A stretch of DNA of 64,000 nucleotides from Rhodobacteraceae bacterium Alg231-30 (GTDB lineage Bacteria; Pseudomonadota; Alphaproteobacteria; Rhodobacterales; Rhodobacteraceae), in the NCBI GenBank assembly GCA_900143615.1, contig FREU01000001.1, forward strand, positions 132,941 through 196,940, in the 5' to 3' direction. A program made the position numbers and the translations under genes. Position 1 is the first letter of the stretch, and each line of letters begins with the position of its first letter. Positions 1-64,000 of this stretch are shown piece by piece. The notes under the pieces are model-generated. The model worked only from the letters and a program-made list of their open reading frames with translations. It did no database searches and was not told the origin of the DNA.

Positions 1-235
1 GCGCCGCATTCACGAAGAAGATGGCCGCATGGTCATTGCCAACTTGCATACGCTGGATACTGCGCGTCGCTATTGTGACCGTGTGATTGGCATGCGCGAC
101 GGGCGCATCGTGTTTGACGGCACGCCTGCGCAACTGACCACTGGAGCTGCACGCGACATTTATGGCGCCGATGACAGCTTTAATGAGGCCTATACCTCGA
201 CCGAAATCCAAACGCTGGAAAGCGTCCCTGCCTGA
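1..235 (+). CDS. phnC: Phosphonate ABC transporter ATP-binding protein PhnC (3' end only)
   Basis: Only the last 77 or so codons are in the window, open in frame from base 2 to the stop at 233-235. The visible part contains the switch (H-loop) histidine in ANLHTLD and the C-terminal segment [20 protein letters not shown] that is typical of PhnC ATPases. The Walker A and B motifs and the ABC signature lie upstream of the window. PhnC would energise uptake of phosphonates captured by the PhnD protein encoded next. The family call rests on this tail plus the phnD-phnE-phnE context. Confidence 0.85.
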
Positions 236-291
236 GTTTCATCAAAGCACCACATTTGAATGTGGGCTATTATCAACTGGAGAGAAGATCG

Positions 292-1194
292 ATGAAAAAT
301 GTATTTGCTGCCGCACTGGTGACCACCGCTTTGGTGACGCCGGCCATAGCTGACGAAATCAAAGAATTCCGCATTGGTATTTTGGGTGGTGAGAACGCTC
401 AGAACCGCATGACCAGCAACGAATGCTTGCGTCAGAAAACCGAAGACTTGCTGGGCGTGCCAACAAAGATTTTTGCACCAGCGGATTACAACGGTGTTAT
501 TCAGGGCATGCTGGGCGGCACCATCGACGTAGCATGGCTGGGCGCATCTGCTTATGCCAAAACATTCCTGACCGATCCCGAAGCTGTTGAGCCAATTCTG
601 GTGAAAGTGAACACCGACGGCAGTTACGGCTATTACTCGATCGGTTTCGCGCGCGAGGACAGCGGTGTCGATAGTCTTGAAGCGATGAAAGGCAAAGTGT
701 TCGGCTTTGGCGATCCTAACTCGACTAGTGGCTATCTGATCCCATCGGTTGAAATTCCAACCGCTACCGGTGCTTCGATGGACTCGGGTGATTTCTTTGG
801 TGAAGTGAAATTCACTGGCGGCCACGAGCAGACAATTGTTGCGGTAAACAATGGCGACATCGATGCTGGCGTGACTTGGGCTGACGGCTTGGGTGAATGG
901 GAAGACGGCTATAACTCGGGTGCGCTGCGCAAGGCTGTGGACGCCGGATTGGTCGACATGAACGACATGGTTGAAATCTGGCGCTCAAAGCCGATCCCAG
1001 AAGGTCCTGTTGTCATTCGTCAGGCGCTTCCCGAGGATGTGAAAGTCAAAGTGACCGCACTTTGGGCAACTTTGCCAACTGTTGATCCTGAGTGTGCCTA
1101 TGGCGTGCTGCAGGGCGATGCGCAGGGCTTTATGCCAATCGGTCACGACGCGTACGAAGTGATCATCGAAGCCCGCAAGCTGAAGTCGAACTAA
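292..1194 (+). CDS. phnD: Phosphonate ABC transporter periplasmic binding protein PhnD
   Basis: A 300-residue periplasmic solute-binding protein that delivers phosphonates to the PhnE permeases. The start is ATG 292, preceded by GGAGAGAAG; a longer in-frame reading from 256 would put 12 residues before an otherwise clean signal peptide (MKNVFAAALVTTALVTPAIA, cleaved before DEIKEF). The mature N terminus FRIGILGGEN and the ligand-loop motif DPNSTSGYL match the PhnD/phosphite-binding family. It lies 56 bp after phnC. The gap to phnE contains a hairpin that may make phnD mRNA more abundant than that of the permeases. Confidence 0.92.
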   Translation: MKNVFAAALVTTALVTPAIADEIKEFRIGILGGENAQNRMTSNECLRQKTEDLLGVPTKIFAPADYNGVIQGMLGGTIDVAWLGASAYAKTFLTDPEAVEPILVKVNTDGSYGYYSIGFAREDSGVDSLEAMKGKVFGFGDPNSTSGYLIPSVEIPTATGASMDSGDFFGEVKFTGGHEQTIVAVNNGDIDAGVTWADGLGEWEDGYNSGALRKAVDAGLVDMNDMVEIWRSKPIPEGPVVIRQALPEDVKVKVTALWATLPTVDPECAYGVLQGDAQGFMPIGHDAYEVIIEARKLKSN

Positions 1195-1210
1195 GCTATA
1201 AAAATACCTC

Positions 1211-1241
1211 AACAGGCCCTGTAATTCGCGGGGCCTGTTTT
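1211..1241 (+). terminator. Hairpin between phnD and phnE (attenuator-like)
   Basis: Perfect 9-bp stem AACAGGCCC (1211-1219) with GGGCCTGTT (1231-1239) around an 11-nt loop, followed by a short TTT tract. Being inside the phn operon, it probably stabilises the upstream phnD message or terminates part of the transcription, as is common after binding-protein genes. The role is inferred; the stem is seen. Confidence 0.65.
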
Positions 1242-1260
1242 CTGAATAAGAGAGGCAGCT

Positions 1261-2133
1261 ATGGCTGATCTATCAGGCAGCGTCACAGAAATTCGCGCCG
1301 AATACCTAGCGCTGACGCGCCGAAAACGTCTGATGGATGGCATCATCCTGATCATCTTTGTTGCTCTGATGGTGTCGGGCTTCATGGTGGCTGATAGCCG
1401 CAATGCGGGTGGGTTCTGGAGCGGTTTCCATCGCTTTTTTGATTTCCCAAAAGAAGTTCTGAGTGAGGCGAGCCAAAAGGTTGGCGAGCTTCCCGGGCAT
1501 TTTGTTCAGTTCCTTCCATCACTGATTGAAACCATTAATATCGCGGGCGCGTCCACTTTGTTGGGGGCGATGTTGGCGATGGTTTTGTCGCTGCTGTCGA
1601 CGCGTGGATTGGCACGCTGGCCGCGTCTGATCCCGGTGTTTCGCCGGATCATGGATATTATGCGCGCCATCCCCGAGATCGTGATCGCGCTTGTGTTGAT
1701 CTTTGTGTTGGGCGGCGGGCCGGTGCCTGCGATGCTGGCGATTGCGTTTCACACCGCCGGTGCGCTGGGCAAGCTGTTCTCTGAAGTGAACGAAAATGCC
1801 TCGCTAAAACCTGTTGAGGGGCTGCAATCCGTTGGCGCTAGTTGGGCGCAACGCATGTGGCTGGGTGTGATCCCGCAGGTGGCCCCAAACTATCTGAGCT
1901 ATGCTTTGATGCGTTTTGAGATCAACATTCGCGCCTCAGCCATCCTTGGCTTTGTGGGGGCAGGCGGTATTGGCTACGAGCTGAAAAACGCGATGAGCTG
2001 GGGGCAGGGCCAATATGGGCAAGCCGCAGCGATCTTCTTGTTGCTGTTCTTTTCGATTGTATTTTTTGACCAGATTTCGAGCCTGCTGCGGGAGCGTTTG
2101 ACTCACGGCAAGAAAGACACGGTGTCGGCATGA
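1261..2133 (+). CDS. phnE: Phosphonate ABC transporter permease PhnE
   Basis: A 290-residue inner-membrane permease, close to the usual PhnE length. A first hydrophobic segment (about residues 28-48) is followed by a cluster of membrane spans after residue 95. The cytoplasmic EAA-type loop that docks on the ATPase is visible near residues 178-205 (EVNENASLKPVEGLQSVGA, then a conserved VIPQVAP). The start ATG 1261 follows AGAGAGGCAG. Its stop overlaps the next gene by ATGA (2130-2133), indicating translational coupling with phnE2. Confidence 0.92.
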   Translation: MADLSGSVTEIRAEYLALTRRKRLMDGIILIIFVALMVSGFMVADSRNAGGFWSGFHRFFDFPKEVLSEASQKVGELPGHFVQFLPSLIETINIAGASTLLGAMLAMVLSLLSTRGLARWPRLIPVFRRIMDIMRAIPEIVIALVLIFVLGGGPVPAMLAIAFHTAGALGKLFSEVNENASLKPVEGLQSVGASWAQRMWLGVIPQVAPNYLSYALMRFEINIRASAILGFVGAGGIGYELKNAMSWGQGQYGQAAAIFLLLFFSIVFFDQISSLLRERLTHGKKDTVSA

Positions 2134-3452
2134 CTATGACCGCAACAGATGCGCAGATCCTTAAGGCGCAAGCCGACAGTCTTTTCACACGCAAGCGTCT
2201 GATGAGCTTTGGCTTGCCGGTGTTGGTGCTGGTCTATCTGACCTACATCTTTTTCTCCTTTGACATTGCTGGCTTGGCGCAGCGCATCAAGATGGACAAT
2301 GCGCGCACCTTGGTGGCGGATAGCTATAGCTACAAAACACATGTGACGCGCGACAATCGCACGGGGGATGTGGGTGTTGCCATCGAAGGCGAGCGCAATG
2401 GCACCTATGAAGCAGGCACGTCGCCTGCGTGGGTGAGCCTTGGCGAAGAGACCGTTATCGATCTGGACGATGGCCACGTTGTGACCTTCGGAGCCGACAA
2501 TTTTGTCTCTTATGAGATCCCGGGATATGGGCTGGTGACGGCCCAACCTAGCCGCTCCGCGGGTGTTCAGGCGACTTTCCCTGAAGGTGAATTGCCCGAG
2601 TGGATCAACGCCTCCAAAAACCGCGTTGCAATCACAACCGAAGCGGGGCGCTTGTCGGTGACCCGCAACCGTACCGAGGTATTTCGCTATTTCATGGGCT
2701 GGGAGCTGTTCTTTTTCACTTTGGATAGCCCGTATCACGGCCTTGGGTTTGGCGAAGTCATGGCACGCGCGCTGGGCGGAGAAGCCTCGGACGTGTGGAT
2801 GGATTTCTGGACCAACAAGATGTGGCGTCATGGCGACGTGGCATGGGCATTGTTTGAGACGATCCTGATGGCTTTCCTCGGCACGATGGGGGCCGCGATT
2901 GTGGCACTCCCTCTGGCATTTATGGCGGCCAAGAACTTCAGCCCCTTCGTGATTTTGCGTCAGGTGACACGTCGTTTCTTTGACTTCTTCCGTGGTGTAG
3001 ATGCGCTGATCTGGACCATCGTTTTGGCGCGGGCCTTTGGACCGGGACCTTTGACAGGGGCTTTGGCGATCTTGATCACAGACACGGGTAGCTTTGGGAA
3101 AATGTTCTCTGAAGCCTTGGAAAACGTGGATGAAAAACAGATCGAAGGCATTCAGTCCACGGGGGCGAAGCCGGTGCAGAGGCATCGATTTGGGGTGATC
3201 CCGCAGGTGACGCCGGTGCTGTTGAGCCAGATTCTGTATTATCTGGAGAGTAACACCCGCAGCGCGACCATTATTGGTGCAATTACCGGCGGTGGTATTG
3301 GTTTGATGCTGACGCAGGCGATGATCACCCAAAAGGATTGGGAAGAGGTAGCCTATTACATCGTGTTGATTGTGTTGATGGTCATGGCGATGGATTGGTT
3401 CTCGGGTTGGCTGCGCCGTAAGTTGATTGCGGGTGACGAAAGCGGCCGCTGA
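2130..3452 (+). CDS. phnE: Second phosphonate permease PhnE, long form
   Basis: At 440 residues this is much longer than its partner. After one N-terminal span (about residues 28-48) comes an extracytoplasmic segment of roughly 170 residues, then the membrane core. The core carries the EAA loop (EALENVDEKQIEGIQSTGA, then VIPQVTP) close to the C terminus. Paired short and long PhnE proteins are usual in alphaproteobacterial phn transporters, so the extra domain is a property of this subfamily and not a fusion. The two PhnE proteins probably form a heterodimeric channel. It starts inside the phnE stop codon. Confidence 0.9.
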   Translation: MTMTATDAQILKAQADSLFTRKRLMSFGLPVLVLVYLTYIFFSFDIAGLAQRIKMDNARTLVADSYSYKTHVTRDNRTGDVGVAIEGERNGTYEAGTSPAWVSLGEETVIDLDDGHVVTFGADNFVSYEIPGYGLVTAQPSRSAGVQATFPEGELPEWINASKNRVAITTEAGRLSVTRNRTEVFRYFMGWELFFFTLDSPYHGLGFGEVMARALGGEASDVWMDFWTNKMWRHGDVAWALFETILMAFLGTMGAAIVALPLAFMAAKNFSPFVILRQVTRRFFDFFRGVDALIWTIVLARAFGPGPLTGALAILITDTGSFGKMFSEALENVDEKQIEGIQSTGAKPVQRHRFGVIPQVTPVLLSQILYYLESNTRSATIIGAITGGGIGLMLTQAMITQKDWEEVAYYIVLIVLMVMAMDWFSGWLRRKLIAGDESGR

Positions 3453-3488
3453 TCCGGTGCGCGCATATTTGGAGCTATTCATATGAAG

Positions 3489-3511
3489 AGGCGGGGGAAA
3501 CCCTGCCTTTT
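3489..3511 (+). terminator. Rho-independent terminator after phnCDEE
   Basis: Eight-pair stem 3489-3496 with 3501-3508 (one G-U pair) closed by a GAAA tetraloop and followed by TTT. It sits 36 bp after the phnE2 stop and ends the phosphonate transport operon. Confidence 0.8.
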
Positions 3512-3593
3512 CGCCTTAGAGACCTCTTCGTCCGAGGGGTGTCTGATCTAAGAGCGACGGAGCCGAAGATGGCCAAACTAGAGGCCTTGCTAC

Positions 3594-4607
3594 CTACGCA
3601 CCGCTCAATTTGCGAAACTTAGATGGGGAAATGCCAAACCAGCTGGCAAATGTGCGGCGAAAGCTGTTGACCTCGCTGAACCCAAGATTGAAGGCAACCT
3701 CCGCGACAGAAAGATCAGTGCTCGACAGCAGCGCTCTGGCGCGGTCAGTCTGTTCGGCCACACGGATCTCTTTGAAACTGGTGTTCTCCGCAGTGAGGTG
3801 CCGTTGCAGCTTGCGCACGCTGATACCCAATGTGGACGCCACCGTTTCGATGTCGGCATGCCCCATGGCGAGTTGCGCGCGCAAGGCGTTCCCAACCACC
3901 TCTTTGGTGGTTGAAGGCGTTTGGCGCGAGCGAACATCCCGGATACCTGCCAACGTCATCGCCAGCCGCGCGTCGGTTGTCCGCGGATTAGGGGTTTCGA
4001 TTTCTGACAGAGGGATCGCAATGCTGGCGGCGGATCCCCCGACGCGCACCTCGACATTGTAGATGTACTGCAGCGCGGTTTCGGTGCCTCGGTGCATCTC
4101 AGGCAGTTCCACCCAACTCGGCCGCCACCTGCGGCCGCAGAACTCGCGGACCGCACTTTGCAGCACGAACGGCAGGTCCTGATCGATCAAATTTGCCCCG
4201 GCGGTTCCGCCGAGCATGGCATCAAACCCAAGTACAAAATGGTCTCCAGCCACGCGGGTGCGCATTACAGATCCCCGTTGCAGGAACGGCATGATTTTTT
4301 CGGCCCGCGCCAAGGCCACATCCAGTCTCGGCGCGCCGAGCACATAGTCTGCGTAGGCCCCAAAGGCGGCGTAATGGAAGTCTTGCGTAATATAGGCGCC
4401 AATGTGTTTTTCGGAGAGCTTCAGGCTGGCGGCTTGCATGAACCGGGCCTGAAGCCGGTAGGGAAGGAACACTGGCGGACCCTCCATGACGGCCCGCGAC
4501 AGCCCGGCTTCTTTCAGTGCATGTTCGGTCACCCGCGGCGACGCAATTTGATCAAGTTGTAGAAGCGCGGGGCGAAACGCCAAGGTGCTTTGCAAAACCG
4601 TGTCCAT
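3594..4607 (-). CDS. AraC-family transcriptional regulator (OruR/ArgR-like type)
   Basis: A 337-residue regulator with an effector-binding N-terminal domain (about residues 15-200, of the arabinose-binding-like kind found with this subgroup) and a C-terminal AraC DNA-binding domain at about 235-335. The two helix-turn-helix units are readable: ETVASTLGISVRKLQRHL and LSVAEVAFNLGFSEVNSFRR, ending in the usual FGISPSKFRK. It is divergent from the esterase/efflux gene set starting at 4720, with 112 bp between them, so it is the likely regulator of that set. The inducer is unknown. Confidence 0.88.
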   Translation of the reverse strand: MDTVLQSTLAFRPALLQLDQIASPRVTEHALKEAGLSRAVMEGPPVFLPYRLQARFMQAASLKLSEKHIGAYITQDFHYAAFGAYADYVLGAPRLDVALARAEKIMPFLQRGSVMRTRVAGDHFVLGFDAMLGGTAGANLIDQDLPFVLQSAVREFCGRRWRPSWVELPEMHRGTETALQYIYNVEVRVGGSAASIAIPLSEIETPNPRTTDARLAMTLAGIRDVRSRQTPSTTKEVVGNALRAQLAMGHADIETVASTLGISVRKLQRHLTAENTSFKEIRVAEQTDRARALLSSTDLSVAEVAFNLGFSEVNSFRRTFASWFGISPSKFRKLSGA

Positions 4608-4719
4608 GACGGGCAGTTTGTCGTGAAATGATCACTTTTGGAAGTGGCGAGGCCTCCCTCCGGAAATTACCTCCAGTTTAGAGAAACAAGCGACCCAAAC
4701 TGAGAGTTGGAAACCTGAC

Positions 4720-5793
4720 ATGACACGCCGTTCCATCCTGAAAATTGTTCTGACAAGCGCGCTGATTGCAGCTCTTTTAGTGCCCGCGATAGCGACCGCA
4801 GACAGTGCCGCCGACGTGATTGAAGAGCTGCCAATGGCGGCGCGGACCGCACCGGTTCCTGTGGGTGTGTCCCCGGAAATGGCCAAGCTGATCGGAAGCC
4901 GTCAAGTTGCTGTGCATGCTGACTCGCCATCGTCCACCGAGCAATGGCTTGCGTTGCAAGCTGAGTTTGACGCTGCTTCCCTGCAAGGGGTCGCACGTTT
5001 GCTTGAGCTGACCGGTGCTCAATTCGCCATCGAGGACGTGGCAGGGGTGACAACCTACCGTGTCACGCCAACCACTATTGACCCCCGGTGGGCGGACACT
5101 GTTTTTGTGCATGTGCACGGAGGCGCCTTTGTCTTTAATGGTGGGGAGGCTGCCATGGCCGAAGCGATCTGGATGGCGCATGGTTTGGGTGTTGAAGTAG
5201 TGTCTGTCGACTATCGCCGCCCACCGCTGCATCCTTTTCCGGCCGCAACAGACGATGTGATCGCCGTGTGGCAGCAGGTTATCAGGGATCATGACCCAGC
5301 CAAGGTTGCGATGTTTGGCACCTCTGCGGGGGGCAACCTGACGCTGTCGACGGTTTTGCAACTGCGCGACATGGGTGCCCCTTTGCCGGGTGCGGTTATG
5401 GCCGGCACGCCCGCTGTGGATATGGCGCAGACGTCGGACAGTTGGATCACGTTGCAGGGTCTTGATCCGCTTGGTGCGCGCGAAGGCGTGATCGAAGGTA
5501 CGTTTAACATATATGCGGACGGTACCGACCTCATGCACCCACATCTGTCCCCGATCTATGCCAATCTGGACGACCTGCCGCCGACGGTTCTTTTGACCGG
5601 TACACGTGACCTTTTGTTGAGCGACACGGTGCGCATGCACCGCGCTCTGCGCGCGGCCGGGGTTGCCGCCGATCTGCACGTCTATGATGGGCAATCACAC
5701 GGTGACTACATGGCGGGTTTCTTCGTGAACGCGCCAGAGACCCATGACGCTTGGCGTGAGCTCAACACCTTCTTTGACCAGCATCTGGAGTGA
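4720..5793 (+). CDS. Exported alpha/beta-hydrolase (hormone-sensitive-lipase-like esterase)
   Basis: 357 residues with an N-terminal signal peptide (MTRRSILKIVLTSALIAALLV, probable cleavage after ATA near residue 27), so a periplasmic or secreted esterase. The oxyanion motif HGGA starts at His133. The nucleophile elbow is GTSAG with Ser202. The likely acid is Asp297 (TRDLL) and the catalytic base His327 (QSHGDY). This is the complete triad of the HSL/carboxylesterase family. Only 6 bp separate it from the following adaptor-protein gene, which suggests an operon that also includes MFS and chaA. The substrate cannot be told; a lipophilic ester or an antibiotic-like compound would fit an efflux context. 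Confidence 0.85.
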   Translation: MTRRSILKIVLTSALIAALLVPAIATADSAADVIEELPMAARTAPVPVGVSPEMAKLIGSRQVAVHADSPSSTEQWLALQAEFDAASLQGVARLLELTGAQFAIEDVAGVTTYRVTPTTIDPRWADTVFVHVHGGAFVFNGGEAAMAEAIWMAHGLGVEVVSVDYRRPPLHPFPAATDDVIAVWQQVIRDHDPAKVAMFGTSAGGNLTLSTVLQLRDMGAPLPGAVMAGTPAVDMAQTSDSWITLQGLDPLGAREGVIEGTFNIYADGTDLMHPHLSPIYANLDDLPPTVLLTGTRDLLLSDTVRMHRALRAAGVAADLHVYDGQSHGDYMAGFFVNAPETHDAWRELNTFFDQHLE

Positions 5794-5799
5794 CCCGCC

Positions 5800-6645
5800 A
5801 TGACCGTTTTTGCGAAACTCCCGCTTCTGCTATCTGGCCTTCTGGCAGCGCAAGTTGCCCACGCAGAGCCAGCGAAAGACTTTACCGATATGCTCGCAGT
5901 GGAGACCTTTCCCGGACGGATTGAGCCTAGTGAGAGCGCGCTGGTGGCCAATTCGGTGCGCGGCATCCTCACGGCGGTGCATTTCAAGCCGGGCGATGCT
6001 GTTGAGCAAGGCCAATTGTTGTTTGAAATTGCGGCGCCGGCTTACGACCAAAAGCTCGCCGCCAGCCGCGCGGTCGAAATCCGTCGAGAGGCCGAATTGG
6101 CAACTGCAGAGGCCGAGGCAAAACGGTTGGCAGAACTCGGCACGCGCGATGCGGTTTCTGAACAGGCCGTTCAGGACGCTATGGATCGGTTGATACTGGC
6201 CAAGGTCGCATTGCAAGAGGCGCAGGCGCACCGCGCATTGGCGGAGCTTGAGCTGGCCTCCACACAGATCAGGGCGCCGATTTCTGGGCAAATTGGGCTC
6301 GCCCACAAACAGGTGGGCACCTATCTGGACATAGAAAACGGTCAAGCGCTGGCGCAGATTGTGCACACGGACACGGTCCGCGTTGTGTACGGAATGCCGT
6401 ATAAATCTCTGATCGCGCTGGACCAGTCGACGCCAGAGGGCCTGAGCGCGCTGATGGAGCGCTTTCAGATCGACGTGCATTTGCCCGGTGATGTCCAGCC
6501 ACTCGCGCAAAATGGCCGTGTGCTCTTTTCTGAAAGCGTGCTGGTTGGGGACGAAACTCTGCGCATCTGGGCAGAAATCCCAAATCTTGAGCGCGGCCTC
6601 ATTCCCGGCCTGAACGTCGACGTCAAAGTCAGCTTGCCAAACTAA
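5800..6645 (+). CDS. RND-type periplasmic adaptor (HlyD/AcrA family membrane fusion protein)
   Basis: 281 residues, shorter than AcrA (about 370-400). A signal peptide (MTVFAKLPLLLSGLLAAQVAHA) is followed by a first half-lipoyl segment (VRGILTAVHFKPGDAVEQGQ), a coiled-coil hairpin rich in Ala, Glu and Arg (about residues 85-150), a second half-lipoyl segment (IRAPISGQIG) and a beta-barrel region to the end. The membrane-proximal domain is reduced. Unusually, no RND pump gene follows: the next gene encodes an MFS transporter. The adaptor may work with that transporter or with a pump encoded elsewhere. Confidence 0.82.
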   Translation: MTVFAKLPLLLSGLLAAQVAHAEPAKDFTDMLAVETFPGRIEPSESALVANSVRGILTAVHFKPGDAVEQGQLLFEIAAPAYDQKLAASRAVEIRREAELATAEAEAKRLAELGTRDAVSEQAVQDAMDRLILAKVALQEAQAHRALAELELASTQIRAPISGQIGLAHKQVGTYLDIENGQALAQIVHTDTVRVVYGMPYKSLIALDQSTPEGLSALMERFQIDVHLPGDVQPLAQNGRVLFSESVLVGDETLRIWAEIPNLERGLIPGLNVDVKVSLPN

Positions 6646-6700
6646 AACAGGTCGCGCATCCGGCGCGGCCCACTTTTCCTCTTTTCTCTGGAGCAGCTCC

Positions 6701-7963
6701 ATGGCCCGGTTCAGCGATCAAATCCACACTCTGAAATACCTGTTCATCGCGGTCGCGGCGATACAGCTGGTGACCGCAGCGTCAGGCACCATCGTCGCGC
6801 TCTATTTTGCCGAAACCGGCGCGTCTCAGACAATCGCGGCGCTGGCACCTGCGGCCTATTCGTTGGGTTTCCTGATCGGCTGTTTCTACATTGCAGGCTG
6901 GATCACCAGCATTGGACATATTCGTGCGTTTTCCGCGGCGGCGGCCATCTGTACCGCCGCCGCCCTGCTATTCTCCGTGACCGACAACGAGCCCACGCTG
7001 CTATTCGTGCGCCTGATGACTGGGGTTGCAACCGCAGGCCTGTTTGCCATCGGTGACGCTTGGATCAGCGAAACAGTCGAAGAAAAGTCGCGTGGTCGCC
7101 TGCTTGCCGTGTTTGCCATCATTTTGGGGCTGATGTCGGTTCTCAGTCAGGTTCTCGTCATCGTGACACCCGACGACCTGAACCAGTCCTTTGTGCTGAT
7201 GTCCTTGCTCTACTGTCTGGCCATCGTGGTGATCGCCGCTACGCCCAGCACGCCGCCCGAGGGCAAAGAGCGGGCAAATGTGCGTATTAAGGCGCTGCTT
7301 CAAGACGCGCCCACTGCCGCCTTCGGCGCGCTCACCGTAGGCATTGTGTCCACCGTGTTTTTGAATGTTGTTCCGTATCAGGCGGCGGTCATTGGCATTG
7401 ACGCTGCGGATGTCGCCATTGGCATCGCTGTGATTTACGTCGGACGTATTCTTTTTCTCTATCCGCTTGGATTTTTGTCAGACCGCATGGACCGACGCCG
7501 CGTCATTGTAGTGACGGCAACAATCGCAACTGGCACTCTTGCGGCCTTCGCCACTTTCACGACTGGCGACGGTGCGCGCCATGCCGCCATCGTGGGCACA
7601 CCGCTATACATTGCCATGCTCGCCGGATTGATCCTGCTGGGCGGCTCGATGCTTACTCTCTACTCGCTGCTTTTGGCCCACGCGATGGATCGCGCTGTTC
7701 CCGTCTATGTCGCGTCCAGTGCCGTCACAATGCTGTTTGTCTTCACCATCGGCGGCATCGCAGGCCCCCTCATGACCAGCGCGCTTTCGGCGGTATTTGG
7801 GGATGCGGCAATGGGCTGGATGCTTGTGCTTACGATGGCCGCCTTCGCGGGCTTCACCGCTTTCCGGATCAAAACAGCGGCCCCGGCAGCCAAAGCGGAA
7901 CAAACCCACTTTAAGCCGACCGTAACCACCAGCCTCAATTCCGTCCCCACCCAGAAACGGTAA
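6701..7963 (+). CDS. MFS transporter (YcaD/YbjJ-like)
   Basis: 420 residues with about 12 hydrophobic segments spread over the whole length. The conserved loop between helices 2 and 3 of the C-terminal half is visible as GFLSDRMDRRRVI (about residues 260-272). The acidic and arginine residues of FVRLMTGVATAGLFAIGDAW match the family's fourth and fifth helices. It begins 55 bp after the adaptor gene, so probably in the same operon, and is followed 14 bp later by a cation antiporter gene. The last 25 residues are polar and probably cytoplasmic. Substrate not predictable. Confidence 0.85.
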   Translation: MARFSDQIHTLKYLFIAVAAIQLVTAASGTIVALYFAETGASQTIAALAPAAYSLGFLIGCFYIAGWITSIGHIRAFSAAAAICTAAALLFSVTDNEPTLLFVRLMTGVATAGLFAIGDAWISETVEEKSRGRLLAVFAIILGLMSVLSQVLVIVTPDDLNQSFVLMSLLYCLAIVVIAATPSTPPEGKERANVRIKALLQDAPTAAFGALTVGIVSTVFLNVVPYQAAVIGIDAADVAIGIAVIYVGRILFLYPLGFLSDRMDRRRVIVVTATIATGTLAAFATFTTGDGARHAAIVGTPLYIAMLAGLILLGGSMLTLYSLLLAHAMDRAVPVYVASSAVTMLFVFTIGGIAGPLMTSALSAVFGDAAMGWMLVLTMAAFAGFTAFRIKTAAPAAKAEQTHFKPTVTTSLNSVPTQKR

Positions 7964-7977
7964 GACAGGAGACCACC

Positions 7978-9099
7978 ATGACCACCGCCTCCACAAACAT
8001 CTTTCGCGCAGAAAAAGCCACTCTGCTCATCTGGCTGGTATTTGTTGCCATGACCTTTGCCGGTGACCTCATCAAGCCAACGGCCATGGGCTCCAGCATG
8101 TCCTGGCTCTTGCTGGGCGGCATTTTCGGCGTGATGCTGTCCGCGGTCTTCCGCGTGGTGCACCACGCGGAGTGTCTGGCTGTCATCTTTGGCGAGCCTT
8201 ATGGCACGTTGATCCTGACATTGTCGGTGATCGGCATCGAAGTGGCTCTGATCACAGCGGTTATGCTGACCGGGGACAACAACCCGACACTGGCACGCGA
8301 CACGATGTTTTCCGTGCTGATGATTGTCATGAACGGTCTGGTTGGTCTCAGCCTGTTGATTGGGGGGCTGCGACACGGGCTGCAGGTGTTTAACCTCTCG
8401 GGCGCCAATGCCTACCTTGTGGTGCTGCTGCCTGTGGCCATCGTCAGCCTCGTCTTGCCGAGCTTCACCACATCCGCTCCGGGCGGTGGTCTTTCGGCTC
8501 TGCAAACTGTCTTCATGATCACCATGTCCGTGGTGCTCTACGGGATTTTCCTTGTCTATCAAACCACCGGCAAACCCGAGATTTTTCGACAGCCTGAGGA
8601 AGACCTGCCAACGACCGGCGGCACGGATGCGCATCATTTGGAAACAAAAAGCATCGGCTTCCATGTTCTTTGGTTGGTTCTGGCGATGTTGCCCCTGGTT
8701 TTGATGTCCAAAAAGTTGGCGCTGTTTGTCGATTTCAAATTGCTGGAATTTGGCGCCCCTGTCGCGCTGGGTGGTTTTCTGGTTGCAGCCATGATCCTGA
8801 CACCCGAAGCCCTCGCCGCGCTGGATGCTGCGCGGGCCAACAAACTGCAGCGGGCCGTGAACATCTGTCTGGGGTCAGCTTTGGCAACCATAGGCCTGAC
8901 TGTGCCTGCTGTGCTGATCGCGGCACATTTTGTCGGGCTTCCCATTGAACTTGGGCTCGGCGGCGCAGAAATCGTGCTCTTGGCCCTGACAATGGGGATC
9001 AGCATCCTGACCTTTGTCGGCACCCGCACTAATGCGCTTCAGGGTGTCGTGCATCTGGCCGCCTTCATGACCTATGTGTTTTTGATATTTGACGCATGA
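7978..9099 (+). CDS. chaA: ChaA-like calcium/proton antiporter
   Basis: 373-residue inner-membrane exchanger with about 11 spans arranged as two repeats. The acidic helix motifs of the Ca2+:cation antiporter superfamily are visible: HHAECLAVIFGEPYGTLILT with GIEVALI in the first half, and the more diverged GLPIELGLGGAEIVLLALTM in the second. Polar FNLSGANAYL is typical of ChaA. The start follows AGGAG at good spacing. It is the last gene of the esterase-adaptor-MFS series and would extrude Ca2+ or Na+/K+ in exchange for protons. Confidence 0.87.
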   Translation: MTTASTNIFRAEKATLLIWLVFVAMTFAGDLIKPTAMGSSMSWLLLGGIFGVMLSAVFRVVHHAECLAVIFGEPYGTLILTLSVIGIEVALITAVMLTGDNNPTLARDTMFSVLMIVMNGLVGLSLLIGGLRHGLQVFNLSGANAYLVVLLPVAIVSLVLPSFTTSAPGGGLSALQTVFMITMSVVLYGIFLVYQTTGKPEIFRQPEEDLPTTGGTDAHHLETKSIGFHVLWLVLAMLPLVLMSKKLALFVDFKLLEFGAPVALGGFLVAAMILTPEALAALDAARANKLQRAVNICLGSALATIGLTVPAVLIAAHFVGLPIELGLGGAEIVLLALTMGISILTFVGTRTNALQGVVHLAAFMTYVFLIFDA

Positions 9100-9680
9100 C
9101 CGTAAGACTAAGTTGCGCTGGGTGGGCTCAAAAGGCAGCCACTCATTGGAGGCTTCTCGTTTGAGACCGATTTTTTTTACCGCCAATTCGGACCTTCACT
9201 GTCCGGCACGTGAAGGTCCGCTTCGGGCTATTCGCTCGACTTTGCAAAGACCGCTTACTGGCAAAGACGCCACGTGCGGACGCAATCACCTCGATTGGCG
9301 TTGTAGCATTTGGCCGATATTATTCGGCCCTGATCGAGGTCAGTGAATTGGACTGGTATTAAACTATTCGCAACAGCTCTTAATTCTGCGTTCAAACCCG
9401 GCAGTCGCCGCAATGTCAGTGGCGTGGCCTGCTACGTTAGGCGTACCGAATGCGTTGCTGGCACGAGCGCCTCATTCCTAATGCTATCCAGTGTATTCAG
9501 CACTTGATGTGGGCAAGTTCGATCAAGGGACAAAAACGTTCAAGAACACAGCATTTATCTGTACTTGGCGCGCAAATTACCTGCTTTAAGCTTATACAGT
9601 GAGGTGTCTAGGGTGACACGCATCGAACGTTTTAAGAAAATTCCGTTGGCTCACTCAAAGGTGGCTTCATTCGTCACAAA
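9100..9680. other. 581-bp non-coding stretch with an inverted repeat
   Basis: No convincing gene in any frame: the open frames here are short and do not resemble known proteins. A perfect 11-bp inverted repeat, CGGACCTTCAC (9189-9199) with GTGAAGGTCCG (9210-9220), sits 90 bp after chaA around a 10-nt spacer. It could act as a terminator-like structure or belong to a family of GGTCCGC-containing repeats; a related GCGGACCTTCGCTGC segment occurs at about 25850. The rest looks like decayed intergenic DNA. Confidence 0.5.
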
Positions 9681-10676
9681 TCACACGCGGTTGCCTTGCG
9701 CATCAAACCTCAAACAATGCGCATCTTCAAAATCAATCCCGATATGGGAACCTGTTTCAATTTCATACTGCCCGAACATGCGCGCCGTAAAGGTGGACGA
9801 GCTGCCCACGTCGACTAAAATATTGGTGTCCCCTCCCAATTTTTCGACATGGATGACTTGCCCCTCTATGCGACCTGTCTCGCCGATCTTTGAGTATTCC
9901 GGACGCACGCCAATCTGCTGCCCCGCCACACCGCCCAACCGTTCCGCCGGAATAAAGTTCATCGCCGGAGAGCCAATAAACTCTGCCACAAAACGATTTG
10001 CAGGGTTGTTGTAAACCTCAATGGGCGCGCCAACTTGTTCCACATGGCCATCTTTGAGAACAACGATCTTGTCCGCCAATGTCATGGCTTCGGTTTGATC
10101 GTGCGTCACATAGATCATGCTTGCGCTGAGTTGCCGATGCAGGCGCGCGATTTCAAGGCGCGTATTCATACGTAAGGCGGCGTCGAGATTTGACAGTGGC
10201 TCATCAAACAAAAACAATTTGGGCTCGCGCACAACGGCGCGCCCGATTGCGACCCGTTGGCGTTGCCCACCTGACAGCTCTGATGGGCGGCGATCCAGAT
10301 AGTCCCCCAACGACAGCATGCGCGCCGCCTCGGCTACCCGCTCGGCTATTTCATCTTTTGGTTTGCGTTCCTGTTTTAGCGCCAACGCCATATTGTCCCG
10401 CACAGTCAGATGCGGATAAAGCGCATAAGACTGAAATACCATCGCGATCCCGCGCTTGGACGGCGAGACCTGATTGACGATATCTGCCCCAATTTCAATG
10501 GTGCCCGACGTAGCGTCTTCCAGACCCGAAATAACACGCAGCAGGGTCGATTTCCCGCAACCGGAGGGGCCAACAAAAACAACGAATTCGCCGTCTTCAA
10601 CTTCCAGGTTAATGTCGCGCAGGACTTCGACTTCGCCAAAGGATTTACACACATTGGTCAGTTTGAGAGCGGTCAT
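9681..10676 (-). CDS. Sugar ABC transporter ATP-binding protein (UgpC/MalK type)
   Basis: 331 residues. Walker A is GPSGCGKST (about residues 38-46), the signature LSGGQRQR, Walker [14 protein letters not shown] and the switch histidine [10 protein letters not shown]-terminal TOBE-like regulatory domain (from about residue 235) is the mark of the carbohydrate-uptake CUT1 ATPases. The start ATG is preceded by GGAGG and lies 3 bp after the oxidoreductase gene. It would power import by the two permeases and binding protein encoded upstream in the same operon, here probably an amino sugar or muropeptide sugar. Confidence 0.9.
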
Positions 10677-10679
10677 AAA

Positions 10680-11708
10680 TCAGCCTCCGGTAAGATCGAT
10701 TGGGCGGCCGGTGCGGATGCTTTCATCGGCAGCCAGACAAATTGCAAGGGACTGTACGGCATCAGACATGTGCCGTGTCAGGTCGATGTTTTCTGAAATT
10801 GCACGCAAGACATAGGCCTGTTCCGCGTCGCAGAGTTCTTGATGGCCAGGCTCGTCTGGGAGTGCGATCAGCTCATCGCCGCCCAACCTGTGCACCAACA
10901 AGCCTCCAACTGCGGTATGTCCGTCCAAATCATCAGAGCCAGACTTATCGTTCTCGATGATTGAAACAGCCCCGTTTGGCGAGATCACGTCTTTCACAAA
11001 AAACGCGGTTTCCGACATCATCGGCCCCCAGCCCGCCTCATACCATCCGGCACTACCGTCCTCAAAAACCACCTGAAACTGACCGTAATTATACATGTCA
11101 GAAGCGATTTCTTCACTTAACCGTAGCCCCATTCCATTCACCCGCACCGGAGTGGCATCGGTTATCTGGCACATGACATCGACATAATGGACGCCACAAT
11201 CGACAATGGGTGATGTCGTTTCCATCAACGCCTTGTGGGTGTCCCATGTCGCGCCAGAGGATTGCTGGTTCAGGTTCATACGAAATACAAAAGGCCCACC
11301 CAACGCTCGTGCCTCGGCAATCAGGCGCTGCCAACTGGGGTGGTGACGCAGAATGTAGCCGACCACCAGTTTGCGACCCAACTTGGCTGCGACATCTGTC
11401 ACACGCCGCGCATCCTCTACGTTCGTTGCCAGAGGCTTCTCGACAAACACATCTGCGCCAGCTTGCATTGCTGCGATTGCGTATTCGGCGTGGGTGTCCG
11501 AATAGGTGGCTATGACCACAAGATCCGGTTTGCTCGCCTCCAAAGCGGCGGCAAAGTCGCTATACACCGGATAGCTCTCCAGCGGCGCCGCAGCGGTGGT
11601 GCCCGAGCGGTTGACCAGTCCAACAATTGTTACGTCGGGATTGGTGTGATGGGCCATTGCATGGGAGAAACCCATGTTGCCCAAACCTGCAATCAGAACA
11701 CGCGTCAT
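10680..11708 (-). CDS. Gfo/Idh/MocA-family oxidoreductase
   Basis: 342 residues with an N-terminal Rossmann fold (VLIAGLGNMGFSHAMAHH, residues 3-20) and the family motif EKPLATN near residue 92, followed by a larger C-terminal beta domain that binds the sugar substrate. The start overlaps the preceding permease stop (ATGA, 11705-11708). In a sugar-import operon next to murQ and nagA it may oxidise or epimerise an amino sugar or, by analogy with GH109 enzymes, cleave a glycoside through a redox cycle. That choice cannot be made from sequence alone. Confidence 0.85.
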   Translation of the reverse strand: MTRVLIAGLGNMGFSHAMAHHTNPDVTIVGLVNRSGTTAAAPLESYPVYSDFAAALEASKPDLVVIATYSDTHAEYAIAAMQAGADVFVEKPLATNVEDARRVTDVAAKLGRKLVVGYILRHHPSWQRLIAEARALGGPFVFRMNLNQQSSGATWDTHKALMETTSPIVDCGVHYVDVMCQITDATPVRVNGMGLRLSEEIASDMYNYGQFQVVFEDGSAGWYEAGWGPMMSETAFFVKDVISPNGAVSIIENDKSGSDDLDGHTAVGGLLVHRLGGDELIALPDEPGHQELCDAEQAYVLRAISENIDLTRHMSDAVQSLAICLAADESIRTGRPIDLTGG

Positions 11709-12544
11709 TTGACTGCTCCTGATGTTATTCCGCGGATCAGTTGGCGTGAGAAAATCATATAGAGGATCATTACCGGCAAGATCGCCATGCTCAACGCCGA
11801 TAGAACTGCGTTCCAGTCAGTCACGAACTGACCGATAAATACCTGACTGCCAAGGGTCAGCGTTTTCGTGGCCTCGGCTGGTGCCAGAATGAGCGGAAAC
11901 CAAAGATCATTCCAGATCGGGATCATATTAAACACCGCAACGGTCGCCAGCGATGGCCGCACCAAAGGCAGCACGAGGCGGAAGAAGATCGTGTATTCAC
12001 TTAACCCGTCAATCCGACCCGCGTTTTTTAGATCATCGCTGACTTGCCTCATAAATTCAGACAGAATGAACACCGCCAACGGCAACCCTTGGGCCGTGTA
12101 AACCAAAATCAGCGCCATCAACGTGTTCACAAGACCTGTAGATACCATCAGATCCAGAATGGCGACCGTACCAATGCGAATGGGAATCATAATACCCAGC
12201 GCCAGATAAAGCCCCATCAACGTGTTGCCCTTAAAACGATACTCAGCCAGCGCAAACGCCGCCATCGCGCCAAACAACAAGACAAAGAATAACGTCGCCA
12301 CCGTGACAATCATCGAGTTCTGAAAGTAGAGGAAAAAATCCCCCTGCTTTAGAACCGTCTGATAGCCGATCAACGAAAAGCTGTCCGCGTTCGGCATCGC
12401 CAAAGGCTCACGAAAGATCGCTTTGCGGGTTTTAAAGCTGTTGATCAGGATAACAAAAACCGGAAACAGCGCTATCACGGTATAGGTTATCAAGACCACA
12501 TGCGCGAGCGCGGTATTTAGTGGATTTCTGCGGGCTTTGTTCAT
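11705..12544 (-). CDS. Sugar ABC transporter permease (MalG type)
   Basis: 279 residues and six predicted spans, the standard length for the second permease of CUT1 systems. The EAA loop is present as NAGRIDGLSEYTIFFRLVLP (about residues 190-209), followed by LVRPSLATVAVF. The start ATG has GAGGAGGGTG in front. It lies 12 bp after the MalF-type permease gene and overlaps the oxidoreductase gene. With the partner permease it forms the membrane channel of the amino-sugar importer. Confidence 0.9.
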   Translation of the reverse strand: MNKARRNPLNTALAHVVLITYTVIALFPVFVILINSFKTRKAIFREPLAMPNADSFSLIGYQTVLKQGDFFLYFQNSMIVTVATLFFVLLFGAMAAFALAEYRFKGNTLMGLYLALGIMIPIRIGTVAILDLMVSTGLVNTLMALILVYTAQGLPLAVFILSEFMRQVSDDLKNAGRIDGLSEYTIFFRLVLPLVRPSLATVAVFNMIPIWNDLWFPLILAPAEATKTLTLGSQVFIGQFVTDWNAVLSALSMAILPVMILYMIFSRQLIRGITSGAVK

Positions 12545-12556
12545 TGGTCACCCTCC

Positions 12557-13471
12557 TCAGAACTGGTAGCGGCGCAGGCGGGTCTGAATACCAAACAGGT
12601 AAATACAGATGCCGATGAGAATGATCCCGAACATGGCGGTTGCAATGGCAGATCCCATATGCGGATCACCCAATTGCAGCTGAAAGCCAAAGAACGTTCG
12701 ATACATAAACGTGCCAAGGATATCGGTTGAGAAATTCGGCCCCGCAAGTGCGCCTTGAGCGGTATAGATCAAATCAAACGCGTTGAAGTTTCCAACAAAA
12801 GTCAGGATCGAGATGATGCCAATGGAGGGCAATATCAGCGGCAGCTTTATTTTCCAAAAAGCTGAACTCCCAGTAATCCCGTCCACTTCACCGGCTTCCA
12901 ATATCTCTTCGGGAATTGACAGCAGCGCGGCGTAAATCAGCATCAGTGGTATGCCGACAAACTGCCAAACTGAAATCAGCGCCAATGTGGTCAGAGCGTA
13001 TTCTTCCTTGCCCAACCATGGCGCATACAGGGATTTCAATCCAACAGCATCCAGCATATCTGGCGCGATGCCCCAAATGGGTGACAGGATCAACTTCCAT
13101 GCAAATCCGACAATCACAAAGCTCAGGATCGTCGGAATAAAAATGGCCGAGCGATATAGAGCTGCAAACCGCAAGCGCGGGTGGCTCAAGATCGCAGCCA
13201 AGGCAATGCCAATGGGGTTTTGCACCAGCATATGCACCACAAAAAACCAAAGGTTGTTGCCAAGCGAGTTCCAGAACTGATCGGCCCAGATAGGGTCACC
13301 AAACAAACGCCGAAAATTCTCCAAACCAGCAAACACGCGCATCTGATCAACTTCCACATACAGCGCCAGTCGCAACGTATTAAACAGCGGGAAAATCATG
13401 ATCGCTGTGTAAACCAACACCGCAGGTGCCAAAAACACAATGATATGCCATTTGATCTTTGGAAATTTCAT
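12557..13471 (-). CDS. Sugar ABC transporter permease (MalF type)
   Basis: 304 residues from the chosen start MKFPKIKW. A reading from 13504 would add 11 residues, but a strong GGGGGG lies 5 nt before ATG 13471. First span at about residues 8-30, six spans in all, and the EAA loop EAGEVDGITGSSAFWKIKLP (about 194-213) before LILPSIGI. It follows the binding-protein gene and precedes the MalG-type permease gene, the classic CUT1 order. Substrate inferred from the operon, not from this sequence. Confidence 0.9.
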   Translation of the reverse strand: MKFPKIKWHIIVFLAPAVLVYTAIMIFPLFNTLRLALYVEVDQMRVFAGLENFRRLFGDPIWADQFWNSLGNNLWFFVVHMLVQNPIGIALAAILSHPRLRFAALYRSAIFIPTILSFVIVGFAWKLILSPIWGIAPDMLDAVGLKSLYAPWLGKEEYALTTLALISVWQFVGIPLMLIYAALLSIPEEILEAGEVDGITGSSAFWKIKLPLILPSIGIISILTFVGNFNAFDLIYTAQGALAGPNFSTDILGTFMYRTFFGFQLQLGDPHMGSAIATAMFGIILIGICIYLFGIQTRLRRYQF

Positions 13472-13537
13472 GATGCCCCCCATTTCGATGATCCCGGGCC
13501 GCACAAAGGCCGGCCCAGGGTCTGTTCCTAACCGCGC

Positions 13538-14788
13538 TTATTGCTGCGGTGCATACCAAGTTGCCAAACCAGCCTGCAGGCGCGCCGCCGCATCTTCCGG
13601 TGTCTCTGCGCCCTTGATGACCTGAGCCGAAGCATTCCAAGTGTCGTTCTCAAGATTTGGCGTGCCACGCGACAAGATCTGATAGGTCGAGCGGATGGTT
13701 GATTCACACTCCCCGCGCCAGCTTACAAACTCTTGCGCCAGTGGATCTTGCATCGGAATGTCGTGACTAGAGAGACTAAAGAACCCAGGCAGCGCATTTG
13801 CGTAAATCTCGGCAAACTCTGCAGTGCCCATCCAGTCAAGGAAGGTGCGCGCAGCTTCGGCATTCGGGCTGGCCGCGTTCAATCCCATCGCGATGTCTGT
13901 GTGATCAGAAATGTAGCACGTGTCGCCTGAATTCATGACCGGTGGCTTAAAGGCCCCCATTTCAAACTCAGCCTGCGCATTGAAACCAGTGATTTCCCAC
14001 GACCCAGCTGGGTAGATGGCAGCACGTCCCAAAGTAAAGATGTTCTGACTATCTGGATAGGTTTGTGCTTCAAAACCGTCGCCCAGATAGGCATTCCACT
14101 TGGCCAGAGTTTGATAGGGCGCAACCCAAGCCTCATCAGTCAGGCTTTGCTCACCCGAGATCAGCGCCAAGCGACCTTCTTCCCCTTTCCAATAGTTTGG
14201 ACCGATGTTCTGGTAGCCCATCGTTGCGGCTTCCCATTGATCATTTGTGCCCATCGCCATCGGCAAATATGATCCGTCTTCTTTGAATGCATCCAACGCA
14301 GCAAAGAACTCGGCTTCGGTTTGCGGCACCGAAACACCAACTTCATCAAAGGCTTCTTTGTTGTAAATAAAGCCGTGGATCACCGAGGCCATGGGGACAC
14401 AGAACGACGCACTTCCGTCATCCGTCTGCCATGCGGATTTTGCGACATCTGAAAAATTGGCCATGCCGCCAAGATCGCTGAGGTCCGCAAGATTTCCGGC
14501 TTCATAGAGCTGCAACGACGTGTCAAACGGGCGACATGTGATCAAGTCACCTGCAGAGCCTGCATCCAGCTTGGCGTTGAGAACTGCGTTATACTCTGCT
14601 GGTGCTGACGGGGTGAACTTCACCTTGATACCGGGGTTGGCCGCCTCAAAAACCGGAATGATTTTATCCTGCCACAGTGTCAGGTCGTCGTTGCGCCAGC
14701 TTTCAATCGTCAAGGTGACATCGGCGGCGGCAGCGCTGCCCAATACCGTGCTGCCCAAAAGGGCCATAGTCAAAAGGTTACGTTTCAT
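13538..14788 (-). CDS. Sugar ABC transporter extracellular binding protein
   Basis: 416 residues from MKRNLLTM; GGGAGAGAGAA lies directly upstream, so the nine extra residues of the longer frame are not used. Signal peptide MKRNLLTMALLGSTVLGSAAA, then the mature start DVTLTIESW typical of family 1 solute-binding proteins (MalE-like). The length fits that family. It is the first transporter gene after murQ on the minus strand. Proposed ligand is N-acetylglucosamine, N-acetylmuramic acid or a disaccharide of these, based only on neighbouring catabolic genes. Confidence 0.9.
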   Translation of the reverse strand: MKRNLLTMALLGSTVLGSAAAADVTLTIESWRNDDLTLWQDKIIPVFEAANPGIKVKFTPSAPAEYNAVLNAKLDAGSAGDLITCRPFDTSLQLYEAGNLADLSDLGGMANFSDVAKSAWQTDDGSASFCVPMASVIHGFIYNKEAFDEVGVSVPQTEAEFFAALDAFKEDGSYLPMAMGTNDQWEAATMGYQNIGPNYWKGEEGRLALISGEQSLTDEAWVAPYQTLAKWNAYLGDGFEAQTYPDSQNIFTLGRAAIYPAGSWEITGFNAQAEFEMGAFKPPVMNSGDTCYISDHTDIAMGLNAASPNAEAARTFLDWMGTAEFAEIYANALPGFFSLSSHDIPMQDPLAQEFVSWRGECESTIRSTYQILSRGTPNLENDTWNASAQVIKGAETPEDAAARLQAGLATWYAPQQ

Positions 14789-14827
14789 TTCTCTCTCCCT
14801 GGTTAATTCACTCACGCCGCAACGCGG

Positions 14828-15724
14828 CTAGGCCTCTAGGCGCGCCAAAGCGGCGCGCAATTGACCGTGCTCCTGCTCCAAAATCTCTTTGGCTTGCTCA
14901 ACCCCCAGCGCACCGGACGCGATCAAAACGGCGACCTTCACATCTCCACCCGCCTCCCGCAGGCACTCTTGCGCTTCTTGCGAGGACGTCTGTGCGATGG
15001 CGGAGACAATACCCTCGGCACGCCCCAGTAATTTTTTGTTGTCAGCGACAACATTAACCATCATGCCGTCATAAACATGCCCCAACCGGATCCCCATCAA
15101 CGTTGAGATCATGTTCAAGGCCGCTTTTTGTGCCGTCGCAGCCCCCAGACGGGTCGACCCTGCGATCACTTCTGCGGGCGTATCGAGAAGAATTGCAACA
15201 TCAGCATGCTCAAACAGTTTTGCCCCTGCGTTATTCGCAATGCAAATCACGCGCGCGCCTTGGCTACTGGCTCTCTGCACGAAGGCCAATGGATAGGCCG
15301 TACTCCCGCTCGCTGAGACTGCAATAACAATGTCTTTCGAGCGCACTCCGACAGCGGCGCGAAATGCCTCATCACCATCATCTTCTGTGCCACCCGGCAT
15401 CAAAGCCCCAACCGGCGCTCCACCGGCCATACAAATCTGGATCTGATCACTCGGAATGCCGAATGTCCCCGGAATCTCTGCCCCATCTGCAAGACACATA
15501 AGCCCCGACGATCCGGCCGCCGCATAATATAGTTGACCGCCCGCCAAAATTGCCTGCGAAACAATCTGTGCTGCTCGCGAAATCTCAGGCAATACCGCTG
15601 AAAGCGCGCCCAGCGCTTCTTGTTGAGCCGACAAAAGCGACTGCAGTATTTCCGCGTCACCCCGCAAGTCCAACCCCTGCGCCTGAACATGTGCGCATTC
15701 CGTCTTAGGCGCGTCGGCAGCCAT
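14828..15724 (-). CDS. murQ: N-acetylmuramic acid 6-phosphate etherase MurQ
   Basis: 298 residues, the same length as E. coli MurQ. It splits MurNAc-6-phosphate into GlcNAc-6-phosphate and D-lactate in the cytoplasm. The SIS-fold motif AGSSG and the catalytic glutamate segment ADGAEIPGTFG (Glu near residue 80) are present, as is TEDDGDEAF with the second conserved Glu. SASGSTAYPLAF and AEVIAGSTRLGAATAQK complete the family pattern. The C terminus carries the UBA-like MurQ tail. The start follows GGGAGGGG. It heads the minus-strand operon and is divergent from the kinase gene, with an operator for each. Confidence 0.92.
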   Translation of the reverse strand: MAADAPKTECAHVQAQGLDLRGDAEILQSLLSAQQEALGALSAVLPEISRAAQIVSQAILAGGQLYYAAAGSSGLMCLADGAEIPGTFGIPSDQIQICMAGGAPVGALMPGGTEDDGDEAFRAAVGVRSKDIVIAVSASGSTAYPLAFVQRASSQGARVICIANNAGAKLFEHADVAILLDTPAEVIAGSTRLGAATAQKAALNMISTLMGIRLGHVYDGMMVNVVADNKKLLGRAEGIVSAIAQTSSQEAQECLREAGGDVKVAVLIASGALGVEQAKEILEQEHGQLRAALARLEA

Positions 15725-15752
15725 ATGAATCCCCTCCCGTGATGGATCAATT

Positions 15753-15773
15753 TAATACCTTTGCAATACCATT
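15753..15773 (-). promoter_or_regulatory. Operator-like repeat in front of murQ
   Basis: Read on the minus strand this is a direct repeat of GGTATT at 11-bp spacing (GGTATT-GCAAA-GGTATT, preceded by AAT). The same arrangement occurs in front of the divergent kinase gene at 15865-15881. A weak -35/-10 pair (TTGTAG, 18 bp, GTATTA) overlaps it. The likely binder is the GntR regulator encoded at 16771, so binding would block transcription of murQ and the transporter genes. Binding is inferred. Confidence 0.65.
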
Positions 15774-15862
15774 TGTCTACAACTTATTTTCAAAATGCAT
15801 TTTTTCGGCGTTTTTTCCAAATTTCATCCTCGCCACACAGAGAAGGTCTTTGTTTTTCTTAA

Positions 15863-15882
15863 AAGGTATTGTAATGGTATTA
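15863..15882 (+). promoter_or_regulatory. Operator-like repeat abutting the amino-sugar kinase start
   Basis: Direct repeat GGTATT-GTAAT-GGTATT (15865-15881), one helical turn between units, matching the copy in front of murQ. It ends only 2 bp before the kinase start codon at 15884, leaving no room for a normal ribosome-binding site downstream of it. Two copies, one per divergent promoter, fit a single GntR repressor controlling the whole locus. Confidence 0.65.
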
Positions 15883-15883
15883 T

Positions 15884-16777
15884 ATGCACGATTCACCGAT
15901 CTCTAATTTAATTGCAATCGATGGCGGCGGGACCTTCTGTCGATTTGCGTATCAAACCCCCCAACGTCGCGAGATGCTGGAGCGGGGATCGGCCAATGTA
16001 TTCTCCGCCCCTAAGGCAGCCATTGAGACTCTGCAACAAGGGCTGGAGATGCTGCGCCTAAGAGTTGGCATTTCAGCGGAAGAATTCGCCAGCACCCCAG
16101 CATATGTGGGTCTCGCTGGAGTATTTGACACAGACGTCGCCGAGACCATCGCACGCCAACTCCCCCTGAACCACGTGAACGTCGAAGATGATCGCCGCAG
16201 CGCAGTTGCCGGCGCACTGGGTACACACGATGGGACGGTCATTGGCATTGGAACGGGGTCGTTTCTCGCACGCCAGTCCCAACAAGGTATCCAGTTGATC
16301 GGCGGGTATGGCTTTCAGGTCGGAGATGAGGCCTCCGGCGCTTGGCTCGGTCGAAGGCTGCTGCAAACTTGCCTGCACGTTCTTGATGGGATTTTGCCTC
16401 CCACCCCGCTCACGGCGGCGTGTTTGGCCAAATTTGAGCGGGGCGCAGCAGATGTCTTGCGCTTTGTGTCCGCCGCAAAGCCTGCTGAATTCGGACAGCT
16501 TGCCCCAATGGTAACTGCTGCGGCACAACAAAATGACCCGCACGCCCGATCCCTTCTTTCCGAGGGGGCCGACTATATATGTGCAGGACTAACAGCCCTA
16601 GGCCGCAAGCCAGGAGAGCTGGTCTGCCTAACAGGAAGCGTTGCGCCGCATTATACCACCTTTTTACCGACAGACATAACCGATGCGATGTCTCCCCCGC
16701 AGGGCGACGCCATTGAGGGCGCGCTTAGGCTTGCCCGCATGTTTGCACAGGAAGACAAAGGAAATCTGACGTGTTGA
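15884..16777 (+). CDS. BadF/BadG-type amino-sugar kinase (GlcNAc/MurNAc kinase-like)
   Basis: 297 residues of the ASKHA fold. The first phosphate loop IAIDGGGTFCRFAY (residues 9-22) fixes the start at the ATG 15884; the second loop is IGIGTGSFLA and the adenosine-side motif GDEASGAWLGRRLL. Clostridial MurK, which phosphorylates both MurNAc and GlcNAc, belongs to this family. With MurQ, NagA and the SIS deaminase nearby it supplies the 6-phosphates for that pathway. There is no Shine-Dalgarno at normal distance; an AAAAGG lies about 18 nt upstream inside the operator, so leaderless or weak initiation is possible. Confidence 0.85.
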   Translation: MHDSPISNLIAIDGGGTFCRFAYQTPQRREMLERGSANVFSAPKAAIETLQQGLEMLRLRVGISAEEFASTPAYVGLAGVFDTDVAETIARQLPLNHVNVEDDRRSAVAGALGTHDGTVIGIGTGSFLARQSQQGIQLIGGYGFQVGDEASGAWLGRRLLQTCLHVLDGILPPTPLTAACLAKFERGAADVLRFVSAAKPAEFGQLAPMVTAAAQQNDPHARSLLSEGADYICAGLTALGRKPGELVCLTGSVAPHYTTFLPTDITDAMSPPQGDAIEGALRLARMFAQEDKGNLTC

Positions 16778-17529
16778 TTGATGAATTCCTCATGCCTGAC
16801 GGGTGGTTAGACACGACATCAGGACCGCTTTACGTTCGACTTCGGCAGCGACTGAAAGAAGGCATTGAGCAAGAGCTACTTCCCAAGAACTCCCCGCTGC
16901 CTGCCGAGAGAGAAATCGCCAGCCTGACGGGACTGTCGCGCGTCACGGTGCGTCGCGCGATGCAGGACTTAGTAGATCGCGGCATCATCGTGCAAAGGCA
17001 GGGCTCAGGCAGCTTTGTTTCCGACGGCACGCCCAAAGTTGAACAATCGCTATCGCGATTGACGTCCTTTACCGAAGACATGGGCCGACGCGGACTCGAT
17101 GCTTCCAGCGAATGGCTGGGGCGCGGATTACATATGCCCTCCCCGGAAGAAGTCATGGCGCTGGCTTTGGCATCAGGCGATTCCGTGGCCCGTGTAGAAC
17201 GCTTGCGGCGCGCCAACGGGCGTCCAATGGCAATCGAAAGGGCCTCATTGCCAACCGATATTCTACCGAACCCTTTGCTAGTGGAAACCTCACTTTACGA
17301 AGTTCTGGAAAGCAGCGGGAACCGTCCCGTTCGCGCACTTCAAAGAATCTCCGCGATCAATCTGGAAGACGATGACGCAGACTTGCTGGGCGTTGTTGCG
17401 GGTACCGCAGGGTTAAGCATTGCGCGCACATCCTACCTTGCAAACAGACGGGTGGTCGAATTCACCCGCTCCATCTATCGCGGCGACGCCTACGACTTTG
17501 TAGCAGAGTTGCGGCTGGCAAACTCATAG
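16771..17529 (+). CDS. GntR-family (HutC/UTRA) transcriptional regulator of amino-sugar genes
   Basis: 252 residues starting at GTG 16771 (AAAGGAA 7 nt upstream), overlapping the kinase gene by 7 nt. The winged-helix domain occupies about residues 18-85 (PLPAEREIASLTGLSRVTVR, RQGSGSFV), and a UTRA effector domain follows to the end (ERLRRANGRPMAIERASLP, ARTSYLANRRVVEFTRSIYR). NagR-type regulators of this class sense GlcN-6-P or GlcNAc-6-P. It probably represses both divergent operons through the GGTATT repeats at 15753 and 15863. Confidence 0.88.
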   Translation: MLIDEFLMPDGWLDTTSGPLYVRLRQRLKEGIEQELLPKNSPLPAEREIASLTGLSRVTVRRAMQDLVDRGIIVQRQGSGSFVSDGTPKVEQSLSRLTSFTEDMGRRGLDASSEWLGRGLHMPSPEEVMALALASGDSVARVERLRRANGRPMAIERASLPTDILPNPLLVETSLYEVLESSGNRPVRALQRISAINLEDDDADLLGVVAGTAGLSIARTSYLANRRVVEFTRSIYRGDAYDFVAELRLANS

Positions 17530-17537
17530 GAGCCATC

Positions 17538-18569
17538 ATGCAATCCCAAATCACCCGAATGCGCCGCGAAATCGTTGAAATTCCCGAAGCGGTCGAGCGG
17601 CTCTTAACTGCAGGCACCCACGATGTTCGCCGCATTGCAGAAGCTGTCCGCACGCTGAATCCTCCGATGATCATTTCGGTCGCACGCGGCTCCTCCGATC
17701 ATGTGTGCACCTATCTCAAATATGCCTCCGAAATACTGCTGGGTATCCCTGTGGCCTCTGTCGGCCCCTCCGTCGCTTCAGTCTATCATGCGCCCCTTAA
17801 ACTTAATCGCAGCCTCTGTTTGACAGTGTCGCAATCCGGCCAAAGCCCCGATATTGTAGCCATGGCCAAAAGCGCGACACAGGACGGTGCGCTGAGCGTC
17901 GCGCTCACCAATGATGCCTCCTCTCCATTGGCGCACGCCTCAGCCCATACCCTTGATATTCATGCGGGGCCCGAGTTGAGCGTCGCAGCCACCAAAACCT
18001 TTGTCACCTCAGCAGTCGCTGGTTTGTGGCTGATGGCAGAGTGGGACCGTAACGCAGCCCTCTTGGCGGCCTTACGCGATCTTCCCGCCCGTTTGGAAGA
18101 AGCGGCTAAAATCAACTGGCCACAAGTGCGCGAAGCGATTGGAGCGCAGCAATCTTTGTTCACATTGGGGCGCGGTCAAGCGCTGGCGGTGTCAAATGAG
18201 GCCGCGCTAAAATTCAAGGAAACCAGCCAACTACATGCCGAAAGCTATTCTTCCGCCGAAGTTCTGCACGGCCCCGTTTCAATTGTTGGCGAAGGCTTCC
18301 CCGTCCTTGCCTTTGCCGCTGCAGACGCCGCAGAAGCCCCGTTGGCAGACATCTCAGACCAAATCGCGACCAAAGGCGCGCAGGTGTTTGCCACCACGTC
18401 CAAAGTGAAAACAGCAACCCAACTTGAGTACGTACGCACCGGACACCCGATCACCGACCCTCTAAGCTTGATTGTCTCCTTTTATTCCATGGTAGAAGCC
18501 TTTGCGACGTCGCGCGGCATCGATCCCGACGCCCCGCGCCATCTTAAGAAAGTGACAGAGACACTATGA
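17538..18569 (+). CDS. SIS-domain glucosamine-6-phosphate deaminase (NagB-II type)
   Basis: 343 residues with two SIS domains: SVARGSSDHVCTYLKY and CLTVSQSGQSPDIVAMAK in the first, FTLGRGQALAVSNEAALKFK in the second. It resembles the isomerase half of GlmS but lacks the glutaminase domain, as in NagB-II/AgaS-type enzymes that turn glucosamine-6-phosphate into fructose-6-phosphate and ammonia. AGGAG precedes the ATG by 5 nt. It lies 8 bp after the regulator gene and overlaps nagA by ATGA (18566-18569). The locus has no classical NagB, so this protein fills that step. Confidence 0.88.
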   Translation: MQSQITRMRREIVEIPEAVERLLTAGTHDVRRIAEAVRTLNPPMIISVARGSSDHVCTYLKYASEILLGIPVASVGPSVASVYHAPLKLNRSLCLTVSQSGQSPDIVAMAKSATQDGALSVALTNDASSPLAHASAHTLDIHAGPELSVAATKTFVTSAVAGLWLMAEWDRNAALLAALRDLPARLEEAAKINWPQVREAIGAQQSLFTLGRGQALAVSNEAALKFKETSQLHAESYSSAEVLHGPVSIVGEGFPVLAFAAADAAEAPLADISDQIATKGAQVFATTSKVKTATQLEYVRTGHPITDPLSLIVSFYSMVEAFATSRGIDPDAPRHLKKVTETL

Positions 18570-19750
18570 ACTCCCAATGCACAGCATTAACTGGCGCAGC
18601 AATCCTGTGGAAGGGTCAGCTGGTCTATAACAAGGCGTTGTTGCTGGCAGATGAAAAAATCGCGGGATTGGTGGCGCGGACAGATATTCCTACCGACGCT
18701 GTTGCGCATTCTTTGGACGGTGGGATTTTGGCTCCGGGATTTGTCGATCTTCAAGTCAACGGCGGCGGCGGTGTGATGTTCAACGACGCGCCGACTGTTG
18801 CAACGCTTCAAACCATGTCTCAAGCCCATGCGCGCATTGGAGCAACGACAATCCTGCCAACACTTATCACCGATACACCAGAGATTGTGTCCTGCGCAAT
18901 TGACGCTGTTGAAGCCGCTATCGCGCAAGGCGTAGCGGGCATTGCAGGCTTACATCTGGAAGGCCCACATCTTTGCCCTGACCGCAAGGGCGCTCATGAC
19001 GGCGCTCTTATTCGCAAGATGAACGACGCCGATCTAGATCTCCTTCTTCGCGCTGCCAGCCGCCTGCCAGTCCTGAAAGTGACGCTAGCCCCCGAAAGCG
19101 TAACGCTTGATCAAATCCGCCAGCTTGCGGCCAGCGGCATCCTTGTCTCACTTGGTCACACCAATGCTGACTATGCCACATGCGCTGCGGCGGCACAGGC
19201 AGGGGCCCGCTGTGTGACCCATCTGTTTAACGCTCAAAGCCAGATGGGAAACCGTGAACCAGGAACTGTTGGTGCAGCACTTGCATTGGGCGCACTGTCA
19301 GCTGGTATCATAGCAGATGGTGTGCACGTCCACCCAGCCAGTATGTTAAACGCGCTGCGCGCCAAGTCCGGCCCCGGCGAGGTTTTTCTGGTCAGCGATG
19401 CCATGGCAACTGCCGGATCCGACATATTAACGTTTTTGCTAAACGGACGCGAAATTCGCCGTACCAAGAACCGCCTAACGCTTGCAGATGGAACTTTGGC
19501 CGGGGCGCATCTGGAATTAGCCGACGCGGTTCGCTTTATCATAAATCACTGCCACGACCCCCTAGAGCGCGCATTAGCACGCGCCACGAGCCTCCCAGCA
19601 GCGGTCATAGGACAAGCCCAAGGAGGTCAACTTCTACCCGGTACCGCGGCGAATATCGTCCATCTCAGCGACACCATTGAGCTCCAGACTGTTTGGCAAA
19701 ACGGCAGCGTGATACAGAAAATAGACACCCGTCAACAAAGCCAAAACTGA
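18566..19750 (+). CDS. nagA: N-acetylglucosamine-6-phosphate deacetylase NagA
   Basis: 394 residues of the amidohydrolase fold. It removes acetate from GlcNAc-6-phosphate, the product of the kinase or MurQ. The family signatures are readable: APGFVDLQVNGGGG, the metal glutamate in LHLEGPHL, SLGHTNADY and THLFNAQSQ with the metal histidines, and the catalytic Asp in LVSDAMATAG. Translationally coupled to the SIS gene. No clear terminator follows; a 545-bp gap with unusual secondary structure comes next. Confidence 0.93.
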   Translation: MNSQCTALTGAAILWKGQLVYNKALLLADEKIAGLVARTDIPTDAVAHSLDGGILAPGFVDLQVNGGGGVMFNDAPTVATLQTMSQAHARIGATTILPTLITDTPEIVSCAIDAVEAAIAQGVAGIAGLHLEGPHLCPDRKGAHDGALIRKMNDADLDLLLRAASRLPVLKVTLAPESVTLDQIRQLAASGILVSLGHTNADYATCAAAAQAGARCVTHLFNAQSQMGNREPGTVGAALALGALSAGIIADGVHVHPASMLNALRAKSGPGEVFLVSDAMATAGSDILTFLLNGREIRRTKNRLTLADGTLAGAHLELADAVRFIINHCHDPLERALARATSLPAAVIGQAQGGQLLPGTAANIVHLSDTIELQTVWQNGSVIQKIDTRQQSQN

Positions 19751-20295
19751 AAAAGTGGGCAGATCTTTCCCCAAAAAGTGTTTCACCGATAGCATTTGGA
19801 AGGCAGCTGATTGAGAACACAATAGGTCGCTTATGCGCCACCGCTCGGGGCTGACACATGGGCATGTCCTATTGGCAGAGGTGCGAAGGCCATTAAGCGC
19901 ATGGAATTTAGGCCATTGGCGATGAATTTTTTGAAGAAGTTCAGAGGGGGCGGGGGTTCTGAGAAGTGGCTTAAAAAAACGGGGAGTAAGGGCCGATGGC
20001 GAAACTTTGCAAAGTCAACTTCCCGCGCTTAGCTGTCGCTCAAGGCGACAGCGGATCGCGTCCGTTTTCGGCCCTTTCCTGCCGTTGGTCCCTTCATAGG
20101 ATGCTGTAATTGCAGCACGTATTGCTGTCATTTACTGTGGTCCAAGCTATATCTTAATGCGTGGCTGAACCAGGCATCTCATCCACCTCAAAGCAATTTC
20201 GTCGGTCTTGTCGACTTATTTGCGAAAGAATAGCTGTCTAAGAAATCTCCCGAAAACGCAGACATCACAAAAATGAAAGTAGCCATTTTGCTATT
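19751..20295. other. 545-bp non-coding gap with nested inverted repeats
   Basis: No supported gene. Between 19988 and 20076 an outer perfect 9-bp inverted repeat (AAGGGCCGA 19988-19996 with TCGGCCCTT 20068-20076) encloses a perfect 8-bp hairpin (GCTGTCGC 20032-20039 with GCGACAGC 20045-20052, loop TCAAG). This could be a folded small RNA, a decayed mobile element end or a double terminator for the convergent genes nagA and the regulator at 20296. No T-run follows the inner hairpin on either strand. Confidence 0.45.
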
Positions 20296-21597
20296 TCAAA
20301 ACCCTGTGTTTTTCAACATTTCCAGCACAGTTTTCTCGACTTGAGAGCCATCTGCAAACATCGCATCCACGATGAATTCGGCCGGAAAGTCAGGCCAAGT
20401 TGATTTGAGCTCAGACATTAGGGTTTCCGCCGAGCTTGTTTCAGACATCTGATCGAGCGCGACCGCCTGAAACAGAAGGGAGGGCGGGCTTACCGGTGCC
20501 CCGGCAGCTGCCGCCCCATTGAAGGCCTCTACCGTCTCAGGATAGTTTCCCAACATAAGCTGTGACACAGCCCAAATGTTGCGCGAGCCAAATCTTCCAG
20601 AGCCAGTGCGAGTTAGCGCCGGGTGGCTGGCCTCGGCTGCCAATTTGGGCTCGTTTGCCACGATTGCCGCCATGCCGACCAAGTCCAACACGTGGCCATC
20701 TTTTGGCGCTAAATCCATGGCTATTTCTGCGTGTTTGATGGCTGTATCGTATTCCTCTGATGCCGCCAAAGCGAACGCCAAAGCGCCATTTGCCCATGCA
20801 TCTGCGGGCGCTATTTCCAAGGCCTGATTGGCCGCCGCAAGGGCGCCTTTAAGAATGTCGCTGGCCGCTTCGCGGTCGCGCGTAAACAAACCAATCACCG
20901 TCATTGTTTGCGCAGCGCCAGCATGTCCGTCTGGAAGAGTGCCATCCAGTTCAATCGCATGCTGGAACATCCCCAGCGCAAGCTCTTGTCGTTTTCGGTC
21001 AAAGATTGGAAACAACATCCCGCGTGCCTGATCTGCAATGTTTTTGGCCTGCAGAGACAAAACAGAGTGCTCTCGCAACGCGACACGAGACGGATCATGC
21101 GGTGTTGCGGCCGTAGATGTTCGCTGCCAAGGCTGCAACAGGAATACCGCAACCACAGCCACTGCAGCCAGAAGCCCAGCTGCGGTTACCAGTGTCGGTG
21201 TGGTCAGCCAAATAGACCGCTTGGAAGATGGTGGCGGGAGGTTTGGAGCTGGTTCTTTCGGAGGCTGAAATTCAAAACGGGGGCAATACCCGCCCGGATC
21301 GATTGTGATGATAACAGGGTCTTTTTTGCCGTCCTCTCCGTAGTGTTCGGCCAGCAACCGCCGCAGGCGGCGCGCTTCCACGCGCACCAAATTCAGACCT
21401 GCTTCGCCCTCTAGCTTTCGACCATAGACATCGACCGCCACGGATTTTCCGCGAATGTCGGCGCCGCGCCCTTCTAGCGCTTCTTGAACCACATAGTTGA
21501 GAAATGCCTGCAAGCGCGGCGAGTTGGCGAAAGGTGTACTGGCGAGGACCTTTTCCAATTCGGTTTGAACGGCTGTTGTTTTATTCGGGCTAAGCAC
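20296..21597 (-). CDS. Membrane-anchored winged-helix/TPR regulator-like protein
   Basis: 433 residues. The first 110 residues resemble the N-terminal domain found on many adenylate-cyclase-like and TPR regulators (SPRLQAFLNYVVQEALEGRG, then LVRVEARRLRRLLAEHYGED, IDPGGYCPRF), thought to be a DNA-binding winged helix. A proline-rich linker leads to one membrane span at about 131-155. The rest is alpha-helical with TPR-like repeats (about 200-420). The layout is like CadC/ToxR: cytoplasmic DNA-binding part and periplasmic sensor. It is divergent from the small-protein/DUF3299/MBL genes and may control them. The sensed signal is unknown. Confidence 0.72.
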   Translation of the reverse strand: MLSPNKTTAVQTELEKVLASTPFANSPRLQAFLNYVVQEALEGRGADIRGKSVAVDVYGRKLEGEAGLNLVRVEARRLRRLLAEHYGEDGKKDPVIITIDPGGYCPRFEFQPPKEPAPNLPPPSSKRSIWLTTPTLVTAAGLLAAVAVVAVFLLQPWQRTSTAATPHDPSRVALREHSVLSLQAKNIADQARGMLFPIFDRKRQELALGMFQHAIELDGTLPDGHAGAAQTMTVIGLFTRDREAASDILKGALAAANQALEIAPADAWANGALAFALAASEEYDTAIKHAEIAMDLAPKDGHVLDLVGMAAIVANEPKLAAEASHPALTRTGSGRFGSRNIWAVSQLMLGNYPETVEAFNGAAAAGAPVSPPSLLFQAVALDQMSETSSAETLMSELKSTWPDFPAEFIVDAMFADGSQVEKTVLEMLKNTGF

Positions 21598-21704
21598 TTG
21601 TTAACAATTCCTATTTTGGGTTTCACCCAAAGGTAACTCACCCCTAACTCACTGTGACTTACTTACCGTTTGGTTCGGCTTCACGCACGTTAAGGGTGTT
21701 TTTG

Positions 21705-21953
21705 ATGCTATTTCCATACGGTGCAAAGTCAATGCCCAGTCTCGAACAGGACTTGCCAGAACACGCCGCAAAAATTCGCGAGGCTCTATCAGAGAATAGC
21801 GCCTTGAAAGAGGCATTTGCAGATTACCAAACAGCGTGCCGCAAGGAAGAGGCGTTTCAAGGCAGTCAAATTGAACGCGCCGAATGGGCTCGCATACGGC
21901 AGGAATTATTAGAGGAATTGATGCGGTTGAGCGGTTGCTCAACGCGCTCTTAG
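21705..21953 (+). CDS. Small helical hypothetical protein
   Basis: 82 residues from ATG 21705; an alternative start is ATG 21732 (MPSLEQDL), and the frame is open from 21654. The sequence is rich in Glu, Ala and Arg and looks like a two-helix coiled coil (HAAKIREALSENSALKEAF, then WARIRQELLEELMRL). No known domain is recognised. The stop TAG is directly followed by the GGAGG of the DUF3299 gene, 11 bp before its ATG, so the two are probably co-transcribed. Confidence 0.5.
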   Translation: MLFPYGAKSMPSLEQDLPEHAAKIREALSENSALKEAFADYQTACRKEEAFQGSQIERAEWARIRQELLEELMRLSGCSTRS

Positions 21954-21964
21954 TGGAGGCTACA

Positions 21965-22654
21965 ATGTCACGATGGGAACTCACAAAACGTTTCCGTAGC
22001 GCAAAATCGCTTCGACGTTCTTTTACGGCGTTGATTGGGATCATTTTGGCGACAACGAGCCAAGCTGGAGAGCCGCGCAATCTTGGTTGGGCCGATCTTG
22101 TGCCGACAGTTTCGGCGGGCGCCAATCCGTTTGAAGCTCTGGATTTCCGGCAGAAGAACGACCTCGCAAAGCTCTACCGGATCGAAGTCAAGGAAGCGGG
22201 TACCGCAAATGATTTTGCCCGCTCGCAAGCTGTGGAAATTCGTACAAGGCTTGAAGTCAGCGGACTTGATCCTGACTGGCTCTTTGCAGAGCGGGAACGG
22301 ATGATGGCGGAGCACACGCGTCAGTTTAGCGCCCCAAATCCGGAGGTCCTGGATAAGACTGTGCGGATGCCCGGCTACATTTTGCCTCTGGAAATGGATG
22401 GGGACCTGGCAGTCGAGTTTTTGCTTGTCCCCACAGTAGGCGCATGCATCCATACGCCGCCACCCGCCGCCAACCAGTTGATCCACGTGCGCTACCCGCA
22501 GGGCTACCCCATTCGCGGCATGTATGACCCAGTCTGGATTGTCGGTGAGCTGCAGTCGGAACAACAGCTCGAACTTGTGACCTACTCCGATGGCCAGCGC
22601 AATGTTGAGAGCACCTACGTCATGACGGCCATCGATATCGAACAATACCGCTGA
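21965..22654 (+). CDS. DUF3299 exported protein
   Basis: 229 residues from ATG 21965, chosen for GGAGG at 21954-21958; the frame itself is open from 21884. An N-terminal hydrophobic segment (SFTALIGIILATTSQA, about residues 19-34) looks like a signal peptide. The DUF3299 hallmarks are present: LGWADLVP at the mature start, MPGYILPLEMDG, and FLLVPTVGACIHTPPPAANQ. Function unknown; members are periplasmic or lipoproteins. It sits between a small helical protein and an exported MBL hydrolase gene 55 bp downstream. Confidence 0.82.
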   Translation: MSRWELTKRFRSAKSLRRSFTALIGIILATTSQAGEPRNLGWADLVPTVSAGANPFEALDFRQKNDLAKLYRIEVKEAGTANDFARSQAVEIRTRLEVSGLDPDWLFAERERMMAEHTRQFSAPNPEVLDKTVRMPGYILPLEMDGDLAVEFLLVPTVGACIHTPPPAANQLIHVRYPQGYPIRGMYDPVWIVGELQSEQQLELVTYSDGQRNVESTYVMTAIDIEQYR

Positions 22655-22709
22655 TTTCTAACGCGTGTCCAAACCCTTTGTTTTCCGAAAATTTCTTTAG
22701 GAGGAAAGA

Positions 22710-24149
22710 ATGAATAGACTAAGATCATTAGGTGTAGCAGCGCTGACGTCGATGGCGTTAGCAGGAGGAGCGTTTGCGCAGCAAATTCCGGCGCCTGCTG
22801 AGCCCTCTTCGCCGGAAGACATTCAAAATGCATTGCTTGGCGGGGTGCCAAACGGGCGCTGGAAAGAAGGCCTGATGTTTGAGGGGATTTCTCCTCAGCC
22901 TTGGCTTCAAAGTGCTGCCAACTGGTTCCCCGGCACTGAAGAAGTGCAACCCGAAGAAATGCGGATCACCTTTATGGGAACCGCGCCCCTTCTACGGCCT
23001 GGTCAGATGAATACGTCGGTGTTTGTAGAGCTTGGCAACGGAGACAACTTCATCTTTGACATCGGTGAAGGCTCGGTTGCCAACTATCAGGCAGCCCGCA
23101 TTGCACTCAATGAATTGACCGATGTGTTCATTACGCACCTTCATGTCGATCACTTCGGCGCGCTGCCCTACCTCTGGATGTTCCGAACTTGGAATGGCGG
23201 CTGGCATGAACCGCTGCGCATTCACGGACCGTCTGGGCGGACGCCGGAATACGGTACGGCCTCAATGGTTGAAGGCATGAAGATGATGACCGCTTGGCAC
23301 CGGGATGCGTTTAGCGTTTTCCCCACTGGCACGGGCTGGGACATCGAAGTGAACGAATTCGATTTTGCCGACAACGGCGGTGTTATTTATGACAAGAACG
23401 GCGTAACAGTCCGCCACTGGCAGCGAAGCCATGCAAAAGACGGTGCAACCGCCTATCGACTGGATTGGAACGACCTGTGCTTTGTCTGGACAGGCGATGG
23501 GCGGCCCAACCTGCTTGATGTCGAATACGCAGAGGGTTGTGATGTTTACATCACAGAACAGCAGCAGGAAGTGGTTGAGATCAATTCGGGCGTCCAAGGC
23601 GTTCCACCATTCCTCGCACGCTACACCATCGACACCCATCACACGCCTACTTATGCGGCAGGGTATATTGCGAACCTGATCCAACCCCGCCTCTTTATGA
23701 CCACGCATATGAGCTACGACAAATATCTGCTCGAAGAGTCTGTGGCAGAAATTCGGGAACACTGGAAAGGTCCGTTCCATTTCGGCGCCCCGGATGGAAT
23801 TGTCGTGAATGTAACCAAGGACCAAATCTGGGTCCGCGAAGGCATCCTGCCAGAGTTCCCCAACGTCCGCGCGCCTCAGTTTGACTTTACCAACGAGCAA
23901 CTGGTTGTTCCTTTGCCACCCCATGCACGGGAGGACATTCAGAATGCCGAAGTGCGGGCAACAGAACTGGACCCAGAGCTTTACTACCCGGAAAGTTATC
24001 ACCCAGAACTCCTGCCATTCTGGCCGGTTGAAAGTGATCTTGTCGTGCCGATGGATATGATGCCTGAAGCTCTCAAAGACAGCATGGGCGCGGCGTGGCG
24101 TCATCGTGAGAAGAACCGCGCAATCCTGAAAGAAATGGGCAAGTTCTAA
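22710..24149 (+). CDS. Exported metallo-beta-lactamase-fold hydrolase
   Basis: 479 residues with a signal peptide (MNRLRSLGVAALTSMALAGGAFA). The metal motif THLHVDHFG (HxHxDH, about residues 139-147) starts the MBL core, with further ligand candidates in WQRSHAKDG, FVWTGDGRPN, DTHHTPTYAAG and TTHMSYD. The 110-residue N-terminal extension and the C-terminal 120 residues lie outside the basic fold. It resembles MBL proteins annotated as GntH-like (guanitoxin-type) but that identity is tentative. Start preceded by AGGAGG. It ends in a strong terminator. Confidence 0.8.
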   Translation: MNRLRSLGVAALTSMALAGGAFAQQIPAPAEPSSPEDIQNALLGGVPNGRWKEGLMFEGISPQPWLQSAANWFPGTEEVQPEEMRITFMGTAPLLRPGQMNTSVFVELGNGDNFIFDIGEGSVANYQAARIALNELTDVFITHLHVDHFGALPYLWMFRTWNGGWHEPLRIHGPSGRTPEYGTASMVEGMKMMTAWHRDAFSVFPTGTGWDIEVNEFDFADNGGVIYDKNGVTVRHWQRSHAKDGATAYRLDWNDLCFVWTGDGRPNLLDVEYAEGCDVYITEQQQEVVEINSGVQGVPPFLARYTIDTHHTPTYAAGYIANLIQPRLFMTTHMSYDKYLLEESVAEIREHWKGPFHFGAPDGIVVNVTKDQIWVREGILPEFPNVRAPQFDFTNEQLVVPLPPHAREDIQNAEVRATELDPELYYPESYHPELLPFWPVESDLVVPMDMMPEALKDSMGAAWRHREKNRAILKEMGKF

Positions 24150-24160
24150 ACTTTCCTAAT

Positions 24161-24192
24161 AGAGGCAGCGCGAGTCCGTGCTGCCTCTTAAT
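24161..24192 (+). terminator. Terminator after the MBL hydrolase gene
   Basis: Perfect 9-bp stem AGAGGCAGC (24161-24169) with GCTGCCTCT (24180-24188) around a 10-nt loop, followed by TTAATCTTT. It lies 11 bp after the MBL stop and marks the last chromosomal gene before the accessory region. Confidence 0.75.
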
Positions 24193-24308
24193 CTTTCCTC
24201 GTCCTTGCAGGTTGTTTTAATGCTCTCGCCAATTACAGCTTTTTCGCAACGTGTCTTGATTGCCCTTGTCGCGGCAATTCTTTTGAGTGCGCCATCTGTC
24301 ACCGCTCT

Positions 24309-24335
24309 TGTGTGGGGCTGGATGTGGGGCTGAGA
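24309..24335 (+). repeat. Left copy of a 27-bp direct repeat (two TGTGGGGCTG units)
   Basis: 27 bp matching 36698-36724 in the same orientation with a single G/A difference. Each copy holds two TGTGGGGCTG units at 12-bp period followed by AGA. This copy lies just upstream of an integrase gene. The pair bounds a 12.4-kb accessory region. It may be a recombinase arm-binding site or a duplicated attachment region. Confidence 0.75.
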
Positions 24336-24355
24336 TACCATAAGGACGACCGAAG

Positions 24356-25581
24356 TTGCTGACAGACGCCAAAGCACGCCGCCTAAAACCTGGAGACAAG
24401 CCTATGAGAGTCGGGAGTATAACTGGCCTGTCGCTGCATCCCGCAAGAAAGCCAGGGGTGCGAAGTTCATCCTGCGTTTCGTCTCAACTGAAACGGGAAA
24501 GCGCCGCGATATGGGCCTCGGACCATACCCTAGCATAGGCCTTGCCCAAGCCCGCAAATTGGCCTTCAACGCACGCGAGTTAATCGACAGTGGCATTGAT
24601 CCGATTGAACACCGCAAACGTGAGCAAGCCGCACAAGTAAGAGAACGGGATATCGTGACCTTCGAAATGGCTGCCCAGCGAGTTTACGACGATCTTGCTC
24701 CCGGTTTTAAAAACGCCAATCACAGTGCCCAGTGGATTAACACGCTTAAGACCTACGCGTTTCCGAGCATTGGCAAGCGGCGGGTGGACCAGCTTACCAC
24801 AGCGGATTTTGCAGACTTTTTGAAACCCATTTGGCTCACCAAACCCGAAACCGCCAGCCGCGTGCGCCAACGTTGCGAACGCGTAATGACGTGGCGCCTT
24901 GCCCACGAATTATCTACGAGCAATCCGGTTTCGGCGGTTGACGCATTGCTGCCCAAACAAAAAAGCAAACGAGATCGGGTAGCACATTTTCCATCCGTGC
25001 CTTGGCGCGAGTTGCCAGAAGTGTGCGAAAAGCTATTTGGCACACGACGTCAAAGCGTGGGGCGGCAGGCTCTCTTGTTCCTGATACTGACCGCTGCCCG
25101 CTCCGGCGAGGTACGTGGCGCAACCTGGGATGAAATCAACTTCAAAACACGGATATGGACTATCCCGGCAGACCGCATGAAAGCAGGTGTCCAACACCGC
25201 GTACCTCTAAGCGATCAGGGAATCGAACTTCTTCAAGATCGCCTACCATTCCGACACGGCAGCCCATGGGTATTCTCCAACACAGGTCGCGCTCCAATCA
25301 GCGATATGACCCCTACTAAAATCTTACGCGACAACAAAATCGCCAGCGATACCCCTGGCAGAACCGCTACAGCCCATGGTTTTCGCTCTAGTTTTCGAGA
25401 TTGGGCGTCTGAGAATGGGTATCCAAGAGGCCTTGCGGAACGGGCCTTGGCCCACACGATCCAAAACGCGACAGAGGCGGCATATCACCGAACCGACCTT
25501 TTAGATCAACGTCGAGGGATGATGGAGGCGTGGGCGTCAACTGCTATGAAATGGAAGTCAACAGACTCGCAGCGTGAATAG
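24356..25581 (+). pseudogene. Tyrosine integrase with DUF4102 arm domain, frameshifted
   Basis: The start of the arm-binding domain (LTDAKARRLKPGDKPMRVGS) is read in one frame from TTG 24356, with AAGGA upstream. The rest (AKFILRFVSTETGKRRDMGL onward) is in another frame, so one base is missing at about 24440-24460. With one base restored the gene would encode 408 residues, a normal length for this family. The catalytic residues are intact: Arg in LTAARSGEVRGATWD, HGFRSSFRDWA, the second His in ALAHTIQNATEAAY and Tyr in AAYHRTD. An ATG at 24511 could still yield a 356-residue protein lacking the arm domain. It lies 20 bp inside the left direct repeat. Confidence 0.82.
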
Positions 25582-25649
25582 ATTTGCCATTATAGCTTTC
25601 TTAGAAGTGCAGTCGCAATTTTTGATTCGTCCGAGTAGCTTTGCCGTCT

Positions 25650-25772
25650 ATGAGAGACACGCACCTGGAAGTTCAGCAGGAAGCCAAAGGTGACAGACGA
25701 GGCATGTGGCAGGGTAAGTTTGTTACACCGGAGAAATGGCGTCGTGGAGAGCGTCTGGAATGTGAAGAATAA
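25650..25772 (+). pseudogene. Thermonuclease (SNase-like) C-terminal remnant
   Basis: Forty codons ending in TAA that read EVQQEAKGDRRGMWQGKFV, then TPEKWRRGERLE. This matches the conserved end of exported staphylococcal-nuclease homologues (EA..A.RGLW.G.F..PW.WRR). The catalytic part is absent, so this is a remnant; a neighbouring frame may hold a few more residues. It marks past gene loss next to the integrase. Confidence 0.6.
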
Positions 25773-25992
25773 TTTTTGCATTTTGCTTCGGAAATTAGCA
25801 GACTAACCGGACATTTCAGATCTACATTAAGGGCGGAGAGCGGACCTTCGCTGCGGATTGTGCCAACGTCAGCTAAGCGAGCAAAGCGGGCTATGCAAAT
25901 TCGAGAATTGTGGCCTGTTGCGGGCGTTCCATCGCTAATCTAGAGGTGCGTGGTTTCGGACGGGTGGCTGTTGCTACAATACCTGCAGTAGA

Positions 25993-26160
25993 TTCGAATG
26001 GGACCAATATTTACCAAAGTTGTGCCAACGCTTTCTCAAAGTACTGCGGATAGAGGGGCTGCACCCCAAAACACAAACGACGTATCTGCGAGAGATGCGG
26101 GAATTTACGCGGTATCTTGGCCATTCCGTCCGGAGGGTGCTGACGTCAGGCAGGCATTAG
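25993..26160 (+). pseudogene. Tyrosine integrase N-terminal fragment
   Basis: An open segment reading RIEGLHPKTQTTYLREMREF and TRYLGHS resembles the N-terminal SAM-like domain of tyrosine recombinases of the kind carried with IS91-like elements (LHPKTQ.TYLR.MREFTRFLG). It stops at TAG 26158-26160 without any catalytic domain, so it is a fragment from an earlier insertion. Confidence 0.6.
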
Positions 26161-26398
26161 TGTCCCGTTGCACGCTCACTTAAGCGTTTGGTTTAGAAAC
26201 CAATTCACTACCGTTCTGCAGAAAACGCTACAACGCTGAGCGACCACAGCGTGCTATGGGCTACACTCTAACTGTAGCGGAAACCGCCGCCCAAATAATT
26301 AGCGGCCGACAAAGCGCGGAAAACCAAACTGGCCCGGCCAGATAAGGACCTCATTTGGTTTTCTGGGATTAGCATAGAACAAACGAGTGGTCGCCCTT

Positions 26399-27295
26399 TT
26401 ATGTGAATTCCTCTCGCAGCGTTTTGGCAAAATCAGATGCGAGCTTGGGCATATCACCAGTTGCACGATAGTGGATGGCAATAGACCAATCATCCATATC
26501 CAAATGGATTGGAAGTTGTACAACAGCGGCGCGATCGATTGCTTTTTGCAACGGCAGCTTCGGAAAAATTCCAATATGGTCGCCAACTTCCATCATCTCG
26601 ATTGCGCTGTGAATCGTGTCGACCGAAATGTTGAAGTTCACGGAGTTCAGACCCATCGAAGCTAATATACTGGTGACTTTTTTGCGCATCGTCGTGTCAG
26701 GCGGAGTGCTTAACCAACGCGCTTTTCCCAGATCCTGTTTTGTGATCTCACTTTTTTGGACCAAAGGGTGATCGGCGCCGCAAAAGACCCCAAGAGAGCT
26801 AGTCATTAAAGGTTCTGTTTGGATATCTTTGGTGGCAAAAGTTGGCCCAACTGGTCCAATTACCAGGTCGAGTTCTCCCATCGCCAGACGTTCGGTCAGC
26901 GGATACATCCCACCTACTTCCATTGTCGCCGTTACACTCGGGCGGTGTTCCAAATACTGGGACAAAACCTTAGGTAAGAGTGAGGCTGGATATGGGCTTG
27001 CACCAATGATCAATGTTCCGCTTTGCCCTTCTCGCCAAGACTCAATCTCGACGCTGAACCGCTTTAACGTGTCATTTATGGACTTGGCATAAGGGAACGC
27101 ATGCTCGCCAAGATCAGTAAGGCGCGCGCCTTGACGGCCCCGTACCAACAACTGGGCGCCGACTTGCAGTTCCAGTTCTTTCATGTTCCGCGATAGCGCT
27201 GGCTGCGTCAAACCTAGTGCATCAGCCGCATCGGTCAGCGAACCACGCTCGACAACCTCAACCAGTTGCAGCATGAGCTTCGGATTTACATACAT
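26399..27295 (-). CDS. LysR-family transcriptional regulator
   Basis: 298 residues: N-terminal winged helix (GSLTDAADALGLTQPALSRN, about residues 18-37) and a periplasmic-binding-like effector domain from about residue 92 (LIIGASPYPASLLPKVLSQY). It is divergent from the thiol-transporter/propeller/cytochrome operon that starts at 27465, with 169 bp between them. By the usual LysR arrangement it would activate that operon in response to a small effector, perhaps the substrate of the cytochrome enzyme. Confidence 0.88.
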   Translation of the reverse strand: MYVNPKLMLQLVEVVERGSLTDAADALGLTQPALSRNMKELELQVGAQLLVRGRQGARLTDLGEHAFPYAKSINDTLKRFSVEIESWREGQSGTLIIGASPYPASLLPKVLSQYLEHRPSVTATMEVGGMYPLTERLAMGELDLVIGPVGPTFATKDIQTEPLMTSSLGVFCGADHPLVQKSEITKQDLGKARWLSTPPDTTMRKKVTSILASMGLNSVNFNISVDTIHSAIEMMEVGDHIGIFPKLPLQKAIDRAAVVQLPIHLDMDDWSIAIHYRATGDMPKLASDFAKTLREEFT

Positions 27296-27464
27296 AAAAT
27301 TTCCTGATGGATATCTGATTTAAACTGATTTGACGTTATGGATAGAAATTTGTCAAGCTGACCTCAACTCGATTCCACACATCACCTGAAAACTCAGGGC
27401 TGACCGGTGCACATCATGTGTCCGGTGGGTGGAAGCGCTTGGTTTGAAGTCAGGAAACACGAAA

Positions 27465-28901
27465 ATGCCCCGTCAACCCGCACATTTAGAGCTGAATGCG
27501 AGATTGCCGAATTCCCGCAAGATTCTCGCCACGCAGTTCTCGGCAATGAAACTGCTTTTAGCTGTTCTGGGTTTGACTGCGCTGGCGTTTTCCTGGCTTG
27601 CGCTGCCCTATGTCGTGAATGGCGCAGACATGCTGACCCGTACAGGGGACTCTGTTCAGGAAGAGCGTCGCGAGCAAGCGGCGACCTTGTCGGAGTTCTT
27701 GACCCGGCAGTGGTATTATCCCGGTGGGATCGAAGTCAAAGCGCTCTATGCGCATGAAGCGTATTTTGAGCGCGCGGATCGCGGACGTATGACCGAGCAA
27801 TACCGTCCGGACGAAAACTACGTATTCTTTCTCACCGAAGATGTGCACACAGGGCTGCTGCCCTCAGGACTTCCCAAGGTAAGCCTGCGCGTGGGAGGGA
27901 CAACTATTGAGCCGACAGTCGTTGAAGGGCCTTCGGACGTTAGCCATCACCGGATGACCATCGTGAGCTTCCCCAAGGTGGACGCCAATGGCGTGCCCTA
28001 CTTGGGAGATGGCTCTTTTGATGAAATGCGTCTGATGCTCAGCCACACTTGGGACCGTTCGCTGACACTTGGCGACAAGCTACAGCCGGTCATGACCACA
28101 TTCGGCTGGGAGCTGCCCCAAGACATTCCCCAGGAACTTCTGGATGCACCAGGTTTTGGTGGGGCCGTCATCGCATCACTGTCCATTGGCCTGTTGGCGG
28201 CTGTTTTGACCCCCTGTCTGTTGCAGCTTTCCGTAGTGTTTATGGCGACGATGAGCGCTTCTGGTGCTGAAGCTATCAGTTCCCAAGGGAAAGTCGACCG
28301 CGTCGCTCAAAAGCGCATTTTAGTGGCGGCCTCGGCCTTTGTGCTTGGCTATATCATCCTGTTCACACTAGCCGGCGCCCTGATTGGCGGGCTTGGCAAG
28401 CAGGCGCAAATCGCCTTTTCCATGTACTCACGCTCCGTGGCGGTTGGCTCGGGCATTTTGGTGATCTTGTTCGGGCTGTGGCTTGGCATTCGCGCCAACG
28501 CCCCGATGCTGTGCAAGTTGCCCGGTGCAGGGGTCATGCAGCGCATGAAAGGCAGCAGCACATTGGGCAATGTGATGATCGCCATTGTTTACAACCTTGG
28601 CTGCATGAGCTGCTTTGGCGGGGCCATCATCGCAACTCTTTTCATATACGTCGGCGCGCTTGGATCGGCGTTCACTGGCGCGGTCACCATGGGGGCCTTT
28701 GCCCTTGGACTTGGCATCCCCTTCATGCTGGCCGCGCTCTTTTTTAGCCGTGTTGAACCCTTGATCCTAGCTGTGTCCAAATATCGCCGCGGCATCGGGC
28801 TGGTCAGTAGTCTCGTGATCGTCGGCTTTGGTGTGCTGCTGGTGACCGACAATTTCCATACGCTTAGCGATGCGATCTATCCTTTTTTGGGGCTGAGCTG
28901 A
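27465..28901 (+). CDS. DsbD/CcdA-like membrane thiol-disulfide transporter with periplasmic N-terminal domain
   Basis: 478 residues from ATG 27465 (AGGAAA upstream). A signal anchor at about residues 31-52 leads to a periplasmic domain of about 180 residues that is not recognised. The membrane part (about 235-478, eight or so spans) is of the DsbD-beta/CcdA type. Its likely redox pair is Cys251 (LTPCLLQL) with Cys380 or Cys383 (LGCMSCFGG); Cys350 is a further one. No C-terminal thioredoxin domain is present. Such proteins pass electrons across the membrane to reduce periplasmic cysteines, needed for heme attachment or copper insertion. It overlaps the next start by one base (TGATG), so the operon is tightly coupled. 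Confidence 0.8.
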   Translation: MPRQPAHLELNARLPNSRKILATQFSAMKLLLAVLGLTALAFSWLALPYVVNGADMLTRTGDSVQEERREQAATLSEFLTRQWYYPGGIEVKALYAHEAYFERADRGRMTEQYRPDENYVFFLTEDVHTGLLPSGLPKVSLRVGGTTIEPTVVEGPSDVSHHRMTIVSFPKVDANGVPYLGDGSFDEMRLMLSHTWDRSLTLGDKLQPVMTTFGWELPQDIPQELLDAPGFGGAVIASLSIGLLAAVLTPCLLQLSVVFMATMSASGAEAISSQGKVDRVAQKRILVAASAFVLGYIILFTLAGALIGGLGKQAQIAFSMYSRSVAVGSGILVILFGLWLGIRANAPMLCKLPGAGVMQRMKGSSTLGNVMIAIVYNLGCMSCFGGAIIATLFIYVGALGSAFTGAVTMGAFALGLGIPFMLAALFFSRVEPLILAVSKYRRGIGLVSSLVIVGFGVLLVTDNFHTLSDAIYPFLGLS

Positions 28902-30049
28902 TGCAAAAAATAACCAACCTCACGCGTCGCAACTTTCTCTCAGGTGTCACTGCAACGAGCTTTCTACGCACAGGGTCGCTCTGGGCCTCTGAACAAACGC
29001 CACTGGTCTATGGCGACCGCTTCCTATTTGTCCCTGGAGATAGCGGCCAAATCGCAGCGGTGGATATCCTGAATGGGCAGCTAGAGACAATTCTGCATGT
29101 TCCACACGACATCGGCGCAGTCGTAGCCTCAGACCTTTACAATGCTTTGTTTGTAACCGACCCCATCGGGCAGCAGGTCAGCGTAATCGATTTAGCCGCA
29201 CGGGAGATTGCGATCACCAACCCCTTGGGTATGCGCCCTGATCTGGCCGTGGCGAACCCCTTGGACAATGCGATTGCCTATGGTGGCCGTGACGGTGTGA
29301 TTTCGGTCTGGGGGCATCGGCACAACGCTGAAATCGCGCGGGCCGAAGGCCTTGGCGCAATCCAAGGTATGACTTTTGGGCGACACGGGCGGCACCTTTA
29401 CGCAGTACAATCTGGCGTTCGTGACATTTCCGTTCTGGACCTAGCCGAGAACAAACTGAACGACCCCATTGTGCTTGAGGGGGCGTCAAATGTTCCGCTT
29501 GAGCCTATGTCACGCAGCCTTGATGGCGGCACAGGTCTAATTTCCCTACCGGATTTGAACCAACTAGCGATCCTCGATCTGACCCAAAACACAGTCTACG
29601 ACAGCTTGAACATAGCGGCCGATCCGCGCCGCCCCTATGCCACCGGAGACGGCGAACATTTCCTGGTCCCACATGGCGAAGGGCACGCTGTAACGGTGAT
29701 TGCCCGGCGAACTCTGGACGTCGTTGCAGTCGTTGAACTTGATTACCCCTTAAAATCCATTGTGACAGGCTGGCTTGATATGTTTGCCTTTGCTGTCCCT
29801 GAAACCGGCACGGACATGGCGGTGATCGATCTACGAGATTATCGCGAGATTGCCCGAGTATCGCTGAGCAACTCAGCTGGTGCTGGGCTTGTGAGTGCGG
29901 ACACACGGGTCGTGGCGGTGACACACCCTGACAGAGGACAAGTCGCGCTGATCGACACGGCGGGACAACGGGTGGCCGTGACCGTGGATACCGCACTGCG
30001 GGACCTGCGGTCCCCGACAATAGCTCTAAGCGGAGACATTTGTCACTGA
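28901..30049 (+). CDS. Tat-exported beta-propeller protein
   Basis: 382 residues starting with a twin-arginine signal (LTRRNFLSGVTATSFLRTGS, residues 7-26), so it is probably folded, perhaps with a cofactor, before export. The mature part is made of repeated strands of the YVTN/cytochrome-d1-like kind (FLFVPGDSGQIAAVDILNGQ, GRHLYAVQSGVRDISVLDLA, NQLAILDLTQNTVYDSLNIA). No heme motif is present. Located between the thiol transporter and the cytochrome/propeller gene. It may be an assembly factor or a second subunit of the cytochrome enzyme. Function not known. Confidence 0.75.
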   Translation: MQKITNLTRRNFLSGVTATSFLRTGSLWASEQTPLVYGDRFLFVPGDSGQIAAVDILNGQLETILHVPHDIGAVVASDLYNALFVTDPIGQQVSVIDLAAREIAITNPLGMRPDLAVANPLDNAIAYGGRDGVISVWGHRHNAEIARAEGLGAIQGMTFGRHGRHLYAVQSGVRDISVLDLAENKLNDPIVLEGASNVPLEPMSRSLDGGTGLISLPDLNQLAILDLTQNTVYDSLNIAADPRRPYATGDGEHFLVPHGEGHAVTVIARRTLDVVAVVELDYPLKSIVTGWLDMFAFAVPETGTDMAVIDLRDYREIARVSLSNSAGAGLVSADTRVVAVTHPDRGQVALIDTAGQRVAVTVDTALRDLRSPTIALSGDICH

Positions 30050-30190
30050 AACCAAGCCAGAACAACGCTGATCGGACATTCTGATCGGCCTCGAATTCCC
30101 GCTCATTGCGTCGGCTTTGAAGTGGGAAGGTAACGCGCGAAAAAACCGCGCATATCGCCGGCCCAAGGGCCGAAAAATGGAGAAGATCAA

Positions 30191-31960
30191 ATGAAACTCA
30201 GAACGGTTGCTACGATCACAACCCTGCTTGCAGGATCGATCGCGGCCCATGCCCAAGATGCTGAATTGGCACTCGCCGAAGGCGAAGCGCGACTTGGCTA
30301 TGAGGAAGCAGTGGAACTTGGAAAGGAGCTTTATGATACCACAGCCGCTTGCGTGGCTTGTCATGGTGAAAACGCAACCGGTGGCGAAGGCCCCGCGATG
30401 AACATAGACCGGATCGTTCCTGGCATGGTCCTCTATAACCTGCACGCAAACGCCAAGATGGTTGGCATCGACGAGTTTATGGCACCGGTTACGCCGAACA
30501 AGCTTTATGCGCTTTCAGTGTATTTGGGTACCGAAGCAGGGCTGGAAACCTCCGAGGAAGACCTCGACAGCTTGTTTGCTGGCGCACAAAGCGCCATCGA
30601 GTCTGCTCAGACGGTTTCAACTTACTACATGTCGCGGATGTATAACTTCTCGCGCACACCAAAAGAAATGTTCACCGACGTTCAGGCCAACTGGGAGCGT
30701 AAGGCGGAAACCGGTTCGCTTAAGCGCACCTATGATGCTGAAGTGGTTTGGGACTTTGAACCCGGTGAACCCAAGTTCACGCCAGAGCCCGGCAAGACAT
30801 ATTTTTATGAAGCCGCAGGTGTCGCAAACTTTGTAGCGGGTCCCGGCCTTGCTAACGAGCAAATGGCAGAATCCTCGCAGATGGTTGTGGGGGACGCAGA
30901 AACCTTTGAAATCATAGATAACGGTTTCCTGCCTCGCGAGATGCGCGGCGATGTTCACGCCACATTTGCGAGCCCAGATGGCAAGTACATCTATATGAAC
31001 GGTGCCAAGACCGGCGAAAAAGCCGATCATATGTCGCCTGCCGCACTGGTGAAAATCGACGCTCTGACACTTGAGCCTGTACGCACTATCGACATCCGTG
31101 GCCGTATCCACCACGGTCAGCTGTTCCAAGAGAAATACTTCCTGATCGACATGTTCATGTCGGACATGGAAGGTCTCGATGTCTTTCTCTACGACCCAGA
31201 AACCGACAACATCGTGGGCGGTGTGAAAAACGAAGATCTGGGTGGTGACGCCTATACCGCATGGACTGACAACGAGCACATCTATGTCATGATGGCACCC
31301 GCAGGTGAGCACGCAGCAGGCTTCCGCCTGGGTATCGAGTTTGCGCGTGGTGACTTCGTCAACCAGCCGACTTTCTGGATTTCCAAGATTGATCCTGAAA
31401 CATGGGAAGTTGTGGACGAGTTCCCGTTTCCAGGTATCCGTGGTGACTGGATCACCTTTGATGCGGCTGGTGACTACATGTATGTAACCGCCGGTGCATC
31501 AGCACTGCTGTCGAAAATGGACACCAAAACTGGTGAAGTGATCTGGGCAAACGTAACTGGTCCGGGCCCTTACGGTTCGACATTGAACGCAGACGAGTCC
31601 GAAATCTGGGTGGCTGATAAAGGCGAGATGACCGGTTTCTATGGTCGCACAATCACTGTCTTTGACACTGAAACCGGCTCGCAGAAAGCGACACTGTTCT
31701 CAGCCTATATGGTTGACCACGTCCTTCTTTCGCCAAACGGCAAAGAAATCTGGGCAACCTCGAACGGCGAAGGCAAAATCCTCATCTACTCCACTGAGAC
31801 TTATGAACAGATTGCCGAAATTCCGATGCCGTTCTCGGGTGACCCTCATGGTCTCGTTTGGGTTCACTATGATGAAAACGGCGAAAGCCGCGTCGTCCGT
31901 GACCAGGGCAACTTCCATGGTGGCATTAACCCAGCTTTGGGTGAAACACTGAACTACTAA
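30191..31960 (+). CDS. Cytochrome c fused to a beta-propeller; possible periplasmic metalloenzyme
   Basis: 589 residues. Signal peptide to about residue 21 (HAQ). One heme c site CVACH at residues 54-58 lies in a domain of about 110 residues whose methionine ligand could be in PAMNID. After a linker a beta-propeller occupies about 220-589. It carries conspicuous histidines in loops: His256 (GDVHATF), His280, His307 and 308 (RIHHGQ), His510 (VDHVLL), His553 (DPHGL), His559 (WVHYD) and His576 (NFHGG). That spacing recalls copper propellers such as thiocyanate dehydrogenase, and cd1-type enzymes are also propellers with a c domain. Identity is uncertain; an exported oxidoreductase is well supported. 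GGAGAAG precedes the start; a terminator follows. Confidence 0.72.
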   Translation: MKLRTVATITTLLAGSIAAHAQDAELALAEGEARLGYEEAVELGKELYDTTAACVACHGENATGGEGPAMNIDRIVPGMVLYNLHANAKMVGIDEFMAPVTPNKLYALSVYLGTEAGLETSEEDLDSLFAGAQSAIESAQTVSTYYMSRMYNFSRTPKEMFTDVQANWERKAETGSLKRTYDAEVVWDFEPGEPKFTPEPGKTYFYEAAGVANFVAGPGLANEQMAESSQMVVGDAETFEIIDNGFLPREMRGDVHATFASPDGKYIYMNGAKTGEKADHMSPAALVKIDALTLEPVRTIDIRGRIHHGQLFQEKYFLIDMFMSDMEGLDVFLYDPETDNIVGGVKNEDLGGDAYTAWTDNEHIYVMMAPAGEHAAGFRLGIEFARGDFVNQPTFWISKIDPETWEVVDEFPFPGIRGDWITFDAAGDYMYVTAGASALLSKMDTKTGEVIWANVTGPGPYGSTLNADESEIWVADKGEMTGFYGRTITVFDTETGSQKATLFSAYMVDHVLLSPNGKEIWATSNGEGKILIYSTETYEQIAEIPMPFSGDPHGLVWVHYDENGESRVVRDQGNFHGGINPALGETLNY

Positions 31961-31971
31961 ATACATCAACG

Positions 31972-31997
31972 TGCGAGGCGATATCGCCTCGCATTTT
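31972..31997 (+). terminator. Terminator of the redox operon
   Basis: A perfect 22-bp palindrome (TGCGAGGCGAT and its complement, 31972-31993) followed by TTTT, 12 bp after the cytochrome stop. It ends the three-gene operon. Confidence 0.85.
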
Positions 31998-32129
31998 CCG
32001 GTTGGCGATGAGAGATTTAAGCTTTTTTTCTTGAGTGATCGAACAGGATCATTCTATAGGGTTCATTTGGAATAAGTTGTCTAAACCCGCAGCCAAAAAT
32101 CGCAATTTCGATTTTCAGAACATCTCTAC

Positions 32130-33062
32130 TCAGAAGCAATTTGCAGGCTTACACGATTCAGCCCTTGGTAAAACGCTCGCTTTTTGAAAACCATTTCGAA
32201 CGTTCTCATCAGCTGGGCAATGGGCGCTCCACTTAGCATGAATGTCGCGTCTGGGCTGCGAGTTGCCATCCGATGGTAGAAATGGGATGCGTTTTCGCGG
32301 CACCCAGCTGCCGCACCGCCGAAAGTCGGCTTTGAGCCCATTCTGACTGATGCGGCTCATGGCACGAACGGCAGCAATGTGCGGAAAGCGGGCTTTGCTA
32401 AGATTGGCGAACGGCCCTAAGTTGCCGTTGGTACACCTTTTGGCAAGCTGCAGCAAAGTGCCTCTTATTGCCAAGTGAACAGATGCAGCATTTCGCAATC
32501 TTCGGAAGTGCAACATCGCCCGCTCTCTTCGTCGAAATGGAAGATGAGAGTTCTCTGCGCGATTGTTCAACCAGCTGCCAGTTGCTTGCCTGTTCCCATT
32601 GCCAATTTCCCTCATCGCAGCACCGTAAGCGCGATGTTTGTCGGTTACCAGAGTACCTGGCCGACCGTGGCGCCGCATTGATTTCTTGAGAAATTTCAAA
32701 GCTGCCTTCCTATCTCGCGTCTTTGTCACATAGCTTTCAAGGACTTCACCCTCATGATCAACGACCCGACAAAGGTAGTATCGCTTGCCGTTGATCTTCA
32801 CGAACATCTCGTCCAGGTGCCATTTCCAGCTCGAGTGAAAACGCATCGATTGAGATCGTCTCTTGCGGATTTCCGATGCGAATTTGGGACCAAACCGCTG
32901 CCACCAAAACCGAATAGATTCATAGCTCACGTCGATGCCACGTTCGTGCAGCAGATCTTCGACATTCCTGAGCGACAGAGGAAACCGAATGTACATCATC
33001 ACAGCCAAGCGGATGATCTCACGGTTGGTTTTGAAGTAGCTAAATGGGGATGGTTTTGGCAT
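32130..33062 (-). mobile_element. IS6-family transposase, C terminus abnormal
   Basis: 310 residues read out, but IS6 transposases are about 235. The N-terminal part is typical: the helix-turn-helix around LSLRNVEDLLHERGIDVSYE and the DDE core with Asp in WHLDEMFVKI, Asp in TLVTDKHRAYGA and Glu in NNRAENSHLPFRRRER. After about residue 195 the sequence leaves the family pattern and appears to run into unrelated DNA, so the original C terminus is lost or frameshifted. I did not find terminal inverted repeats or a target duplication. Probably inactive. Confidence 0.75.
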
Positions 33063-33157
33063 GGCGGAACGCTAAGGCCCATCCTATTCATCTCAAGCCG
33101 GCTTCCTCTGACATGACCTTACTGCAAAAAGCGCGATAAGGCCGTGTCGCATGCCTG

Positions 33158-34348
33158 TCATTCAACCGGTGTGCCAAATACAGCAATCACGAACCCAGTT
33201 CCGGATAGCAACAAGTAGAAAAGCCCCCTCGATGAACGTCTCGTTGCGAAAGCAGCATGTGCCGCTATACCCGCTTGGAGGGCATAATACAGGGCAAAAG
33301 CTCGAGAAGCATAGGTGATGATTTGAAAAACATCAAAGCGCCATGTCAAAAAAAGTCCGACAGCTACCAACACTAAGTAACCCATTTTTTCCGAAACACG
33401 TCCGCCGGATATTTCGGCAATTAAGCCGCCTGAACCGCTGGAATCAGCGACCGCCGCGCTGAATTGTGCGCTCAAAGCTGCGGCGACTAGCAGGAGCGGC
33501 AAAATCGGGGCAACAACTCGCATTAGGTCAATGATAGCAGTCTCGTTGAGGGTAAGCCCGCTTGCGTCGACAGAGTAGCTGAGCAGCGAGATATACAACA
33601 TATAAATAATGCTTGCGACGATCTGCGCCCATTTCATTGACCGAACCCGCGTTTGAGCATCGTAAGTCCCACCAAGATAACGTGAAGTTTCGAAACCCTG
33701 CACAGTCACAATAAGACCAGCCAACAAAAAGACTGCCGACACCCCAGTGACCGTTGGAGGCTTGAACTCAAGCGCTCCCTCAGTCGCCTTTTCCCCAAAA
33801 AAGAAAACCAACCCAACTATCAAGCCAGCAATAATTGATAGCTTGGCTCCCACGGTGATCTGTTCCATCCGCTCCAACGCGCCAAAACCTCTGGTCCAGC
33901 CGACGAACAGAATTACGAGAAAGACCGAAGTTGTCAGAAGTCGAGCGTGGTAGGTGTCATCGACCGAGGTGAAGCTAACACCAAAGGCACCAAAGAGGTT
34001 CAGATAATAGGCCACGGAAATGAAGAACGCGAAAGCCAGGCTCGCAGATGCCAATAGCTCTATGCGAGCAATAAGGGCGCCACGATCGGGTCGAGCCTCA
34101 ATGTCGTTGATATTGAACCGTATAGCATCTCCCAGCGCCCAAGCGAGGAGACAAAGCCCTGCCATCGCCAAAGGCGCGTAGTAGCCAAAACTCACATCAA
34201 GGATTGGCCCCAAAACCAAAAAGCCGCTCCCAATGATCGATGCCAATGGCGTAACCGTGGCACGCCACAGAGGCGCATTGGCCAAGCGGGGCCAAACCAG
34301 TAGGATCGCGGCCAATACCACTGCGCTGAGGATGAAACCGTTTAGCAT
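33158..34348 (-). CDS. APC-like membrane permease
   Basis: 396 residues with about 11-12 hydrophobic segments. Near the N terminus ASIIGSGFLVLGPILDVSFG resembles the unwound first helix of APC-superfamily transporters (GSG), and GFETSRYLGG (about residue 228) matches the corresponding sixth helix. Later QFSAAVADSSGSGGLIAEIS is consistent with helix 8. It stands alone between the IS remnant and the recombinase genes, with no partner gene, so the substrate (amino acid, amine or nucleobase) cannot be predicted. Part of the accessory region. Confidence 0.68.
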   Translation of the reverse strand: MLNGFILSAVVLAAILLVWPRLANAPLWRATVTPLASIIGSGFLVLGPILDVSFGYYAPLAMAGLCLLAWALGDAIRFNINDIEARPDRGALIARIELLASASLAFAFFISVAYYLNLFGAFGVSFTSVDDTYHARLLTTSVFLVILFVGWTRGFGALERMEQITVGAKLSIIAGLIVGLVFFFGEKATEGALEFKPPTVTGVSAVFLLAGLIVTVQGFETSRYLGGTYDAQTRVRSMKWAQIVASIIYMLYISLLSYSVDASGLTLNETAIIDLMRVVAPILPLLLVAAALSAQFSAAVADSSGSGGLIAEISGGRVSEKMGYLVLVAVGLFLTWRFDVFQIITYASRAFALYYALQAGIAAHAAFATRRSSRGLFYLLLSGTGFVIAVFGTPVE

Positions 34349-34516
34349 TGAAAACTCTGCTCAATTTTTGAGGTATTTGTAACCGTCTATCGTTACGCCA
34401 ACGAAAAGTATAGCAAGGCTCGAACACAACAATAGAAGCTATTCTGAACCCTGTTGGCCACTATCGTCTGTCTGGCGTCAGCGCCTAAGGGGCGGTCAAA
34501 CCTAAATTTACCGGAC

Positions 34517-36144
34517 CTACTCAATTACCTCAAAGCTCTCTACGACAGCCTCACGCTTCTTTGCCAACTCCTTGGCCAGCCTGAACCTCTCCGTCCCTAG
34601 CGTAAGTCGGTATTGGAAAAAATCCAACATCAGATCCTTTTCATCATCCGCCCATGCGCCACTTGTATGTAACTCCAACATTACAGCCCTGCGGTTTTCA
34701 TCAGTCATCTTGCCGTAGTGTGCTTCGGTTGTTGCCACCTTTTCGTGTCCAAGATTCAGAGACCAAGCCTTTTCCTGTTCCTTGCTACGGCACAGGCGGT
34801 CGCCTAGCACCGCCAGACAATGGCGTGCCGAGTGGGGACAGTAGGCCTTGCCAATAGTTTTTGAGGCCTCGGTAAAGGCAGCTGCGATCGCCCCTTCGCT
34901 CTTCATCGGCTGGATCGGCGCGTGAGCTAATTCTTGAGCATGCAGGTCACGATGATCCGGAAACAGTGGATCTCCTTCAGAAAAGCCCAAGTTGCGCAAT
35001 TCCGCCACCCAATCTATGAGAATCTCGTGCATCTCTTCAGTTCGAGGGAACCAATTTGCACGGTAGCTTTTACCGTTTTTGCCCGCATCTCTGACGCATC
35101 CTGAACCGCCTCCTTGGCCTCGATATTCAAATGCTTCAACCGCAACGTAGTCAGTGCTCCAGCCCGAAACCCTGTAATGAAGGCACAGGCCACCATCGCA
35201 CGTTGGCGTCGCTCAACACGGACGCCTGAAGGCATCAGAAAAACCATTTCTACCGCTTCTTCAATGGCTGGATACGCACGTTTAAGCTTCACCAGTTGCC
35301 TTGCCTCCATCGCCTTAGGCAACTCCAAATAGTCCGCGATATTGGCGCGCAGTTTGCGAAAGCCGTCTTGTTGCCGCAACCAGTTTAGAAACTTGCGCAG
35401 CTGCGACGCTCGTTTGCGGATCGTCGCCTTGCTAAGGCCACCCTCGTCTGGCGAGGCCTTGCCTAGCGCAATTAGGGAATCGCGACAGGAAGCCACGTCC
35501 GCCTGTGTGAGGCGCTCAAATGGCTTACCACCCAGCGCTTCTTCAAAGACTCGAATGTTCGTCAGATAGGCCTCTACCGTCTTTTCACTGTGACGCCCTG
35601 CATAGATTTGCCACGCATAAATGATCCGATCATTGAGGCCAAAAAACTCTCCACTGGGCGTTTCCGGTGCGGTTTCCACCTCGATTTTCCCAATACCAGC
35701 CAGATTTTCCCCCCTTTCTTCGTCTGGCGTGCCCAGCCCGGTATTGGTATCGAGACAATTTTTGATCTTGTCTCTTTCTGTCGCACCTAGGAACTTTACC
35801 ACTGGCGCACCGCAATCTGGGCAGGTGGCTTCGGCACGGCACAGTGCTTTTTGCGAGGGCACGATGCGCACTGTTTCCACCTCGGGAAAGACCACAGCAC
35901 CACAGCCAAGACATTTGAACTCACCAAGTTTCAATTCTCCCTTCACTCGCAGCTTGCGCGCATCGTGAAACCGTTTGAGCTCCGCCCCTCTATACAGGCG
36001 CGGCCCCTTGCCCCCAGTGCTCCTCAATCCGGAGCGTTCCCAGTTTGACAGGGTGTTACGGCAAATCCCATAAAGCGACAGGACGTCGTCTACAGAATAC
36101 ACACGGTGGATTTTGGGTTTTACGTTTTTATAGGAGCGGCTCAT
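34517..36144 (-). pseudogene. Tyrosine recombinase with N-terminal HTH and zinc ribbon, frameshifted
   Basis: The first part (start at 36144) has a MerR/AlpA-like HTH (YSVDDVLSLYGICRNTLSNW), a zinc ribbon (CLGCGAVV...CPDCGAPV, two CxxC pairs about 40 residues apart), a SAM-like arm domain and the first catalytic Arg (FITGFRAGALTTLRL). It then runs into a stop at 35014. The remainder is open in another frame (HEILIDWVAELRNLGF, HSARHCL, LGHEKVATTEAHY with the nucleophile Tyr). One base is missing in or near the five-T run at 35076-35080. Restoring it gives 542 residues. The start overlaps the upstream HTH gene by ATGA. Confidence 0.78.
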
Positions 36145-36518
36145 GATGCGCCCCTCCCGTTTGCTGACCTTAAGGTGGCCTCAAACCTCAACAAATCCGA
36201 CAATTGCCACCGAGTCGTACCTGGAGAGACCCTTAACGGCGCGGGAAAGCCTTCCCTTTGCTTTACCCATTTCCAGATGGTTTTGCGCGAAACATTGAAG
36301 CGTTCACCTACCTGCCGATCCGACAGGTAGCGTTGGTCGGCGGGGGAAAGAGACTCGGTCGTCGCCTCGGTGATATGAACGCCTAGAGTGTTACAAACCT
36401 CACCGAGCAGTTCATTTCTTGATTTGGCTTTTCTTTTTCGCGTGTTTTCTTTGGTCGGTTTGTCTTCAAAATCAAATAAATCAGGGGTGTCTTCAAAGGA
36501 CGGGACGGTTTTGTTCAT
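36141..36518 (-). CDS. AlpA/excisionase-like HTH protein
   Basis: 125 residues from ATG 36518 (the open frame extends to 36533, adding five). Charged N-terminal half, then a C-terminal AlpA-like winged helix: YLSDRQVGERFNVSRKTIWK, then FPAPLRVSPGTTRWQLSDL. Such proteins regulate integrases and assist excision. It is directly upstream of the HTH/zinc-ribbon recombinase and overlaps it by 4 nt, so the pair forms the recombination module at the right end of the accessory region, next to tRNA-Ser. Confidence 0.75.
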   Translation of the reverse strand: MNKTVPSFEDTPDLFDFEDKPTKENTRKRKAKSRNELLGEVCNTLGVHITEATTESLSPADQRYLSDRQVGERFNVSRKTIWKWVKQREGFPAPLRVSPGTTRWQLSDLLRFEATLRSANGRGAS

Positions 36519-36697
36519 TTCGATAGCCCACAATTGGAGCGTTTCGAAGACAAATCGTTCATCCAGAAACTATTTTAGTATGCGGCCCGCGTCTTCGCGA
36601 AGCCATCCTTGCGGAATATCCCTATAAGAGACTGATTGCGACAGCTGGGTCAATGAGCCGATATCCGGCAATTGCTCGACAACTAAGACAACTAAAC

Positions 36698-36724
36698 TGT
36701 GTGGGGCTGAATGTGGGGCTGAGA
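36698..36724 (+). repeat. Right copy of the 27-bp direct repeat
   Basis: Matches 24309-24335 except for one base (A for G between the two TGTGGGGCTG units). It lies 50 bp from the 3' end of tRNA-Ser, a usual target for integrases, and outside the recombination module. The two copies define the limits of the 12.4-kb region. Confidence 0.75.
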
Positions 36725-36774
36725 AAAATCAGTTATTGATTTTTCCTTAAAAACAAAGCCATAATTGATTTAAA

Positions 36775-36864
36775 TGGCGGAGGAACAGGGATTCGAACCC
36801 TGGGAGGGCGTTAACCCTCGTCGGTTTTCAAGACCGGTGCATTCGACCACTCTGCCACTCCTCC
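36775..36864 (-). tRNA. tRNA-Ser (anticodon UGA)
   Basis: 90 nt including an encoded CCA. Acceptor stem GGAGGAG with TTCCTCC, D-arm with GGTCGAATGC, anticodon loop CTTGAAA giving UGA (reads UCA and UCG codons), a long variable arm characteristic of tRNA-Ser, and T-loop GGTTCGAATCC. The 3' end faces the accessory region, as expected of an integration target. The tRNA appears intact. Confidence 0.95.
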
Positions 36865-37064
36865 GACGAGGACCCATTTAATGACCAATGCGCGGCTGTG
36901 CAAGTCGGAAATTTCGGGGAATCTTTGCCGATGTGCCCACACGCACTTTCCTTGGCAGACCCTTGCCGTTACACTTTGCCGCAATGACCGCTACCAAGGT
37001 GCATCACCTTGATCAAAGGCGGCTTGGGGTGCGGCAATTGCTGCAAGCAGTCAAGGGATGCGAA

Positions 37065-37943
37065 ATGGCACAATCTTCATGTAAAAAAGGCCTCCGGTCT
37101 TCCCGGGCCTTGGCGGTGTCGCTGGCAAGCGCGCTTGTACTCGGTGCCTGTGCGGAAGGTGAGAGTATTTCGCTTTTCGGAACGGATAAGGCCGAGACAA
37201 GCTCTCAAGTGAGCCAAACCACCAAATTGGTGGAGCGCGATGTTGAAGCACCGGAGGTCTTTTCCGCCACAGAAGCCGGATTATGGGACGGGCGTCCGTC
37301 TCTGGGTGGCGTCTGGGCGGCTCACCCCAATGTGGGAGATCCCGAACGGGTGATCATCCGCAATCAATCTAACGGAAAATTTGTGATTGGCGCCCTTTTC
37401 CGGCGCGAGCGTGAAATTCCCGGTCCGCGTATTCAGGTGTCCTCGGATGCCGCCGCGGCGCTGGGTATGCTCGCCGGTCAACCGGTCGAGCTCAACATGA
37501 CCGCGCTGCGGCGCGAAGAAGTTGCTCCGGAACCGGATCTTGAGGCCGACGCAGCCGTTGCTGATGCAGCACCTGCCGCCATAGACGAAGCACCGCTTGA
37601 GCCAATCGCCGCCGCCACCGCTGCGATCGCCGAAGCCGAAGCCGCAGCCGTCGCCGACCAACCAGAAGTGGCACAGTCCGAAGTCGCGCCAAAACCACAA
37701 ACCTCGGCTTTGGCGAAACCCTATGTGCAAATCGGCATCTTCTCGGTTGAAGCCAATGCCAAGAATGCCGCATCACAAATGACCGCTGCCGGCTTGACCT
37801 CGTCGATCAAGAAGACGACATCAGGCAGCAAGACATTCTGGCGCGTTTTGGTTGGCCCCGCAGGCTCCAAAAGTGACCTGAGCGCAATGATCAAGAAAGT
37901 TCACGGCACAGGCTTTACCGATGCTTACGCCGTGACCAACTGA
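37065..37943 (+). CDS. SPOR-domain lipoprotein, RlpA-like
   Basis: 292 residues from ATG 37065 (AAGGGA upstream); the frame is open earlier but the lipoprotein signal fixes this start. The lipobox LVLGAC places the lipidated Cys near residue 28. Residues about 65-145 (GVWAAHPNVGDPERVIIRNQ, SDAAAALGMLAGQPVELNMT) look like the RlpA double-psi barrel. An Ala/Glu/Pro-rich linker follows, then a C-terminal SPOR domain (YVQIGIFSVEANAKNAASQM, FWRVLVGPAGS) that binds denuded septal peptidoglycan. It lies 13 bp before a D,D-carboxypeptidase gene, the same neighbourhood as rlpA-dacA in enterics. Confidence 0.82.
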   Translation: MAQSSCKKGLRSSRALAVSLASALVLGACAEGESISLFGTDKAETSSQVSQTTKLVERDVEAPEVFSATEAGLWDGRPSLGGVWAAHPNVGDPERVIIRNQSNGKFVIGALFRREREIPGPRIQVSSDAAAALGMLAGQPVELNMTALRREEVAPEPDLEADAAVADAAPAAIDEAPLEPIAAATAAIAEAEAAAVADQPEVAQSEVAPKPQTSALAKPYVQIGIFSVEANAKNAASQMTAAGLTSSIKKTTSGSKTFWRVLVGPAGSKSDLSAMIKKVHGTGFTDAYAVTN

Positions 37944-37956
37944 CGGAGACACCATC

Positions 37957-39138
37957 ATGCACCGCACCCTGTTTCACGTGGCCGTTTTGACCGTTGGCCT
38001 GATGGCGGGGCTGTTTTTTACAGCCGGGCAGGTGGTTGCGTTTGAAACTCGCGCCAAAGCCGCATTTGTGATCGACCAGTCCACGGGCACTGTTTTGCTT
38101 TCCAAAAACGCAGACGAAGCTCTGCCCCCTGCCTCTATGTCCAAACTGATGACGCTTTATATGGCGTTTGAAGCCTTGCGCGACGGTCGGTTGTCGACAC
38201 AGGAAACTCTGCCTGTGTCCCAATTTGCCATGAGCTATGGCGGCTCAACCATGTTTTTGGACACAACGGACCGTGTCAGCGTTGAAGACTTGTTGCGTGG
38301 CATCATCGTGCTGTCTGGCAATGATGCCTGCGTTGTCATCGCCGAAACTCTCAGCCCCGATGGCTCGGAGGCAGGCTTTGCACGCGCCATGACACGCCGT
38401 GCACGCCAGATGGGGATGACAAACTCGACCTTTGCCAACTCCAACGGCTGGCCGGCAGCGGGCCATCGTATGAGCATGCGCGATCTGGCTTTGCTGGCAA
38501 ACCACATCATCACAGATTACCCTGAATTCTACCCGATGTTTGCCGAAACAACTTTTGCGTTTGATGGTCGCGCGCCGCAAAACACGCAAAACCGCAATCC
38601 GCTGTTGAAGCTCGATATTGGGGCGGATGGCCTCAAAACGGGTCACACCAACGAAGCGGGCTACGGCCTGGTCGGCTCTGCCACCCAAGGCGGGCGACGG
38701 GTGATCTTTGCCATCACGGGTCTTGAGAGCGAGCGTGACCGCGCCGAAGTCAGCGAGCAGATTGTCAGCTGGGCATTCCGTCAATTCTCTGAAGCGACGC
38801 TGGCCCATGAAGGTGAACGCGTTGCCGAAGCCGATGTTTGGATGGGCAAAACCCCACGCGTCGGACTTGTTCCTGCTGCTGATATCGAGGTCCTACTTCC
38901 TGTCATTGCCCAGAACAAAGTTGCTGCTGAAGTGGTCTATCAAGGGCCGCTGCAAGCACCGATCAAAAAAGGCCAAGAATTGGCACAGCTTGTGCTTAAA
39001 CCCGAGGACTTGCCTGAGATGCGCATTCCCTTGGTGGCTGAAAATGATGTCCCCGAAGGTGGGTTTGGCGTGCGTATGCGTACCGCCACCCTCATCCTGA
39101 TGCAGCAATTTGGACTGACCCCGTCCGGGGCGCTTTGA
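37957..39138 (+). CDS. dacC: D-alanyl-D-alanine carboxypeptidase (PBP5/6 family)
   Basis: 393 residues with a signal peptide ending after VVAFETRA or just before. The three serine-peptidase motifs are all present: SMSK (nucleophile Ser near residue 61), SGN in VLSGNDACV, and KTG in GLKTGHTNEAG. A C-terminal beta domain and a short amphipathic end, typical of PBP5, would tether it to the inner membrane. It trims pentapeptide side chains of peptidoglycan and sits with an RlpA-like septal protein. The exact dac paralogue is not certain. Confidence 0.9.
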   Translation: MHRTLFHVAVLTVGLMAGLFFTAGQVVAFETRAKAAFVIDQSTGTVLLSKNADEALPPASMSKLMTLYMAFEALRDGRLSTQETLPVSQFAMSYGGSTMFLDTTDRVSVEDLLRGIIVLSGNDACVVIAETLSPDGSEAGFARAMTRRARQMGMTNSTFANSNGWPAAGHRMSMRDLALLANHIITDYPEFYPMFAETTFAFDGRAPQNTQNRNPLLKLDIGADGLKTGHTNEAGYGLVGSATQGGRRVIFAITGLESERDRAEVSEQIVSWAFRQFSEATLAHEGERVAEADVWMGKTPRVGLVPAADIEVLLPVIAQNKVAAEVVYQGPLQAPIKKGQELAQLVLKPEDLPEMRIPLVAENDVPEGGFGVRMRTATLILMQQFGLTPSGAL

Positions 39139-39146
39139 GCGCAGCT

Positions 39147-39770
39147 ATGTTTATCACATTCGAAGGCATCGATGGTTCCGGCAAATCAACACAGGCGCGC
39201 ATGTTGGCCGAAACCCTGCGCGACCAAGGTCATGACGTTGTCTTGACCCGCGAACCCGGTGGTTCGCCCGGGGCTGAAGAAATTCGTGCTTTGGTGTTGC
39301 AAGGGGATCCTGATCGCTGGTCTGCGGAAACCGAAATCCTGTTGTTCACAGCGGCGCGCCGTGATCATTTGGAGCGGACAATCCTGCCAGCTTTGGCTGC
39401 AGGAAAGATTGTGATCTGTGATCGGTTTGCGGATTCCACCCGGATGTACCAAGGCCTATCGCGCGGCGATCTGCGCGGGTTGGTGGACCAGCTGCACACA
39501 TTGATGATTGGGCGCGAACCCGACCTGACCCTGCTGATTGACATGGATCCCGCGGTTGGTCTCAGCCGCGCCAAATCGCGCAACACAGTGGAAGAGCGGT
39601 TTGAGGACTTTGGCCAAGCTCTTCAGGATCAGATGCGACGTGGATTTCTCGCGTTGGCCAAAGAATTCAGCACCCGCTTCCAGCTTGTCGATGGGGCGCA
39701 TTCGCCTGAGGATGTTGCCAAAGACGTTTTGCAGCGAGTTCAACAACAGCTTCAAGGCCAACGGCAATGA
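39147..39770 (+). CDS. tmk: Thymidylate kinase
   Basis: 207 residues from ATG 39147; a TTG at 39135 would overlap the dac stop and add four residues. P-loop FEGIDGSGKSTQ at the N terminus, the DR(F/Y) motif in CDRFADSTRMYQG, and the lid region RAKSRNTVEERFED. It phosphorylates dTMP to dTDP. Its stop overlaps the next gene (ATGA, 39767-39770), giving translational coupling with holB, a common bacterial pair. Confidence 0.94.
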   Translation: MFITFEGIDGSGKSTQARMLAETLRDQGHDVVLTREPGGSPGAEEIRALVLQGDPDRWSAETEILLFTAARRDHLERTILPALAAGKIVICDRFADSTRMYQGLSRGDLRGLVDQLHTLMIGREPDLTLLIDMDPAVGLSRAKSRNTVEERFEDFGQALQDQMRRGFLALAKEFSTRFQLVDGAHSPEDVAKDVLQRVQQQLQGQRQ

Positions 39771-40918
39771 GCGAAGAGGCCGCTGTTCAGCCGGATCGCA
39801 TTGCCGGTGCGCCGCATCCTCGTGAAACCGAAGCCTTGTTTGGCCAAGCAAGCGCCGAGCAGGATTTTCTTGCGGCGGTCAATGCGCAGCGCTTACATCA
39901 CGCGTGGCTTATCAGTGGCCCAATGGGGGTGGGGAAAGCCACATTGGCGTGGCGCATTGCGCGCTTCTTACTAGCGCAGCCTCCAGAAGACAGCGGTGGC
40001 ATGTTTGCCCCCGAGCCCGTGACCCACACCAGTTTGGATATCGATCCTGAACACCCTGTGTCACACCGTTTGCGCGCCCTCTCAGAACCCGGCCTGTTTT
40101 TGTTGCGGCGCGGCTGGGCCGGAAGCACCGACAGCATCCGTGAGAAATCCCGTGCAGAGGGAAAACTCGCCAGCGAAATTCGTGTTTCCGAAGTGCGCGA
40201 ACTTAGCGGATTTCTCCATATGACCGCGACAGACGGCGGGCGTCGGATTGTGATCGTCGACAGCGCCGACGAGATGAACACCAATGCCGCCAATGCGCTA
40301 CTTAAAATGCTGGAAGAGCCGCCCGCTCGCACAACCATGCTGTTGATTTCTCATGCGCCTTCACGGCTCTTGCCCACCATTCGTTCGCGGTGTCGCGAAC
40401 TCCGCCTCGCCCCTTTGTCCCCTGACGACATGCATGCCGCATTGGTTCAAGCAGGGTCCGAGATTGCCGAAACGCCTGCCTTGGCCGAGCTATCGGCAGG
40501 CTCGGTTGGCGAAGCGCTGAGGATCATTCAGCTTGACGGTTTGAAAATCTACCAAGAGCTGGTTGCAATCTTTGCCTCTTTGCCAAATCTGGATCGCCCG
40601 CGAGCACTTAAGCTGGCCGAGGCCGCAGCACAGCGGGGCGGTGAAGCGCGTTTTGATTTGCTTTTGACGCTCATCGACATACTGGTCACGCGCATTGCGC
40701 GCACCGGCGCCACAGGTCAGCCGCCCGTAACCGAAATTGTGGCGGGAGAAGCCGCGATGCTGCGCAGCCTCGCGCCCGATGTGTATAGTGCTCGCTCTTG
40801 GGCGATAACCGCCCAGCAAATCACCGAGAGAACACGTCACGGTCGCGCTGTGAACCTTGACGCTGCCGCCCTTGTGCTTGATACGGTTTTCAAGATTCAA
40901 AAAACCGCAAGCGCGTGA
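39767..40918 (+). CDS. holB: DNA polymerase III delta-prime subunit
   Basis: 383 residues of the clamp-loader AAA+ fold. The N-terminal segment HHAWLISGPMGVGKATLAWR is the P-loop region, EVRELSGFLHMTATDGGRRI and VDSADEMNTNAANALLKMLE carry the Walker B equivalent, and LISHAPSRLLPTIRSRCREL contains the SRC motif. It helps open and load the sliding clamp. Placed between tmk and tatD as in many bacteria, with a 4-bp overlap on the 5' side and 4 bp to tatD. Confidence 0.92.
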   Translation: MSEEAAVQPDRIAGAPHPRETEALFGQASAEQDFLAAVNAQRLHHAWLISGPMGVGKATLAWRIARFLLAQPPEDSGGMFAPEPVTHTSLDIDPEHPVSHRLRALSEPGLFLLRRGWAGSTDSIREKSRAEGKLASEIRVSEVRELSGFLHMTATDGGRRIVIVDSADEMNTNAANALLKMLEEPPARTTMLLISHAPSRLLPTIRSRCRELRLAPLSPDDMHAALVQAGSEIAETPALAELSAGSVGEALRIIQLDGLKIYQELVAIFASLPNLDRPRALKLAEAAAQRGGEARFDLLLTLIDILVTRIARTGATGQPPVTEIVAGEAAMLRSLAPDVYSARSWAITAQQITERTRHGRAVNLDAAALVLDTVFKIQKTASA

Positions 40919-40922
40919 AATT

Positions 40923-41729
40923 ATGACCGAGATTCCCAAGATCACCGACAGCCACTGCCATCTTGATTTCCCCGATTTTGAAGGTCAGCTGGACGAAATC
41001 ATCGCGCGCGCGGCCGAGGCTGGTGTCACACGTATGGTCACGATCTGCACCCGCCTGCGCAACGAACCGTTGGTGCGCGCCATCGCAGAGGCCCACGCGC
41101 CGGTGTTTTACGCGGCAGGCACCCACCCGATGAGTGCCGCTGAGGAGCCGCTGGCCACAGTCGACGAATTGATTGCGCTGGCCCAGCATCCTAAGTTTGT
41201 GGGCATTGGTGAAACCGGACTGGATTATCATTATACCGCTGAAAGCATGGAGATTCAGCAGACTTCGCTGCGTGTCCATATCGAGGCGGCACGCGAAACT
41301 GGTCTGCCGCTGATCATCCACAGCCGCGACGCAGACGAAGATATGGCGCGTATCTTGACCGAAGAGCACATCAAGGGTGCCTACAGCTGTGTCATGCATT
41401 GCTACAGCTCTGGCCCGGAATTGGCGCGTCAGATGTTGGATCTTGGGTTTTATCTGTCCATGTCGGGTATTGCGACCTTCCCGCGCAGTCAGGAAGTCCG
41501 GGATATTTTTGCTGCCGCTCCAATCGAACGCATTCTTGTGGAAACGGACGCGCCTTATCTTGCGCCCCCACCGCACCGAGGGCGGCGCAACGAACCTGCA
41601 TATTCCGCTTTGACCGCCCAAGTTGGGGCCGAGGTGTTTGGCATGGATTACCCCGATTTTGCGGCCCAGACACAGGCCAACTTTGAGCGTCTGTTCTCCA
41701 AAGCCCATCTCGCCTCCGAGGTTGCATGA
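40923..41729 (+). CDS. TatD-family metal-dependent DNase/hydrolase
   Basis: 268 residues from ATG 40923. TIM-barrel metal ligands are all visible: DSHCHLD at the N terminus, GETGLDYHY, IHSRDADED, MHCYSSG and ETDAPYLAP. TatD proteins cut 3' ends of damaged or apoptotic DNA and are often found behind holB. It overlaps the following MBL gene by ATGA (41726-41729). Confidence 0.92.
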   Translation: MTEIPKITDSHCHLDFPDFEGQLDEIIARAAEAGVTRMVTICTRLRNEPLVRAIAEAHAPVFYAAGTHPMSAAEEPLATVDELIALAQHPKFVGIGETGLDYHYTAESMEIQQTSLRVHIEAARETGLPLIIHSRDADEDMARILTEEHIKGAYSCVMHCYSSGPELARQMLDLGFYLSMSGIATFPRSQEVRDIFAAAPIERILVETDAPYLAPPPHRGRRNEPAYSALTAQVGAEVFGMDYPDFAAQTQANFERLFSKAHLASEVA

Positions 41730-42526
41730 ACGCGCGTCTGACATTTACCATTCTGGGCTGTGGCAGCTCAGGTGGCGTGCCGCGCCTTGGGGGGCATTGG
41801 GGCGATTGCGATCCTGACAATCCAAAAAACCGCCGTCAGCGCTGCTCTATGTTGATTGAGCGTGAAATCGAGACAGGTAAAACGGCTGTTCTGATCGACA
41901 CATCGCCTGACATGCGCAACCAATTGCTATCTGCCGGGATCGGCGAATTGGATGGTGTTGTCTACACGCATTCGCATGCAGATCACGTGCATGGCATTGA
42001 TGATCTGCGCATGATTGTTTTCAACATGCGCCAGCGTGTGACCGTGTGGGCCGATGGACCAACACAAAACGCCCTGCTCTCAAGTTTTGGCTATGCCTTT
42101 GTTCAACCCAAAGACTCGCCCTATCCGCCTATTCTGGATCTGCGCACCATCGATGGTGATGTGACGGTGACCGGCGCGGGCGGTGATATTACTCTCACGC
42201 CGATCTCAGTCAACCACGGCAGCATCGATGCTTTGGCCTTTCGGGTGAACGATCTTGTCTACATGCCTGATGTCGCAGAAATCCCCGACGCAGCGTGGAG
42301 CAAGCTTCAAAATCTGGACTGCTTTGTCCTTGATACGTTGCGCCGCACACCGCATCCTACCCACGCGCATCTTGATAAGTCGTTAGACTGGATTGCCCGT
42401 GCTGCGCCAACGCGCGCGGTGATGACGAATATGCACATCGATCTGGATTATGATGTGCTCGAGGCGGAAACCCCTGCGCATATCACACCGGCCTTTGATG
42501 GCATGAAAATCTGCTACGATGTTTAG
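41726..42526 (+). CDS. MBL-fold hydrolase (PhnP/cyclic-phosphodiesterase-like)
   Basis: 266 residues. The N-terminal LGCGSSGGVPRLGGHWGDCD and the paired-cysteine region RQRCSMLIE are features of PhnP-like MBL proteins, followed by HxHxDH in THSHADHVHGIDDLR and later ligands in VNHGSIDA, YMPDV and MHIDLD. PhnP opens ribose 1,2-cyclic phosphate at the end of the C-P lyase pathway, but this gene belongs to the housekeeping tatD block, a fixed arrangement in many alphaproteobacteria. A role in phosphonate use is only possible, not shown. Confidence 0.85.
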   Translation: MNARLTFTILGCGSSGGVPRLGGHWGDCDPDNPKNRRQRCSMLIEREIETGKTAVLIDTSPDMRNQLLSAGIGELDGVVYTHSHADHVHGIDDLRMIVFNMRQRVTVWADGPTQNALLSSFGYAFVQPKDSPYPPILDLRTIDGDVTVTGAGGDITLTPISVNHGSIDALAFRVNDLVYMPDVAEIPDAAWSKLQNLDCFVLDTLRRTPHPTHAHLDKSLDWIARAAPTRAVMTNMHIDLDYDVLEAETPAHITPAFDGMKICYDV

Positions 42527-42538
42527 CAAAAGTCGCTC

Positions 42539-43468
42539 ATGCAAACGCTAATCTCAGTTGTGATACCGGTCTTTTTGGTGATCGGTTTTGGCTACGCGGC
42601 GGCTTGGCGCGGGCTCTTCACCCAGACAAATGTCGACGGGTTGATGCGCTATGCCAACTCCTTTGCCGTTCCGGTCTTGCTGTTTCGCGCGATTGCCAAT
42701 CTCGATCTGGCTGCTGAATTCAACCTGCCCATGATGGCTGGGTTTTATGCAGGCGCTGTTACCTGCTTTATCGTCGGTATTATGGGCGCGCGGTTTCTGT
42801 TCAATCGCGATTGGGAAGACGCTGTTGCGATCGGTTTTGTGTGCCTTTACTCGAACTCTCTCCTTCTCGGTCTTCCCATTACGGAGCGTGCATACGGCAC
42901 CGAGGCGTTGACTGGGAACTATGCCATCATCTCCATCCATGCGCCGTTTTGCTATGGTCTTGGCATTGCGACAATGGAGATTATGCGCGCTCGCCATACC
43001 GGCGGCTTCTCGTTTTTGCCCAAAGTTTTTAAGTCGATGTTCTCTAACGCGTTGGTTCTGGGGATCGCAGCGGGGTTTGTGATCAATCTGGGCAATATCC
43101 CCAAACCTGAACCGGTTATGGCAGCCGTCGATCTTATCGCGGTATCGGCCCTACCAGCGGCCTTGTTTGCTTTGGGCGGAGTTTTGGTCCGCTACCGCCC
43201 CGAGGGCGACATGCGTACAATTTTGTTTTGCTGTGTCGTCGTATTGGCTTTGCATCCGGCGATCACATTCTTCTTGGGACAGTGGAATGACCTTCAACCC
43301 GCAGCCATGCGCTCATCGGTCATTACCGCGGCAATGGCACCGGGAATTAATGCGTTTTTGTTTGCCAACATGTATGGCCGTGCTCAACGTGTGGCCGCCT
43401 CGACCGTGTTGATTGCAACTGGGCTGTCGATCCTGTCGGCATGGCTTTGGCTGGGTGTACTTCCCTAA
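42539..43468 (+). CDS. AEC-family (auxin efflux carrier-like) permease
   Basis: 309 residues with about ten membrane spans in two inverted halves. The first is ISVVIPVFLVIGFGYAAAWR. The crossover segments YSNSLLLGLPITERAYG (about residues 103-119) and SVITAAMAPGINAFLFANMY (about 260-279) match the polar helices of AEC transporters. Likely exports a small organic acid or amine; the substrate is unknown. It starts 12 bp after the MBL gene, so may be the last gene of the block. Confidence 0.87.
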   Translation: MQTLISVVIPVFLVIGFGYAAAWRGLFTQTNVDGLMRYANSFAVPVLLFRAIANLDLAAEFNLPMMAGFYAGAVTCFIVGIMGARFLFNRDWEDAVAIGFVCLYSNSLLLGLPITERAYGTEALTGNYAIISIHAPFCYGLGIATMEIMRARHTGGFSFLPKVFKSMFSNALVLGIAAGFVINLGNIPKPEPVMAAVDLIAVSALPAALFALGGVLVRYRPEGDMRTILFCCVVVLALHPAITFFLGQWNDLQPAAMRSSVITAAMAPGINAFLFANMYGRAQRVAASTVLIATGLSILSAWLWLGVLP

Positions 43469-43568
43469 AAGGCAAACCTTGCGCGCCGCGCGGGGCAAAA
43501 TTTCCTTGTGATCCAGCTGGCATTTGCGTCATCGTATCTAAGGCGATTTGGGCACAGCGGGTTTTTCC

Positions 43569-44348
43569 ATGAATATCGAGCGTATTATTGATCTTGAGGC
43601 CTATCCTATTCAGGACAGCGCCTTTCTGGAAAAATGCAACGAAACGCTCAACCAGACAGGTGTCTTGGTGCTGAGTGACTTTATTCGTCCTGAAGCGCTT
43701 GAGGCGATGGTGAATGAAAGCAAGGCTGGACAAGACCAGGCCTATTTCTGCGCGCAGAACCATTCGGTCTATCTCACGCCGCCGAACCCCAAGTATCCGG
43801 AACACCACCCTGCCAACCGGCACGTCATCTCCTCAAAAGGGTGCATTTGCGACGACGCGATCGCCGCGACGTCGCCGTTGCGCACACTCTATGATGCGCA
43901 AGCGTTCAGAACCTTTGTGAAACGCACAACTGGGCAAGATGAATTGCACCCCTATGCCGATCCGTTGTCGTCCATCAACATCCATTACGCCAACCGCGGT
44001 CAGGAACTGGGTTGGCACTTTGACAACTCGTCCTTTGCAATCACTTTGCTAATTCAGAAACCCGACGCAGGCAGCCGGTTTGAGTACCTCAAAGACTTGC
44101 GCGATGCAGATCGCGGCGAGATGAACTTTGACGGTGTGCGCGCGCTTTTGGATGGAGAGGTGCAACCGGACGTCCTATCGATGGAACCTGGCGCGCTCGT
44201 GCTGTTTCGGGGGCGCAATTCCATTCACCGTGTCTCACCCAATGAAAGCGATGTCACCCGCATGCTGGCAGTACTCGCCTACAATGCAGAACCCGGTGTC
44301 GAGCTGTCAGAAAACGCGCGCATGACGTTTTATGGTCGCCTTGCATAG
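43569..44348 (+). CDS. Fe(II)/2-oxoglutarate-dependent oxygenase (BesD/HalD-like)
   Basis: 259 residues from ATG 43569. The facial triad is visible: His150-Phe-Asp152 in LGWHFDNSS and the distal His220 in NSIHRVSP, with a candidate oxoglutarate Arg at VTRMLAV. The context SFAITLLIQKPDAGSRFEYL resembles the BesD/HalB group that acts on free amino acids. Because the second ligand is Asp (HxD) and not Gly (HxG), a hydroxylase is expected, not a halogenase. Stands alone, 100 bp after the AEC gene; the partner substrate is unknown. Confidence 0.78.
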   Translation: MNIERIIDLEAYPIQDSAFLEKCNETLNQTGVLVLSDFIRPEALEAMVNESKAGQDQAYFCAQNHSVYLTPPNPKYPEHHPANRHVISSKGCICDDAIAATSPLRTLYDAQAFRTFVKRTTGQDELHPYADPLSSINIHYANRGQELGWHFDNSSFAITLLIQKPDAGSRFEYLKDLRDADRGEMNFDGVRALLDGEVQPDVLSMEPGALVLFRGRNSIHRVSPNESDVTRMLAVLAYNAEPGVELSENARMTFYGRLA

Positions 44349-44389
44349 ACAGGCACCACGACATGGCCACAAATCCACCGAACAGGGCG

Positions 44390-44428
44390 AAATCAAAAAC
44401 AAGGGCACGCCATAAAGCAGGCGTGCCC
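44390..44428 (-). terminator. Terminator of the glyoxalase-like gene
   Basis: Perfect 9-bp stem GGGCACGCC (44403-44411) with GGCGTGCCC (44420-44428), loop ATAAAGCA. On the minus strand it is followed by a T-rich run (TTGTTTTTG), 10 bp after the stop of the gene at 44438. It may also stop readthrough from the oxygenase gene on the plus strand. Confidence 0.78.
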
Positions 44429-44437
44429 AGTTGCGTT

Positions 44438-44935
44438 TTAGGAATAAGCCCCAGCTGAATATGTCAGCTCATAGCTGTGGCTATAAAGCTCAAAGACGAT
44501 GCCAAACGGATCTTCGACATACACCATGCGATAGGGTTTATCGTTTGGGAAATATTCACGCACTGGCATGCGTTGCTTGCCACCTGCGGCGACGATTTTT
44601 GCCAGAAGATCTTCGAGGTTGGGATCCTGAATGGCAAAGTGGAAGGTACCATGCTGACGGTAATTCAGGTTGTCAGCTGGCGCGTTGTTCCCTTCAAATT
44701 CAAACAGTTCAATGCCAACACGATCTGCGGTTGCCATATGTGCGATGCGGATACGGCCCCAGCCTTCACCAAAGACATCAGTACACATCTGACCGATGTC
44801 GCTGTCGTCTTCGATGATTTCTGTTGGCTCCATGATGACGTAAAAACCAAGAACGTTTGAGTAAAAATCAACCGCCTTGTCGAGGTCCGGAACCGAGAGG
44901 CCAATATGGGAGAATGTGCGTGGTGTAGGGGTCAT
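44438..44935 (-). CDS. VOC-family glyoxalase/lactoylglutathione lyase-like protein
   Basis: 165 residues forming one VOC domain. The likely metal ligands are His10 (TFSHIGLSV), Glu in VGIELFEFEG, His in HGTFHFAIQD and Glu in GIVFELYSH, spread as in glyoxalase I and related lyases. It is divergent from a LysR regulator gene with a 92-bp spacer containing an inverted TTATCA/TGATAA pair, so likely regulated by it. It could act on methylglyoxal or another small aldehyde or aromatic; the exact activity is not determined. Confidence 0.82.
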   Translation of the reverse strand: MTPTPRTFSHIGLSVPDLDKAVDFYSNVLGFYVIMEPTEIIEDDSDIGQMCTDVFGEGWGRIRIAHMATADRVGIELFEFEGNNAPADNLNYRQHGTFHFAIQDPNLEDLLAKIVAAGGKQRMPVREYFPNDKPYRMVYVEDPFGIVFELYSHSYELTYSAGAYS

Positions 44936-44993
44936 GTGATGTCCTTTCTAGAATGCTGAACCAAATATAGGGTGACTGAATCTGTTTGTTAAA

Positions 44994-45018
44994 TTATCAT
45001 ATGAATTGTTTTTGATAA
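44994..45018. promoter_or_regulatory. LysR-type operator between the glyoxalase-like and LysR genes
   Basis: Inverted repeat TTATCA (44994-44999) and TGATAA (45013-45018), separated by 13 bp in an AT-rich divergent intergenic region. It ends 9 bp before the LysR start, a place suited to autoregulation. Inferred from symmetry and position. Confidence 0.5.
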
Positions 45019-45027
45019 CATTTTGGA

Positions 45028-45927
45028 ATGAAAATGCTCAATGCGACTTGGCTGGAAACCTTTACTACACTTTGTGAGGTTGGTCACTTTACGCGGACTG
45101 CCGACAAACTTGGCATGACACAACCCGGTGTGTCACAGCACCTTCGCAAACTTGAGGCCCAAGTAGGCAAGCCGCTTATCACACAGGACGGCAAGTCCTT
45201 TGATGTCACCGCCGCGGGCGAGGCCGTGCTGGAGGTGGGCAAAGCGAGACGTCGTCAGGAGAGCGCCTTGCAAGACAGTTTAAATGGCGACAATCGCGAC
45301 ATCGGCACGGTCAGTGTCGGCTGCTCTGGTAGCTTTGCCATGTGGATTTACCCGCACCTCTTAAACAAACTGCACAGCGCACCGGACCTCGTTGTGCGCG
45401 TGACGGCCGCACCGCAATCCAGCATCATTGAAGCGGTACTCGCAGGTGATCTCGACTTGGGTGTTGTTGTCGAAAGCCCGTTACACCCGCGGCTCACAGC
45501 AACGCCTTTGGCCCGCGAAGAGCTGAGTCTGGTACTGCCGACAAACTCAACATCGGACGACATTACTCTGCCGGATTTGAACGCGCTTGGCTTCGTCGCC
45601 CATCCCGATGGGTTCGCTTATGCGGATGAGTTGCTCTCAATGAACTTTCCGGAGGACTACAAAGGCTCCGATCAGCTGCGTGTGCGCACGTTTGTCAATC
45701 AGATCGGTCAAATCCCAATCCCCGTGGCGCAGGGACTTGGCTACACAATTCTCCCCAAATCCGGCATCGAGGCCTTTCCGGACAAGCAGAATTTGAAGGT
45801 TGTTGCGCTACCAAAACAAAGGTTCCACGACCTTTGGATGATATCGCGTCCAGGGCGATCAAAAATTGCACGGGTTGCGTCCATCGGTATGTTGATGCAA
45901 CGGGTCGCGAAGTCCTTGGATCATTAG
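45028..45927 (+). CDS. LysR-family transcriptional regulator
   Basis: 299 residues. Winged helix with HFTRTADKLGMTQPGVSQHL near residues 19-38, dimer helix, and an effector domain starting near residue 90 (VSVGCSGSFAMWIYPHLLNK). An alternative start is ATG 45034. It is divergent from the VOC gene at 44438, and the AT-rich spacer holds a candidate operator. Likely activates the VOC gene or represses itself; effector unknown. Confidence 0.87.
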   Translation: MKMLNATWLETFTTLCEVGHFTRTADKLGMTQPGVSQHLRKLEAQVGKPLITQDGKSFDVTAAGEAVLEVGKARRRQESALQDSLNGDNRDIGTVSVGCSGSFAMWIYPHLLNKLHSAPDLVVRVTAAPQSSIIEAVLAGDLDLGVVVESPLHPRLTATPLAREELSLVLPTNSTSDDITLPDLNALGFVAHPDGFAYADELLSMNFPEDYKGSDQLRVRTFVNQIGQIPIPVAQGLGYTILPKSGIEAFPDKQNLKVVALPKQRFHDLWMISRPGRSKIARVASIGMLMQRVAKSLDH

Positions 45928-46037
45928 TAGCGGATAAATTGACGTTTCGACGCACTCTTTGCCAACGCTGAGTTTCGATAGCGTCGCGTAAGGCCGCCAC
46001 CGCTGTTTTTCTCCCATTCAATGAGGGCGAAATTTAT

Positions 46038-46556
46038 TCACACATCGCTGGAGCGACCTCGTGTTGTGGTGCCACCTCCGGGTGACATCAGGCGTTTGTC
46101 TTTGGCCATGGTTGGCCGCGTCCCTTGTTTGTAATTCCAACAGCGTCGCGCAAAGGCTTCCCGCAGAAGTGAAAAATGCTGCCAATAGCCCCCGTCCAAT
46201 CGCAAAGCATAGACAGAGCAGACCTGTTCGCTATCACAGAAAATCTCAACACGAGGGGCGCTTGTTGCGTTGAGTTGATAGCCACTGTCCAAAATTCCGG
46301 AGCGATTTCCCGGAAAAATGTGGACGTATCCTGTCTCGCTTTTCCGAAGCTTTCCCAGTTGGCCTGGGGCGGCCCTTGAAATCAGGGCAAGGCAGATGTC
46401 GACTGCGCGATCCATTGCTTTTCGCAGCTCGTTAGGAACAGCTCCGCGGGCCTGCGCCGGAGAGGCGTCAAGGGCGGTAGAAGACAAGGAGATGGAATAT
46501 TTGTCTAAGATCTTGGGGATCTCTGGCAAAGATGTACTAACGACTTGATATTCCAT
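46038..46556 (-). CDS. Hypothetical protein
   Basis: 172 residues with no family I can name. The N-terminal two thirds read like a real folded protein (VPNELRKAMDRAVDICLALI, VEIFCDSEQVCSVYALRLDG). The last 35 residues are basic and low in hydrophobic residues and may be unstructured. No ribosome-binding site is seen at ATG 46556. It is isolated between the LysR gene and the glpQ-like gene. It could be an orphan accessory gene. Confidence 0.45.
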   Translation of the reverse strand: MEYQVVSTSLPEIPKILDKYSISLSSTALDASPAQARGAVPNELRKAMDRAVDICLALISRAAPGQLGKLRKSETGYVHIFPGNRSGILDSGYQLNATSAPRVEIFCDSEQVCSVYALRLDGGYWQHFSLLREAFARRCWNYKQGTRPTMAKDKRLMSPGGGTTTRGRSSDV

Positions 46557-46604
46557 AGGGGCATTTGGGAAAGCAGTTTTCGCTATTGGAGCCCGGTTTT
46601 AAAC

Positions 46605-46634
46605 GGAAAACTGCCGAGCACTGGCCCGGCAGTT
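46605..46634 (-). terminator. Terminator of the glpQ-like gene
   Basis: Stem AACTGCCG (46609-46616) with CGGCAGTT (46627-46634), loop 10 nt; on the minus strand it is followed by TTCC. It lies 29 bp after the stop codon at 46664. Confidence 0.7.
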
Positions 46635-46663
46635 CACGTATTTCAGGTGGTCTAGATCACCTT

Positions 46664-47888
46664 TTACTCAATGCCCATGCAGTTGGCATAGTAAGTCACG
46701 GTTGCGGGCCAGTCAGAGAAGACACCGACAACTTCGGCTTCGGTGTGCAGCGCGTGCAGCATGGAGAAATAATCCGCGTCGCTGTTGATCACGTCTTTGA
46801 CAGACTGGAAGTACCAACCACCACCTGTGGTCAGTGGACCTGAACGTTCTAAAGTCCATGTGATGATCTTGACGCCGGCGTCCTTGGCGGCTTTGGCGTA
46901 AGGCGAGGCGACGATATTTTCACCATCGGTTGTCACCAGCATCCACAAAAGGGGGGGCGATGTATTTCACGCCCATATCCGCCAGCTCTTGCATGGAGGG
47001 GGCAAAAGTTTCGGGGTTCATATAGTCAAACCCGTCGACGTTGTAGCGCCCGTCCAGATAGACCGCCTGGGCGCCGAACTCGGGCTCGTTCTCGATCCAG
47101 TATTTCACATCTTCCAGGTTGAACGACTGTGCCCATACGTCAGATGCCGGAATGCCGGCGGCCTTGTATTCGTCGATCATTTTCTGCGCATAGTCCGCCT
47201 GAGAAAACCCGTCAAAAGGCATCTCGACCGACGGGGATTTCAGTTCTGGTGTGAACTTGGCGCCGAGTGATTTGAACAGCTCGATGGATTCGGCGTGGGT
47301 CATCAGCGTGCCGTCTTCGACCGAATAAAGATCCGTGCGCCAGTTGGCGGTGCCGTTGAGGTAGCCCTCAACTGTGGTGGCGGATTTATCGGCGGCGTCC
47401 ATCTTGCCGGTCAGGGTCTTGAATTGAGCCAGCGTGATTTCCGATGTGCGGCACTCGGCCGCGGCGGCATCGTCACCATTGGCGGGTGCAAACGGCGTCA
47501 CACAGGTTTCAGCCAGATCGGAGGCCAGAATGTTGGTTGTCGTGTGCAAATCGTTTTGCGCGTGACGGCAGACCAGTTCCTTGTCAGCGGTGAATGTCAC
47601 ATCACACTCCAAGATACCGGCACCCATGCGTGCTGCGGCACGGTTGGATTCAACTGTGTGCTCGGGGAACTGAAGCGGCGCGCCACGGTGACCGATCGAG
47701 AAGTCGCTGGTCCGGAAGGGGCCAGCTGCGCAAGAGGCCAGTTTGTCCTTCAAGGGACCTTCGGGCATGCGGTCGATCAGATAGGCAGGACGTGGGCCGA
47801 GTTGAATTGAAGCGCCTTCGGCAGCGATTGCGCCTGTGGCGAGGGTTGTGGCCAAAGCGGTCAGGCTAAGGGTGCGAATAAGTGTCAT
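46664..47888 (-). pseudogene. glpQ: Glycerophosphodiester phosphodiesterase (GlpQ-like), frameshifted in a 7-G run
   Basis: The first 322 codons give an exported protein ([20 protein letters not shown] signal) with the GDPD core: [15 protein letters not shown] (catalytic His), GILECDVTF with the metal Glu and Asp, VCRHAQNDL with the second His, and FTPELKSP. In the run of seven Gs at 46951-46957 (Cs on the coding strand) the frame ends in VDAGDNRW. The rest of the protein is open in the next frame ([20 protein letters not shown]). Total length 1225 nt is one base over a multiple of three; with six Gs the protein would be 407 residues. Releases glycerol-3-phosphate from phosphodiesters in the periplasm. 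Upstream GGAGG is intact. Confidence 0.85.
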
Positions 47889-47972
47889 AAGATACCTCCG
47901 GTATTATTGGTGGCGCAGCAATCGCCTGCGCAGGACACCAAAAGGTGACCGGAGGGTAAATCTTTTGCGAAA

Positions 47973-49154
47973 CTACTCGGCAGCCATTTTTGTATTGGTT
48001 GGCACACCATAAAAGCGGTGCGCGGCGTCGCCGCTCATGTGGCTAATGCGTCCATTACAGATCGTCCCTTCAATGGATTGGGTATTGGCATTCACAATGA
48101 CAATGTCGGCACGTTTGCCAGGTTCAAGACTGCCCCGATCCGCCATGCCCATGATATTGGCAGGGTTTGCAGAGATCATGTTCCAGGCTTTGGCCAGAGG
48201 CAGGACACCAGCGCGATCCAACTTGAATGCGGCGCGGGCCAAAGACGGGTAGTGATAGTCCGAGACCAGTACGTCACACAGCCCGTCCGCGATAAGACTT
48301 TCGGCTGCGATATTTCCAGCCTGACTGCCGCCGCGCACGACATTAGGGGCGCCCATGATGACTGGATCGTTGACCGCTTTGGCCAAAGCCGCCGCAGAGC
48401 GCGCGGTCGGGAATTCGCAGATTTGCGCCCCAATCAGCGAATATTTTTCGCGCGTGTCGCCATCTGGATCATCGTGGGATCCATAGCGCACGCCAAGGGC
48501 ATCAAATTGTTCAGCTAAGGTGCAGAGGTAGCGTGGCACGCGGTCTTCTTGATGAAACGCCTCGCGCAAGCATTCAAGATGATCCTGTGCGGAGCGGCCA
48601 GCTCGTTGCGCGCAGTTGGTAACTTCCTCGGGTTTAAGGCGTGCCATTTGCAGCGCTTCTTCGAGGTGGTTGTTAAAAACCACGTAGCCAACGCGGTGGC
48701 GTTTGATGGCGGCGATGAGGCGCTCGTAGGTGTCGACGGTGTTGGTTTCGCACCTGATTTGAACGTGTAGATCCGTCAGAGCGTGGGCGCGATGTTCCTC
48801 AACGGCGTTGAGAATCTGTTCCGCGAAATCAGGGCTGCGGTGGCCGCCTTCCCAGCTCCAGCTTTGGGCGAGCCAAGCGGTTGTGACGCCGTTGGTTGCC
48901 GCGTCGCGATCAGTGCTGGCAAGCCCCATTTCTAGTGGAAAGGGCGCGGAAGGGCGGGGGGAGATATGGCGTTCAAAAGCATCGCCGTGCATGTCGATTA
49001 TACCGGGTAACAGTAGATAGCCGGTCAGGTCGATTTCCGGTAAAGGTCCCTTTGTGATGCGTCCTTTGTCGATCACCAAGGTACGTGATTGCAGCGCTCC
49101 GTCACGAAGAACTTGTGCGCCGGTAAGGCGCAGGGAAAGTGCAGGATTAGGCAT
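47973..49154 (-). CDS. phnM: PhnM: ribose 1-methylphosphonate 5-triphosphate diphosphatase (first copy)
   Basis: 393 residues from MPNPALSL; the frame is open 34 codons further upstream, but those residues do not resemble PhnM. Amidohydrolase fold with metal ligands in PGIIDMHGDAFERHISPRP and later VFNNHLEEAL, SHDDPDGDT and VSDYHYPSL. It removes pyrophosphate from the triphosphate intermediate of the C-P lyase pathway. It lies on the minus strand after phnF, away from the phnG-N operon. A second, diverged PhnM is encoded at 56129. Confidence 0.88.
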   Translation of the reverse strand: MPNPALSLRLTGAQVLRDGALQSRTLVIDKGRITKGPLPEIDLTGYLLLPGIIDMHGDAFERHISPRPSAPFPLEMGLASTDRDAATNGVTTAWLAQSWSWEGGHRSPDFAEQILNAVEEHRAHALTDLHVQIRCETNTVDTYERLIAAIKRHRVGYVVFNNHLEEALQMARLKPEEVTNCAQRAGRSAQDHLECLREAFHQEDRVPRYLCTLAEQFDALGVRYGSHDDPDGDTREKYSLIGAQICEFPTARSAAALAKAVNDPVIMGAPNVVRGGSQAGNIAAESLIADGLCDVLVSDYHYPSLARAAFKLDRAGVLPLAKAWNMISANPANIMGMADRGSLEPGKRADIVIVNANTQSIEGTICNGRISHMSGDAAHRFYGVPTNTKMAAE

Positions 49155-49262
49155 GGTTTTGCTCGAACTGTCTCGTTTGGTTTTGGACAGCCTAGCGGTT
49201 TTATGTGTCGCGGACGTGACGAATGACCATGCAAATTGTGCGAGAAATAGGCGCAAACCCCA

Positions 49263-49988
49263 TTAGTCACCCTGCGCAAGCGTGAGTGTGACACGGTCGC
49301 CGCAAAACCATGTGATGCCAAATTCAACGGGATGCCCTTCAAGGTCGATGTTCACACTAATAGAGCGCAGCAACGGGTCGCCTTCGGTGATGCGCAGGTG
49401 CAGCGCTTGTGTGGCGGTGGCCCGTCGAGCTGTCAGCCGCGTCCATGCACGGGTATAGTCTGGGACGCCATTGGCGCGAAGGGCGGCTGTAACAGAACGC
49501 AACTCTGCCAGCTGACCCGCCATGTCGGGGAAACGGCGAGCCGGAAAAACACTTTGAAACAACGCAATCGGTTGGCCATCGGCAAGGGAAAGACCTTCGT
49601 AGACATGAACTTGCTCAAGTGGAGCGATGTTTAGTGCTTCGGACTCCTTGGCGTCCGCCTTGCGGGTTTCAAGGTAGAGCACTTCCTTGTCCGGAAGGCG
49701 TCCTGCCTGTTCCAGGTTGCGATGAAACCTGACCCTTTTGCCAATGGGATAGTCGGTGGGAATTTGTGCCACAAACACCCCTGCGCCGCGCCGCGCATGC
49801 ACGAGGCCTTGGTCTGACATCGCCTTGAGTGCGTGGCGCACTGTGTGGCGATTCACGCCAAATCTGGTGGAGAGTTCAGCCTCGGTCGGGAGCTTGTCTC
49901 CGGGGCCATAGCGCTGCTCGGAGATGTCTTGGGTCAAGCTGGTAGCAATCGATTTCCAGATGGGGGTTCGCGGTGAGGGGGCGCTCAT
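49263..49988 (-). CDS. phnF: Phosphonate metabolism regulator PhnF (GntR/UTRA)
   Basis: 241 residues: winged helix with DKLPTEAELSTRFGVNRHTV (about residues 31-50) and RRGAGVFVAQ, then a UTRA effector domain (VHVYEGLSLADGQPIALFQS, and near the end GHPVEFGITWFCGDRV). It is divergent from phnG, with a TTGTCTA/TAGACAA operator in the 102-bp spacer. It likely represses the C-P lyase operon and is relieved by a phosphonate or a pathway product. Confidence 0.92.
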   Translation of the reverse strand: MSAPSPRTPIWKSIATSLTQDISEQRYGPGDKLPTEAELSTRFGVNRHTVRHALKAMSDQGLVHARRGAGVFVAQIPTDYPIGKRVRFHRNLEQAGRLPDKEVLYLETRKADAKESEALNIAPLEQVHVYEGLSLADGQPIALFQSVFPARRFPDMAGQLAELRSVTAALRANGVPDYTRAWTRLTARRATATQALHLRITEGDPLLRSISVNIDLEGHPVEFGITWFCGDRVTLTLAQGD

Positions 49989-50045
49989 GTCATGAAACTT
50001 TCACGGGGCAAAGGATTGCGTTGAACGATGAGTCGGGGCTACAAC

Positions 50046-50073
50046 TTGTCTAGTTGTATAGGAAAGTAGACAA
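50046..50073. promoter_or_regulatory. Candidate PhnF operator
   Basis: Perfect 7-bp arms TTGTCTA (50046-50052) and TAGACAA (50067-50073), 14 bp apart, in the phnF-phnG spacer. The half-site GTCTAG recurs at 50085-50090, right before the phnG start. GntR/HutC proteins, including PhnF, bind TNGTCTA-type palindromes. Assignment to PhnF is inferred. Confidence 0.6.
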
Positions 50074-50090
50074 ATCGACAAGGTGTCTAG

Positions 50091-50534
50091 ATGACCGATG
50101 AAATCACTCGAAAAAGCTGGATGTCACTTCTGGCGAAGGCACCTGCAGCGTCGCTGGAGAAGCTTTGGGTCGCGACAGGTTTGAGCCCGGACTATGGCTG
50201 GCTGCGCGCGCCTGAAATCGGCGCCACAATGGTGCGCGCCCGAATGGGCGGCACAGGCGCGCCCTTTAATCTGGGAGAGATGACAGTGACGCGGTGCTCG
50301 CTACAGATCGACGGTGGCGCTGTTGGGCATGGATACGTGCAAGGGCGTGATAAGGCGAAAGCTACTACAGCAGCTTTGGTCGATGCGCTGATGCAGGGAG
50401 AGATGGCGCAGTCGTTGCAGGCTGCGGTGATCGAACCGCTTATGGCCGAAATGACAGCCGCAAAAACAGATCGTGCTGCAAAGGCGGCGGCAACCAAGGT
50501 TGATTTCTTTACCATGGCGCGAGGAGAAGACTAA
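50091..50534 (+). CDS. phnG: C-P lyase subunit PhnG
   Basis: 147 residues, standard length. Characteristic segments: MVRARMGGTGAPFNLGEMTV and the TRCSLQIDGGAVGHGYVQGRD region. Part of the PhnGHIJ core complex that couples methylphosphonate to ATP and cleaves the C-P bond. AAGG lies 7 nt before ATG 50091. Its stop overlaps the phnH start (TAATG), so expression is coupled. Confidence 0.93.
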   Translation: MTDEITRKSWMSLLAKAPAASLEKLWVATGLSPDYGWLRAPEIGATMVRARMGGTGAPFNLGEMTVTRCSLQIDGGAVGHGYVQGRDKAKATTAALVDALMQGEMAQSLQAAVIEPLMAEMTAAKTDRAAKAAATKVDFFTMARGED

Positions 50535-51115
50535 TGCGGGCAGACGCTCTGAAAGGTGGATTTGCCGACGCGCCCGTGGATGCGGCGCATGGGTTTCGTG
50601 CGGCGATGAATGCCATGGCGCGCCCGGGTTACATAGAAACATTGCGCGGGGCTGTGCCGCCTGCTCCTGTTTCGGTGGCGGCAGGTTCCCTGCTGTTGAC
50701 GCTTTGTGATCCAGAAACACCGCTATATTTGGCGGGGGCACATGATTGTCAGGACATGCGCGATTGGGTTGCGTTTCACATCGGCGCACCTGTGGTGGCG
50801 CGCCAAGAGGCGTTGTTTGTCCTCGGGGCCTGGGATGCGGTGTTGCCGCTGGAGGGCTATGCGCTTGGCACCTCAGAGTACCCCGATCAGTCTGCCACAT
50901 TGATTGTTGAAATGGATGCCCTGGGCGGCGGCGGTGCAATTTTGCGCGGACCTGGCATCAAGGATACGGCGACCCTGTCGCTGCCCGACGACATTTCCCT
51001 GTTTCAGCGCAACGCCACGTTGTTCCCGCTGGGGTTGGATTTCTTTTTCACGGCTGGTGATCAGGTGGCGGCGCTGCCGCGCACTACAAAAGTGACACAC
51101 GAGGAGGTGGTCTGA
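50534..51115 (+). CDS. phnH: C-P lyase subunit PhnH
   Basis: 193 residues with the family's N-terminal GFRAAMNAMARPGYIETL and the later TLCDPETPLYLAG and GTSEYPDQSATLIVEM. PhnH dimers sit in the PhnGHIJ core. The gene shares bases with both neighbours: start in the phnG stop, stop in the phnI start (TGATG, 51113-51117). Confidence 0.93.
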   Translation: MRADALKGGFADAPVDAAHGFRAAMNAMARPGYIETLRGAVPPAPVSVAAGSLLLTLCDPETPLYLAGAHDCQDMRDWVAFHIGAPVVARQEALFVLGAWDAVLPLEGYALGTSEYPDQSATLIVEMDALGGGGAILRGPGIKDTATLSLPDDISLFQRNATLFPLGLDFFFTAGDQVAALPRTTKVTHEEVV

Positions 51116-52212
51116 TGTATGTTGCGGTCAAAGGTGGCGAGCGCGCCATCAACAATGCACACGCTTGGTTGGCTGAAGAACGCCGCGGCGACACTGATGT
51201 TGCCGAGCTGAGCATCGCGCAAATTCGCGAACAGCTTAGTCTTGCGGTCAATCGCGTGATGGCAGAGGGCTCGCTGTATGATCCTGATCTGGCCGCGCTT
51301 GCCATCAAGCAGTCCCGTGGGGATCTGATTGAAGCGATTTTCCTGATCCGCGCTTACCGCACAACCTTGCCACGGTTTGGTGCCTCCGAGCCGGTGGATA
51401 CGGCTGCGATGGCCTGTGACCGGCGCGTGTCGGCCACCTTCAAGGATGCGCCTGGTGGGCAGGTCTTGGGGCCAACATTTGATTACACCCATCGTCTGCT
51501 TGATTTCGCGCTGGCCGCTGAAGGGGAAGAGACAGTGGCGCCCAAAGGGGAGCCTCGCGAAGAGCCAACGCCTCATATCACCGAGTTTTTGAATCAGGAA
51601 GGTCTGATACAGACTGAGGTGGAAAGCGATGAGGTGCCAGGAGATCTGACGCGTGAGCCTCTGGAATTGCCGTCTACACGTCCACTGCGTTTGCAGGCGC
51701 TGACGCGCGGCGATGAAGGCTTTGTGCTGTCGATGGCCTATTCCACCCAACGCGGCTACGCGCGCAACCACGCCTTTGTCGGAGAGTTGCGGATCGGCAA
51801 AGTGCCGGTGGAAATGGAGATCCCAGAGCTGGGATTTTCGATTGAAATCGGCGAAGTGGAGTTGACCGAATGCGAAACTGTGAACCAGTTTCAAGGTTCT
51901 AAAACAGAACCTCCGCAGTTCACGCGCGGCTATGGTTTGGTGTTTGGCCAAACAGAGAGAAAAGCGATTTCCATGGCGCTTGTAGATCGCGCGCTGCGCT
52001 GGAAGGAACTGGGCGAAGATAACCTCGGCGCGCCGGCGCAGGATGAAGAGTTTGTGCTGTATCACTCAGACAACATTCAGGCGACGGGGTTTCTGGAACA
52101 TATCAAATTGCCGCATTACGTGGATTTCCAGTCTGAGCTGGAACTGATCCGCAAATTGCGGCGCGAAGCGGATGCGCGCAATGCGGCGCCTGTTCGGGAG
52201 GCTGCGGAATGA
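51115..52212 (+). CDS. phnI: C-P lyase subunit PhnI (nucleosidase component)
   Basis: 365 residues. MYVAVKGGERAINNAHAWLA opens the family; SMAYSTQRGYARNHAFVGEL and FVLYHSDNIQATGFLEHIKL are hallmark segments. PhnI transfers the ribose triphosphate from ATP to the phosphonate in the presence of PhnG, H and L. The stop overlaps by ATGA with an 85-codon ORF and not directly with phnJ, which is unusual for this operon. Confidence 0.93.
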   Translation: MYVAVKGGERAINNAHAWLAEERRGDTDVAELSIAQIREQLSLAVNRVMAEGSLYDPDLAALAIKQSRGDLIEAIFLIRAYRTTLPRFGASEPVDTAAMACDRRVSATFKDAPGGQVLGPTFDYTHRLLDFALAAEGEETVAPKGEPREEPTPHITEFLNQEGLIQTEVESDEVPGDLTREPLELPSTRPLRLQALTRGDEGFVLSMAYSTQRGYARNHAFVGELRIGKVPVEMEIPELGFSIEIGEVELTECETVNQFQGSKTEPPQFTRGYGLVFGQTERKAISMALVDRALRWKELGEDNLGAPAQDEEFVLYHSDNIQATGFLEHIKLPHYVDFQSELELIRKLRREADARNAAPVREAAE

Positions 52213-52466
52213 CTGTTACACTACAGAAGGGACGCGCACGACTCTGGGTGGGCGTTTTGCATGGGCTTTGTGCTTGTGCAGCACAAGCCACACAAAAGCA
52301 CAGTGATACCTGGTGGGGCGGTGCAATGCGCCCTCCCATAGGGAGGGTCGGGCGCGTCCCGAACAAGTTGGCGACCTTATTCGACCCTATTTGGCGATCT
52401 GGTGCACTCCTTGCCGCACCGCGCGGAATTCAAACTACAGCCGTCAAAGGGGCGCGCTATGTCTGA
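52209..52466 (+). CDS. Small ORF bridging phnI and phnJ
   Basis: 85 codons starting in ATGA with the phnI stop and ending 8 nt inside phnJ. The product is not recognised; it has Cys, Trp and Arg in a pattern unlike its neighbours (LWVGVLHGLCACAAQATQKH). The DNA contains a perfect hairpin CCCTCCC-ATA-GGGAGGG (52331-52347) nested in GCGCCC/GGGCGC, so the spacer may instead be an inserted repeat through which an open frame happens to run. If translated, the coupling would keep ribosomes flowing from phnI to phnJ. Confidence 0.35.
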   Translation: MTVTLQKGRARLWVGVLHGLCACAAQATQKHSDTWWGGAMRPPIGRVGRVPNKLATLFDPIWRSGALLAAPRGIQTTAVKGARYV

Positions 52467-53328
52467 CTATAACTTTGCCTATCTTGATGAGCAGACCAAA
52501 CGCATGATCCGTCGCGCGATCCTGAAAGGACTCGCAATCCCTGGTTATCAGGTGCCATTTGCCAGCCGTGAAATGCCGATGCCTTATGGCTGGGGCACAG
52601 GGGGCGTGCAGGTCTCGGCGGCTACGTTGACGCCGGATGATACGCTTAAGGTGATTGATCAAGGGGCTGACGACACTACAAACGCCGTGTCCATTCGCAA
52701 GTTCTTTGAGCGCACGGCCAATGTTGGCACAACCGAAGAAACCTCAAAGGCGAGCGTCATTCAGACCCGCCACCGTATTCCCGAAGAGGATTTGCGCGAG
52801 GATCAGATCCTTGTCTATCAAGTGCCGATTCCAGAACCGCTGCGGTTTTTGGAGCCCTCTGAGGTGGAAACCCGCAAGATGCACAGTCTGGAAGAATACG
52901 GCCTGATGCATGTGAAGCTCTATGAGGACATTGCGCAGCATGGGGCGATTGCCACATCTTATGCCTACCCGGTCAAGGTTGAGGGGCGGTATGTGATGGA
53001 CCCCAGCCCGATCCCCAAATTTGACAACCCCAAAATGGAAATGGCGGCGATCCAACTGTTTGGCGCTGGGCGCGAGCAACGCATTTATGCGCTTCCGCCT
53101 TACACCCAAGTCGTCAGCTTGGATTTTGAAGACTATCCGTTTGAAGCCAGCAAAGCCGAACATGCCTGCGATCTCTGTGCAGCTGAGGACAGCTATCTGG
53201 ATGAAGTGATTATGGATGATGCGGGTGGGCGGATGTTTGTCTGCTCGGACACAGATTATTGCGCCAGCCGCCGCAAGGCGGGCCATGTTGGGGCGCAAGG
53301 CACCAACCTTGAGGAGGACGCAGCATGA
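52459..53328 (+). CDS. phnJ: C-P lyase catalytic subunit PhnJ (radical SAM)
   Basis: 289 residues from ATG 52459, with AAAGGGG upstream. The C-terminal cysteine cluster C-x2-C-x21-C-x5-C is complete (CDLC, then FVCSDTDYC). It corresponds to the cysteines of E. coli PhnJ that bind the 4Fe-4S cluster and act in the radical reaction. The N-terminal YNFAYLDEQTKRMIRRAILK and GYQVPFASREMPMPYGWGTG are family hallmarks. It breaks the C-P bond to release methane or another alkane and ribose 1,2-cyclic phosphate. It overlaps phnK by ATGA. Confidence 0.95.
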   Translation: MSDYNFAYLDEQTKRMIRRAILKGLAIPGYQVPFASREMPMPYGWGTGGVQVSAATLTPDDTLKVIDQGADDTTNAVSIRKFFERTANVGTTEETSKASVIQTRHRIPEEDLREDQILVYQVPIPEPLRFLEPSEVETRKMHSLEEYGLMHVKLYEDIAQHGAIATSYAYPVKVEGRYVMDPSPIPKFDNPKMEMAAIQLFGAGREQRIYALPPYTQVVSLDFEDYPFEASKAEHACDLCAAEDSYLDEVIMDDAGGRMFVCSDTDYCASRRKAGHVGAQGTNLEEDAA

Positions 53329-54098
53329 CCACGCCCTTGTTGGAAGTGCGCGACATCGCGAAGTTTTACGGCCATCGCATTGGCTGTGATAAGGTGGATT
53401 TCGACCTCTACCCTGGAGAGGTTATGGGGATTGTTGGGGAGAGTGGATCGGGGAAGTCCACGCTTTTGAACTGTCTTGCCGGTCATTTAACGCCGGATGC
53501 CGGTCAGGTGCGGTTTGAAATGCGGACGGGCGAGATGGCGGACACGGTGACGATGTCTGAGCCTGAGCGGCGGATGTTAAGCCGCACCGATTGGGCGTTT
53601 GTGCATCAGCATGCCCGCGACGGGCTGCGCATGAATGTCAGTGCGGGTGGCAATGTGGGTGAGCGGTTGATGGCCGTGGGCGCGCGCCACTACGGCAATA
53701 TACGTGAGGAAGCTATCGATTGGCTGGGACGGGTCGAGATCAGCGAGACCCGCGTCGATGATCGCCCCACAGCGTTTTCCGGCGGCATGCAGCAGCGGCT
53801 GCAGATCGCGCGCAATCTGGTGACGGGACCACGGTTGGTGTTCATGGATGAGCCCACGGGTGGTCTGGATGTGTCGGTACAGGCGCGTTTGTTGGATTTG
53901 CTACGCGGTCTGGTGCGCGAAATGGGGCTGAGCGCCATCATCGTCACCCATGATCTGGCGGTTGTGCGTCTTTTGGCGGATCGGTTGATGGTGATGAAAG
54001 ACGGACATGTGGTGGAGAGCGGTTTGACCGATCAGGTGCTGGATGATCCGCAACATGCCTATACGCAGTTGTTGGTCAGCTCTGTGCTGCAGGTTTGA
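53325..54098 (+). CDS. phnK: C-P lyase ABC-type subunit PhnK
   Basis: 257 residues of a soluble ABC ATPase: Walker A GESGSGKST, signature FSGGMQQRLQIARNL, Walker B LVFMDEPTGGLDVS and the switch His in VTHDLAV. PhnK docks on the PhnGHIJ core and is not a transporter component. Starts inside the phnJ stop; followed by an 80-bp spacer containing a family-type repeat. Confidence 0.93.
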   Translation: MTTPLLEVRDIAKFYGHRIGCDKVDFDLYPGEVMGIVGESGSGKSTLLNCLAGHLTPDAGQVRFEMRTGEMADTVTMSEPERRMLSRTDWAFVHQHARDGLRMNVSAGGNVGERLMAVGARHYGNIREEAIDWLGRVEISETRVDDRPTAFSGGMQQRLQIARNLVTGPRLVFMDEPTGGLDVSVQARLLDLLRGLVREMGLSAIIVTHDLAVVRLLADRLMVMKDGHVVESGLTDQVLDDPQHAYTQLLVSSVLQV

Positions 54099-54109
54099 GA
54101 ATTGGGGAG

Positions 54110-54165
54110 AAGGGGGGCTGTCTGCCCCCCGTCGCAAGCGACTCCCCCCGAGGATATTTAAGGCA
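54110..54165. repeat. Rhodobacteraceae-type GC-rich intergenic repeat
   Basis: A hairpin GGGGGGC (54113-54119) with GCCCCCC, then GTCGCAAGCGACTCCCCCCG, which itself contains the inverted GTCGC/GCGAC, and the frequent ending GAGGATATTT. This form is very common between genes in the Roseobacter group. Here it interrupts the phnK-phnL spacing and may protect or attenuate the message. Confidence 0.7.
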
Positions 54166-54178
54166 AAAGGAAGATCCG

Positions 54179-54859
54179 ATGATCGAGATCGAAGGCCTCA
54201 GTAAAACGTTTACGCTGCACAATCAGGGCGGTGTGGTGATTCCGGTGATGGAAGGGGGCGCGCTCAGTGTGGCGCGTGGTGAATGTGTTGGCTTGGTGGG
54301 CACATCCGGTGCGGGTAAATCAACGCTGATGCGTATGATCTATGGCAACTATCTGGCCGCGTCCGGTCGTATTCTGGTGGATGGTCTGGACGTGACCAAA
54401 GCCGAGCCACGCGAGATTTTGGCGCTGCGGCGCCAGACCTTGGGATATGTGAGCCAGTTCTTACGGGTGGTGCCACGGGTGGCGACGCTGGATGTGGTGG
54501 CTGAGCCGCTTTTGGCGGTAGGAGTGCATGCCGAGGCGGCGCGAGAGACGGCGCGGGGGTTGCTGACGCGGCTGCGCATACCAGAGCGGCTTTGGTCGCT
54601 GTCGCCAACATCTTTTTCCGGCGGGGAGCAGCAAAGGGTGAACATTGCGCGCGGATTCGCGCATGAATATCCCTGTTTGTTGCTGGATGAGCCAACAGCC
54701 AGTCTTGATGCGGCCAACCGTGAAACGGTGTTGGGCCTGATCGATGAGGCCAAGGCGCGCGGGGCGGCCATTGTGGGCATTTTCCACGACGAAGCCGCGC
54801 GTGATCGGGTGTGTGACCACACGGTGGATGTCTCCATCTTTACTCCGAAGGCGGCATAA
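54179..54859 (+). CDS. phnL: C-P lyase ABC-type subunit PhnL
   Basis: 226 residues from ATG 54179 with AAGGAAG upstream; the frame is open from 54095 but crosses the repeat. Walker A GTSGAGKST, signature FSGGEQQRVNIARGF, Walker B CLLLDEPTASLDAA, switch His in GIFHDEAAR. Needed for the first, nucleotidyl-like step and for the assembled complex with PhnK. Stop and phnN start overlap (TAATG). Confidence 0.93.
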   Translation: MIEIEGLSKTFTLHNQGGVVIPVMEGGALSVARGECVGLVGTSGAGKSTLMRMIYGNYLAASGRILVDGLDVTKAEPREILALRRQTLGYVSQFLRVVPRVATLDVVAEPLLAVGVHAEAARETARGLLTRLRIPERLWSLSPTSFSGGEQQRVNIARGFAHEYPCLLLDEPTASLDAANRETVLGLIDEAKARGAAIVGIFHDEAARDRVCDHTVDVSIFTPKAA

Positions 54860-55404
54860 TGGGGCAGGCACAATTGATAGCTGTGGTCGGCCCCTCCGGT
54901 GTTGGAAAAGACACTGTGATGGCGGCTGTGGAGACGGCCCGCCCCGAAATTCGTCTAGTGCGGCGTGTGATCACGCGGGACGGAGAGGCCGGTGGCGAGG
55001 ATTTTGTTTCGGTCGGTGAGGCAGAGTTTGAGCAAATGGCGGCGGCAGGGCAGTTTGCGCTGTCGTGGCGTGCGCATGGATTGTTCTATGGCATTCCGCG
55101 TCAAGAAGTCGAAGGGCGCCCTGATGGGGAAATTAGATTGGTGAACCTATCGCGAGGTGTTTTGGCACAGGCACGCGGCCAGTTTGAAAGCTTTCGGGTT
55201 CTGTCATTGGTTGCCAGTGCGGAAACCCTTGCATCTCGTCTGGCGGCACGCGGGCGCGAAGGCACAGATGATATTGCCAAGCGGTTGGAGCGGGCAGGGT
55301 ATGCCCGCCCGACCGGCGATGATGTCATCGAGGTTGCCAATGATGGCACCCTTGAAGACACTGTGAAAGCGGTTCTTGAACGACTTTATCCGGTGAGGGC
55401 GTAG
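54859..55404 (+). CDS. phnN: Ribose 1,5-bisphosphate phosphokinase PhnN
   Basis: 181 residues of the guanylate-kinase-like fold: P-loop VVGPSGVGKDTVMAA at residues 8-22 and the RVITRDGEAGGEDFVSV segment. Converts ribose 1,5-bisphosphate into PRPP at the end of the C-P lyase pathway. The 3' end overlaps the convergent DUF1045 gene by 19 nt (55386-55404), so the two transcripts would be complementary there. Confidence 0.9.
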   Translation: MGQAQLIAVVGPSGVGKDTVMAAVETARPEIRLVRRVITRDGEAGGEDFVSVGEAEFEQMAAAGQFALSWRAHGLFYGIPRQEVEGRPDGEIRLVNLSRGVLAQARGQFESFRVLSLVASAETLASRLAARGREGTDDIAKRLERAGYARPTGDDVIEVANDGTLEDTVKAVLERLYPVRA

Positions 55405-56072
55405 CGTTGGATTTCGTGAAACATTCCATCGCTGTCCTGCCCCACAAGGGTCAGATTGTTGACCAGAAAAGGCGACGTAATGAGCGGTGTGAGAACCGGG
55501 GAGAGCACAGCAGCCGTGCGGTCGAGGTCGTTTTGCGACAGGCGTCCCGTCAAAGTGATATGAAAGCGAAACTCATCCATCACATAGGGATAGCCCCATT
55601 GGGCCAACAGCTCTTCTTGGCGCGTCGACAGGTTGGACTGGCGACGGCGCGAGAGTTCGGCCTCGGTGGGGTGTGCACGAAAAATATCGAGCGTTTTGAC
55701 GGTGTCAGCGGCAATTTGGGCCAGCGGGCTTTGATCTCCGGAAATCTTCAGCGCCAGAAAACTGCCCAACCTCTCGAGCGTCAGGGCGGGCAGCGTAACC
55801 GCAGGCAACGTAGCGCAGAGCGTCGCCAGAGCGTCTTGAAGCGCGGCAAAAGAGGTGCCTTGCGCCAGAAAAAACGGCGGCTTGATGGTCCCATGCATCC
55901 CGTATTTGCGCGGAGTGGCAGTGATTTCGTTCACCGAGATCGGCAAGCCGTTCAACATCAGATGGGGGCAGGTCTTACCGGCAGCCATGTCCCAGCCCAG
56001 CCACGCGGCGCCAAACTCGGCCAGCGGACTCGGTTTGGGAGTGTAGTAGATTGCGTAGCGTTGAAACTGCAT
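55386..56072 (-). CDS. DUF1045 phosphonate-associated 2H phosphoesterase-like protein
   Basis: 228 residues from MQFQRYAIYYT; the frame is open 13 codons earlier. Two H-x-T/S motifs of the 2H phosphoesterase superfamily are present: HGTIKPPF (about residues 61-68) and FRFHITLTGRL (about 159-169). Members are found almost only in C-P lyase loci. Since no phnP lies in this operon, this enzyme could open ribose 1,2-cyclic phosphate, an idea supported by the fold but not proven here. Divergent from the second phnM, convergent with phnN. Confidence 0.85.
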   Translation of the reverse strand: MQFQRYAIYYTPKPSPLAEFGAAWLGWDMAAGKTCPHLMLNGLPISVNEITATPRKYGMHGTIKPPFFLAQGTSFAALQDALATLCATLPAVTLPALTLERLGSFLALKISGDQSPLAQIAADTVKTLDIFRAHPTEAELSRRRQSNLSTRQEELLAQWGYPYVMDEFRFHITLTGRLSQNDLDRTAAVLSPVLTPLITSPFLVNNLTLVGQDSDGMFHEIQRYALTG

Positions 56073-56128
56073 GATTTGCCCCGTCTTCGATTTTCCAATT
56101 TCAAATGCCAACTATGTGTGACCCTAAC

Positions 56129-57274
56129 ATGACACAAGACATGATCCTTGCGAATGCGACCCTGGTTTTGCCAGAAGAAACCCTGCGCGGCAGCGTCGTT
56201 GTGAAAGACGGTAAAATTGCGCAGATCGACAGCGGCGTGTCTGTGCCGGTTGGTGCCCAAGATTGTGAGGGCGACTTTGTCGCGCCCGGATTGATCGAAT
56301 TGCACACTGATAACCTTGAGCGCCATATTCATCCGCGCCCGCATGTGGACTGGCCGCATCAGGCCGCGATTGTGGCGCATGATGCAGAGCTGGCCAGCGT
56401 TGGTATCACCACGGTGTTTGATGCCATTCGCGTGGGCTCGATCATCAGTGATCCGAACAAGAAATACGGCAAATATGCCCGCGCGATTGCCAATGAAATC
56501 CTGTCGATGCGCGAGAGCGGTGGGTTGCGGATCAGTCATCATTTGCATTTGCGTGCTGAGACGTGTTCGGAAACTTTGATTGATGAACTGGCCGAGTTCG
56601 GGCCGGAAGACCGCATTGGAATCGTGAGCCTGATGGACCACACACCAGGGCAGCGGCAGTTTACCGACGTGTCCAAGTTTGAGGCCTATGTGCGCGGAAA
56701 GTACGCGATGGAGGCAAAGGGGTTTGACGACTACGTCGAGTTCCTGCTGGGCTTGCGTGAACAGCTGGGCACAGCGCATGAGGCGGCGACGGTTGCGGCG
56801 GCGCAACTTTATGGTGCGGTGTTGGCCAGCCATGATGACAGCACGGCAGCACAGGTTGCCACCTCGGCGGGTTACGGCATTCATTTGGCCGAGTTTCCCA
56901 CCACGCTTGAAGCGGCACGCGCTAATCATGCCCATCAGATTGCCAATATCATGGGCGGGCCGAACCTTGTGCGCGGCGGCTCACATTCGGGGAATGTGGC
57001 GGCTATTGATTTGGCGGACCAAGGCCTGCTGGACATTGTGTCCTCTGACTATGTGCCCGCGTCGCTGTTGCTGAGCGCGGTGAAGTTGGGGCAGCATTGG
57101 GGGGATATGGCTAAGGGGCTGGCGACGGTCACCTCGGCGCCTGCGAAATACACAAACCTTGCAGATCGCGGTCGACTGGAAGTCGGTTTAACGGCGGATT
57201 TGATCCGCTTCCGCTTGACCGAAGGTGTGCCAGCGTTGCGCGCAGTCTGGAGCAAAGGCGTGCGGGCGGCATAG
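56129..57274 (+). CDS. phnM: PhnM: ribose 1-methylphosphonate 5-triphosphate diphosphatase (second copy)
   Basis: 381 residues from ATG 56129; in-frame starts at 56105, 56114 and 56141 are possible and none has a clear ribosome-binding site. Amidohydrolase motifs APGLIELHTDNLERHIHPRP, ISHHLHLRAE, LMDHTPGQ, LASHDDSTA and VSSDYVPASL are typical of PhnM. It looks closer to the standard PhnM than the copy at 47973, which has a shorter central region. Divergent from DUF1045 with a 56-bp spacer. Confidence 0.9.
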   Translation: MTQDMILANATLVLPEETLRGSVVVKDGKIAQIDSGVSVPVGAQDCEGDFVAPGLIELHTDNLERHIHPRPHVDWPHQAAIVAHDAELASVGITTVFDAIRVGSIISDPNKKYGKYARAIANEILSMRESGGLRISHHLHLRAETCSETLIDELAEFGPEDRIGIVSLMDHTPGQRQFTDVSKFEAYVRGKYAMEAKGFDDYVEFLLGLREQLGTAHEAATVAAAQLYGAVLASHDDSTAAQVATSAGYGIHLAEFPTTLEAARANHAHQIANIMGGPNLVRGGSHSGNVAAIDLADQGLLDIVSSDYVPASLLLSAVKLGQHWGDMAKGLATVTSAPAKYTNLADRGRLEVGLTADLIRFRLTEGVPALRAVWSKGVRAA

Positions 57275-57334
57275 CCAAGGTATCCTAGAAAAGAGCCCAC
57301 AGGTCTCTCAAAGAAATCTTTGCACTAGAAAAAC

Positions 57335-57367
57335 AAAAAGACCCCGGAGAGTATCCGGGGTCTTTTT
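57335..57367. terminator. Bidirectional terminator between phnM and pckA
   Basis: Perfect 14-bp stem (57335-57348 with 57354-57367) ending in five A-T pairs, loop GAGTA. It therefore has a T-run after the stem on both strands and serves both convergent genes. Confidence 0.92.
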
Positions 57368-57385
57368 AGTGTCGTGCCAATGCTC

Positions 57386-58984
57386 TTACCCGATGGCGAC
57401 GGCTTTTACGTCGGCATCAATGTAGGGCAGGTATTGCTCGAAGTTCTCGGCAAACATGGTCACAAGTTTGGTGGCTTGTGCGTCATATGCCTCTTTGTCA
57501 GACCATGTAGAACGCGGGTCCAGAAGGCCTGCGTCGACATCCGGTACAGTGACAGGAACGTCAAAGCCGAAGTTGGGGTCTTTGCGGAAGGTCGACTCAT
57601 TGAGCGAGCCATCCAGAGCAGCCGTCAGAAGCGCGCGGGTGGCTTTGATTGGCATGCGCGATCCAGTGCCATATGCGCCGCCGGTCCAGCCCGTGTTGAC
57701 CAACCAGCAGGTTGTGCCGCTTTCCGCTATCTTTTTGCGCAGCAGCGCGCCGTAGACTTCAGGGCGACGTGGCATGAAGGGCGCACCAAAGCAGGTCGAG
57801 AAGGCGGGGGACGGTTCGGTCACGCCGCGTTCGGTGCCTGCCATTTTGGCGGTGAAGCCGGATAGGAAGTGGTATTCAGCCTGCGCAGGTGTCAGGCGCG
57901 CGATGGGAGGCAGGACACCAAAGGCATCACAGGTCAGCATGATGACATTTTTGGGGTGGCCGCCAAGGCCGTTGTCCGAAGCATTCGGGATCGATTCCAA
58001 CGGGTAGGCGCAACGCATGTTTTCCGTCAGGCTGCTGTCGTTGAAATCAAGTTCCTTGGTATCTTCGTCATAGACCATGTTCTCGATCACTGTGCCAAAC
58101 ATCTTGGTGGTGGCAAAGATTTCGGGCTCAGCTTCGGCGTTCAAGCCGATGGTCTTGGCGTAACAGCCGCCTTCAAAGTTGAAGGTGCCGCGATCGGACC
58201 AGCCGTGTTCGTCATCGCCAATCAGCGTGCGCTTGGGATCAGCGGACAATGTGGTTTTACCCGTGCCGGACAGACCAAAGAAGATCGCGGTATCCACAGG
58301 GTTGCCATTGGCGTGGTTGGCCGAGCAGTGCATTGGCATGATGCCGCGCTCGGGCAGAATGTAGTTGAGCAGGCCAAAGACCGATTTCTTGTTTTCGCCC
58401 GCGTATTCTGTGTTGCCGATCAGGATCAACTTCTTGTCGATGTTGATCGCAATCACAGTTTCCGTGCGGCAGCCGTGTTTGGCGGGGTCTGCTTTGAAGC
58501 TAGGGCAGTTGATGATTGTGTAATCAGACACAAAGCTGTCCAGCGCGTCGCGCGACGGGCGGCGCAGCAGGTGGCGGATGAAAAGGTTGTGCCACGCCAG
58601 CTCGTTTACCACGCGCACGTTGATCGATTGGGCTGGATCGGCGCCTGCAGTCAAATCCTGCACGAAATAGTCGCGGCCTTTCATATGCTCCAGCATGTCG
58701 GCATGCAGGCGATCAAAGGCATCGGGCTCCATCGCTGCATTGTTTTCCCACCAGATTGTATCTTTGGTGGTCTCCGTGCGTACGGTGAATTTGTCTTTGG
58801 GCGAGCGGCCTGTGTATTCGCCGGTCGAGCACAAGAATGTGCCGCCTTGGCCCAGAGTGCCCTCGTTACGCTTTAGGGCCGCTTCGATCAGAGCGGGCTC
58901 CATAAAGTTATAATAGACATTTCCCAGTCCTTCGATTCCTTGATCCTGAAGGCGGAATTGCGGGTTTACCCGTCCAAATGTCAT
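57386..58984 (-). CDS. pckA: Phosphoenolpyruvate carboxykinase (ATP)
   Basis: 532 residues, the usual size. Kinase-1a motif [20 protein letters not shown], kinase-2 [11 protein letters not shown] and the substrate arginines around [20 protein letters not shown] are clear. It converts oxaloacetate to PEP for gluconeogenesis, central for a bacterium living on organic acids. It is divergent from chvI-chvG, as is general in alphaproteobacteria, and a link between ChvGI and pckA control is known from rhizobia. Confidence 0.96.
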
Positions 58985-59339
58985 CTTAACACTCCTGTAG
59001 CCGCATTCGCGTGCGGCGGTCCTTGATTATCACGGACAAATCCCTGTTGATCAGGTCCGCGAGGTTCTGACAGCGCGGTCATAACATGACGTTTCAATGA
59101 AAGAACAGGACGCTTTTGATGAGTTAGCGCAACCACTCCAAGGTTAGCGCAATCAACGCGTGTTTGGATCGCGATTGGTTCTAAGAGTGAGGCAATTTAG
59201 CCATTACTTAGTGAAATTGTGGGTAAATAAGTCCGCTTTGTGACCCGAATCGCACTTTTACATTGATTGATTAGGCCTGAATTCTGCATAGTGTCGAAAA
59301 AAACAGGCAAGAAAAACAAGCAGTACGAGGACCCGACCA
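58985..59339. promoter_or_regulatory. pckA/chvI divergent control region
   Basis: 355 bp without a gene. It contains two direct copies of GTTAGCGCAA (59123-59132 and 59143-59152) 20 bp apart, upstream of pckA; this resembles half of the GCGC-centred operators bound by LacI-type regulators such as PckR. An AT-rich stretch near 59190-59300 probably holds the chvI promoter. GAGGACC lies before the chvI start. Factor assignment is inferred. Confidence 0.5.
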
Positions 59340-60041
59340 ATGTCGAAAATAGCCCTAGTGGATGACGACAGGAATATCCTGACGTCGGTTTCCATGACCC
59401 TTGAGGCAGAGGGTTTTGAAGTCGAAACCTATAATGATGGCCAGCAAGCGCTGGATGCTTTTAATAAAAAATTACCGGATATGGCGGTCTTGGATATCAA
59501 GATGCCACGGATGGACGGGATGGATTTGCTGCAGCGTTTGCGGCAGAAAACAGCGATGCCCGTTATTTTTCTGACGTCCAAAGACGATGAAATTGACGAA
59601 GTGCTCGGTTTGAGAATGGGCGCGGATGACTACGTGAAGAAACCGTTTTCGCAACGACTTTTGGTGGAACGTATCCGCGCTTTGTTGCGCCGTCAGGAAG
59701 CGGTTGACGGTGATGTCGTTGGCGATACTGAAGAGACCAAAATCATCGAGCGTGGCGAATTGACCATGGACCCACTGCGCCATTCGGTCAGCTGGAAGGG
59801 GCAGGATGTGACGTTGACGGTCACCGAATTCCTGCTGTTGCAAGCGCTGGCGCAGCGTCCGGGATTTGTCAAAAGCCGTGATCAGTTGATGGACGTGGCT
59901 TATGACGATCAGGTCTATGTAGATGACCGGACGATCGACAGTCACATCAAACGTCTTCGCAAAAAGATGCGCAGCGTCGATACCGACTTTTCAGCAATTG
60001 AGACGCTGTATGGCATCGGGTATAGATACAACGAGGAGTAA
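59340..60041 (+). CDS. chvI: Two-component response regulator ChvI
   Basis: 233 residues: receiver domain with acidic pocket Asp8-10, phosphoacceptor Asp52 ([12 protein letters not shown]) and the conserved Lys in VKKPF. A C-terminal OmpR-type winged helix (about 130-233) includes [20 protein letters not shown] and [11 protein letters not shown]. It is phosphorylated by ChvG and controls envelope, acid and carbon-related genes. The kinase gene follows 23 bp later. Confidence 0.95.
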
Positions 60042-60064
60042 CGGCGTTAGCCGAAGGGAAAGAC

Positions 60065-61759
60065 GTGCAGGATATGGCCCAAGGACGGGACGGAGACGTT
60101 GTATTGGGCGATGACTGGGTCGCCCCAGACGCAAATGTTGAAAAAGAGTTACGCGGGCGACGCGATCGCCGGCGTATTCTACCTCTTAGCAAATCTCCGT
60201 TGACCCGAAAAATTATCACATTCAATCTGATTGCGCTTTGCGTTTTGGTGGCGGGTATTCTTTACCTCAATTCTGCACGTGACAGTTTTGCGGTGCAGCG
60301 TGTTGCTGGACTTATGACAGAGTCCCGTCTGATGGCTGGGGCTTTTGAGGTTCAACTGCCAGCAGGTGCGCCGGTCAATTTGGCGACCGGTGACGGTGTG
60401 GATGTGGCGGCGACCTTGTCAAAGCTCCATCTTCAAGAGGGCACCCGGGTCAGTATTTTTGACGCAACGGGCACCCTGATTGTCAGCGGTGAAGGGCAGG
60501 CGTCTTCCGAAGCTGCGGAATCTTTGGCCGAGCGCCCAAAAGGCACACCGCTTACCTCAGCTCTTAACTGGGTTTGGGACTCAGTGGGGGGCGGGGATCG
60601 CCAAGCCTCGGCAAATGGGGTGGAATTGCGTGATAAAACTGCAGCCCTTGCCAAACAAGCGATCGCGGGTGAGGCACAATTGGCGACGCTGAAAGACCCG
60701 TCAGGAGATTCAGTCTTTGCTGTGGCCTCTCCGATTATGCAAAACGACACACCTATCGGAGTGGTTGTTCTGTCTAGCGCAGAAGGCGAACTAGATCAGA
60801 TGGTTGGATCAGAGCGCGAGCGCGTTTTGCAAATGTTTCTGATTGCGACGGTTGTCTCGGTTGGTTTGTCCATCGTGCTGTCGTCGACGATTTCAAACCC
60901 GTTGTCTGATTTGGCAGCCGCTGCCGAAATCGGGCGAGAAACTGACTCTCGTAAAGTGAACCCGGGTCGGGTGCGCATCCCCGATCTCACTGCACGCCCT
61001 GATGAAATTGGCCGCTTGTCAGGCGCGCTGCGCGGCATGGTTTCCGCGCTCTATGAACGGATTGATAGCAACGAACAATTTGCGGCAGATGTGGCGCATG
61101 AAATTAAAAACCCGCTGGCCTCTTTGCGTTCTGCCGTGGGATCGCTGCGGATGGTCAAAAAGGAAGAGCATCGCGCGAAATTACTTGATGTCATTGAGCA
61201 TGATGTGCGGCGTCTGGACCGTTTAGTCAGCGACATTTCTAATGCGTCCCGTCTTGATAGTGAGCTCGTAAAAGAAGACGAGGAGACGTTCAATCTGATT
61301 GAGATGATTGGGAACCTAGCTCAGTATTTGGGAGAAGACGCTAAGGGTAAGGGCATCGATTTTATCTCGGATTTGCCGGAGGTGCCGATTGAAATTGATG
61401 GCCTTGAGGCGCGATTGGCTCAGGTTTTCGTGAACCTGATTACAAATGCGATCAGCTTTTGTGAGGATGGTGACGCTATTCGGGTCTGGGCCCGGAAACG
61501 GGAAAATCGCATCCTTGTTGTCGTGGAGGACACCGGTCCAGGCATCCCTGATCAGGCGCTGAATAAGATTTTCAACCGCTTCTATTCCCATCGGCCAGAG
61601 TCGCAATTTGGAAATAACTCGGGGCTTGGTCTGGCTATTTCCAAACAAATTGTCGAAGCGCATGGTGGCGTGATTTGGGCCGAAAACATCCGACCCACAG
61701 ATGCGGATGTGACGTCCGATCCATTGGGTGCGCGGTTCGTCGTGGGTTTGCCTGTTTAA
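60065..61759 (+). CDS. chvG: Sensor histidine kinase ChvG
   Basis: 564 residues from GTG 60065 (AAGGGAAAG upstream; ATG 60074 is an alternative). Short cytoplasmic start, span 1 at about 57-77, a periplasmic sensor of about 180 residues, span 2 near 258-278, HAMP, the phosphoacceptor H-box DVAHEIKNPLASLRS and ATP-binding boxes (NLITNAISFCEDGD, VVEDTGPGIPDQ, NNSGLGLAIS). Forms the acid- and envelope-sensing pair with ChvI. Confidence 0.94.
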   Translation: MQDMAQGRDGDVVLGDDWVAPDANVEKELRGRRDRRRILPLSKSPLTRKIITFNLIALCVLVAGILYLNSARDSFAVQRVAGLMTESRLMAGAFEVQLPAGAPVNLATGDGVDVAATLSKLHLQEGTRVSIFDATGTLIVSGEGQASSEAAESLAERPKGTPLTSALNWVWDSVGGGDRQASANGVELRDKTAALAKQAIAGEAQLATLKDPSGDSVFAVASPIMQNDTPIGVVVLSSAEGELDQMVGSERERVLQMFLIATVVSVGLSIVLSSTISNPLSDLAAAAEIGRETDSRKVNPGRVRIPDLTARPDEIGRLSGALRGMVSALYERIDSNEQFAADVAHEIKNPLASLRSAVGSLRMVKKEEHRAKLLDVIEHDVRRLDRLVSDISNASRLDSELVKEDEETFNLIEMIGNLAQYLGEDAKGKGIDFISDLPEVPIEIDGLEARLAQVFVNLITNAISFCEDGDAIRVWARKRENRILVVVEDTGPGIPDQALNKIFNRFYSHRPESQFGNNSGLGLAISKQIVEAHGGVIWAENIRPTDADVTSDPLGARFVVGLPV

Positions 61760-61795
61760 CCCCAAGTCGTGCTGGTGAAGGGACAAAATCTGAGC

Positions 61796-62239
61796 ATGCA
61801 GCACTCGCCAGACACCGAAGCCAAAGAAATGCATCTGCATGCTGCCTGCGTGGCTGCGGGAGATAAAGCAGTTTTGATTATTGGCGCTTCAGGCAGTGGC
61901 AAGTCAGCGCTTGCGCTTGAGCTTCTCGGATATGGTGCGATGTTGGTCGCCGATGATCAAACGATCGTGCGAGAGACTGACGGGCGCATCATGGCGATTG
62001 CACCAGATAGTATTCGTGGTTTGATCGAAGCTCGCGGCGTCGGAATACTGAAAGCTGCAGCAAAAACCACGGCGCAGGTCGCGCTTGTGGTGGATATGGA
62101 TTGTGTTGAAGTCGACAGGCTTCCGCATCCGCGGGAAACTCTATTGCTTGGTGTTGCCATCCCGCTGTGTCTGAAAGTCGAGGCTCCGCATTTTGCCGCT
62201 GCGATCCTACAGCTATTGCGCTATGGAAGGAGCGCGTGA
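61796..62239 (+). CDS. hprK: HPr kinase/phosphorylase (short alphaproteobacterial form)
   Basis: 147 residues from ATG 61796 (a GTG at 61769 is possible). It has only the catalytic C-terminal domain of Firmicute HprK: the P-loop LIIGASGSGKSALALELL and the capping segment around GRIMAIAPDSIRGLIEARGVG (the K-x-R-rich loop). Phosphorylates a serine of HPr, encoded four genes downstream, thereby controlling the regulatory PTS. Directly before rapZ. Confidence 0.92.
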   Translation: MQHSPDTEAKEMHLHAACVAAGDKAVLIIGASGSGKSALALELLGYGAMLVADDQTIVRETDGRIMAIAPDSIRGLIEARGVGILKAAAKTTAQVALVVDMDCVEVDRLPHPRETLLLGVAIPLCLKVEAPHFAAAILQLLRYGRSA

Positions 62240-62240
62240 A

Positions 62241-63146
62241 ATGACCGCAAATCCCCGCCAGCCTGCGCAACGTTTGGTCTTGGTTACCGGTCCTTCCGGG
62301 GCTGGGCGATCCACAGCAATCCGTGCGTTGGAAGATGTTGGATTTGAAACTATCGACAATCTCCCAATCGGATTATTGGAACGTTTGCTGGTGAACAAAC
62401 CGCTGGAACGTCCGATGGCATTAGGATTGGACACGCGAAATCGGGATTTCTCTCCCCAATCTTTGCTGGAAGCCCTGGCGATGATGCAGGATATTCCGGG
62501 GACGCTGCCGGAGTTGTTGTATTTGGATTGTGAACCGGCAGTTTTGTTGCGCCGCTATAGCGAGACCCGCCGGCGCCATCCGATGGCACCGGCAGAAAGC
62601 CCGAGGGAAGGTATCGAGCGGGAGTTTTCGCTGCTTGAAGCCGTACGTGCGCGCGCGGATGTTTTGATAGATACCTCACAGTTGACTCCACACGAATTAC
62701 GGGCGGCAATAGAGCAATGGTTCGCGCCTGCCGATGAGCAGTCACTGGCGCTGACGGTTCAGTCGTTTAGCTACAAACGTGGTCTACCTCAGGGTGCTGA
62801 TTTGGTGTTTGATTGCCGTTTTTTGCGCAACCCCTATTGGAACCCGGAGCTGCGGCACTTAGATGGCTCTGATGACCGTGTCGGGGATTATGTCGCTAAG
62901 GACGAGAGCTTTGCGCCATTTATTGACCGACTGTTGGAACTTACAGATTTGCTTTTACCAGCGTATGTCTCCGAAGGGCGTAGCCACCTCACAATCGGGT
63001 TTGGGTGTACCGGCGGGCAACATCGATCGGTATTTGCGGCAGAAACGCTCTCGAGAGCTCTTGCGCTTCGGGGCTGGCGGGTGTCAATTAGGCATCGCGA
63101 ATTGAAACGATTTGCAACGCTTCCGGGATCTGATCCTGCGAAGTGA
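62241..63146 (+). CDS. rapZ: RNase adapter/P-loop protein RapZ
   Basis: 301 residues from ATG 62241, with AAGGAG upstream. N-terminal P-loop VLVTGPSGAGRSTAIRAL with Arg in place of the usual Lys (GRST), seen in other family members, then ALEDVGFETIDNLPIGLLER. C-terminal domain carries SFSYKRGLPQGADLVFDCRF, LRNPYW and TIGFGCTGGQHRSV. In enterics RapZ binds GlcN6P and guides RNase E; the role in alphaproteobacteria is less clear. Starts 1 bp after the hprK stop. Confidence 0.93.
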   Translation: MTANPRQPAQRLVLVTGPSGAGRSTAIRALEDVGFETIDNLPIGLLERLLVNKPLERPMALGLDTRNRDFSPQSLLEALAMMQDIPGTLPELLYLDCEPAVLLRRYSETRRRHPMAPAESPREGIEREFSLLEAVRARADVLIDTSQLTPHELRAAIEQWFAPADEQSLALTVQSFSYKRGLPQGADLVFDCRFLRNPYWNPELRHLDGSDDRVGDYVAKDESFAPFIDRLLELTDLLLPAYVSEGRSHLTIGFGCTGGQHRSVFAAETLSRALALRGWRVSIRHRELKRFATLPGSDPAK

Positions 63147-63166
63147 AAGTATGGGGATTACACGAC

Positions 63167-63559
63167 GTGATCGGAATAGTGATCGTGGCACATGGAGGGC
63201 TCGCCAGAGAATATCTGGCGGCAATGGAGCATGTCGTCGGCTCGCAGAACGGCGTGCGTGCAATCACCATCGAAACAGACCATGACCGTCCTGCCAAACA
63301 ACGCGAAATCTGTGCCGCAGCAGATGACGTGGACAGCGGCGACGGGGTTGTTGTGGTCACCGATATGTTTGGTGGCTCGCCATCCAATCTCAGCTTGCGG
63401 GCCTGTGCGCCTGCCAATCGACGCATTCTGTATGGCGCAAATTTGCCAATGCTGGTCAAGCTTGCCAAAAGCCGCCATCTTGAGGTATCAGACGCCGTCC
63501 GGGCAGCGCTTGAGGCTGGGCGCAAGTATATCGATAGCCAGAATGTGCAAACGGATTGA
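63167..63559 (+). CDS. PTS EIIA component, mannose family
   Basis: 130 residues from GTG 63167; a GTG at 63143 overlapping the rapZ stop would add eight residues not found in the family. IVIVAHGGLAREYLA carries the phosphorylated His, and VVTDMFGGSPSNLSL is the second hallmark. No EIIB, C or D gene is nearby, so it is regulatory: it receives phosphate from HPr and signals, not sugar transport. Part of hprK-rapZ-EIIA-HPr. Confidence 0.9.
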   Translation: MIGIVIVAHGGLAREYLAAMEHVVGSQNGVRAITIETDHDRPAKQREICAAADDVDSGDGVVVVTDMFGGSPSNLSLRACAPANRRILYGANLPMLVKLAKSRHLEVSDAVRAALEAGRKYIDSQNVQTD

Positions 63560-63563
63560 CAAT

Positions 63564-63842
63564 ATGTCCGCAAATGTGACCCGTACCCTCAGTATTTCTA
63601 ACGAAAAGGGCCTGCATGCCCGTGCTTCTGCAAAGCTTGTGGAAGTTGTTGAGGGCTTTGACGCTTCTGCAGAAGTTTCAAAGGATGGGTTGAGCGCAAG
63701 CGGCGACAGTATTATGGGATTACTGATGCTTGCCGCATCAAAAGGGACGTCGATAGATGTTCAAACTGGCGGTCCAGACGCTGTTGCGTTGGCGGATGCC
63801 ATTGAAGCACTTGTGTTAGACAAGTTCGGAGAGGGGTTCTGA
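63564..63842 (+). CDS. ptsH: Phosphocarrier HPr
   Basis: 92 residues from ATG 63564, 4 bp after the EIIA stop. The active His lies in NEKGLHARASAKLVEV (near residue 18) and the regulatory serine in ASGDSIMGLLMLAA, the target of HprK. Passes phosphate from EI to EIIA. The gene ends the PTS group. Confidence 0.94.
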   Translation: MSANVTRTLSISNEKGLHARASAKLVEVVEGFDASAEVSKDGLSASGDSIMGLLMLAASKGTSIDVQTGGPDAVALADAIEALVLDKFGEGF

Positions 63843-63874
63843 CATCGTCAGAACCGCTGCAGAGGAAGAAAGAC

Positions 63875-64000
63875 TTGGTGGATACTGTGCCAGAGCCTCA
63901 TGTGGCGATTACCAAAGAAGAGGACGGTGGTCAGGTGTATGACCGGCGCACTCTGACCTATGCAAACTCTTTTGATGATCCGTGGACAGGTTTTGCCATT
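63875..64000 (+). CDS. Lysophospholipid acyltransferase-like protein (5' end only)
   Basis: Open to the window end from TTG 63875 or GTG 63878, with AGAGGAAG upstream. The visible 42 codons include YDRRTLTYANSFDDPWTGFA, similar to the start of alphaproteobacterial 1-acyl-glycerol-3-phosphate acyltransferase-like proteins. The catalytic HX4D lies beyond the window, so the call is tentative. Confidence 0.45.
   Translation, partial: MVDTVPEPHVAITKEEDGGQVYDRRTLTYANSFDDPWTGFAI

Follow-up and report, generated by a model that had tools for sequence, protein, structure and literature searches.

The third gene of an operon of three genes (A, B and C) in the window, the whole 64,000-nucleotide stretch of DNA that was analysed, probably encodes a copper oxidoreductase of the periplasm with an electron connection to heme c, while the products of genes A and B, with or without SCO1, would form a shared cassette for assembly of its copper site. 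This reading draws on the gene order, residue conservation, strand positions in a structure model of C, co-occurrence across genomes, linkage to SCO1 and a Cys-His tail on B.

Organization of the locus

Reading of the window DNA confirmed the presence and coordinates of all three genes and of a divergent LysR-type regulator (26399..27295, minus strand; Pfam LysR_substrate, E = 1.1e-30, and HTH_1, E = 4.4e-17). Genes A, B and C lie on the plus strand and encode, in order, a DsbD_TM-type membrane protein (27465..28901; Pfam DsbD_TM, E = 6.4e-10), a Tat-signal β-propeller of the cd1/NirF fold type, assigned by fold match (28901..30049), and a cytochrome c/seven-bladed propeller protein of 589 residues, assigned from a structure model and 408 homologues (30191..31960). 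The open reading frame of gene A spans 27429-28901, with the ATG at 27465 as the preferred start and AGGAAACACGAAA before it; residue numbers of A are counted from 27429. The ATG of gene B overlaps the stop codon of gene A (TGATG) by one base, and 141 bases separate B from C. A terminator-like perfect palindrome of 20 bases followed by ATTTT was read directly at 31973..31992; a pattern scan for promoters and terminators performed at chance level overall, and the palindrome is absent from its output. Mobile DNA is found on both sides of the A-B-C unit, which is flanked by a phage integrase (24511-25581), a DDE_Tnp_IS240 transposase (32130-33062) and a second integrase-like protein, recognised by its integrase SAM-like domain (35014-36144). 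A tRNA-Ser gene is located at 36775-36864.

Genes A and B and their genomic context

The product of gene A is composed of an N-terminal periplasmic domain and a DsbD_TM domain (39.1 bits against a cut-off of 27.1). It shares this domain and its conserved membrane cysteines with the DsbD/CcdA carriers, but differs from them in having four invariant cysteines (C263, C362, C392 and C395; 15/15 aligned sequences) and an N-terminal domain of its own with invariant H140, H173 and H174 (15/15), and in having no thioredoxin domain. The sequence-only reading had described just such a DsbD/CcdA-like protein, and the search with Pfam and NCBIfam models agrees, returning no thioredoxin match and only 27.3 bits for the full-length DsbD model NF001419, against a cut-off of 330.

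Gene B carries the twin-arginine motif TRRNFL, read directly, and adopts a d1-type propeller fold, its best fold matches being the d1-heme propellers NirS, NirF and NirN across nearly the entire protein. Its Cys-His end (Cys381-His382; codons at 30041..30046, plus strand) is nearly invariant, being present in 12/12 sequences of alignment A3, in all 17 complete B genes that adjoin A and in 12 of 13 database homologues; we know of no parallel for such a tail. Residues R205, D208, R244 and Y246 are also invariant. The comparison with cytochrome cd1 nitrite reductase, NirF and NirN is divided between two proteins of the operon: B shares their fold but lacks a cytochrome domain, and its last residue is its sole invariant histidine, whereas C resembles them in the order of its cytochrome c and propeller domains but has copper-type histidines and seven blades. 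A d1-like cofactor had been suggested as one possibility for C, yet it is the product of gene B that has the cd1/NirF-like fold.

The near full-length matches to NirS, NirF and NirN and the four invariant residues are what would be expected if C were a copper propeller enzyme and B a second catalytic or cofactor-binding subunit of the cd1/NirF kind. We consider this unlikely, given that the only invariant histidine of B is its last residue, that the operon has no heme d1 synthesis gene, and that the cassette of SCO1, A and B can stand away from C and serves many C paralogues. B more likely serves in assembly, as a factor ending in Cys-His, than as a partner enzyme.

When 295 genomes of the bacterial family were searched at E thresholds of 1e-40 for A and 1e-80 for C, both genes turned up in the same three genomes, two of which belong to one genus; in the third (G012) the genes are on separate contigs, with C as a 468-aa frame matched only from profile position 139. 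In a phylum sample, 2 of 398 genomes have both A and C, and since both were already known they add no new independent evidence. The source genome, that of a marine bacterium, has five clusters, which together contain seven full-length C genes and five each of A and B; in one of them C occurs in three tandem copies. In Shimia isoporae, BXY66_0300 is a homologue of B and BXY66_0301 a homologue of C. Among 29 MAGs selected for having C, with one locus taken per genome, A was found in 25 (22 with one match and three with two, one of those a fragment) and not in the other four, while matches to C number 1 to 13 per MAG, fragments included. Because selection was made on C, this is not an independent test of co-occurrence, yet the ratio of A to C still fits a shared helper.

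In Gammaproteobacteria, A and B are found within an SCO1–DsbD–propeller cassette, which can occur without an adjoining C; a single cassette serves many C paralogues. These neighbourhoods were checked for 20 of the 28 A matches from MAGs, several of the genomes being also the source of profile sequences. The SCO1/SenC protein matches PF02630 (E = 3e-35 in one example), and its CxxxCP motif and distal histidine are present in 7/7 aligned sequences. The source-genome clusters have no SCO1, which is encoded elsewhere in that genome. The co-occurrence of the three genes that the earlier reading proposed looking for is supported, and its suggestion that the DsbD-like protein acts in maturation gains from the exact co-occurrence, the SCO1 neighbour and the usual presence of one A per several C paralogues.

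The cytochrome c/propeller protein

The N-terminal heme c site of C is the CVACH motif at residues 54-58 (30350..30364, plus strand). A protein search with C found 408 homologues, and in the 120 listed, on which conservation counts were made, C54, C57, H58 and M90 are invariant (120/120); M90 is the likely axial heme ligand, judging from this conservation. The propeller spans residues 199-582 (30785..31936, plus strand) by structure model and structural alignment, and the model (pLDDT 85.8, pTM 0.86) shows seven blades. Alignments and model together place H256 on the inner strand of blade II (30956..30958), H307 and H308 on that of blade III (31109..31114), H510 on that of blade VII (31718..31720) and H553 on that of blade I, which is closed by the C-terminal strand (31847..31849; all plus strand).

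Seven loop histidines had been proposed to form a metal site, and their positions were given correctly. Five of them, H256, H307, H308, H510 and H553, are invariant in 120/120 of the listed homologues (of 408), while H559 and H576 are histidine in only 89 and 88 of the 120 and were rejected as metal ligands, so that the candidate set falls from seven to five. Alignment A1, of 57 sequences out of the 120 listed, gives a similar picture, beyond what chance would produce: H58 and the five propeller histidines are present in 57/57, H576 in 53/57 and H559 in 38/57, and each of the five remaining histidines of C is retained in at most 4/57. The five were also present wherever covered (77, 77, 77, 79 and 79 rows) in a set of 79 proteins composed of the window C, six paralogues from the same genome and 72 proteins from MAG loci, with loci L077-L086 left out; W420 is conserved in 78/78 and Tyr or Phe at position 461 in 79/79 of this set. 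By the strand assignment of the model, the five histidines lie on the inner strands of four adjacent blades. They would thus line the tunnel of a seven-bladed propeller in the manner of the copper β-propeller enzymes, and the model supports the earlier proposal of a propeller metal site, with copper as the most likely metal. The d1-like alternative for C was rejected, since the Cytochrom_D1 model gives 16.6 bits against a cut-off of 25.5 and the operon has no d1 synthesis gene; nitrite, also proposed as a substrate, is not supported. None of the NCBIfam models attains its cut-off on C.

More distant relatives carry other redox domains. A search from an Acidobacteria MAG protein (a 32% match to C) found 522 proteins, of which 120 were listed and 30 of these aligned (A4). 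By precomputed domains, 26/30 have a C-terminal cupredoxin in place of heme c, the four members without such a precomputed domain being P0221, P0225, P0226 and P0229, and a domain scan found cupredoxin in five of six distant relatives. All five histidines are kept in 30/30, and where 11 heme-type sequences were aligned with 22 distant ones they occupy the same columns. CxxCH is missing altogether from at least seven MAG proteins (488-507 aa), which retain the five histidines; they were recognized among 20 rows of the 79-protein set without CxxCH near the start, ten of which were checked and which include fragments, contig-end truncations and two proteins (L028 and L030) with a CxxCH behind an over-long N-terminus. 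As the five histidines are invariant while the redox domain varies, the conserved core of the family is the histidine propeller and not the redox domain. Propellers are common binding scaffolds, and the five histidines could bind another metal or be structural, in which case C would serve for sensing or binding and its propeller would have no part in redox catalysis. Their invariance across the exchange of heme c for cupredoxin, along with the SCO1 gene in the cassette, makes this improbable.

Thiocyanate dehydrogenase (TcDH) is described in part of PMC9456337 as a periplasmic seven-bladed propeller with three coppers in its tunnel and a cytochrome c partner. C shares the periplasmic location, the fold and the use of cytochrome c, and Foldseek matches C to TcDH, as would be expected if C were a TcDH relative oxidising thiocyanate or another inorganic sulfur anion. 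TcDH differs, however, in having no heme domain and in its active site, for which the legend to Figure 4 of PMC6504805 lists seven histidines (135, 136, 206, 381, 437, 482 and 528) against the five of C, a comparison of lists and not a residue alignment. Its gene cluster, which according to an excerpt of PMC5328954 has copCD and tatA, is unlike the A-B-C cassette. Neither TcDH nor NosZ was listed when the PDB was searched with the C sequence at E up to 0.01 or with profile A1 at E up to 1. The 50 VIA matches listed for C do not include TcDH either, an absence to which we give no weight. A TcDH relative is highly improbable on the other evidence, and the earlier suggestion of thiocyanate as the substrate is not supported. 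A second copper enzyme, MtoX, has an adjoining SCO1/SenC gene and histidines 89, 90, 140 and 412 in the part of PMC5739008 consulted. It thus shares with C an SCO1/SenC neighbour and a conserved His-His pair, but differs in its MauG partner, proposed TTQ, four histidines and absence of a heme c fusion. The Pfam model for SBP56, the family of this methanethiol oxidase, did not match C at E up to 1.

Comparison with NosZ and the proposed mechanism

The ligand pattern of C appears nearest to that of the lactonase-type NosZ of clade III (L-NosZ). Two L-NosZ genes scored above the curated cut-off (NF052460), in 2 of 398 genomes, and both show one histidine on blade II and a His-His pair on blade III, with blades assigned by motif. 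C has the same arrangement on these two blades and shares with L-NosZ and NosZ the seven-bladed propeller, histidines on blades I, II, III and VII, a blade IV without histidine, and copper chaperones encoded nearby, nos clusters being described as carrying NosL and SCO. In the register of the structural alignment, the five tunnel histidines of C fall short of the seven-histidine CuZ ligand set: blades V and VI, given that register, have no histidine, with Trp420 and Tyr461 (Tyr or Phe in relatives), respectively, in its place. C further differs in its other accessory genes and in its N-terminal heme c, with the propeller at the end of the chain, where NosZ has a C-terminal CuA cupredoxin.

The blade register itself is probable. 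The VIA structural alignment pairs residues 199-567 of the C model with NosZ 62-495, a segment that begins, in numbering counted by hand, shortly ahead of the first N-terminal strand and ends shortly past the blade I histidine. The hhalign comparison of the cupredoxin relatives with L-NosZ covers the full length (E = 2.7e-15) with a slip of one blade relative to the register used, and the heme-type family gave no alignment with the two L-NosZ sequences (probability 0.1); for these reasons we call the register probable and not proven. The unshifted register is preferred because of the VIA end points and because no other rotation brings both the histidine-free blade IV and the blade with the His-His pair into line. 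C also matches the NCBIfam L-NosZ model weakly (44/57 members, best 2e-7), but B matches the same model (22/30, best 5e-6), and this match was dropped as unspecific and is not used as proof of kinship.

For M. nauticus NosZ, a section of PMC11573801 describes seven CuZ histidines, contributed by all blades except IV and with two from blade II, and for P. stutzeri NosZ it reports an H382A variant from which CuZ1 is lost, with an inactive [3Cu:2S] site remaining. From its order along the chain, H382 would be the blade VI histidine. As general background on NosZ, its blade V histidine also binds CuZ1. It is barely credible that C represents a further clade of nitrous oxide reductases, despite its L-NosZ histidine pattern on blades I, II, III and VII, its NosZ fold match and the full-length alignment of its cupredoxin relatives, since it has neither blade V and VI histidines nor a CuA domain, scores 19.3 bits on the L-NosZ model against a cut-off of 700, far under the family cut-offs, and resides in a genome that already has a canonical NosZ above its cut-off, and since the CuZ1-less NosZ variant is inactive in the account of PMC11573801.

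Returning to C as a copper oxidoreductase served by an assembly cassette, we infer the identity and number of the metal ions, the direction of electron flow and every step of copper delivery as follows. The five invariant histidines, contributed by four adjacent blades of the NosZ-type propeller, would hold a copper cluster, predicted to be a CuZ-like site minus CuZ1 and to contain at most three coppers. Electrons would travel between the cluster and the fused heme c, and most likely leave for the respiratory chain, as C oxidises a small substrate that may differ among paralogues. A and B, with SCO1 in Gammaproteobacteria, would act as the shared copper-assembly cassette: A is predicted to pass reducing equivalents over the membrane, by which the SCO1 cysteines and the Cys-His tail of B would be kept reduced, and the mobile tail of B may deliver Cu(I) into the tunnel of C.

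No description of the C family was found in the open-access literature, judged from titles and abstract openings, and the family looks like copper-propeller enzymes of an unreported variety, kin to NosZ with the metal site partly rebuilt and a heme fused. A broader proposal, which we offer tentatively and would not favour as it stands, is that of an undescribed class of respiratory copper enzymes with a natural, CuZ-derived three-copper core that has no CuZ1, wired by heme c or cupredoxin, and assembled by a cassette dedicated to it, in which SCO1 and a DsbD-type carrier join the propeller that ends in Cys-His; expanded to roughly a dozen paralogues in a genome, the class would give marine and host-associated bacteria a general toolkit for periplasmic oxidation, like the PQQ dehydrogenases. 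To our knowledge, CuZ-type clusters occur in very few enzymes, and a large family in which five of the seven CuZ ligands persist would show how the cluster evolved and what each copper does. The three-copper site is inactive in the NosZ variant, and the C family seems to retain such a site throughout evolution. The cassette of A and B, with or without SCO1, offers simple candidates, open to testing, for the factors that bring copper into the tunnel of a propeller, the Cys-His tail among them.

As substrates, N2O, thiocyanate and nitrite either run against a feature that was tested or find no support, and oxidation is favoured over reduction on account of the heme exit, LysR genes, paralogue expansion and catabolic neighbours. 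The expansion in some marine bacteria points to unassigned oxidation reactions, and with about a dozen versions in some relatives the C family may be an overlooked group of oxidation enzymes. Neighbouring genes at the C loci do not converge on a substrate. LysR genes adjoin three of the five source-genome clusters (those of the window, L088 and L089); FMO, enolase-type and molybdenum hydroxylase genes lie near source-genome clusters; and genes resembling pyruvate/2-oxoacid dehydrogenase E1 and E2, with the annotation checked for one locus, are positioned directly upstream of C at seven loci.

Further clusters in the same genome

Beyond the window, the genome of strain Alg231-30 encodes six more full-length paralogues of gene C, the cytochrome c/seven-bladed propeller protein, distributed over four additional clusters on contigs C5, C6, C9 and C10 (loci L087–L090) together with genes A, for the DsbD-type membrane protein, and B, for the Tat-signal propeller protein. 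Locus L088 carries a tandem of three C genes, and in L090 gene A is divergent and B lies downstream of C. About eight further proteins of about 485–612 residues, encoded on contigs C7, C8 and C9 and distally on C10, match the propeller profile in part; the cytochrome part of the C profile is matched separately, and the domain order is reversed relative to C. These proteins are probably quinoprotein dehydrogenases. The genome containing locus L133 (G210) belongs to the same genus as that of the window.

Homologues lacking the heme motif and clade III NosZ

Seven C homologues of 488–507 residues (L018, L019, L020, L023, L025, L063 and L068) contain no CxxCH heme c motif anywhere and retain all five propeller histidines (H256, H307, H308, H510 and H553 in C). 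Genes for the clade III, lactonase-type nitrous oxide reductase scored above the curated cut-off twice among 398 sampled Pseudomonadota genomes, at L117:1351-3111 and L118:1387-3165.

Recurrent neighbours of C

In loci from metagenome-assembled genomes (MAGs), a gene for a DUF6152 protein is found no more than four genes away from C in 20 cases, L017:5470-6537 and L045:9611-10024 being among these genes; two examples were examined by domain scan. After the signal peptide, the encoded proteins start with His-His, and they also carry a conserved-looking NPH motif; they might be copper carriers, and an open-access literature search for DUF6152 by name found no paper. In seven MAG loci (L002, L003, L006, L008, L009, L011 and L069), the genes immediately upstream of C resemble those for the E1 alpha, E1 beta and E2 components of 2-oxoacid dehydrogenase complexes, which may point to what the C subgroup in those loci uses as substrate. 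A metallo-beta-lactamase-fold protein is encoded at 22710-24146 of the window, upstream of the integrase, and several MAG loci likewise have genes of this fold in the vicinity of C (gene cluster c7, one example scanned).
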